Assembly (NCBI GenBank): GCA_903919535.1
Contig: CAIXIP010000101.1
Location: forward strand, 1 to 35,008
DNA length: 35,008 nt
Direction: 5' to 3'
Origin: an uncultured Bacteroidota bacterium
GTDB lineage: Bacteria > Bacteroidota > Bacteroidia > 2-12-FULL-35-15
Shown here: piece by piece, positions 1 to 35,008 of the stretch
Layout of the letters: each line of letters starts with the position of its first letter
How positions within the stretch are numbered: the stretch's first letter is position 1
Notes under the pieces: model-generated
Told to the model about the DNA's origin: nothing
Database searches by the model: none
Seen by the model: the letters and a program-made list of their open reading frames with translations, nothing else
Made by a program: the position numbers and the translations under genes

Positions 1-581
1 AATTTTTTCGCATTTTCTGCGGTGTAAGTATTACCCGGCAAAAAGAAGTTGTCCATTGGTCGTATGTCATTGATGGAATAAATAGCGCCATCTTTTTCCA
101 AATAACAATAAAAATGTGCTTCCGGTTCATATTTTGTGCCATTCGCTTCGTCATTCATTTGCATAGAATATACAAAACCGTTTGCCTCATCAATAATCGC
201 TTTGCCATCTTTATAAGAAGTGGTATTTTTTATTGTAAGGCTTTTATCTGATTCAATACCTTCTTTTACAGTACTAATGGCAAGGCTAGTTGAAACTGTG
301 ATGGTATATGCGTCATTTAATTTGATGTCAACTCCGCCATTTCCATTTTTTTCCATTTTGGCATCTTTGGGTAAATTAACAATTACAGGAACCATTGTTG
401 AAATGGCACTTAAATCTGTTGCAACCCAAGAGCTAGGATCAATATTGATAACTGGTGCTGTTGTTGTTTCGCTTGTACTTGTAGTACTTTCGGCAGTTGT
501 GTTTTTTGTTTCTGTTGATCCTCCGCAAGAGGATAGGAAAAATAATGCTGCTACTGAAATGCTTGTCAAATAGTGTTTCAT
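1..581 (-). CDS. Putative lipoprotein, 3' end outside the window
   Basis: An open frame starts at the ATG at 579-581 on the minus strand and stays open to the left edge, giving at least 193 residues. The N-terminus is a short hydrophobic signal with the lipobox LSSC, so Cys19 should be lipidated by signal peptidase II. It is followed by a Thr/Ser/Glu-rich linker to about residue 42 and then a mixed alpha/beta region with no motif I recognise. The absence of stops, the lipobox and the sensible composition make this much better than the antisense frame at 220-573. The function is unknown; the protein is probably envelope-anchored. The gene lies downstream of the NHL protein on the same strand with a 117-bp gap, so co-transcription is possible but not shown. 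Confidence 0.75.
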   Translation of the reverse strand, partial: MKHYLTSISVAALFFLSSCGGSTETKNTTAESTTSTSETTTAPVINIDPSSWVATDLSAISTMVPVIVNLPKDAKMEKNGNGGVDIKLNDAYTITVSTSLAISTVKEGIESDKSLTIKNTTSYKDGKAIIDEANGFVYSMQMNDEANGTKYEPEAHFYCYLEKDGAIYSINDIRPMDNFFLPGNTYTAENAKK

Positions 582-698
582 AATTTTTTGTTTTTAGGAT
601 GAATGATTTTTTGTGTTATTATTTATTTTACTTATTTCGTTCTTCTGTTTCACTTTGCTTTTCTAACAGCTAATGATTAAGCTATTATTAACAGTTCA

Positions 699-2048
699 TT
701 AATGGGTAACTACAATTTTTTGTTTGATTAGTTGATTATTATTCAACCCGAAAATAAAATATATTCCATTACTTAACTCTTTTGCAGTAATGTTGTAATT
801 GTTGTTTGAATTTAATTTTACAGCTTGAATTGTTTGCCCTAATTCATTAATTATGAAGAAAATTCCTTCAGTTGTTGATTGAATTGTAAACACTCCATTG
901 TTTGGGTTTGGATAAATGCTTAGCGTTGGGCTGTTCTGTTTTAATTGATTGCTGCTAGTAGTTAAAGCGTTAACTTTACGGATGCGTTGGTTTCGAAAAT
1001 CCGAAATATACATGTTGCCAATAACATCAAACGCAACGCAATTTGGACCTTGTAATTGAGCATTGACAGCAAGGCTTCCGTCTCCACTAAATCCGGAAAT
1101 GCCTGTACCTGCTTCGGTTGATATAATTCCTGCAGTATTTATTTTGCGTACACGGTTATTGTCGGTATCACCAAAATATAGATTCCCCGATTTATCAAAT
1201 GTGAGTCCACTTGGATAGTATAATGTTGCACTAGTGGCAAGACCACCGTCTCCATTAAAACCAACAGCACCCGTACCAGCAATGGTAGAAATGATTCCAT
1301 CTGTATTTATTTTTCTAATCCGCTGATTGTCGCAAAAATAAACATTGCCGGCAGTATCAACAGTAATGCTACTTGGCCCGTAAATGTTGGCGTTAATTGC
1401 CAGGCCGGCATCGCCACTGAAGCCCTGGGTTCCTGTTCCGGCAATAGTTGAAATAATCCCAGCTGTATTGACTTTTCGAATTCGAAAGTTATTTCTATCC
1501 GAAATATACAAATTACCTGATGCGTCAAGAGCAATGCCAAGAGGAGCAAAAATAGTTGCGTTAGTCGCGAGTCCTGCATCTCCACTGTATCCGGAAACTC
1601 CAGTACCTACAACGGTTGAAATTATTCCAGCCGTATTAATTTTTCTAATGCGATGATTGCTTCCATCCGAAACATAGATATTGCCTATTGTGTCAATCGC
1701 AATAGCTTGAGGTATACTTATTTGTGCATTTGAAGCGGCTGCGCCATCTCCACTAAATCCGGCAACTCCTGTTCCTGCAATGGTTGAAATCAATCCGCTA
1801 GTAGTTATTTTTCGGATTCGATAATTCAGTGCATCAGCAATGTATAAATTACCGGCAGCGTCTGTCGTAATCATCACAGGGGTATTAAGTTGTGCGTTTA
1901 CAGCAGCGATGCCATCTCCATTGTAAGCAGCCACTCCTGTTCCTGCAATGGTATTGATAATTTGGGCAGTTGAATTCATTGAAAACAAGAAGCCTAGAGC
2001 TAAAATGAGAATATTTGTAATGTATTTTTTCATTCTTGTTTGTTTCAT
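699..2048 (-). CDS. NHL-repeat beta-propeller protein with T9SS type A sorting domain
   Basis: This is a secreted surface protein of 449 aa. The N-terminus is a signal peptide ending near STAQ (about residue 29). A second Met at residue 6 (start at 2033) also gives a good signal peptide and is a plausible true start. Residues about 30-365 are six tandem NHL-type repeats of about 55 residues, each with the pattern IAGTG-x-GDG, then GNLYIAD, then RIRK, which is the right number for one six-bladed propeller. The last ~75 residues begin with a YPNP motif and end in IVVTH, a typical T9SS type A C-terminal domain, so the protein is expected to be Sec-exported, moved through T9SS and then cleaved or anchored at the cell surface. 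The ligand is unknown. Two 16-bp direct repeats lie upstream of the start. Confidence 0.9.
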   Translation of the reverse strand: MKQTRMKKYITNILILALGFLFSMNSTAQIINTIAGTGVAAYNGDGIAAVNAQLNTPVMITTDAAGNLYIADALNYRIRKITTSGLISTIAGTGVAGFSGDGAAASNAQISIPQAIAIDTIGNIYVSDGSNHRIRKINTAGIISTVVGTGVSGYSGDAGLATNATIFAPLGIALDASGNLYISDRNNFRIRKVNTAGIISTIAGTGTQGFSGDAGLAINANIYGPSSITVDTAGNVYFCDNQRIRKINTDGIISTIAGTGAVGFNGDGGLATSATLYYPSGLTFDKSGNLYFGDTDNNRVRKINTAGIISTEAGTGISGFSGDGSLAVNAQLQGPNCVAFDVIGNMYISDFRNQRIRKVNALTTSSNQLKQNSPTLSIYPNPNNGVFTIQSTTEGIFFIINELGQTIQAVKLNSNNNYNITAKELSNGIYFIFGLNNNQLIKQKIVVTH

Positions 2049-2123
2049 GAATTTTTATTCTTAATTGTTTAATTATTTGAATGCAAAGGAACAGTTGTTA
2101 GCCTCGAAATAATAATATTATTG

Positions 2124-2139
2124 GGTGACAAAATGGGGG
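2124..2139. repeat. 16-bp direct repeat, copy 1
   Basis: GGTGACAAAATGGGGG on the plus strand. A copy with one mismatch lies at 2215-2230 in the same intergenic region, in the same orientation. This copy is 76-91 bp upstream of the annotated ATG of the NHL gene. Paired sites of this length in a promoter region suggest a regulator-binding site; that role is inference. Confidence 0.5.
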
Positions 2140-2214
2140 ACAGGTTGTAATTGATTGATATTCAGGTAAAAAAAAGAGAAGTAATGGGGATTCGGTCTTA
2201 GGAAAAAAATGTAT

Positions 2215-2230
2215 GGTGACAATATGGGGG
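2215..2230. repeat. 16-bp direct repeat, copy 2, running into a G8 tract
   Basis: GGTGACAATATGGGGG on the plus strand, 15 of 16 identical to the copy at 2124-2139 and starting 91 bp from it. The G run continues to eight bases (2226-2233). It lies just downstream of the stop codon of the TPR/HTH regulator and 167-182 bp upstream of the annotated NHL gene start. Confidence 0.5.
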
Positions 2231-2306
2231 GGGATAAATTTAAAAACAATGAAATCATCTGTTAAATTTTTCAGAAAAAAGATTAAAAAGAACAGAAAAT
2301 GGAGCA

Positions 2307-3983
2307 TTAATTTATGTCTAAAATGAATTTTGTTAGATTCTCGTTGGCATCTAGTTCAAATTTTTTCCTAATTCGATTGCGTGCTTTTTTTACGGAATCA
2401 GGAGTAATATTTAAAATATTTGCAATTTCTTTATTTCCTAAGTTACATCTTAGTAAAGCGCAAAGGCGTAATTCATTTCTAGTCAAGTCGGGAAACTCAA
2501 TTTTTAATTGATCAAAAAAATCTTTATAGACTAAATTAAAATTCGTGATAAACTCCTCCCAATATTCATTTGGGTCAAGGTTTTCTTTGATTGTTGTTAG
2601 TATATGTTCTGCTGAAGAAACTTGAGGATTTGTGCTTGTAGTCTTCATTTCATCAACTTGCTCCTGCAGTTTATCTAACAATCGCGTTTTTTCCTTAAGA
2701 AGATTGGTGTAGTTTGTTAGCTTTTCCTGCTTGAGTTGAACAACGACTTCTAAATTTTGTGTTTCAAGTTGATTCCTTTCTAATTCTTTTTGCGCTAGAT
2801 TTTGCGCCATTAAGTGCATTTCTTTATGTTTTTTTATATTTATTCGTTGTCTATTGATTAATAATAAAGCTAATAGACATACAAAAACAAGAATGCTGAT
2901 TAATAAATATTTTTTGTATTCCGCAATTTGATTTTCTTTTTTTAAAAGTATCAGTTCTTTTTCTTTTTTATCCACATCATATTTGATTTGCATCTCAGTA
3001 ATTTGCTTGCTTTTTGTTTCATTGAACAAACTATCTTTTGCAATAACATATTGTTTATAGTAATCAAGCGATAATTGCATTTGATTTTGCTTTTCATATA
3101 ATTCACTTAATGAATATTGAATCCCGGCAATTCCTTCCAAATCCTTAATTTCTATTGCACTTTTTAGTGCCATGAGCAAATATTCTTCAGCTTCTTTATA
3201 TTTATTTTGAAGCATATAAAGGTCACCAATATTGCCAAGATTAATTTCAATTCCTCTTTTATCGCCAAGCTCTTTCCTTATTGTTAAGGCATCCATAAAA
3301 TAACCTAACGCTTTGTCATAATTACCTTGTTTGCAATACACAATTCCAACGTTGTTAAGATTAATTGATTTTTCCCGATTGTTTTTTTGTTCTTCGTTTA
3401 AACTAATACATTTAAAATAGTATTTTAATGCATTATTGTAATCGCCCTTAAGGTTAAATATGTTGCCAATATTGCCAAGATGAAGAGCAACGCCTTCTTT
3501 GTCATTTAATTCTTCAGCAATGCGTAATGCCTTTTCGTAGTATTCCAATGCTTTTGGGTAGTCGCTTTGATCGTTGTATACTAGACCGATATTGCCAAGG
3601 ATACTTGAAATACTTTTTTTATTAGCAATTTCTTCATTTATTTTAAGCGCTTTAAAATAATGCTCCAACGCTTTCGAATAATTGCCTTGATAGTAATAAA
3701 CATGTCCAATATTATTTAAGGAGTTCGCGCTGCCTTTAAAGTAGAATGTTTGTTCTGAAAGTTTTAATGCTTGTTTAGCAAATACAAGGGCATTCTCATA
3801 ATTTCCAATATCTAATGATTTTGTACTTAAATTATTTAGAATGTTAATTTTTGAGCTATCTTCTTTTGTAGTGTTAAGGAGAATTTGTATTGAATCTGTT
3901 TTTTGATATTGAGCGAAAGATTGTTTACCTCCAATTATAAAAATTGCGGCAAGTGCTATTAATACGAAACGGGTAGGATTCAT
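2307..3983 (-). CDS. Membrane-anchored TPR regulator with LuxR-like HTH
   Basis: This 558-aa protein has an N-terminal signal sequence (residues 1-24) and seven TPR units spaced 40 residues apart (about 45-320, many with LGNIG and YDKALxYY motifs). A single transmembrane helix follows at about 359-377, then a charged coiled coil (about 385-448) and a C-terminal helix-turn-helix (about 498-548, with LTRNELRLCALL and NKEIANILNITPDSVKKARNRIRKK). This architecture is common in Bacteroidota as a one-component regulator. The predicted topology puts the TPRs in the periplasm and the DNA-binding domain in the cytoplasm. The target genes are unknown; the downstream NHL gene, with repeated sites in front of it, is a candidate. 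The gene stands behind the nuo terminator, so it is probably transcribed on its own. The stop overlaps a downstream ATG (TAATG), but that frame does not look coding. Confidence 0.88.
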   Translation of the reverse strand: MNPTRFVLIALAAIFIIGGKQSFAQYQKTDSIQILLNTTKEDSSKINILNNLSTKSLDIGNYENALVFAKQALKLSEQTFYFKGSANSLNNIGHVYYYQGNYSKALEHYFKALKINEEIANKKSISSILGNIGLVYNDQSDYPKALEYYEKALRIAEELNDKEGVALHLGNIGNIFNLKGDYNNALKYYFKCISLNEEQKNNREKSINLNNVGIVYCKQGNYDKALGYFMDALTIRKELGDKRGIEINLGNIGDLYMLQNKYKEAEEYLLMALKSAIEIKDLEGIAGIQYSLSELYEKQNQMQLSLDYYKQYVIAKDSLFNETKSKQITEMQIKYDVDKKEKELILLKKENQIAEYKKYLLISILVFVCLLALLLINRQRINIKKHKEMHLMAQNLAQKELERNQLETQNLEVVVQLKQEKLTNYTNLLKEKTRLLDKLQEQVDEMKTTSTNPQVSSAEHILTTIKENLDPNEYWEEFITNFNLVYKDFFDQLKIEFPDLTRNELRLCALLRCNLGNKEIANILNITPDSVKKARNRIRKKFELDANENLTKFILDIN

Positions 3984-4000
3984 GGTTTTTTGAATAGAAT

Positions 4001-4008
4001 CAAATATA
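4001..4008 (-). promoter_or_regulatory. Possible -7 element for the TPR regulator
   Basis: On the minus strand this reads TATATTTG, matching the Bacteroidota -7 consensus TAnnTTTG. It is 18-25 bp upstream of the ATG at 3983. No clear TTG -33 element sits at the right distance, so this is a weak call. Confidence 0.3.
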
Positions 4009-4050
4009 TAGTTTTTCTATCGATTTTCCCCCTTAGGTAAAATGCCATAA

Positions 4051-4078
4051 AAAAGGCTTCGCAATTGCGAAGCCTTTT
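4051..4078 (-). terminator. Intrinsic terminator of the nuo operon
   Basis: A perfect 28-bp palindrome with arms AAAAGGCTTCGCAA and TTGCGAAGCCTTTT. It has a GC-rich core and is flanked by A/T runs, so minus-strand RNA would have a hairpin followed by a U tract. It lies 20 bp past the nuoN stop and separates nuo from the TPR regulator. Confidence 0.88.
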
Positions 4079-4098
4079 ATTTTTTATTCTATTGTTTA

Positions 4099-5469
4099 CT
4101 ATAATAATCCGATAAGATAATCAGGGAACAATCCGAGAGCGAGGATTAATATTGCAACAAGTGCCAATAATAATTTATGATTTGTTTGAACTTCAATTTC
4201 TTCGCCTTTTCCTTCTTTGAAATACATGGCAATGATTATTTTAAAATAATAATACACACCTACCAAAGATGCGATAATTGCTACCATCACCAAGCCTGCA
4301 TATCCAGCTTGGAATGCTGCAGTGAAAATATAATATTTAGCAAAGAATCCTGCTGTTGGTGGAATACCTGCTAATGAAAGCAATGCAACAGTCATTACAA
4401 ATGCTAAAAAAGGATTTGATTTTCCTAAGCCATTGAACGTATCTGTATTGATAGTATCTTTTGCTTTACTTACAATATTTAAAATGCAGAATGTTCCGAT
4501 AGAACCAATTGAATAAGCAGCAGTATAAAATAAAATAGCGCTGTTCGAATATTTATTTCCAGCTAATAATGCTAATAACATGTATCCGGCATGTGCCACA
4601 CTTGAGTATGCTAACATTCGTTTTGTATTTGTCTGCAACACTGCCGTGATGTTACCAACCAACAATGTTAATGCAGCCATTACCCAAAGAATGTTTACCC
4701 AAGTATTGCTAACGTCAGCAAAAGTTGTAGAGAATAAGCGTAAGAATGCTGCAAAAGCTGCAGTTTTAACAATTGTAGCCATGATTGCTGTAACAACCGT
4801 TGGTGCTCCCTGATAAACGTCCGGTGCCCAAAAGTGAAAAGGTGCAGCTGATACTTTAAATGCTAAACCAATCAACATCAATAAAACTCCTGCATAAAAT
4901 ATTGCAGGAACAGTTGCTTGATGAGATGAAATAAATGTTTTGATTTCTATTAGATCAAAAGAGCCGGTTGATCCGTAGATCAATGCAACACCAAACAATA
5001 AAAACCCTGTGGCAAAGGAGCCCATTATTAAATATTTGAATGCAGCTTCATTTGAAGAAAGGTCAGTTTTATTACTTCCAGCTAAAACATACATGGAAAT
5101 AGAAAGAATTTCGATACCCAAAAACAACATGGTCATATTGGTGTATGAAACCATAATGACAGCACCTACCAAAGCAAATAAGACCAAAGCAAAATGGTCG
5201 GCTTGGCTTGTTTCTTCCTTGAAAAAGCTTTCGGACATTAAGAACCATAAGAATGCAATCACTAAAATTACGGATGTAAATGCAACAGCATAATTATCGT
5301 AACGCATCATATTAAAATACAATACATTGGTGTCCCAATCGAAAATATTTAATACAAATGTGGTGATCAATCCTATCAATACTAAAGGATATAATAATTT
5401 CTTAAAGCTGAAAATCTCAGCTAACAATGAAATTACACCTAATGAAGAAAGTAATACTAATGCTTTCAT
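4099..5469 (-). CDS. nuoN: NADH-quinone oxidoreductase subunit N
   Basis: This is an antiporter-like, proton-pumping membrane subunit of complex I, 456 aa and highly hydrophobic, consistent with about 13-14 transmembrane helices. Conserved features are the lysine-bearing segment around AFKVSAAPFHFWAPDVYQGAP, a further Lys in IVKTAAF, and KRMLAYSSVAHAGY. These belong to the proton_antipo_M family, and the position as last gene of the nuo cluster identifies it as NuoN. It follows nuoM after a 90-bp gap, the largest within the operon, and ends 20 bp before the terminator. The length is normal for the family. Confidence 0.96.
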   Translation of the reverse strand: MKALVLLSSLGVISLLAEIFSFKKLLYPLVLIGLITTFVLNIFDWDTNVLYFNMMRYDNYAVAFTSVILVIAFLWFLMSESFFKEETSQADHFALVLFALVGAVIMVSYTNMTMLFLGIEILSISMYVLAGSNKTDLSSNEAAFKYLIMGSFATGFLLFGVALIYGSTGSFDLIEIKTFISSHQATVPAIFYAGVLLMLIGLAFKVSAAPFHFWAPDVYQGAPTVVTAIMATIVKTAAFAAFLRLFSTTFADVSNTWVNILWVMAALTLLVGNITAVLQTNTKRMLAYSSVAHAGYMLLALLAGNKYSNSAILFYTAAYSIGSIGTFCILNIVSKAKDTINTDTFNGLGKSNPFLAFVMTVALLSLAGIPPTAGFFAKYYIFTAAFQAGYAGLVMVAIIASLVGVYYYFKIIIAMYFKEGKGEEIEVQTNHKLLLALVAILILALGLFPDYLIGLL

Positions 5470-5559
5470 AGAGCCCTTCTATTTCCCAAAACAGGAAAAA
5501 TTTTAAATTAAATTTATATTTTTCATTTTCGTCAATTACTCTTTTCTATACCGAAAAGA

Positions 5560-7014
5560 TTAATGGGCGATGCTACTTAACAACTTCTCAATTGCCGGTC
5601 CGGATATATCTAACAACGGTTTCGGATAAACACCAAAAGCAATAATTGCAGTACAAAGAATAATCAAAACTGCTTTCTCACTCCCTGCTAAAGGGGCAAA
5701 AGTTGAGGTGATAGAATTGGTCTCCCCAAGCATAATTGATTGATAACTGCGCAACATATAAACTGCTCCTAATATCACAGATAATCCTGCGAAAGCTGCT
5801 ATCCAAACGTTGTATTGATATACACCATTCAATAATAAAAATTCTCCAACAAATCCGTTAGTTAATGGCAATGCCACACTTCCTAGCAATACAAATAAAA
5901 ACAATACTGCAAATTGTGGATTTACATTTCTGATACCACCTAATGCTGCGATTTCACGAGTGCCAGTGCGTTTTTGAATTAGATCAGCAATGAAGAATAA
6001 GCCAACCACATTTACACCATGACTTAACATTTGCACCATTCCACCCTGCAAACCTTGAATATTCATAGCTAAAATACCTGCTGAAATTAAACCAACGTGG
6101 GCGATAGAAGAATATGCAATTAATCGTTTAAAATCTTTTTGTGTGATTGCAATTATTGATGCATAAACAATTCCGATAGAGGAAAGAATAATAGCTACAT
6201 GTCCCCATTCTCCAACACCTAATGGTGCAAGTGGTAACAACCAGCGTATTAATCCATAAGTTCCCATTTTAAGCATGATACCTGAAAGCATCATTGTGCC
6301 TTGTGCTGGCGCCACAGTGTATGTGTCGGGCTGCCAAGTATGGAAAGGGAATATTGGCATTTTAATAGCGAAAGCCATAAACATTGCGATGAATACATAG
6401 CCTTGATGAGTAGCATCTAAAGCTTGTCCAGCTTTATAAAGTGCAGCAATATTGAATGAGTGAAGTCCTTCTGTGTGTTGATATAAATAGATCAAGCCTC
6501 CAAGCATTACCAAGCTACCAGCTAAGGTGTAAACAAAAAATTTGAAAGTGATCTTTGCTCTGTTTTCTCCGCCCCAAAGTAAGCAGATGAAATAAATTGG
6601 AATCAATGCTAATTCCCAGAACACATAAAACAAAAATCCATCAAGTGAAACAAATACGCCAATCAGTGCCATTTGCATTGCAAGAATCAATGAATAAAAT
6701 ATAGCAGGATTTTTGTATTCGGTTTTAAATGAAGTAAGAATAATAATTGGAACAAGGAATGTGGTAAGTAAGACCATCAACATAGAAATTCCATCAATAC
6801 CAACATGGAAGCTAATTCCTAATGAGTTGATCCATGGGAAAATTGCTTCAAATTGAACTTCGGCATTGTGCTGAAATTGTGTTAATGCAAAAATTGAAAT
6901 TACAAATTCAACAATTGCAGCACCAAGTGCAATGTTTTTTACTTGCTCGCCTTTTACCGATAACAGCAATAATGCTGCAATCAGAGGGAAAAATATCAGT
7001 AGTAGAGTGATCAT
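5560..7014 (-). CDS. nuoM: NADH-quinone oxidoreductase subunit M
   Basis: This is the 484-aa antiporter-like membrane subunit of complex I. The essential glutamate segment FWELALIPIYF, the lysine/proline segment IKMPIFPFHTWQPDTYTVAP and the KRLIAYSSIAHVGL motif are all present, as in proton-translocating NuoM. The predicted structure is about 14 transmembrane helices with no large soluble part. It sits between nuoL (45-bp gap) and nuoN (90-bp gap) in the standard order and works as the middle proton channel of the membrane arm. Confidence 0.97.
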   Translation of the reverse strand: MITLLLIFFPLIAALLLLSVKGEQVKNIALGAAIVEFVISIFALTQFQHNAEVQFEAIFPWINSLGISFHVGIDGISMLMVLLTTFLVPIIILTSFKTEYKNPAIFYSLILAMQMALIGVFVSLDGFLFYVFWELALIPIYFICLLWGGENRAKITFKFFVYTLAGSLVMLGGLIYLYQHTEGLHSFNIAALYKAGQALDATHQGYVFIAMFMAFAIKMPIFPFHTWQPDTYTVAPAQGTMMLSGIMLKMGTYGLIRWLLPLAPLGVGEWGHVAIILSSIGIVYASIIAITQKDFKRLIAYSSIAHVGLISAGILAMNIQGLQGGMVQMLSHGVNVVGLFFIADLIQKRTGTREIAALGGIRNVNPQFAVLFLFVLLGSVALPLTNGFVGEFLLLNGVYQYNVWIAAFAGLSVILGAVYMLRSYQSIMLGETNSITSTFAPLAGSEKAVLIILCTAIIAFGVYPKPLLDISGPAIEKLLSSIAH

Positions 7015-7059
7015 ATAAATAAATTCTAAATTCTAATTCTTAAATTTTTATTATTCAAC

Positions 7060-8958
7060 TTACATTATTCGTGTAAGTAATATTAGCACAATGCTTATTA
7101 CCATTACGAAAATATATAAACCAATATTACCGGTTTGTGCAAGACGAATTACGCTACTTGTTCTATTTACAAGGCTTCCAACACCGTTTACAATTCCATC
7201 TACTAATTGATTATCAACAACCTTGTGTAAGGCATCGGAAATAAAGTTCAATGGTTTTGTAATTAAGTTTTCATATAACTCATCCACCCAATATTTCTTG
7301 TAGATCATGTTATGTAATGGTTGTAATTCTTCAGATTCTTCAGCAGGAAGAGTTTCTTTTACGATATACATATTGTATGCAATATAGATACCTATAATCA
7401 TAACAATAGTAGCTGCGATCATTAATGCATATTCGGTATTGTGCGATAAATGATGAACAATACGGAATGATGAATCTTCAAAAACCGGACTTAAAAATTC
7501 TTCCAGAAAATGTGTGCCGCCTAAAGCTGCCGGAATACCAACGAAACCACCAACAATAGAAAGAGCAGCCAATATTATTAATGGAATGGTCATGCTTTTT
7601 GGTGATTCATGCAAATGATGTTCTTGTTCGTGTGTACCTCTGAAGCTTTTTCTAAAAGTCAAGAAATATAAACGGAACATATAAAATGTGGTCATTAATG
7701 CTGCTAGAATTCCTAATGCGTAGAATAATTTATTGTGTTCAAAAGCACCGGCTAAAATTTCATCTTTCGAAAAGAAACCTGAAAAAGGAAAACATCCAGC
7801 TATGGCTAATGTTCCAATTAAGAAGGTTGCATGGGTAACCGGAATGTGTTTTTTCAATCCTCCCATTCTACGAATGTCTTGTTCGCCACTCATTGCATGA
7901 ATAACACTACCAGCACCAAGAAATAATAATGCTTTGAAAAATGCGTGTGTCATCACATGAAACACCGCACCTGTATAAGCGCCAACACCCAATGCAAGGA
8001 ACATAAACCCTAATTGTGAAACCGTAGAATAAGCTAATACTTTTTTAATATCGTTTTGTGCCAAGCCAATTGTGGCAGCGAATAATGCAGTACAAACTCC
8101 AATAATTGCTACTACTTCCATCGTGAAAGGTGAAAGAGTAAATAAAATGTTTGAACGAGCAATCATATAAATACCTGCGGTAACCATTGTTGCAGCATGG
8201 ATCAATGCTGATACAGGAGTTGGGCCAGCCATTGCATCAGGTAACCAGGTAAATAATGGAATTTGAGCACTTTTACCAATTGCACCAACAAATAATAACA
8301 ATGTAATTGCAGTTAATGTCGGGTTGCCTGAAGCCAAATTTTTTGCTTGCATAAATACATCGTGGTAACCGATGCTACCAAATGTTACAAATATTAAAAT
8401 GATACCTAATAAGAAACCTAAGTCACCAATACGGTTCATAATAAATGCTTTTTTTGCAGCATTGTTGTAAGCTGTGTTTTTGAACCAGAAGCCAATTAAT
8501 AGATAAGAACATAATCCAACACCTTCCCAGCCAACAAACATAATCAGGTAGTTAGATCCCAATACTAAAAGTAACATAAAGAAGATGAACAGATTCAAGT
8601 AAGCAAAGAAGCGTGCAAATCCTTCGTCATGACTCATGTATCCAACAGAATAAACATGAATTAAAAAGCCAATTCCTGTTACAATTAATAAAAACAAGGA
8701 AGAAAGAGGATCAATTAAAAAGGAAAAAGGAATAGAAAGTTTACCTGCTGAAATCCAATTAAATAAATCAATGGTAAAGGATTTTTCAACCTTACCCGTT
8801 AATTCAAAAAATATTCCCAACGCTATTGCGAATGCTCCAAATACTGAACCAGAGCCAATGATGCCAACCAATCCTTTTGATAATTGTTTCCCAAACAAAC
8901 CGATAATTACAAAACCGATTAATGGAAGAAGCGGAACTAACCAAACTAAATTTATCAT
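7060..8958 (-). CDS. nuoL: NADH-quinone oxidoreductase subunit L
   Basis: This is the distal, largest antiporter-like subunit of complex I, 632 aa. The motifs VGWEGVGLCSYLLIGFW (conserved Glu), GKSAQIPLFTWLPDAMAGPT (Lys and proline-rich), and KKVLAYSTVSQLGFM are intact. The C-terminal region (about 545-632) is consistent with the long lateral amphipathic helix and a final membrane anchor typical of NuoL. A His/Glu-rich patch lies in the loop near residues 442-450. It is 39 bp downstream of nuoK and 45 bp upstream of nuoM. Confidence 0.97.
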   Translation of the reverse strand: MINLVWLVPLLPLIGFVIIGLFGKQLSKGLVGIIGSGSVFGAFAIALGIFFELTGKVEKSFTIDLFNWISAGKLSIPFSFLIDPLSSLFLLIVTGIGFLIHVYSVGYMSHDEGFARFFAYLNLFIFFMLLLVLGSNYLIMFVGWEGVGLCSYLLIGFWFKNTAYNNAAKKAFIMNRIGDLGFLLGIILIFVTFGSIGYHDVFMQAKNLASGNPTLTAITLLLFVGAIGKSAQIPLFTWLPDAMAGPTPVSALIHAATMVTAGIYMIARSNILFTLSPFTMEVVAIIGVCTALFAATIGLAQNDIKKVLAYSTVSQLGFMFLALGVGAYTGAVFHVMTHAFFKALLFLGAGSVIHAMSGEQDIRRMGGLKKHIPVTHATFLIGTLAIAGCFPFSGFFSKDEILAGAFEHNKLFYALGILAALMTTFYMFRLYFLTFRKSFRGTHEQEHHLHESPKSMTIPLIILAALSIVGGFVGIPAALGGTHFLEEFLSPVFEDSSFRIVHHLSHNTEYALMIAATIVMIIGIYIAYNMYIVKETLPAEESEELQPLHNMIYKKYWVDELYENLITKPLNFISDALHKVVDNQLVDGIVNGVGSLVNRTSSVIRLAQTGNIGLYIFVMVISIVLILLTRIM

Positions 8959-8997
8959 ACTTATTTATTTTTTATAATCAGAATTTGATTCTGAATA

Positions 8998-9315
8998 CTA
9001 CCATTTTAATTTATTCAAAATATTTATGTCCGTTGATTTTGTATTGCGATACACCATCATCAAAATTGCAAGTCCTACAGCAACTTCTGCGGCAGCAACT
9101 GCCATAATGAAGAATACAAAAACCTGTCCTTTGCTATCTGATAAATAGCTTGAAAATGCTACTAACAATAAATTTATTGCATTTAACATTAATTCTATAG
9201 ACATAAAAATAATAATTGCATTTCGTCTGAAAAGCACCCCTAGCACACCAATTGTGAAAAGCACAGTGCTTAACAACAGATACCAGTTAATTGGAATTAT
9301 TTGTATTGCTGACAT
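8998..9315 (-). CDS. nuoK: NADH-quinone oxidoreductase subunit K
   Basis: A small membrane subunit of complex I, 105 aa with three predicted helices. The segment [18 protein letters not shown] carries the conserved glutamate in helix 2, and a second acidic residue sits in [13 protein letters not shown] in helix 3; both belong to the central proton relay. The length is normal (about 100 aa). It lies 15 bp after nuoJ and 39 bp before nuoL. Confidence 0.96.
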
Positions 9316-9330
9316 ATTTTAAATTTCAAA

Positions 9331-9831
9331 TTACTTAATACTTTTTTTACCTAACATAACTGCACCCACCATTGCCACTAACAATAAAATGGAGGACACT
9401 TCAAATGGCAATAAAAAATCTTTGAACAAACATTGTCCAAGATTTTCGATTAATCCAATATTTCCATTGAATGGGTTTGTTGCAATAATTGTTTCTGCTC
9501 CTTTAAGAGAACCAACCAAAACGATTAGCATTAATCCTGCGGCAATGGCTGCTGAAAATTTCAACCAAGGTGTTTTGTGAGGCTCAGTTTCTTTATTCAA
9601 ATTCATAAGCATGATCACAAAAAGGAAAAGTACCATTATGGCTCCTGCATAAACAATAATATGAACCACAGCCAAGAACTGAGCATTCAACAATACATAA
9701 TGTCCTGCAATTGTGAAAAATGTTAATACCAAATACAAAACACTATGTACCGGGTTTTTTGAAATAACTACCATCAATGCGAACATGATCGCTAAAAATG
9801 ATAAAAAATAAAATAGATAGGTTGTGATCAT
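9331..9831 (-). CDS. nuoJ: NADH-quinone oxidoreductase subunit J
   Basis: A membrane subunit of complex I, 166 aa, with about five predicted helices. The family signature is visible in NPVHSVLYLVLTFF and in the VHIIVYAGAIMVLFLFVIML helix, which contains the glycine-centred pi-bulge segment that links quinone chemistry to proton transport. It follows nuoI after 8 bp and precedes nuoK by 15 bp. The length is typical for Bacteroidota. Confidence 0.95.
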   Translation of the reverse strand: MITTYLFYFLSFLAIMFALMVVISKNPVHSVLYLVLTFFTIAGHYVLLNAQFLAVVHIIVYAGAIMVLFLFVIMLMNLNKETEPHKTPWLKFSAAIAAGLMLIVLVGSLKGAETIIATNPFNGNIGLIENLGQCLFKDFLLPFEVSSILLLVAMVGAVMLGKKSIK

Positions 9832-9839
9832 AATATTAT

Positions 9840-10415
9840 TTATCTGTTGTGTTCAAATTCTTTATGTTTCTTAAACTCCAACACTGCTGCTGTTTGGCGT
9901 CTTGAAACATCTATACGTTTTTCTTTTTCTACTCCTTCTACTAAAATATCTTTTTTGTAAATAAAAGATTTGCGATTGTATTCTGGAACAACCATTCTGT
10001 CGGTTAGGAAAATTGCTTCTTTCGGACAAGCATCTTCGCAATCACCACAAAAAATACAACGCAACATGTTGATCTCATAAGATGCAGCATATTTTTCTTC
10101 GCGATACAATTTTTCTTCTCCGTTTTTTCGTTCAGCAGCAATCATTGTAATAGCTTCTGCAGGACAAGCAACAGCACATAAGCCACATGCAGTGCAACGT
10201 TCAGCTCCATTGTCATCACGTTTTAAAACATGTTGGCCGCGATATGTTCCACTGAATTCACGTTTTTGTTCAGGGTATTGAATTGTTGGTTTTTTTCTAA
10301 AAAAATGAGACATCGTGATCATCATTCCAGAAATAATAGCAGGCAGATAAATCTTTTCGTACAAAGACATCTGTTTGTTAACAACAACTTTCGATCTATT
10401 TGTTAATGGTTGCAT
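9840..10415 (-). CDS. nuoI: NADH-quinone oxidoreductase subunit I (two 4Fe-4S)
   Basis: A peripheral-arm ferredoxin-like subunit of complex I, 191 aa. Two CxxCxxCxxxCP motifs are intact (Cys74/77/80/84 and Cys120/123/126/130), holding clusters N6a and N6b, which pass electrons to NuoB. An N-terminal amphipathic stretch (about 20-38) would rest on the membrane near NuoH. The C-terminus is a basic tail. The gene lies 11 bp after nuoH and 8 bp before nuoJ. Confidence 0.96.
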   Translation of the reverse strand: MQPLTNRSKVVVNKQMSLYEKIYLPAIISGMMITMSHFFRKKPTIQYPEQKREFSGTYRGQHVLKRDDNGAERCTACGLCAVACPAEAITMIAAERKNGEEKLYREEKYAASYEINMLRCIFCGDCEDACPKEAIFLTDRMVVPEYNRKSFIYKKDILVEGVEKEKRIDVSRRQTAAVLEFKKHKEFEHNR

Positions 10416-10426
10416 TATCTTTTTTC

Positions 10427-11473
10427 TTACTTAATAAATACATTTAAAATTTCATGGCGCATCATCCAAGCTCCTGTCAATACAATATTTAATATCGACA
10501 ACGGGATTAATACTTTCCAACCTAAATTCATCAATTGATCGTAACGGAAACGTGGTAATGTCCAGCGAACCCACATAAAGAAGAAGATGCCGAAAAATAT
10601 TTTTGCGAATAAAAATGCAACACCACAAAGTGCTAATAAATTAGGATCAGTTACAAAACGACCAATGAAAGGCATGTTGTAACCACCGAAATAAAATGTT
10701 GAAATTACCGTTGCTGAAATGAACATATTGATATACTCAGCAAAAAGATAAAAGCCCATTTTCATTGAACTGTATTCAGTGTGATATCCACCAACTAATT
10801 CTTGCTCGCATTCAGGTAAATCGAAAGGAGCACGATTGGTTTCTGCAAAAGCACACACAATAAAAATTAATGCACCCAATGGTTGAATTAAAATATTCCA
10901 ATGCCAACCATGCTGTTGTGCTGCAATTTCACCAACACTTAACGTTCCTGTTGTCATGATCAAGGCGATTATTGCTAACCCCATGGCCACTTCGTAGCTA
11001 ATCATTTGTGATGAAGCACGTATAGCTCCAAGCAAAGAATATTTATTGTTAGATGCCCAACCACCTATCATAATTCCATAAAGGCCAATTGAAACAACAC
11101 CAAAAATATAAAGGATACCAATATTTACATCAGCTATTTGTAATGAATAATTTTCACCAAAAAAAGAAAGTGATGTTCCCCAGGGGATTACTACGCCTGT
11201 CATACAAGCAGTAAGCAAACTTAATGCGGGACCAACAATGAATAATGTTTTGTTAGATACACTAGGAATTGTTTCTTCTTTCATAAACAATTTCACAGCA
11301 TCAGCAACCGGTTGAAGGATTCCAAACCAACCTGCTCTGTTTGGTCCCAAACGATCTTGTAAAAATCCTGCCACTTTACGCTCAGCATATGTGCTGTACA
11401 TGGCTATTACCATTGTAATTGCAAACACAACTACAACCAGTATTATTTTATAAATGAAATATCCTAAAGTCAT
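10427..11473 (-). CDS. nuoH: NADH-quinone oxidoreductase subunit H
   Basis: The membrane subunit that forms the quinone chamber roof of complex I, 348 aa with about eight or nine predicted helices. The signatures AERKVAGFLQDRLGPNRAGW and the acidic loop PFDLPECEQELVGGYHTEYS, which links the quinone site to the membrane channel, are intact. The length is normal. It begins 8 bp after nuoG and ends 11 bp before nuoI. Confidence 0.97.
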   Translation of the reverse strand: MTLGYFIYKIILVVVVFAITMVIAMYSTYAERKVAGFLQDRLGPNRAGWFGILQPVADAVKLFMKEETIPSVSNKTLFIVGPALSLLTACMTGVVIPWGTSLSFFGENYSLQIADVNIGILYIFGVVSIGLYGIMIGGWASNNKYSLLGAIRASSQMISYEVAMGLAIIALIMTTGTLSVGEIAAQQHGWHWNILIQPLGALIFIVCAFAETNRAPFDLPECEQELVGGYHTEYSSMKMGFYLFAEYINMFISATVISTFYFGGYNMPFIGRFVTDPNLLALCGVAFLFAKIFFGIFFFMWVRWTLPRFRYDQLMNLGWKVLIPLSILNIVLTGAWMMRHEILNVFIK

Positions 11474-11481
11474 AACGCTAT

Positions 11482-12456
11482 TTATTTCTTATCGACAAGT
11501 TGTTTTTGTTGTTTTGCAATATCTATTTTCAATTTTGAAACAACATTTTCGTAATGATTTAAAGAAATTACTGAGTGGCGATCAATGTGACGTGGGCCTT
11601 CAATAATCCAATCTTTTACGTCTTTTTTCTCAAAACGACATTCGTTACAGATCCATTCTTCTGCTTCGCCCCATTTATCTTTTCGAGCAGTAACACGTAA
11701 TATTTCATTTCCTTTTTCCCAAAGAGCAACTTTTCCAGAACATTTTTTGCAATCACGGTGCGCATCCATTGGTTTTGTGAACCAAACACGACTCTTGAAA
11801 CGGAATGTTTTATCAGTTAATGCTCCAACAGGACAAACATCAATCATATTTCCTGAAAAGTCGTTTGTAATTGCTTTTTCTATATATGTGCTGATCTCTG
11901 ATGCATCACCACGGTTCAACATTCCATGAACTCGGTTGTCTGTAATTTGGTCTGCTGTTTTTACACAACGGAAACACATAATGCAACGAGTCATATGCAT
12001 TTTAATGTTCGCACCAATATCAATCATATTGAATTTTCTTCTTGGAAAATCGTAGCGGGTTTTCGCTGCTCCATTTTCATAACCTAAATCTTGTAAATGA
12101 CATTCTCCTGCTTGGTCACAAACAGGGCAGTCCAACGGGTGGTTAATCAATAAGAATTCAACTACACCTCTGCGTGCTTCTAAAACTTCCGGAGAAGTAT
12201 TGTTTTGCACTTCCATTCCGTCCATAACTGTTGTGCGGCAAGAAGGAACAAGCTTAGGCATCGGACGAGGATCTTTATCAGAACCTTTCGAAACCTTAAC
12301 TATGCAAGTACGGCAATATCCACCGCTTGTTTTTAATTTTGAATGATAACACATTGCTGGTGGCACATTATCTCCGCCAATCATACGTGCAGCTTGCAGG
12401 ATGGTTGTTCCATCAGGCACTTCAATGCTTTGTCCGTCTATAGTTACTTTTGCCAT
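11482..12456 (-). CDS. nuoG: NADH-quinone oxidoreductase subunit G, short form
   Basis: The electron-transfer subunit of the complex I peripheral arm, 324 aa. Ligands for the 2Fe-2S cluster (Cys36/48/51/73), the His-Cys3 cluster N5 (His106, Cys110/113/119) and the 4Fe-4S cluster N4 (Cys158/161/164/208) are all visible. After them come a further CxxC (236/239) and CxxC (270/273) in the start of the molybdopterin-type domain, possibly a further metal site. The protein then stops: the several-hundred-residue molybdopterin-like domain of E. coli NuoG is absent. The reading frame is clean and nuoH begins 8 bp later, so this looks like a natural short form and not a broken gene. It starts 3 bp after the nuoF stop, consistent with translational coupling. 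Confidence 0.94.
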   Translation of the reverse strand: MAKVTIDGQSIEVPDGTTILQAARMIGGDNVPPAMCYHSKLKTSGGYCRTCIVKVSKGSDKDPRPMPKLVPSCRTTVMDGMEVQNNTSPEVLEARRGVVEFLLINHPLDCPVCDQAGECHLQDLGYENGAAKTRYDFPRRKFNMIDIGANIKMHMTRCIMCFRCVKTADQITDNRVHGMLNRGDASEISTYIEKAITNDFSGNMIDVCPVGALTDKTFRFKSRVWFTKPMDAHRDCKKCSGKVALWEKGNEILRVTARKDKWGEAEEWICNECRFEKKDVKDWIIEGPRHIDRHSVISLNHYENVVSKLKIDIAKQQKQLVDKK

Positions 12457-12459
12457 CTT

Positions 12460-13791
12460 CTAACTAACTAATTCCTGTAAATGTTTAACCTCTTTTATTC
12501 TTTCAGGATGATTAATATATTCTTCAAATTCAGCACGGAAATGACGAATAGCACTTGCTACCGGCCATGCAGCTGCATCACCCAAAGGACAAATTGTATT
12601 TCCTTCTATTTTGCGTTGGATATCCCAAAGCAAATCAGTATCACCATGTTTGCCATGTCCTTCAACAATACGGTGAAGAATTTTTTCCATCCAACCTGTA
12701 CCTTCACGGCAAGGGGAGCATTGTCCGCAGCTTTCGTGATGATAAAAACGTGCGAAAGTGTAAAGATTTTTTACGATGCTTGTAGTTTCGTCATACACCA
12801 TGAATCCACCAGAACCAAGCATTGTACCTGTAGCAAAACCTCCATCACTTAATGATTCGTAACTCATTAAACGGGGTTCGCCTTTTTCCGTTTTTAATAT
12901 TAAATCAGCAGGAAGGATAGGTACAGAAGACCCACCAGCAACAACTGCTTTTAATTTTTTCCCATTAAGAATTCCGCCACAATATTCTTCTGAATAAATA
13001 AAATCTTCAACGGTAATTCCCATTTCAATTTCGTAAACACCTGGTTTATTAATGTGTCCGGATGCAGAAATTAATTTTGTTCCAGTGCTTCTTCCAATTC
13101 CAATTTTTGCGTAATCATCTCCACCATTCATTACAATGTAAGGAACAGAAGCAATTGTTTCCACGTTGTTTACAACAGTTGGACATCCGTACAAACCTGC
13201 AACAGCAGGGAACGGAGGTTTGATACGTGGATTTCCACGCTTACCTTCCAGTGATTCTAATAATGCAGTTTCTTCACCGCAGATGTATGCACCTGCACCA
13301 ACTTGTACAAAAATATCGTGTGAGAAATTTGTTCCTAAAATATTCTTTCCTAAAAGTCCTGCTGCATAGGCTTCTTCAATTGCAGCTTCAAGGATTCGGG
13401 AAACATAAAAATATTCACCGCGAATATAAATACAAGAAGTTTTTGCGCCCAATGCAAAACTGGATGTTATCATTCCCTCAAGTAAAATATGAGGAATTTT
13501 TTCCATCAAATATCTGTCTTTGAATGTCCCTGGTTCAGATTCATCAGCATTAACAACCAAATAGCGTTCAACACCTTCTGGTTTAGCAAGGAAACTCCAT
13601 TTCATTCCTGTTGGAAATCCTGCACCACCACGCCCTCTTAATCCAGATTTTTTCACTTCTTCAACAATAGCATCTGGGGCCATTGTTTTCAAAGCTTTTT
13701 CAACAGAAGCATAGCCGCCATTTTGACGATATACTTCTAATGTGTTGATGCCGGGAACATTAATGTGTTCTAATAATATTTTTTTGCCCAT
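12460..13791 (-). CDS. nuoF: NADH-quinone oxidoreductase subunit F (NADH/FMN site)
   Basis: This is the flavoprotein that oxidises NADH, 443 aa. The glycine-rich NADH loop [16 protein letters not shown] (near residue 50), the FMN-binding region [16 protein letters not shown] and the N3 4Fe-4S ligands (CGQCSPC near 352-358 plus a Cys near 400 in NTICPLGD) are intact. Its presence together with nuoE and nuoG shows that this complex I takes electrons from NADH; the 11-subunit form that lacks EFG is excluded. It is 59 bp downstream of nuoE and 3 bp upstream of nuoG. Confidence 0.97.
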
Positions 13792-13850
13792 TTGAACTTT
13801 TCTTGACCTTGCTTCATCTACCTGTTTTTATTAGTGGTAGAGAAGTTTGG

Positions 13851-14390
13851 TTATAATGTATTTTTATAATCTAAATCAGTATAACTTTTTCTTTTGCCTT
13901 CGTAACGATAATTTTCTACTATTGAGTTAACTTTTTCAATAGTTAAGTTTTCATGGAAGGCTGCTCCACATTGTAACATTGGTGCTCCACCACAGCTTCC
14001 TAAACATTCAACAGTTTTGATAGTGAACATTCCGTCTTTTGTTGTTTCGCCTGCTTTTATTCCTAGCTTTTTTTCAAGATGCTGAACGATATCTTCTGAA
14101 CCACGAGACCAACATGAAGAAGTACGACAAACCTCCAAGATGCATTTTCCAACAGGTTTTAAATTGTACATCGAATAGAATGTTGCTACTTCAAATACCT
14201 CAATTGGTTTTATGTTTAGCAAAGAGGCAACATATTCCATTGTTTCTGGACTTAACCATCCATCAAATTCAGCTTGAGCAATATGCAAAACAGGCAAAAG
14301 AGCCGATTTTTGTTTGCCTACGGGATAACGATTGATAATTTTATTTATCAAGGTTAATGTTTCTTCGTTAAATTTAATTTCCTTACTCAT
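13851..14390 (-). CDS. nuoE: NADH-quinone oxidoreductase subunit E (2Fe-2S)
   Basis: A thioredoxin-fold 2Fe-2S subunit (cluster N1a) of the NADH-dehydrogenase module, 179 aa. The four ligands Cys88, Cys93, Cys129 and Cys133 sit in the expected CxxxxC and CxxxC motifs (CRTSSC and CLGSC). The N-terminal helical domain with IKPIEVFEVATFYSMY is typical. It pairs with NuoF and is encoded 59 bp before it, 27 bp after nuoD. Confidence 0.96.
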   Translation of the reverse strand: MSKEIKFNEETLTLINKIINRYPVGKQKSALLPVLHIAQAEFDGWLSPETMEYVASLLNIKPIEVFEVATFYSMYNLKPVGKCILEVCRTSSCWSRGSEDIVQHLEKKLGIKAGETTKDGMFTIKTVECLGSCGGAPMLQCGAAFHENLTIEKVNSIVENYRYEGKRKSYTDLDYKNTL

Positions 14391-14417
14391 ATTAAAATTA
14401 CCTCGTTTTCAAATTTG

Positions 14418-15668
14418 TTATGCATCTAATTCACCTGCGATCACATTCATACTACTCATTGTAAGAATAGCGTCCGATAAAAATGATCCTTTTATCATTT
14501 CGGTATATGCCTGATAATAGATGAAGCATGGTCTGCGCATGTGTACACGGTATGGTGTGCGGCCGCCATCGCTAATGATATAAAAACCTAACTCTCCATT
14601 ACCTCCTTCAACAGCGTGATAAATTTCTCCTTTTGGAATATTTGTTTCGCCCATCACAATTTTAAAGTGATAGATCAATGCTTCCATGTTGTTATATACA
14701 TCTTCTTTTGGAGGAAGGAAAAAATCAGGAACATCAGCATGAAAAATTCCTACAGGTTCTTTTTTAAGTTTCACAATTGCTTGTTGAATGATACTTAAAC
14801 TTTGCCACATTTCTTCTTCACGAACCATGAAACGATCGTAAGTATCTCCATTTGTTCCAACCGGTATAATGAAATCAAATTCTTCGTAAGATGAATAAGG
14901 ATTCATTGCGCGAACATCATAATCAACACCAGCAGCTCTCAAATTTGGTCCGGAGAAACTATATTGTAAAGCCATTTCAGCTGAGATCGCTCCGCAACCG
15001 ATTGTACGATCCATAAAAATACGGTTACGCACTAATAAATTTTCGAATTCTTTTAATGCTAATGGAAGTTCCTTCATGAACACATCCAAAGTTGCCCAAG
15101 CTTTTGGAGAAAAATCACGTTCCATTCCTCCAATACGACCAATATTAGTTGTTAAGCGAGCACCACAAATTTCTTCGAATATTTCATAAATACGTTCACG
15201 TAAACTGAAAATATAGAAATAAACAGTTAACGCTCCGGTATCAACTCCAATTACACTATTACAAATAAGGTGATCGGCAATACGCGACAATTCCATAATA
15301 ATAACGCGTAAATATTGTGCACGTTTTGGAACTTCAATATTAAATAGTTTTTCTACTGCCATGTGCCAACCCATGTTATTGATTGGTGATGAACAGTAAT
15401 TCAAACGATCTGTAAGTGTGGTGATTTGATAATAATTCCTATGTTCTGCAATTTTTTCAAATGCACGATGAATGTATCCAACAGTTGATTCTGCTTCAAC
15501 AATTATTTCACCATCCATTTTCAACACGTTTTGAAAAATACCATGTGTTGCAGGATGGGTTGGACCTAGGTTAAGTGTAGTATATTCTTTTTCCTTTTCT
15601 TTGCCTTCAGCATTGGAAAGGGAAGTGTTATCCTTTTTAATTTTTTCTATTTTAGTTTTACTGTCCAT
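14418..15668 (-). CDS. nuoD: NADH-quinone oxidoreductase subunit D (49 kDa)
   Basis: The quinone-site subunit of complex I, related to hydrogenase large subunits, 416 aa. LNLGPTHPATHG carries the conserved quinone-site histidine region, and GYIHRAFEKIAEHRNYYQ and GEIYHAVEGGNGELGFYI are family signatures. A short lysine/glutamate-rich extension of about 30 residues precedes the conserved core; no better internal start is apparent. It is encoded separately from nuoC (33-bp gap), not fused as in E. coli. Confidence 0.97.
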   Translation of the reverse strand: MDSKTKIEKIKKDNTSLSNAEGKEKEKEYTTLNLGPTHPATHGIFQNVLKMDGEIIVEAESTVGYIHRAFEKIAEHRNYYQITTLTDRLNYCSSPINNMGWHMAVEKLFNIEVPKRAQYLRVIIMELSRIADHLICNSVIGVDTGALTVYFYIFSLRERIYEIFEEICGARLTTNIGRIGGMERDFSPKAWATLDVFMKELPLALKEFENLLVRNRIFMDRTIGCGAISAEMALQYSFSGPNLRAAGVDYDVRAMNPYSSYEEFDFIIPVGTNGDTYDRFMVREEEMWQSLSIIQQAIVKLKKEPVGIFHADVPDFFLPPKEDVYNNMEALIYHFKIVMGETNIPKGEIYHAVEGGNGELGFYIISDGGRTPYRVHMRRPCFIYYQAYTEMIKGSFLSDAILTMSSMNVIAGELDA

Positions 15669-15701
15669 TCTTCTGTTTTTTTACACCTTAGTGTCTAGTA
15701 T

Positions 15702-16211
15702 CTATCGTCCGAACATTTTATCGTCTTTATCTTCGCGTGTTGTATCTTCCAATGGAAATTCCTTACGCATAGGATGATAGTTCATGTCGTCAACATTAAC
15801 AATACGTTTTAAATTTGGATGTCCTTTGAAAAGAATACCGAAGAAATCAAATTCCAAACGCTCCATCCAGTTTGCTCCCTTGAAAACAGGAGTGATTGAA
15901 GGCACATTGGGATCGCTTACGCTAAAGAATACTTTTAATCGGATTCTGTAATTTTTTGTTAAGCTGTGCAGATTATACATCACTCCAAGTTCATGCCCTT
16001 TATTCTCAGGGTAATGCAAGCCTGCAAGTGAAGTAAGATATTGGAAAGACAGTTCTTCATCATCATAAAGGAACTTAACAACATCACAAATGATATCGCG
16101 TCTTAGTGTAAAAACAGGGTAATCAACCAACAATTCGGAGGAGATTAGTCCATCACCAAATTGTGCTTTTAATTTTTCCTGTACGGTTATTAATAATGCT
16201 TCTTTGTCCAT
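15702..16211 (-). CDS. nuoC: NADH-quinone oxidoreductase subunit C (30 kDa)
   Basis: The 30-kDa peripheral-arm subunit, 169 aa. The conserved block ERLEFDFFGILFKGHPNLKR followed by the R(K)EFPLED segment identifies the family. It stabilises the NuoB-NuoD interface and carries no cofactor. The start is 1 bp after the nuoB stop, consistent with coupled translation. The length is normal for an unfused NuoC. Confidence 0.95.
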   Translation of the reverse strand: MDKEALLITVQEKLKAQFGDGLISSELLVDYPVFTLRRDIICDVVKFLYDDEELSFQYLTSLAGLHYPENKGHELGVMYNLHSLTKNYRIRLKVFFSVSDPNVPSITPVFKGANWMERLEFDFFGILFKGHPNLKRIVNVDDMNYHPMRKEFPLEDTTREDKDDKMFGR

Positions 16212-16212
16212 A

Positions 16213-16770
16213 TTATTCCATTCCGTATTTTTCCATCAATGCTTTGTACTCAGGTTGATTTCTACGTCTTGTAGTTTCTGAGGCAGCCAATTTTTGAATT
16301 TGTATCAAGCCATCAATCACTTGTTCTGGGCGTGGAGGGCAACCAGGGATATACACATCAACAGGAATTATTTTATCTATTCCTTGCAAAACGCTATAGG
16401 TGTCAAATATTCCACCGCTGGTAGCACATGCACCCATCGCTAAAACCCATCTTGGTTCAGCCATTTGCTGATATACTTGACGTACAACAGGAATCATCTT
16501 TTTAGAGATAGTTCCCATTACCATTAATAAATCTGCTTGGCGAGGTGAAAAGCTTAAGCGTTCAGCACCAAAGCGTCCTAGATCATATGTTGCTGCAGCT
16601 GTAGCCATGAACTCAATTCCACAACAAGAAGTTGCAAAAGGTAAAGGCCATAATGAATTTTTACGTCCCAAACCAACTGCTTTATCCATGGTAGTCGCAA
16701 AAAAACCAGGACCTTCAACTCCGTCAGGTGCTTGAACAATATTGATTTTTGATTTTTCTATTTCACTCAT
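16213..16770 (-). CDS. nuoB: NADH-quinone oxidoreductase subunit B (cluster N2)
   Basis: Holds the terminal 4Fe-4S cluster N2 that reduces quinone; 185 aa. The tandem cysteines Cys49-Cys50 (TSCCGIEFMA), Cys115 (MGACATSGG) and Cys144 (PGCPPRPE) are all present. The N-terminal ~35 residues form a short extension before the conserved core. It is 65 bp downstream of nuoA and 1 bp upstream of nuoC. Confidence 0.97.
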   Translation of the reverse strand: MSEIEKSKINIVQAPDGVEGPGFFATTMDKAVGLGRKNSLWPLPFATSCCGIEFMATAAATYDLGRFGAERLSFSPRQADLLMVMGTISKKMIPVVRQVYQQMAEPRWVLAMGACATSGGIFDTYSVLQGIDKIIPVDVYIPGCPPRPEQVIDGLIQIQKLAASETTRRRNQPEYKALMEKYGME

Positions 16771-16835
16771 TTCTTTTTTCAGTATTGGCGCTGAATGCGC
16801 AATTTTTTATTTTTTTAATCTTGGAGATTAATATA

Positions 16836-17213
16836 TTATTCCCACTTTAATGCGCCTTTTTTAATGATATAATAAAAGCCCACTAACAAAAGCGCAACAA
16901 ATGTCAGCATTTCAACGAACCCAAGTAATCCTAAGCTTTTAAAGTTAACTGCCCATGGATACATAAAAATTACCTCCACATCAAACAACACAAATAATAT
17001 AGCAACTAAAAAATATTTAATAGAAAATGGAACACGGGCATTCCCTTGAACTTCAATACCACACTCAAATGTGTCGTCTTTAATTTTAGTTTTTCTTTTT
17101 GGTCCTAACCAATGAGTTACTATCAAAAGGGCTACTACTACAGCCAAAGCGACAATAAACATTAATGCGATAGGAAAAAAATCTTTAGGTGAACTTGCAA
17201 CTACTAGTAGCAT
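16836..17213 (-). CDS. nuoA: NADH-quinone oxidoreductase subunit A
   Basis: First gene of the operon: a small membrane subunit of 125 aa with three predicted helices. The loop FECGIEVQGNARVPFSIKYFL and the helix with LFDVEVIFMYPWAV (conserved acidic residues) are diagnostic. NuoA packs against NuoH and NuoJ near the quinone site. Upstream are about 300 bp without a gene, which should contain the operon promoter. Confidence 0.96.
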   Translation of the reverse strand: MLLVVASSPKDFFPIALMFIVALAVVVALLIVTHWLGPKRKTKIKDDTFECGIEVQGNARVPFSIKYFLVAILFVLFDVEVIFMYPWAVNFKSLGLLGFVEMLTFVALLLVGFYYIIKKGALKWE

Positions 17214-17287
17214 AAGAGGATAATTTATAATTTATTATTCGGCTCCAATTTTAGTTATTTCTTTTTAAACAACCTAAATTTTCGGTT

Positions 17288-17295
17288 CAAATTTA
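17288..17295 (-). promoter_or_regulatory. Possible nuo -7 element
   Basis: On the minus strand this reads TAAATTTG, matching TAnnTTTG, 75-82 bp upstream of the nuoA ATG. A TTTTTTG stretch upstream lies only 14 bp away, shorter than the usual -33/-7 spacing, so the call is tentative. Confidence 0.3.
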
Positions 17296-17402
17296 ATGTT
17301 TTATAAATACAAAAAACGAATTAATAGTTAGATGCATTTTTTTAAATATTAATGCGCAAAGAAAGTCGAGAAATTGAAATAAAAAAATGATTTTGATTAT
17401 TT

Positions 17403-17445
17403 ATTGAAATGATACTAATCATGAATTGGCTTGATTCATTTCAAT
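17403..17445. repeat. Inverted repeat with 10-bp perfect arms upstream of nuoA
   Basis: The arms ATTGAAATGA (17403-17412) and TCATTTCAAT (17436-17445) are separated by 23 bp. No T tract follows on either strand, so it is not a standard terminator. It might be an operator; no regulator can be named. Confidence 0.4.
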
Positions 17446-17458
17446 TCTAATGTCAAAC

Positions 17459-17495
17459 AAAAACAGCTTGATGAAATTTTCATCAAGCTGTTTTT
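17459..17495 (-). terminator. Intrinsic terminator of the giant T9SS protein gene
   Basis: Inverted repeat with 18-bp perfect arms about one central base: the left arm contains AACAGCTTGATGAAA and the right arm its complement. Runs of A and T at the ends give a hairpin plus U tract on the minus strand, 23 bp past the stop at 17519. Confidence 0.88.
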
Positions 17496-17518
17496 CAATA
17501 AATTGGATAACAATTATG

Positions 17519-20500
17519 CTAATAAACGATCACCTTTTTTACAGTTTCATTTCTTGAATTTGTTAAGGTAAGGGTATAAACTCCTTTACCATAATCTACC
17601 ACACTTAATTGTTTTGAGTAGTTTCCAATGTAATCGTTTAACACATCTTTATATATTACTTGACCTAAAGAATTAAACAATTCTACTTTGTAAGTAGATT
17701 TTGTTACGATGTTAAATGAAATTGTGAAGAACCCATCGCTTGGATTAGGATAAATAGTTAAGGAATTAGGATTGTCAGAATCAGCAATTCCAACTGTTGT
17801 AATATTTGCAGAAGCAGAAACTAAAGAAGAGCAACTACCATTTGTTGCAATAACAGTATAACTTCCGTTTACTGTAAACGTGTAGTTTTGACTTGTTGCC
17901 CCGGAGATAATAGTTCCATTCAAATACCATTGATTACCTGTTACAGAGCTTGAAGTTAATACAGAGCCAACTTGAGAAATTGTAGGAGTTGCTGGTAAAG
18001 GAGTAATTGTAACAGTAACAGGTTTAATGTCGATACATCCTGAAGCTGTTGTTGTTTTGATATAATAGGCGCCATTTGCGCAAACAGCATTAGGTGAAGC
18101 TAACGCAACAGTTGCAGTTGAATTGGTCCAATATGTCAATGTGCCACCACCACTGCTGCCTGCAGTAATAGAAGGGGCCGTAAGGTCAACACATAGCGGA
18201 GAACACACAGTTGTAGGGTTAGTAATTAAAAGTGAAGGTGCAGTATTAATAACCACAGTTACTGGTTTAATATCTATGCAACCGCCAGACGTGGTGGTTT
18301 TGATATAATAGGTTCCGCCTGTCGCTATCGTACTTGGAGATGTTAAAGAAACAGTTGCTCCAACATTTGTCCAATATGAGAACGTTCCTGAGCCAGAACT
18401 TCCTAAGGTAACTGCAGGAGCAGTAATATCAATTGTTGATGGGGAGCATACCGCTGTAGGATTTGTAATTGTTAAAACAGGCATTGAGTTAACAACCATC
18501 GTAATCGGATTAGAAGTTGCTGTTGTTGGAGAAGCACAAGTTGAACTGGATGTTAAAACACATGTAACTATTTGTCCGTTTGTTAATCCAGTTGTTGTAT
18601 ACGAAGGTGAGTTTGCCCCACTAACATCCACTGAATTGATTTGCCATTGGTAGCCGGGTGTTGTTCCACTGCCACCAGCTGAAGTAGTGAATGTAACAGA
18701 TGTTCCGGCACAAATTGGTCCGCTTGGACCAGCAACTGTACTAATGGTCGGCACAACGCTTCCGCTAACTACAACAGGAGTTGTACCAGCTAAACTTGTA
18801 CAACCAGACACTGTTACTGTTATGCTATATGTCCCTGCCATGCCAGCACTAGCAGTCAAGAGAGAAGGGTTTTGCGTAGAAGAAACAAAAGCGCCTGGGC
18901 CTGTCCAACTATATGTTGCCGTTGAAACTGCAGGTGTTGTTAATAAAATTGTTGATCCTAAACAAACTGGTGAATTTCCACTAGCTGTTGGAGTTGCGGG
19001 TATCGGATTCACAATAACAGTTGTTGTCCCTGCTAAACTTGCACAACCATTTGTATTAGTAATTGTAACGCTGTATGTTCCACCCATAAGTGTTGTAGCT
19101 CCTGTTCTTGTAGGGTTTTGTAAAGCTGATGTAAAAGTGCTAGGTCCAGTCCAAGAATAAGTAGCTCCAGTAACAGTAGGCGTAGCTAAAGTAATAGTCG
19201 CACCGGCACAATACGCACCTGTATTTGTTGCCGTAGGCGTAGTTGGAATTGCATTCACAACAACGGTTGTTGTACCAGCTAAACTAGTACATCCTGCAAC
19301 AGTATTGGTAACAGAATATGTTCCAGCCATAAGAGCTGTAGCTCCTGTTCTTGTAGGATTTTGTAAAGCAGAAGAAAAAGTACTAGGTCCAGTCCAAGCA
19401 TATGTAGCGCCTGTTACAGTAGGTGTAGCTAATGTAATAGTCGCACCAGCACAATAAGCACCTGTGTTGGTAGCAGTAGGCGTAGTTGGAATTGCATTCA
19501 CAACAACAGTTGTTGTACCAGCTAAACTAGTACATCCTGCAACCGTATTAGTAACAGAATATGTTCCCGCCATAAGAGCTGTAGCTCCTGTTCTTGTAGG
19601 ATTTTGTAAAGCTGATGTAAAAGTGCTAGGTCCCGTCCAAGAATATGTAGCCCCAGTGACAGTAGGTGTAGCTAAAGTAATAGTCGCACCGGCACAATAT
19701 GCTCCTGTATTTGTTGCAGTAGGCGTAGTTGGAATTGCATTCACAACAACGGTTGTTGTACCAGCTAAACTAGTACATCCTGCAACCGTATTGGTAACAG
19801 AATATGTTCCAGCCATAAGAGCTGTAGCTCCTGTTCTTGTAGGATTTTGTAAAGCTGATGTAAAAGTGCTAGGTCCCGTCCAAGAATATGTAGCCCCAGT
19901 GACAGTGGGTGTAGCTAAAGTAATAGTCGCACCGGCACAATATGCTCCTGTATTTGTTGCAGTAGGCGTAGTTGGAATTGCATTCACAACAACGGTTGTT
20001 GTACCAGCTAAACTTGTACATCCAGCAACAGTATTGGTAACAGAATATGTTCCCGCCATAAGAGCTGTAGCTCCTGTTCTTGTAGGATTTTGTAAAGTAG
20101 AAGAAAAAGTACTAGGTCCAGTCCAAGAATAAGTAGCTCCAGTAACAGTAGGCGTAGCTAAAGTAATAGTCGCACCGGCACAATATGCTCCTGTATTTGT
20201 TGCAGTAGGCGTAGTTGGAATTGCATTCACAATAACAGTTGTTGTACCAGCTAAACTTGTACAACCTGCAACAGTATTAGTAACAGAATATGTTCCCGCC
20301 ATAAGAGTTGTAGCTCCTGTTCTTGTAGGGTTTTGTAAAGTAGAAGAAAAAGTGCTAGGTCCTGTCCAAGAATAAGTAGCTCCAGTAACAGTAGGCGTAG
20401 CTAAAGTAATAGTAGCACCGGCACAATAAGCACCTGTGTTGGTAGCAGTTGGCGTAGTTGGAATTGCATTCACAACAACGGCTGTTGTACCAGCTAAACT

Positions 20501-23500
20501 TGTACATCCCGCAACAGTATTAGTAACAGAATATGTTCCAGCCGAAGCTAATGCTGAAGAGGCAATTGTAGGGTTTTGTAAAGCTGATGTAAAAGTACTA
20601 GGTCCAGTCCAAGAATAAGTAGCTCCAGTAACAGTAGGTGTAGCTAAAGTAATAGTAGCACCAGCACAATATACTCCTGTATTTGTTGCAGAAGGCGTAG
20701 TTGGAATTGCATTCACAACAACAGTTGTTGTCCCAGCTAAACTAGTACATCCTGCAACAGTATTAGTAACAGAATATGTTCCAGCCATAAGAGTTGTAGC
20801 TCCTGTTCTTGTAGGATTTTGTAAAGCTGATGTAAAAGTGCTAGGTCCCGTCCAAGAATATGTAGCCCCAGTGACAGTAGGTGTAGCTAAAGTAATAGTC
20901 GCACCGGCACAATACGCACCTGTATTTGTTGCTGTTGGCGTTGCTGGTATAGCGTTAATAACCATTGTAATTGCATTGGAAGTAGCAGGACTTCCTGTAA
21001 CACCTGCTAAATTTGATGTCATAACACAAGTAACAATTTGTCCCGTTGTTAATGTCGAAGTTGTATAAGTCGGACTATTTGTTCCCACAATACCTCCATT
21101 AACTTTCCATTGATAAACAGGTGTTGTTCCCCCATTTGTAGGTGTTGCCGTGAATGTTGCAGACTGTCCAGCACATATTGGATTAGTTCCTGTTGTTTCT
21201 GCAATTATTACACTTGCAACTGCTGATCCAGTTCCGGTAATATTTATATTATCCAAATAAAGTAATTGTCCCCATCCGGAATAATTTTGAAATTTTACCA
21301 TAACATTAGCTAATCCTACATAAGGAGTTAAACTAACGGTTTCAGTTCTCCATTGTGCTGCTGTTGGAACGAAAGCGGATGTAGCATTATCGGGTGCTGT
21401 TTGTAAGGTAGTGAATGCCCCTTTGCTATAAACCGATACCCATGTTGTACCACAATCAGTGCTAACCAGCACTCTCAAAGAATCTCTGTAAGTTGTATTG
21501 TATCTGGCATAAGCCACATCAAATTTTAATGTTGCCGTGGATATTCCAGCGAAGGAATATTTTGGGGTCATTATTTCATCAATTCTTCCCGCCACAGATG
21601 TTGCTGGACTGTAATTGTCCATCACGATACTAGTGGTACTCGTACCAAAACCGCCTGCTGTTGTTGTTTGAGTCCATGTATTATCAGCATCTGGATTATT
21701 TAGCATCCAACCTGATGGGACAAAAGTAGCTTGAAACCCTTCAGTTAAAGGTAATACAGTTGTTCCGGAAACAGTTATGTATGCTGTTTTTGTCATAGTG
21801 TTGCTTCCATTTGCATTTGTAGCAATTAGTGTAACATTATATGTTCCAGCAGTATTATAACAAATATTTGTTGGGTTTTGTACTGTTGATGTTGTTGTTG
21901 CGGCACCAGGGAATGACCAACTCCATGATGTTGGAGTTCCATTAGATATATCTGTAAAGGAAATACATTGACCAATACAAATATTTGTTTGACTAGCTGT
22001 AAAGTCTGCTGTTGGAGGATTAGTTCCAGGCGTATTAAGGTCAGATTGCCAGATTCCTCTTCCAAATGTGGCGGCTCTAAGCTTATTTGCAGTATATTGA
22101 ATTTCTAATTCTCTTACTGATACATTTGGCAAGCCAGTGTTATATGTTGCCCAAGATCCGGCAGTATTATCACGATAATATACTCCAACATCTGTTCCAG
22201 CGTATAAAGCATCGTTTGTAGAATTATCTTGATAAACAATACAGTTTGCAGGTAAGTTAGGTAACCCTGTAGAATAGTTAGTCCAAGTAACTCCTGCGTC
22301 AGCAGAATAATAAACTTTATTCCCTGCAGAATATCCTGAGAAGGTTACCCAAACTCTGCTTGGGTTTGTTGGATGAACTGCAATATAAGAAATCGCAGCA
22401 GATGCGGTTGGCAATCCTGCGGAGCGATCAATAAATGTTGCTCCATCGGTTGAAACATAAAACTTATCAATTTTTGCTGCGTATATGTAATTGATATTGG
22501 AAGCAGCATTTGCTAATGCTATTAAATTTCCAGTTCCTCCTGAGATTGTTCCAACTTGGGCCCAAGCCCCTCCGGAGGTTGTACTCTTATAAACTTGTGC
22601 TTTACCGACAAATAAGGTTGCAGCGTTTGATGGAGCTTCAATGTATGGTGTTACCCAATCTCCATCAGCATTAACGCCTGTTCCACCACTAGCAACAATA
22701 GAAGTTGTCATGTTGCCACCTGTAGTAGTTTTTCGAATATCACCATAATATAACTCGCCATACTGAATATTAGCATTTGACCAATCAATTAGGGCTTCCA
22801 TGCCATCTCCTCCCATTGGCCAGGTCCAGGTAGCTGTCCCGTTCCAACGATTTGTCCCGTTATCCTGAAAACCGGTAACTAAAAGATTTGCATTTGTCTT
22901 TGATAATCCTAATTTATATGCTTGAGAAATTTGAAGACCATTACTTAGATCAGACCAAGCTGTTCCTGTATTAGCAGTTTTAAAACAGCCACCATCACAG
23001 CCTGCAAAATATGTTGTTGCGCTACCTGGTAAAAATTCAAGTGCATGAATATCAGCGTGAACATAAGGCGCTCCACTACCTGTCCAGTGCCCGTTAATTG
23101 TCCAACTTGTTCCACCGGTTGTTGATTTCCAAATATTTACTCCTCCAACAATTACTAATTCAGCATTAGTAGGAGAAGCTGCAATTGAAAGGTCGTACCA
23201 TCCTTGTCCGCCAGTATCATTGCCTGCACTTGCCCAACCAAGCACGTTAGGAGTTGTGGATCGAGTAGTAAATGTTGCCCCTGCATCAGCTGAACGGTAC
23301 AAACCTAGAAAACCATAAGCAGTGTTTGAAGCTAAAATATAAACATAATTTACGTTTGCAGCAGAAATAGCTATTGCCAATCTGGAAAGGGTTGCAGCAG
23401 CAGGTAAGCCTGTAGCTGTTGTTACAAAAGAGGTGCCTGCATTTGTTGATTTGTAAAACAATGTTGTGCTACAAGCATATACCGTAGTAGTATCACCAGG

Positions 23501-24463
23501 TTTATACTCAATATCTTTAATGTTTGCTAATGCAGAAGCTATCTGAGTCCAGCTAGTTCCAGCATTTTGTGTCCGGTAAAGTCCATTACTTGTTGCAGCG
23601 AAAATCGTATTTGGGTTTTGTGGATTCATTAATAGGCGACTAATTGTTCTGCCATTAGTAACAGACCAATTTAATCCTGAGGGATTCCAAGTTGTACCAC
23701 CGTCTGTTGATTTTAAAACACCAATAGAATATGTATCTCCAGCTTCACCATCACCAGTTGCTAAATACATGATTTGTGTATTTGTAGGATTTATTGCCAG
23801 ATCGGTACAGCCAATTACAGCTAAATTATCTGTATTTGTTGTCCATGCAGTACCACCGGTTGTGCTTTTCCATAACCCTCCACCTGGAGAACCAACATAA
23901 ATGGTATTTGTATTGGTAGGATCAAAACGTACAAAATTAACTCGTCCAGCACCGCCACCAGAGGGAATAGAAGTTGTAGGGCCAATTATTGACCAGTTTG
24001 CCGCTTGTACGCCTAACGATGCAGTGCCCTGTGTGATGACACTTTTGTTCCCTGAATTGGTAGATGTTGAATAATAATTATCTAAATATTCGTTCCACGC
24101 ATTAAACATTACTTGTCTATCTCCGGAAGGAAATAGGCGGTACTTCATTTCGTTTTCCCAACGTTTATAAACTTCCCAACCACCAGCGAGCTCTTTCTCT
24201 TCTAAGGATGCGGTAACCCTTTCTTCCTTTGAAGGTAAGGTGGAACTTTGCTTAGCTAGTTTCTTGGCTTCTTTTTCACGTTCGCGCTTTTCTTCTTTTC
24301 GAAACTCCTGTTCGGTATTCTTGTAATATTTATTAAAAGCTTTTTGAACTTCATAAAAGTTTACCGAAGGATCTTGCATTTTATCAACCCAACTTTGCGA
24401 AAATGCTGTATTTGCTAGTATTGCAAATACAATTGAGAGAGAAAAAGTAGTAATTTTTTTCAT
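17519..24463 (-). CDS. Giant repeat-rich T9SS surface protein with BNR/sortilin-like propeller
   Basis: This is a 2314-aa secreted protein. Domains in order: signal peptide (1-22); a Lys/Glu-rich probable coiled coil (about 40-90); BNR/sortilin-type propeller repeats with WKSTTGG and STDGGTTW motifs (about 150-800); a PKD domain (about 815-900); a jelly-roll adhesin-like domain resembling 'choice-of-anchor' modules (about 905-1075); an Ig-like domain; eight nearly identical 81-82-residue Ig-like repeats (1174-1822), each with YCAGATITL and two or more Cys; one diverged copy; further Ig-like modules; and a T9SS type A tail (about 2230-2314, with YPNPSDGFF). It is probably a cell-surface adhesin. 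It is monocistronic between a divergent sixA gene and its own terminator. The substrate or partner is unknown. The plus-strand frames inside the repeats are shadows. Confidence 0.92.
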   Translation of the reverse strand: MKKITTFSLSIVFAILANTAFSQSWVDKMQDPSVNFYEVQKAFNKYYKNTEQEFRKEEKREREKEAKKLAKQSSTLPSKEERVTASLEEKELAGGWEVYKRWENEMKYRLFPSGDRQVMFNAWNEYLDNYYSTSTNSGNKSVITQGTASLGVQAANWSIIGPTTSIPSGGGAGRVNFVRFDPTNTNTIYVGSPGGGLWKSTTGGTAWTTNTDNLAVIGCTDLAINPTNTQIMYLATGDGEAGDTYSIGVLKSTDGGTTWNPSGLNWSVTNGRTISRLLMNPQNPNTIFAATSNGLYRTQNAGTSWTQIASALANIKDIEYKPGDTTTVYACSTTLFYKSTNAGTSFVTTATGLPAAATLSRLAIAISAANVNYVYILASNTAYGFLGLYRSADAGATFTTRSTTPNVLGWASAGNDTGGQGWYDLSIAASPTNAELVIVGGVNIWKSTTGGTSWTINGHWTGSGAPYVHADIHALEFLPGSATTYFAGCDGGCFKTANTGTAWSDLSNGLQISQAYKLGLSKTNANLLVTGFQDNGTNRWNGTATWTWPMGGDGMEALIDWSNANIQYGELYYGDIRKTTTGGNMTTSIVASGGTGVNADGDWVTPYIEAPSNAATLFVGKAQVYKSTTSGGAWAQVGTISGGTGNLIALANAASNINYIYAAKIDKFYVSTDGATFIDRSAGLPTASAAISYIAVHPTNPSRVWVTFSGYSAGNKVYYSADAGVTWTNYSTGLPNLPANCIVYQDNSTNDALYAGTDVGVYYRDNTAGSWATYNTGLPNVSVRELEIQYTANKLRAATFGRGIWQSDLNTPGTNPPTADFTASQTNICIGQCISFTDISNGTPTSWSWSFPGAATTTSTVQNPTNICYNTAGTYNVTLIATNANGSNTMTKTAYITVSGTTVLPLTEGFQATFVPSGWMLNNPDADNTWTQTTTAGGFGTSTTSIVMDNYSPATSVAGRIDEIMTPKYSFAGISTATLKFDVAYARYNTTYRDSLRVLVSTDCGTTWVSVYSKGAFTTLQTAPDNATSAFVPTAAQWRTETVSLTPYVGLANVMVKFQNYSGWGQLLYLDNINITGTGSAVASVIIAETTGTNPICAGQSATFTATPTNGGTTPVYQWKVNGGIVGTNSPTYTTSTLTTGQIVTCVMTSNLAGVTGSPATSNAITMVINAIPATPTATNTGAYCAGATITLATPTVTGATYSWTGPSTFTSALQNPTRTGATTLMAGTYSVTNTVAGCTSLAGTTTVVVNAIPTTPSATNTGVYCAGATITLATPTVTGATYSWTGPSTFTSALQNPTIASSALASAGTYSVTNTVAGCTSLAGTTAVVVNAIPTTPTATNTGAYCAGATITLATPTVTGATYSWTGPSTFSSTLQNPTRTGATTLMAGTYSVTNTVAGCTSLAGTTTVIVNAIPTTPTATNTGAYCAGATITLATPTVTGATYSWTGPSTFSSTLQNPTRTGATALMAGTYSVTNTVAGCTSLAGTTTVVVNAIPTTPTATNTGAYCAGATITLATPTVTGATYSWTGPSTFTSALQNPTRTGATALMAGTYSVTNTVAGCTSLAGTTTVVVNAIPTTPTATNTGAYCAGATITLATPTVTGATYSWTGPSTFTSALQNPTRTGATALMAGTYSVTNTVAGCTSLAGTTTVVVNAIPTTPTATNTGAYCAGATITLATPTVTGATYAWTGPSTFSSALQNPTRTGATALMAGTYSVTNTVAGCTSLAGTTTVVVNAIPTTPTATNTGAYCAGATITLATPTVTGATYSWTGPSTFTSALQNPTRTGATTLMGGTYSVTITNTNGCASLAGTTTVIVNPIPATPTASGNSPVCLGSTILLTTPAVSTATYSWTGPGAFVSSTQNPSLLTASAGMAGTYSITVTVSGCTSLAGTTPVVVSGSVVPTISTVAGPSGPICAGTSVTFTTSAGGSGTTPGYQWQINSVDVSGANSPSYTTTGLTNGQIVTCVLTSSSTCASPTTATSNPITMVVNSMPVLTITNPTAVCSPSTIDITAPAVTLGSSGSGTFSYWTNVGATVSLTSPSTIATGGTYYIKTTTSGGCIDIKPVTVVINTAPSLLITNPTTVCSPLCVDLTAPSITAGSSGGGTLTYWTNSTATVALASPNAVCANGAYYIKTTTASGCIDIKPVTVTITPLPATPTISQVGSVLTSSSVTGNQWYLNGTIISGATSQNYTFTVNGSYTVIATNGSCSSLVSASANITTVGIADSDNPNSLTIYPNPSDGFFTISFNIVTKSTYKVELFNSLGQVIYKDVLNDYIGNYSKQLSVVDYGKGVYTLTLTNSRNETVKKVIVY
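18998..20944 (-). repeat. Eight tandem 243-bp repeats inside the giant gene
   Basis: Seven units of 243 bp and one of 246 bp lie head to tail, in frame. Unit borders on the plus strand fall at 19244, 19487, 19730, 19973, 20216, 20459 and 20702. The two neighbouring units 19487-19729 and 19730-19972 differ at only four bases by my reading, and none changes the protein. The unit nearest the N-terminal side but one (20459-20701) has a different internal block. The array codes for Ig-like surface domains and is a likely site of copy-number change and assembly error. Confidence 0.95.
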
Positions 24464-24616
24464 AGGGAGAATTTTTAACCTAGCTAATGTAATTTATCCC
24501 GTTGTGATAATCAAGTTAGCGGAGTATTTTTAGACGAATGTGAGTTTTTGGGAGGTGAAAAATGCACCAGATAAGCAAAGTCTAAAAAATCAATTACATT
24601 TATGCTTGAAAGAATA

Positions 24617-24624
24617 TAGTTTTG
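24617..24624 (+). promoter_or_regulatory. Possible -7 element for the sixA-like gene
   Basis: TAGTTTTG matches TAnnTTTG and ends 13 bp before the ATG at 24638. No good -33 element is visible and the leader would be very short, so this is tentative. Confidence 0.3.
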
Positions 24625-24637
24625 AAAACGTACAAAC

Positions 24638-25135
24638 ATGAAAACCCTTTATCTAATAAGACATGCAAAATCAGATTGGGGAAGAGCAGAACTTAAGGAT
24701 ATAGATAGGCCTCTAAATGCCCGGGGATATTCAGATGCATACAAAATGAGCTCTGTTCTCAGAGAAAAAAAGATTGCACCCGATTTAATAATTACAAGTC
24801 CTGCAGTAAGAGCTATATCAACAGCTTTAATTTTTTGTAGAAATTTTCAGATAGATGCATCGCAACTAATTATCAATTCAAAATTGTATGATACTTCGGT
24901 GAAAGATTACCAGAATTGTATATCAAAAATTGAAAATAATTTTAGCCATGTTATGCTTTTTGGACACAACCCAACAATTGCAGATTGCGCAGAAAGTTTT
25001 TTAACAATATTTACGGAAGAAATACCTACTTGTGGTATAGTTGGAATAAGATCAAATGCTATTAAATGGAGCGATTTTCCTGAAAAAAAATGTGAATTAT
25101 TGTTTTATGATTTCCCGAAAAATCATCTTGCCTAG
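24638..25135 (+). CDS. SixA-type histidine phosphatase
   Basis: This 165-aa protein belongs to the histidine phosphatase (phosphoglycerate mutase-like) superfamily. The catalytic motif LIRHAKSDW places the nucleophile at His9 with Arg8 beside it; Arg58 (SPAVRA) and the second histidine His110 (LFGHNPTI) complete the active site. Its small size and the RHAKSDW version of the motif fit the SixA group, whose E. coli member removes phosphate from phosphohistidine in signalling proteins; the substrate here is not known. There is no signal peptide, so it should be cytoplasmic. It is divergent from the giant gene (174-bp gap) and 140 bp upstream of the PKD protein. Confidence 0.9.
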   Translation: MKTLYLIRHAKSDWGRAELKDIDRPLNARGYSDAYKMSSVLREKKIAPDLIITSPAVRAISTALIFCRNFQIDASQLIINSKLYDTSVKDYQNCISKIENNFSHVMLFGHNPTIADCAESFLTIFTEEIPTCGIVGIRSNAIKWSDFPEKKCELLFYDFPKNHLA

Positions 25136-25208
25136 AGACATCTTGATTTGTGATTTATTTTAATTATTCTATTATGTTTATTGACTATTGTCATCGTATA
25201 CTTTGATA

Positions 25209-25239
25209 TTGAACCTTAATACATGCATTGTATTTTTTG
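25209..25239 (+). promoter_or_regulatory. Possible promoter of the PKD protein gene
   Basis: TTG (25209-25211) is followed after 19 bp by TATTTTTTG (25231-25239). This resembles the Bacteroidota TTG-N19-TAnnTTTG layout with one extra base in the -7 box. The predicted start would leave a leader of about 30 nt before the ATG at 25276. Confidence 0.25.
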
Positions 25240-25275
25240 TACATTAGCTAGTTCGAATACGAAAAGCAGAAAAAT

Positions 25276-27420
25276 ATGAAGTTGAAAAATTTTCTGGTAT
25301 TGCTGTTTTTAACTCTATTTAGTTTTAAAAATTTCGCAACACACATTGTGGGTGGTGAAATTTATTATGATTGTTTGGGGGGTAATAATTATAAAATTAC
25401 GTTAAAAATTTATCGCGATTGTTATTACGGAATCCCTCCTTTTGATTTTCCCGGATATATTGGAATATATGACGTTAACGGAAATGTAATTCAAACGGTA
25501 GATATGGGTGTTGCTGATTCAACATTAATTCCGCCAATAATAAATAATCCTTGTTTTACTCCGCCAGGAGATGTTTGTGTCGAAGAAGGAGTGTATACAA
25601 AAGTTGTAAACTTGCCGCCCATTGCAGGAGGTTATGTTTTATCATACCAAAGGTGTTGCAGAAATTCATCCATCCTAAATATTGTGAATGCATCACAAGT
25701 AGGTTCAACATATCAGATTCCAATTCTGGATGCAGCAATAGTAAATTGTAATAGTACACCACGTTATACAAATTTTCCTCCTTTGTTTTTATGCGCAAAT
25801 GTGCCATTTTCATTTGACCACTCTGCTACTGATCCTGATGGAGATTCATTGTCTTATCAACTCTGTGAAGCGTTTGATGGAGCTTCTACAATAAACCCAA
25901 CGCCTGTTCCACCGAGCCCTCCGCCATATACATTTGTAAGTTATGTTGCACCTTATTCAGGAGCAAGTCCGATGAATTCTTCTCCGGCTTTAACAATAAA
26001 TCCTACAACCGGCTTAATGACAGGTACACCAACAATGATTGGTAGATGGGTGGTTGGGGTTTGTGTTAGTGAATATCGAAATGGAGTATTGCTTACAACC
26101 AATAAACGTGATTTTCAGTTTAATGTAGAAAATTGTCCTAATTTACCTGTTGCTTCCATTCCTTTGCAGAGTGTTTTTTGTTTTGGAAATCAGGTAGATT
26201 TTTCACAAAACAGTCTCAATGCATTCACCTACCAATGGGATTTCGGCGACCCATCAACTTCGCTTGATGTTTCCAGTGCAAATTCTCCTACTTGGACATA
26301 TGCTGATACTGGGTCGTATAACGTAACCTTAATTATTAATCCAGGTACGCTTTGTGCAGATACAAATACAACTGTATTTAAAATATATCCTCCTCTTATT
26401 CCAAATTTTACTCCACCACCAGGTGAATGTATTTATAATAACAGTTTTGATTTTACTGCAGCAGGCGCATTCATGGGAAATGGAACATTTAGCTGGGATT
26501 TCGGAGTAAATGCAAATCCTTCAATATCAACTCAACAGAATCCAACAAATATTATTTATGGTTCTGTTGGTACTTTTCCTGTAATATTAACAATAAACGA
26601 AAATGGATGCACAAATAGTTATATAAATAATGTATCCGTGTTTCCAAAGCCTATTGCCAATTATGGTTTAGAAACAGTTCTTGCATGCGATTTACAACCT
26701 GTTCATTTTATAGATAGTTCACAAGCGGATACCCCATTGACCTATTTGTGGGGTTTTGGTGATGAAACAACATCCACTGTGCAAAACCCTTTTTATACCT
26801 ACCCATCTGTGGGAACTTATTTTACAAACTTAATAATAACAACAGCTCATGGCTGTGTTGATACATTTGCATTGCCAACTTCATTAACTGTTTTTCCTTC
26901 GCCACAAGCTGGCTTTGCGGTTACTCCCAGAGATACATCCATTTTTTATCCGGATGTAACAATGGTAGATCAAAGTATTGACGCTATTGGTTGTAGCGTT
27001 TTTTGGGGGGATGGGGCATTTTACAGCAATTGCGATTCGGTTCATCGCTTTGATGACCCTGGCACCTATAATGTTATGCAAGTAGTTGTTAATACATATG
27101 GATGTTATGATACAGCGTACTCAGAAGTAATTATTCGGCCCGAGTTTTTATTTTGGTTGCCCAATGCTTTTACACCAAACAACAATGGATTGAACGATAT
27201 TTTTAAGCCAGTGCTAATGGGTGTACACAATTATGCATTCTTGATATTTGATCGTTGGGGGGAAAAAATATTTGAAACAACTAATTTGGATGATGGTTGG
27301 AATGGATTTTATCACAGCAAATTATGTAGTAATGATGTGTATGTATACAAAATAACATTCCGTGATGATGTTCAAGGAAATTACCACCAATATATTGGTC
27401 GTGTAACTTTGGTAAAATAA
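25276..27420 (+). CDS. PKD-domain surface protein with T9SS type B (gliding motility-type) C-terminal domain
   Basis: A 714-aa secreted protein. Residues 1-22 form a signal peptide, directly followed by the conserved N-terminal block HIVGGEIYYDC that is common to large Bacteroidota surface proteins of this type. Several PKD-like modules follow (about 290-615), recognisable by YQWDFGD, FSWDFG and YLWGFGDETT segments. The last ~95 residues (LPNAFTPNNNGLND, then FDRWGEKIFE and DGWNGFY) are a type B T9SS sorting domain, annotated in gliding-motility proteins such as SprB. This domain directs export by T9SS; it does not by itself show that the cell glides. The stop codon lies 2 bp from the stop of the convergent gpmI gene. 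Confidence 0.92.
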   Translation: MKLKNFLVLLFLTLFSFKNFATHIVGGEIYYDCLGGNNYKITLKIYRDCYYGIPPFDFPGYIGIYDVNGNVIQTVDMGVADSTLIPPIINNPCFTPPGDVCVEEGVYTKVVNLPPIAGGYVLSYQRCCRNSSILNIVNASQVGSTYQIPILDAAIVNCNSTPRYTNFPPLFLCANVPFSFDHSATDPDGDSLSYQLCEAFDGASTINPTPVPPSPPPYTFVSYVAPYSGASPMNSSPALTINPTTGLMTGTPTMIGRWVVGVCVSEYRNGVLLTTNKRDFQFNVENCPNLPVASIPLQSVFCFGNQVDFSQNSLNAFTYQWDFGDPSTSLDVSSANSPTWTYADTGSYNVTLIINPGTLCADTNTTVFKIYPPLIPNFTPPPGECIYNNSFDFTAAGAFMGNGTFSWDFGVNANPSISTQQNPTNIIYGSVGTFPVILTINENGCTNSYINNVSVFPKPIANYGLETVLACDLQPVHFIDSSQADTPLTYLWGFGDETTSTVQNPFYTYPSVGTYFTNLIITTAHGCVDTFALPTSLTVFPSPQAGFAVTPRDTSIFYPDVTMVDQSIDAIGCSVFWGDGAFYSNCDSVHRFDDPGTYNVMQVVVNTYGCYDTAYSEVIIRPEFLFWLPNAFTPNNNGLNDIFKPVLMGVHNYAFLIFDRWGEKIFETTNLDDGWNGFYHSKLCSNDVYVYKITFRDDVQGNYHQYIGRVTLVK

Positions 27421-27422
27421 TT

Positions 27423-28937
27423 TTACACCAAGATTTCTCCAGTCATTTCTTTTGGAATATCAATATTCAGTAGTTTTAATATTGAGGGTGCAATATCAGC
27501 CAATTTACCATCTCTTACTTTTTTATAATTATCATCAATTAAAATACAAGGAACAGGATTAGTACTATGCGCTGTATTTGGAGAGCCATCTTCATTAATT
27601 GCAAAATCAGCATTGCCATGATCAGCAATAATGATAAAGGAATATCCGCTTTGTAAACCAGTTTCAACAACACGTTTTAAACAAGAATCAACTGTTTCAA
27701 TAGCTTTAGTTATAGCGCTGTAAACACCAGTATGTCCTACCATATCAATGTTTGCGAAATTTAGACACACAAAATCTGTTTCGCCTTTTTTCAATTCAGG
27801 AATAATTGCATCGGTAACTTCACTGGCACTCATTTCGGGCTGCAGGTCGTATGTTGCAACTTTTGGTGAGCTAATCATAATGCGTTTTTCACCGATAAAT
27901 TCTTTTTCTCTTCCCCCAGAAAAGAAAAAAGTAACATGTGGATATTTTTCTGTTTCGGCAATTCGTATTTGTTTTTTTTCTCTTTTTTCAAGCACTTCAC
28001 CAAGTGTATTCGCTAAATTATCTTTATCATAAACAAGGTGAATGTTTTTAAAAGTACTGTCGTAATTTGTCATTGTAACGTAGTACAGCGGAATTGTATT
28101 CATGCCTTGTTCTGGCATGTTTTGTTGAGTAAGCACATGTGTTATCTCTCTGCATCTATCGGTGCGGAAGTTAAAACAGATTACCACATCATTTTCTTTT
28201 ATTACAGCAATTGGATTTCCTGAAGCATCAGTATTTACAATTGGTTTAATAAATTCATCTGTAATATTGTCAGCATAAGAATCTTCAATAGCTTTTAAAA
28301 CATTTTGTGTTTTTTGACCTTCACCTTTAAGTAATAAATCATACGCTAATTTTACTCTTTCCCAACGTTTATCCCTATCCATAGCGTAGTAGCGACCTAC
28401 TACACTCGCAATTTTTCCTGAAGAATTTTTTAAATGATTTTCTAAATTTTTCAAATATCCTAATCCGCTTTTGGGGTCAGTATCTCGTCCATCCATAAAA
28501 GCATGAACGAATATGTTATTCAAACCTTTAGATTTCGCCATGTCGCATAAATAATGCAAATGCGTTTGTGATGAATGTACGCCACCTTCTGAAACCAACC
28601 CCATCAAATGAACAGCTTTGTTATTTTGTTTAGCATAGTCAAATGCTTTTACAAGAGTTTCGTTTGTATCAATTGTTTTTTCACGAATGGCTTTATTTAT
28701 TAAAACAAGATCTTGATAAACGATTCGGCCTGCACCAATGTTGAGGTGACCTACTTCACTGTTTCCCATTTGTCCATCAGGCAAACCAACATCTTCGCCT
28801 GAAGTACGCAATGTTGAATGCGGATAATTTTTATATAAACTAGTTACAAATGGGGTGTTTGCTTTTGCAATTGCATCAGATTTGGATCCATCTCCAATGC
28901 CCCACCCATCTAATATTATTAAAGCTACTTTTTTCAT
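27423..28937 (-). CDS. gpmI: 2,3-bisphosphoglycerate-independent phosphoglycerate mutase
   Basis: A glycolytic/gluconeogenic enzyme that interconverts 3-phosphoglycerate and 2-phosphoglycerate using two Mn ions; cytoplasmic, 504 aa, normal length. The metal-binding start LIILDGWGIG, the phosphoserine site Ser60 in MGNSEVGH, and the late motifs ADHGNAD and NTAHSTNPVP are present, as in alkaline phosphatase-fold iPGMs. It begins only 12 bp downstream of the histidine kinase stop, so the two are probably one transcript. No terminator is visible between it and the convergent PKD gene. Confidence 0.96.
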   Translation of the reverse strand: MKKVALIILDGWGIGDGSKSDAIAKANTPFVTSLYKNYPHSTLRTSGEDVGLPDGQMGNSEVGHLNIGAGRIVYQDLVLINKAIREKTIDTNETLVKAFDYAKQNNKAVHLMGLVSEGGVHSSQTHLHYLCDMAKSKGLNNIFVHAFMDGRDTDPKSGLGYLKNLENHLKNSSGKIASVVGRYYAMDRDKRWERVKLAYDLLLKGEGQKTQNVLKAIEDSYADNITDEFIKPIVNTDASGNPIAVIKENDVVICFNFRTDRCREITHVLTQQNMPEQGMNTIPLYYVTMTNYDSTFKNIHLVYDKDNLANTLGEVLEKREKKQIRIAETEKYPHVTFFFSGGREKEFIGEKRIMISSPKVATYDLQPEMSASEVTDAIIPELKKGETDFVCLNFANIDMVGHTGVYSAITKAIETVDSCLKRVVETGLQSGYSFIIIADHGNADFAINEDGSPNTAHSTNPVPCILIDDNYKKVRDGKLADIAPSILKLLNIDIPKEMTGEILV

Positions 28938-28949
28938 ACTATTTATAAA

Positions 28950-29942
28950 TTACGAATCGGTGTTGGTTAAAAATACTGCATCAAAAATACTGCCTTTAGG
29001 CGAATTGTCTTTTACAGTTATGGTTCCTTGGTGTTGTTCAATTAAATATTTTACTATATATAAGCCTAGCCCAGTTCCTTTTGTTTTGCGTGTTTCTTCA
29101 TTACCAACCCGATAAAATTTCTTAAAAATATTTGCTTTTTCAACATCAGAAATGCCAATCCCATCATCAGTTACAGATAAAATTATTTTATTATTTTGCT
29201 TTTTTAAACGAATAGCAATAGTCGAATTTTCATTAGAATATTTTACAGCATTCTCGAATAGATTAAGAAAAATAGAAGGGAAACTTGATTTGTCGATATG
29301 CATTAAAATGTTGGGTTCGATATCCAAAATAATTTTTTGTTTATACTTAAAAGAGGCAAGTATTTGACTGATATTTTCTGTTATTAGTTCAGAAAGATTA
29401 ACCTTTTCTTTATGAAGTATGTAAACACTATTATCAATCTTTGCAGCTAATAAAATATTTTCAACCAAATTATTTAATCTATCAGTATCGTGAATGGCAT
29501 TAGAGATAATTTCTTTTTGTTTAGTTCGATCCAGTTCATGTTTTTGTAACGTTTGTAATTGCAATTTGGCTGATGCAATTGGCGATTTAAGTTCATGAGT
29601 GATTGATAATAAAAAATTCTTTTGTTGCTGTGCCAGTTCCGATTCTTTTTTAAATGTTTTACGAATCTGAAAAATTCCAAGTAGCAGGAGTGTTACAAAA
29701 ACTGTCCCTTCGCCTGCAATCATTATCCAACGTTTATGCAGTTTTTCGTTCAGCTCATTTCCTTTTAATACAACTTCATTAAGAGATTCCCCTTTTAGTA
29801 AATTGAGTTCTGTTTTGTGATGATAGTTTTCGTTATTTAATTCAACCATTAAATACGTCCACCAAACGAATTGAATTACAACATAAAACACCAGGAGGTA
29901 GAACCAAAAAAGTGGACGTGATTTTTTAGGTGAAGAATTCAT
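28950..29942 (-). CDS. Membrane sensor histidine kinase (orphan)
   Basis: A two-component sensor kinase of 330 aa. Two transmembrane helices (about 11-33 and 72-92) flank a short periplasmic loop of about 38 residues; no HAMP or PAS domain is recognisable. The H-box SITHELKSPI puts the phosphorylated histidine at His116. The N-box has Asn231 (LFENAVKYS), G1 is DDGIG (259-263), the F-box lies near FKKFYRVG, and G2 is GTGLGL (289-294), so the ATPase core is complete. No response regulator gene is in the window. The gene is followed after 12 bp by gpmI on the same strand. The signal it senses is unknown. Confidence 0.93.
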   Translation of the reverse strand: MNSSPKKSRPLFWFYLLVFYVVIQFVWWTYLMVELNNENYHHKTELNLLKGESLNEVVLKGNELNEKLHKRWIMIAGEGTVFVTLLLLGIFQIRKTFKKESELAQQQKNFLLSITHELKSPIASAKLQLQTLQKHELDRTKQKEIISNAIHDTDRLNNLVENILLAAKIDNSVYILHKEKVNLSELITENISQILASFKYKQKIILDIEPNILMHIDKSSFPSIFLNLFENAVKYSNENSTIAIRLKKQNNKIILSVTDDGIGISDVEKANIFKKFYRVGNEETRKTKGTGLGLYIVKYLIEQHQGTITVKDNSPKGSIFDAVFLTNTDS

Positions 29943-30022
29943 TTTGCAAAGGTAATAAAAAAGGTATTCTTCATAGAGCTAAGAAATATCCGTTTACGTG
30001 TTATTAATGTTTGCAAAAAAAT

Positions 30023-30049
30023 AGGCGAACACCTTTACGATGATCGCCT
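30023..30049. terminator. Terminator after the SBBP propeller gene, possibly bidirectional
   Basis: Arms AGGCGA (30023-30028) and TCGCCT (30044-30049) with a 15-nt loop, with an A run on the left and seven T on the right. On the minus strand a T run follows the hairpin, 28 bp past the stop at 30077; on the plus strand a T run also follows. It separates the surface-protein gene from the kinase gene. Confidence 0.75.
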
Positions 30050-30076
30050 GTTTTTTTAAATAATTTCAACTATGTA

Positions 30077-31774
30077 TCAACTCTTTATAAAAATTGTTTT
30101 GTATACTGTTCCAGAATTAATAATCTCTAAAAAATAAATTCCGGTGGCGTGCTCTGAAACATCGAAAGAAAAATTGCTTCCATTTAAATTCCTTTTTTCA
30201 AAAATTGTTTGTCCGATACTATTGACCAACCTTATGTTTGCATTTGTTAATTGACTATCGAAAATCAAATTGATTTGATCATTTGCCGGGTTAGGAAAAA
30301 GGTGAAGAGCAACTGAAATATTGTTTTCGGAAATGTTTGTTGTTAACCCTTGATTCATCTTATGAATAAATGCATCTGTGCTGCCTGCAGAAATGAGGTT
30401 GCTTGTGTTTACGCTTGGATCAAAATCCCCTGTGCCTGAGAAATAACCGGCTGTATAAATTTTATTGGAAGCATCAATTTTAATGGAAGTAGCATAATCA
30501 TTTAATGTTCCACCAAACGATTTTGCCCAAACAAAACTGCCAGAAGGATCTAATTTGCATATAAAAACATCATCGCCTCCCGCTGAAGTCAGGTTAGTGG
30601 TGTTTAAATTTGGGTCAAAATCAACAGTACCATTAAATGATCCTGCGATATATAAATTAGAAGAAGCGTCCATTGTAATAGATTTTGCTTCGTCATAGGA
30701 AGTGCTTCCAATTTGTTTTACCCAAACAAAATTTCCTGAAGCATCTAGTTTGGAGATAAAAAAATCATCTTGCCCTGCAGAGGTAAGATTGTTTGTGTTT
30801 GTGCTTGGATCGAAATCAGCTGTGCCATAAAAAAATCCGGTTGTAAAAACATTTCCTGTTGCATCTACTGCAATTGATAATCCATAATCGGCACTAGTTC
30901 CACCGAATGATTTTGCCCATAAAAAATTTCCTGATGCATCTAATTTTGAAACAAAAATATCTTCCACGCCCGCTGAAGTCAAATTTGCGGTGTTGGTACT
31001 TGGATCAAAATCAGACGTGCCAAGAAAGTATCCTGTTACATATATATTGCCTGTAGCATCTACAGTTATAGCTTTTCCGGCATCAAGGCCAACTCCGCCC
31101 ATTTGTTTTACCCAAACAAAATTGCCCGCAGCATCTAGTTTGGAAATAAAAATATCTGTACTTCCAAGTGGTGTGAGTGTTGCAGTATTTGCACCCGGGT
31201 CAAAGTCGGTTGCGCTATTGAAAGAGCCAACTGTATATATATTTCCAAAATCGTCAACTTTAATAGATGTGCAAGATTCATCACTTGCTCCATCGAATTT
31301 TTTTGCCCAACCAAAATTACCGGCCGCGTCAAATTTTGCAATGAAAACATCAAAACTTCCTGTTGGTGTTAGATTGAAAGTGTTTGCCCCTGGGTCAAAA
31401 TCTGCAACACCTTTAAAATATCCGGTAACATATACATTACTGTATTTGTCAAGTGTTAAAGCAAAGCCGTAATCAGAAGCTATTCCGCCAATTCTTTTTG
31501 CCCAAACAAAGTTCCCTGAAGCATCTACTTTTGAAATAAAAATATCGCTAAGGCCTGCCGATACAAGATTATATGTGTTTGCGCCCGGATCGAAATCAAC
31601 AGTCCCTTGAAAAAATCCGGTTGTATAAACATTGCCTGCGCTATCAGCAGCAATGGAATAAGCATAATCTGTACTTGTCCCTCCAAATTGTTTTGCCCAT
31701 TCATAGGTAGGGTTTTGGGCCAATAGTATATTAGAAAGAATAGCAATAAAAATAGTAATTGATGTTTTTTTCAT
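30077..31774 (-). CDS. Seven-repeat SBBP beta-propeller protein with T9SS type A sorting domain
   Basis: A 565-aa secreted protein. A signal peptide (to about residue 20, ILLAQ) is followed by seven tandem repeats of about 65 residues, each with W(A/V)K-x-(F/I)GG, then GNVYTTGFF, then DFDP-x-x-NT, then DIFISKLDASGNF. This matches the SBBP (beta-propeller) repeat family and gives the right number for one seven-bladed propeller. The conserved Asp-rich DFDP turn could bind a metal, which is inference. The C-terminal ~80 residues (FPNPANDQ, ending in IFIKS) form a T9SS type A sorting domain. The gene lies 214 bp downstream of the 31989-34688 gene, with its own terminator at 30023-30049. Confidence 0.91.
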   Translation of the reverse strand: MKKTSITIFIAILSNILLAQNPTYEWAKQFGGTSTDYAYSIAADSAGNVYTTGFFQGTVDFDPGANTYNLVSAGLSDIFISKVDASGNFVWAKRIGGIASDYGFALTLDKYSNVYVTGYFKGVADFDPGANTFNLTPTGSFDVFIAKFDAAGNFGWAKKFDGASDESCTSIKVDDFGNIYTVGSFNSATDFDPGANTATLTPLGSTDIFISKLDAAGNFVWVKQMGGVGLDAGKAITVDATGNIYVTGYFLGTSDFDPSTNTANLTSAGVEDIFVSKLDASGNFLWAKSFGGTSADYGLSIAVDATGNVFTTGFFYGTADFDPSTNTNNLTSAGQDDFFISKLDASGNFVWVKQIGSTSYDEAKSITMDASSNLYIAGSFNGTVDFDPNLNTTNLTSAGGDDVFICKLDPSGSFVWAKSFGGTLNDYATSIKIDASNKIYTAGYFSGTGDFDPSVNTSNLISAGSTDAFIHKMNQGLTTNISENNISVALHLFPNPANDQINLIFDSQLTNANIRLVNSIGQTIFEKRNLNGSNFSFDVSEHATGIYFLEIINSGTVYKTIFIKS

Positions 31775-31988
31775 AATTTTTTATTGTAAAAATTTTGATC
31801 GAATTGAAATCAAAAATGTTCTTAATGTTTTGATAAATGATTTAATGATCTTGGGTTTTGCTTCAGTTTAGTGTTTTTTGAAATTATCAGGGGTAAGAAA
31901 TATAAATACTTTTTGTTTTTTTTCTTCACTTTCGTGAGGTATAAAAAGGGAGTAAAAGGTTGTTGCATGTGATCGAACTAATTTTTAT

Positions 31989-34688
31989 TTATTGTTTAAT
32001 GAATTTTATTGGTTTGATTTCAATTGAAGGAAATGAGACAAAATAAACTCCTTTAGAAAGTTGCTCTATGTTTAATTTTGTTTCACTACTTATTGAAATT
32101 TCTTTAGATATCACCACTTGGCCAATTAAATCTGTAACTACTATTGTTGTTATGTCCCTTAGGTCTTGGAAAGCAATGGTGAGTTCATTTTTTGCAGGAT
32201 TTGGACTTAAACTAAAGGATAATGTATTTTCTTCATCACATCTGACCGCAACCAAATCTGATATTACAGATGTTCCATCATAATCAGTTTGGCGTAATCG
32301 GTAATAAAATATAGCCGTTTCGGGATTGTGATCAACAAATAAATAATTGAGTACTTTACTTGAATTACCCGAAGCGGAAACGGTGCCAATGTTTTCAAAA
32401 TCGCTACCATCTATAGTGCGTTCAATTGTAAAATAATTATTATTTTTTTCAGAAGCTGTAGCCCAGGTAATATCTACTTTACCGTTTTTGCATTCTGCAT
32501 TAAATTTTAAAAGTTCAATAGGAAGAATATTTGTATGAGTTTTAGAGCCAAAAGTAAAAGGTGAAAAAGAGGTAACATAATTTTGTGATGAAATAGAACC
32601 ACTGCTTGTTCCCAAGCAACTGCCGGTTACAGAGCCTCCAGCAGTATTCCAATTCTCCCATGCACTCCCATTATACCTGCTAACACATAAATCGCCAGTT
32701 GTAGGAGCTCCGCAGCTTGAAATAACACTTGCTGTAGCATCTTCCCAAAACAATGTTACCGTTGCATTTGCTGCTCCCGAAGTTCTTGTTAACATCCAAT
32801 ATTCCAGATTGCTAACATTTGAAAGAACGGGGGTAGGAGCTATTGCCATACTTGTTGTATTACTATAAGCTGATCGAATATATCTAGCCTCAAATTCGTC
32901 AGTAGTGCTTGTTGTTTGAATATTTGCTCCAATTCTTCTCCAATAGGTTCCATTGCCTGTAGGGAAATTAAATTGTGTTGCTGCTATAAATCCTGTTTTA
33001 CGCACATAACCATCAACATAACTAGATGCTGAACCACCTGCAGGAGAAACTGAGGCCCCATTTTTTATTCTTATGTATGGCGCTATTCCTGCTGTAGTGC
33101 CTGAGTAAATTATACCTGAAGTTAATGTTAAAGTGGAGATTACATCATCATAACACGAACTTAAGGTAATGCCACCAAAGGTGTTATTAATAGTAAGGTT
33201 ATTGAAGCTAGTAACTGTAGCTGTTCCGCCAATTATTTGGTTGCTTGATCCGATAAACGAAACGGTATTGCTACCACCTGCAAAACCATTAGTGCTTGCT
33301 GCTCTGTTGTTTGTCCAATTATGTGTTACAGAGTTGTTCCCTAATGCAGTTTTAGTTCCAGAAGTACCAGCCAATGTAATGTTGTAAAAAGTAGCCGGAA
33401 TAATTTCCTGATTACCATTACCATTATAACTCACAGTGCCATAAAAAGTAGGTGTTCCAAATCCTGTAAAACATTCATCAGAGCTTGCTAAAGCATCTAA
33501 ATATGAGATATTAATGTTATGTGAAGCATTATTACCCATTATTATAGCACCTATAGTTGCTGAACGATAAATACGATGAATGCAATTCAAGGTTAATGCG
33601 TTACCTGATGGATTAGTTAAAGATGTGGCGCCTAAATATATATTCCCTGCTACTGTAACATTTTGAGTGCCAACATTCGTTGCGGTTATTCCTCCTGCTG
33701 TGCTGGGGTTTGTAATTTCTAAATCACCGCCAACTGCTAATATTGTATTGCTTGCATCACCCAAGCTCACCGTGTAAGGACTAATTGTTTTGATAATTAG
33801 TTTATTATATGCCACAGGGTAAACAACTTGATTGCCTACATAATTAAAAGTTGCAGCAGCAAATTGACTAACATGAGAGCCAGTCCATTCTGTGCCGGTA
33901 GCATCATATTCTACTGTTCCACCCTGAGCATTATTCCAGATACACCATGTGTCTGGGGCAATTGAAACTATTATAGAATGTTGTGATGTACCACAAATTT
34001 TCAACTTACCTGCACCAACAAAAAAGGTTCCATTCGCGTTAAGTCCATAGAGGTGACTGCACAAGAATTGCCAGGTTGTTAAATTAAACCCGTTCATTTT
34101 AAAATTTCCATAAATTAATAGAAATCCATGAAACTTTGCATTGGTTGCAAGATTGTAATATCCAGCTCCTCCAGAATAACCAATTTGTATTTCTCCTTTA
34201 GACGCATCACCTGTTGCGCCTACAGTGATTGTGCAGGGTGTTACTGATGTACCTCCAACTAATAATGGATTAAAATACATTGATAAGGAATTGCTGGTAG
34301 GGTTCTGGAATGAACTGTATATTCCATTAATTACAAGATTACCCCAAACATAGAGATTATTAGCACCATTATTCCAAACATAGATGGATGCACTGATATC
34401 AATAGTTAAATTTTTACAATTTGCGTTTCCGGAAGTAGTAGAACAAAGGCAGGGAACTGTTGCGGTGACTCCATTTACTGCTGCAATAACTACATCATCC
34501 GTGTTAGATGGCACTCCTGATGGACTCCAATTAGCAGCCGTAAACCAATCTCCTGCTCCACTTGTTGCAGCCCAGGTTTTTGTTGCAGCAAATCCTGTAT
34601 TTGAAAGGAATAAAAAAGTCAGAGTAATTAAAAGGCTTTTAACATTCTGATTAATCAGTGATAAATAATAATTTTTACTATTCATCAT
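31989..34688 (-). CDS. Large T9SS type A surface protein
   Basis: A secreted protein of 899 aa from the chosen start. The frame is open upstream to a GTG at 34838, but I prefer the ATG pair at 34688/34685 because a normal signal peptide (ending NTGFAAT) then lies at the N-terminus and the added 50 residues would bury it. The mature protein opens with TWAATSGAGDWFTAANWSPSG and DDVVIAA, a start seen in many beta-helical surface proteins. A long Thr/Asn/Gly-rich beta-repeat region with many NITVAGN-like strands follows, then a conserved module near residues 730-815 (LPIELLKFNAEC, ITWATASEKNNNYFTIERT) and a T9SS type A tail (SPNPAKNE, ending FIKQ). The ligand is unknown. A candidate structured RNA lies upstream. 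Confidence 0.88.
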   Translation of the reverse strand: MMNSKNYYLSLINQNVKSLLITLTFLFLSNTGFAATKTWAATSGAGDWFTAANWSPSGVPSNTDDVVIAAVNGVTATVPCLCSTTSGNANCKNLTIDISASIYVWNNGANNLYVWGNLVINGIYSSFQNPTSNSLSMYFNPLLVGGTSVTPCTITVGATGDASKGEIQIGYSGGAGYYNLATNAKFHGFLLIYGNFKMNGFNLTTWQFLCSHLYGLNANGTFFVGAGKLKICGTSQHSIIVSIAPDTWCIWNNAQGGTVEYDATGTEWTGSHVSQFAAATFNYVGNQVVYPVAYNKLIIKTISPYTVSLGDASNTILAVGGDLEITNPSTAGGITATNVGTQNVTVAGNIYLGATSLTNPSGNALTLNCIHRIYRSATIGAIIMGNNASHNINISYLDALASSDECFTGFGTPTFYGTVSYNGNGNQEIIPATFYNITLAGTSGTKTALGNNSVTHNWTNNRAASTNGFAGGSNTVSFIGSSNQIIGGTATVTSFNNLTINNTFGGITLSSCYDDVISTLTLTSGIIYSGTTAGIAPYIRIKNGASVSPAGGSASSYVDGYVRKTGFIAATQFNFPTGNGTYWRRIGANIQTTSTTDEFEARYIRSAYSNTTSMAIAPTPVLSNVSNLEYWMLTRTSGAANATVTLFWEDATASVISSCGAPTTGDLCVSRYNGSAWENWNTAGGSVTGSCLGTSSGSISSQNYVTSFSPFTFGSKTHTNILPIELLKFNAECKNGKVDITWATASEKNNNYFTIERTIDGSDFENIGTVSASGNSSKVLNYLFVDHNPETAIFYYRLRQTDYDGTSVISDLVAVRCDEENTLSFSLSPNPAKNELTIAFQDLRDITTIVVTDLIGQVVISKEISISSETKLNIEQLSKGVYFVSFPSIEIKPIKFIKQ

Positions 34689-35008
34689 ATCAAAATAGTT
34701 ACAAGAATTTTTTTTGTTTTCATATATAGTAATTTTTTTATTTTGAAAAAAAGGATGGGCTTTGTATATAAACCCACATACCAAAATGCTTACCCCAAAA
34801 AAATAATGCATCTGCGCCCATCCATTTGAAACCCTCACTAAAAAATAATCTCTCCAAACTAAATCTTTAGGAAAAGGTTAGGTCAAAATCATAATTGTCC
34901 AAAACCATGTTCAAAAATTATAATACTTTCTTCTTTATAAAAATACGGTAGCGGATTTGTTTTTTTTATCAAAAAAATCATTATTCATAGATAACCAAAA
35001 TGAATATA
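34689..35008. other. Right-end non-coding region
   Basis: 320 bp to the window edge with no credible gene. It contains the structured element at 34746-34826. The rest is AT-rich with poly-A/T runs; I see no clear TAnnTTTG promoter, no tRNA and no terminator other than the one implied by the element. A gene beyond the edge may end or start nearby. Confidence 0.5.
34746..34826 (-). ncRNA. Candidate structured RNA (three-way junction plus T7 tract)
   Basis: On the minus strand, the outer stem is GGATGGGC (34816-34823) with GCCCATCC (34753-34760), extendable by AAA/TTT past one bulge. Inside are two adjacent hairpins: one at 34786-34811 (ATGC/GCAT plus TTA/TAA) and one at 34761-34785 (TTTG/CAAA plus TAT/ATA, one bulge). 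Seven T follow the outer stem (34746-34752 in complement). It matches no riboswitch class that I recognise. It could be a leader attenuator for the downstream surface-protein gene, the 3' end of a small RNA, or a chance fold in AT-rich DNA. Confidence 0.4.

Follow-up and report, generated by a model that had tools for sequence, protein, structure and literature searches.

A Covarying, Multicopy RNA Family, Often Beside T9SS Cargo Genes, as a Candidate Small RNA in a Bacteroidota Lineage

Introduction

Near one end of a contig from an uncultured Bacteroidota bacterium, a compact RNA structure closes with a T tract shortly ahead of a large surface-protein gene, which raises the question of whether it halts transcripts on their way into that gene or marks the end of an RNA in its own right. 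A sequence-only reading had placed a three-way junction at 34746–34826 and suggested either transcription attenuation or the end of a small RNA. The window analyzed here is the whole stretch of DNA (35,008 bases), i.e., the entire contig G000:C101, with G000 denoting its own genome. Because the window is a complete contig, only 120 bases are known 5′ of the RNA unit, which like the gene it precedes lies on the minus strand.

Results

A Two-Hairpin RNA Ending in a Branched Terminator

Folding of positions 34740–34830 gave −25.3 kcal/mol (z −2.8, equaled by 1 of 200 shuffles); comparison with shuffled sequence had been set beforehand as the test on which the proposed structure could fall, and its folding energy was the better one. 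The same region gave a z of −1.7 when folded as DNA, and the plus strand gave −1.6. The predicted fold is a branched terminator hairpin with a U7 tail (34746–34823), in which an 8-bp closing stem (GGATGGGC/GCCCATCC, 34823–34816 with 34760–34753) encloses two more hairpins, arm A (34813–34784) and arm B (34781–34764), and is followed directly on its 3′ side by the T7 tract (34752–34746). The three helices and the T7 tract are thus as first described, with linkers of 2, 2, and 3 nt in the predicted fold rather than 0, 0, and 4 nt. From the T7 tract to the ATG at 34688 of the same-strand surface-protein gene there are 57 nt, in agreement with the roughly 60 nt originally given.

The compact structure is therefore real, but it is not the complete unit. 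Alignment of BLASTN homologs revealed an upstream hairpin that the sequence-only reading had missed, the 5′ hairpin P1 (34830–34879), which is predicted by folding, covaries, and carries the loop motif UUUGGAGAG (34850–34858; exact in 5 of 12 copies). The full conserved element, 34879–34745, is 135 nt long and folds with a z of −3.3, equaled by none of 200 shuffles; matches of two covariance models (R1 and R2, both trained with the window copy) together span 34745–34888. Its layout is a 5′ hairpin with a UU(G/A)GAG-type loop, then a short linker rich in A, and finally an intrinsic terminator that is frequently branched and has a U-rich inner loop.

Twelve Copies in Three Genomes of One Genus

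BLASTN against 59 genomes, own genome included, returned matches spanning 34892–34733 in G016:C46 (82% identity, E 1.7e-31), G016:C43 (two places), G000:C98, and G000:C67. Some match at E ≤1 was present in 57 of the 59 genomes, with nearly all of the matches listed being short and A/T-rich, and weak matches in G046, G034, G004, and G005 were discarded after folding gave no pair of hairpins. Model R1, built from the window copy and these five homologs, was used in whole-genome searches that yielded three further copies on G000:C26 (E 1.9e-6, 2.6e-4, and 1.3e-3), one on G031:C69 (E 5.5e-5), and one on G000:C295 (E 0.019); a fourth G000:C26 copy came from an R1 search of the locus (E 3.9e-4 for 180 kb). 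The family thus comprises 12 copies at eight loci, spread over 3 of the 36 genus genomes searched, with eight copies in G000, three in G016, and one in G031. Those on G000:C26 form a tandem array of four, spaced about 200 bases apart and each with a terminator hairpin.

Identity among the copies ranges from 42 to 95% and fold z from −1.5 to −5.5 (below −1.7 in 11 of 12), and six of the eight loop columns (alignment columns 34–41) are identical in at least 11 of the 12 copies. The G000:C98 copy has just four consecutive Ts after its stem, a weak T tract. The least certain copy is that on G000:C295, which was retained because its loop is exact and both hairpins fit. Model R2 was trained on all 12 copies, so its scores for them are circular.

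At E ≤0.1, R1 gave matches in 6 of the 36 genus genomes. The weakest, in G008, G020, and G030 (E 0.055–0.093), were dropped, and none matched R2 at E 0.05; those in G020 and G030 were also folded. Low-scoring R1 matches on the opposite strand are interpreted as these hairpins seen in mirror image. The window also has a weak model match at 30015–30107 (E 0.065, and 0.67 in another search). A search of the own genome with a pattern of loop plus following stem gave the window and a second place, on C302, the latter with no R2 match. Under stricter filters, no copies were found outside the genus in samples of 395 class and 395 phylum genomes, two samples that overlap; as the candidates scored per genome were limited (87–89 in the genus searches, 8 in the class and phylum searches), weak copies may have escaped.

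Covariation Supports the 5′ Hairpin and the Terminator Stem

Compensatory changes in relatives, for which a covariance-model search had been proposed, were found, and both hairpins covary. In an alignment of the 12 copies that was fitted to the structure and hence biased toward it, and three rows of which are near-identical tandem copies, 83.8% of cells were paired, 19 of 33 pairs had changed on both sides, and the covariation score was 0.315 compared with 0.154 ± 0.018 for shuffles (0 of 500 as high) and at most 0.109 for slid controls. Six sequences aligned without structure gave 7 of 33 double-changed pairs and a score of 0.240 vs. 0.159 ± 0.020, both reached in 0 of 500 shuffles, while further pair types were reached in 13 of 500; slid controls of this alignment had up to five double-changed pairs and scores up to 0.139.

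Helix by helix, double changes affected 7 of 13 pairs of P1 in the 12 copies and 5 of 13 in the six sequences aligned without structure. For the terminator closing helix the corresponding counts were 7 of 8 (91.7% of cells paired) and 2 of 8, and for arm A 3 of 6 and 0 of 6. Covariation thus supports the 5′ hairpin and the terminator stem. It does not extend to the three-way junction as the core of the element: the third helix has letters in only 6 of 12 copies, none of its four pairs is double-changed, and the terminators in the predicted folds of the G000:C26 copies and of G000:C295 are unbranched, which makes the junction a variant. Wobble cells read on the minus strand number 26 GU vs. 11 AC, an excess that favors this strand, and the copies vary in length from 95 to 150 with indels that are out of frame, which disfavors a coding sequence.

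Gene Neighborhoods and the Attenuator, 3′ UTR, and Mobile-Element Readings

The gene downstream of the RNA in the window (31989–34688, minus strand) encodes a T9SS type A cargo protein: its product, run as 31989–34685, matches TIGR04183 with 36.2 bits (cut-off 23) and PF18962 with 43.1 bits (cut-off 27). This bears out the proposal of a large T9SS cargo gene beside the element, and the association recurs, with an adjacent same-strand cargo gene at six of the eight loci. The cargo gene lies downstream of the RNA in the window, at G016:C46, and at G016:C43 (type B), on both sides at G000:C67, and upstream at G000:C26 and G000:C295. The own genome is rich in such genes, with 141 matches to the type A sorting domain when 150 of 207 candidates were scored, 140 of them exceeding the cut-off, and 51 to type B (48 exceeding it), or about 190 T9SS cargo genes in 3.9 Mb. 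Given this number, some of the adjacency is expected to arise by chance.

One way to read these arrangements is that the RNA is an attenuator in a 5′ leader, transcription starting upstream of it and polymerase stopping at the terminator unless a protein or ligand on the 5′ hairpin permits passage. A co-directional gene does follow at six of eight loci, and at the window, G000:C98, and G000:C26 the next start codon is only about 25–60 nt past the terminator, so that a separate promoter would need to lie inside the terminator; the little room left suggests read-through at these three loci. However, G031:C69 and G000:C295 lack any co-directional ORF downstream (of ≥60 aa and ≥50 aa, respectively, up to the contig end in each case), and four attenuators in series at G000:C26 would be odd. 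Inspection of the folds revealed no antiterminator or alternative pairing of the 5′ hairpin with the terminator, and the two hairpins covary as independent units. We therefore regard attenuation as a doubtful account of the family.

The copies on G000:C67, G000:C26, and G000:C295 lie 0–73 nt past the stop codon of a T9SS cargo gene, as would be the case if they belonged to cargo genes as elaborate terminators or 3′ UTR elements, had no trans function, and spread through cargo-gene duplication. Yet the upstream gene is divergent at G000:C98, G016:C46, and G031:C69, where transcription must consequently begin within the intergenic space, and a mere terminator could do without a 5′ hairpin that covaries and whose loop is conserved; this explanation strikes us as improbable. 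Other neighbors include what we take to be methionine synthase at G000:C98 and ParA at G000:C295, and presumably a sigma-54 regulator and a histidine kinase at G031.

The copies in the window and at G016:C46 are syntenic: past the cargo gene, both loci carry a repeat protein that is 81% identical. The two RNAs are 78–82% identical, whereas the cargo proteins between RNA and repeat gene align well only in their C-terminal 224 columns (52%), and the RNA thus seems to have outlasted a change in most of the neighboring cargo gene. This shared position also counts against a small REP- or MITE-like element, mobile or repetitive, that folds by chance, which the scattered copies, patchy distribution, and tandem array might otherwise bring to mind. 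Pairing is kept in the stems despite the drift in sequence among copies, plasmid and phage collections contain no match to the element, and we consider such an origin very unlikely.

Several smaller features of these loci were also noted. The repeat protein of the window (30077–31774, minus strand) is itself T9SS type A and contains six 195-nt repeats in register. Between the terminator and the cargo gene lies a 12-residue ORF (34685–34723, minus strand; peptide MKTKKILVTILI) whose stop overlaps the cargo start codon (ATGA) and which has a counterpart at G016:C46 (peptide MKPNKILITILI; L095 about 4072–4110, plus strand). Judged from these two sequences only, it could be either a leader peptide or what is left of an earlier signal peptide. 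The stretch between the two G016:C43 copies contains a 41-residue ORF that has a lipobox-like LGSC (L096 about 4130–4005, minus strand).

A LytTR Subfamily of Similar Distribution

At two of the eight loci a standalone LytTR gene lies directly downstream of the RNA: at G000:C98, 49 nt away and followed by a large repeat protein that runs off the contig, and at G000:C26, where it starts 30 nt after the last model match ends. At G016:C46 one gene separates the RNA from a LytTR gene further downstream, and no LytTR gene was seen at the remaining five loci. A fourth standalone LytTR gene, on G016:C41 (L155:3113–3517, plus strand), directly precedes a T9SS type A cargo gene, and model searches found no RNA copy near it. 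All four standalone LytTR proteins tested matched PF04397, and they were the top four matches both in the 36 genus genomes and in 295 class genomes, so that the four best members of the subfamily are confined to two RNA-bearing genomes.

The third RNA-bearing genome, G031, lacks a close LytTR relative despite its RNA copy; the best match there is a 251-residue frame. Lower-scoring LytTR genes of similar length occur within the genus in G010, G034 (two), G015, and G004, and in the class in G166 and G047; R1 at E 0.05 found no RNA copy at the LytTR loci of G010, G034 (both), G015, or G004.

A search for shared upstream hexamers identified none that exceeded shuffles. The hexamer GTTCTT is present upstream of 5 of 10 copies and was equaled by 40 of 500 shuffle sets, which makes it at best a candidate LytTR site. 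Gene order suggests that a standalone LytTR protein perhaps controls some of the RNA copies in this lineage.

Promoter and Target Searches

A −33 box is part of the Bacteroidota promoter consensus. In the window, a two-box search for a possible promoter matched a −33-like TTTG (34912–34915, minus strand) and a −7-like TGATTTTG (34884–34891, minus strand), and this TTTG-N20-TGATTTTG match scores 9 of 10 and was equaled by 5 of 200 shuffles; in none of the 11 remaining copies was the best such match equaled by fewer than 65 of 200. A −7-like box lies 5–8 nt 5′ of the hairpin in five of six core copies, not significantly so copy by copy. For comparison, TAnnTTTG appears as the consensus of a Bacteroidota sigma factor (PMC9723704).

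The nine-letter sequence complementary to the loop was found at 41 places, compared with 12 for a reversed control. Inspection of 30 of these loci put 21 antisense to an ORF and 8 in the sense direction within one (2 are both), and showed 3 to be copies of the RNA family itself; two of the 30, which are also antisense, lie ≤150 nt before a short ORF. The excess looks like a codon effect rather than target sites, and the search gave no target-site signal near gene starts.

Comparison with Known RNA Classes

The statement that no known class was evident holds against Rfam 15, with zero matches in the window at gathering score. At E ≤10 over 34500–35008, nothing overlaps the element on its strand; a plus-strand match to RsaOG (34870–34966) touches its 5′ end with an E of 9.9 and 15.4 bits against 50. 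Five motifs known as structured RNAs from the same phylum, 6S-flavo, Flavo-1, Bacteroidales-1, Bacteroides-1, and Bacteroid-trp (PMC2864571), likewise had no match in the window at gathering score or in 34500–35008 at E ≤10. Among the literature matches listed, a search scope that most subscription journals fall outside, there was no account of such an RNA family.

The family is new to Rfam and is nearest in kind to multicopy small RNAs such as LhrC, and within the phylum to Rfp18. LhrC of Listeria monocytogenes comprises several small RNA copies with redundant unpaired motifs and targets a surface-protein mRNA (PMC4132741). The likeness lies in multiple similar copies per genome (eight in G000 and three in G016, but only one in G031) and in a conserved structure that ends in an intrinsic terminator, weak as the T tract is at G000:C98. 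It is a resemblance in kind, and common descent is not claimed: LhrC sites are CU-rich and LhrC expression needs LisRK (PMC4132741), whereas the loops here are purine-rich and U-rich. Rfp18 of Flavobacterium psychrophilum, the deletion of which lowers two metalloprotease mRNAs, is likewise a structured Bacteroidota small RNA, compared here by its published description (PMC9723704).

A second parallel concerns the regulator. In Staphylococcus aureus, AgrA activates the promoter of RNAIII, which regulates secreted factors, and in both systems a LytTR-domain regulator gene adjoins a regulatory RNA (here at G000:C26 and G000:C98); in contrast, AgrA is activated by AgrC (PMC4227749), whereas LytTR stands alone here. 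The RNA described here is also short and multicopy, and for it LytTR control is suggested solely by gene order. A broader proposal is that the two form a module in which the standalone LytTR protein would activate tandem and dispersed sibling RNAs that set the output of T9SS secreted proteins, module and regulator subfamily having spread together in one narrow lineage as an independent counterpart of AgrA–RNAIII. We offer this as a speculative and rather unlikely extension.

Discussion

Two hairpins of this element are under selection, one with a conserved loop and one a terminator. Between the two roles first suggested, the end of a small RNA holds up better, in that the reported structure is the terminator of a conserved RNA that has its own 5′ hairpin and occurs 12 times, including a tandem set of four; attenuation is weakened by the two loci that lack a co-directional ORF. 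Our preferred explanation, to which we assign a probability of roughly 0.57, is that the compact structure forms the 3′ half of a small RNA of about 135 nt, belonging to a lineage-specific multicopy family with its own terminator that acts in trans and is perhaps controlled by LytTR. Four tandem copies with terminators and the two loci that lack a co-directional ORF point to separate short transcripts, which are also favored because the upstream genes diverge at G000:C98, G016:C46, and G031. The attenuation and 3′ UTR readings persist because of the short gaps at three loci and the post-stop position at three, and the mode of action may differ between copies.

If the family does consist of small RNAs, each copy would be a separate transcription unit that stops at its terminator, with the window transcript starting just upstream of 34879 and ending at 34746. 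Once released, the RNA might use its purine-rich and U-rich loops to act in trans on secreted-protein mRNAs, and by analogy with AgrA, which drives the neighboring RNAIII, a LytTR protein could drive some of the copies.

To our knowledge, few Bacteroidota small RNAs have known roles, and we know of little that settles how T9SS cargo genes are chosen for expression. This covarying RNA family, with its ties to T9SS cargo genes and, at some loci, to a LytTR subfamily whose narrow distribution is nearly the same, offers a regulatory candidate that is concrete and can be tested.
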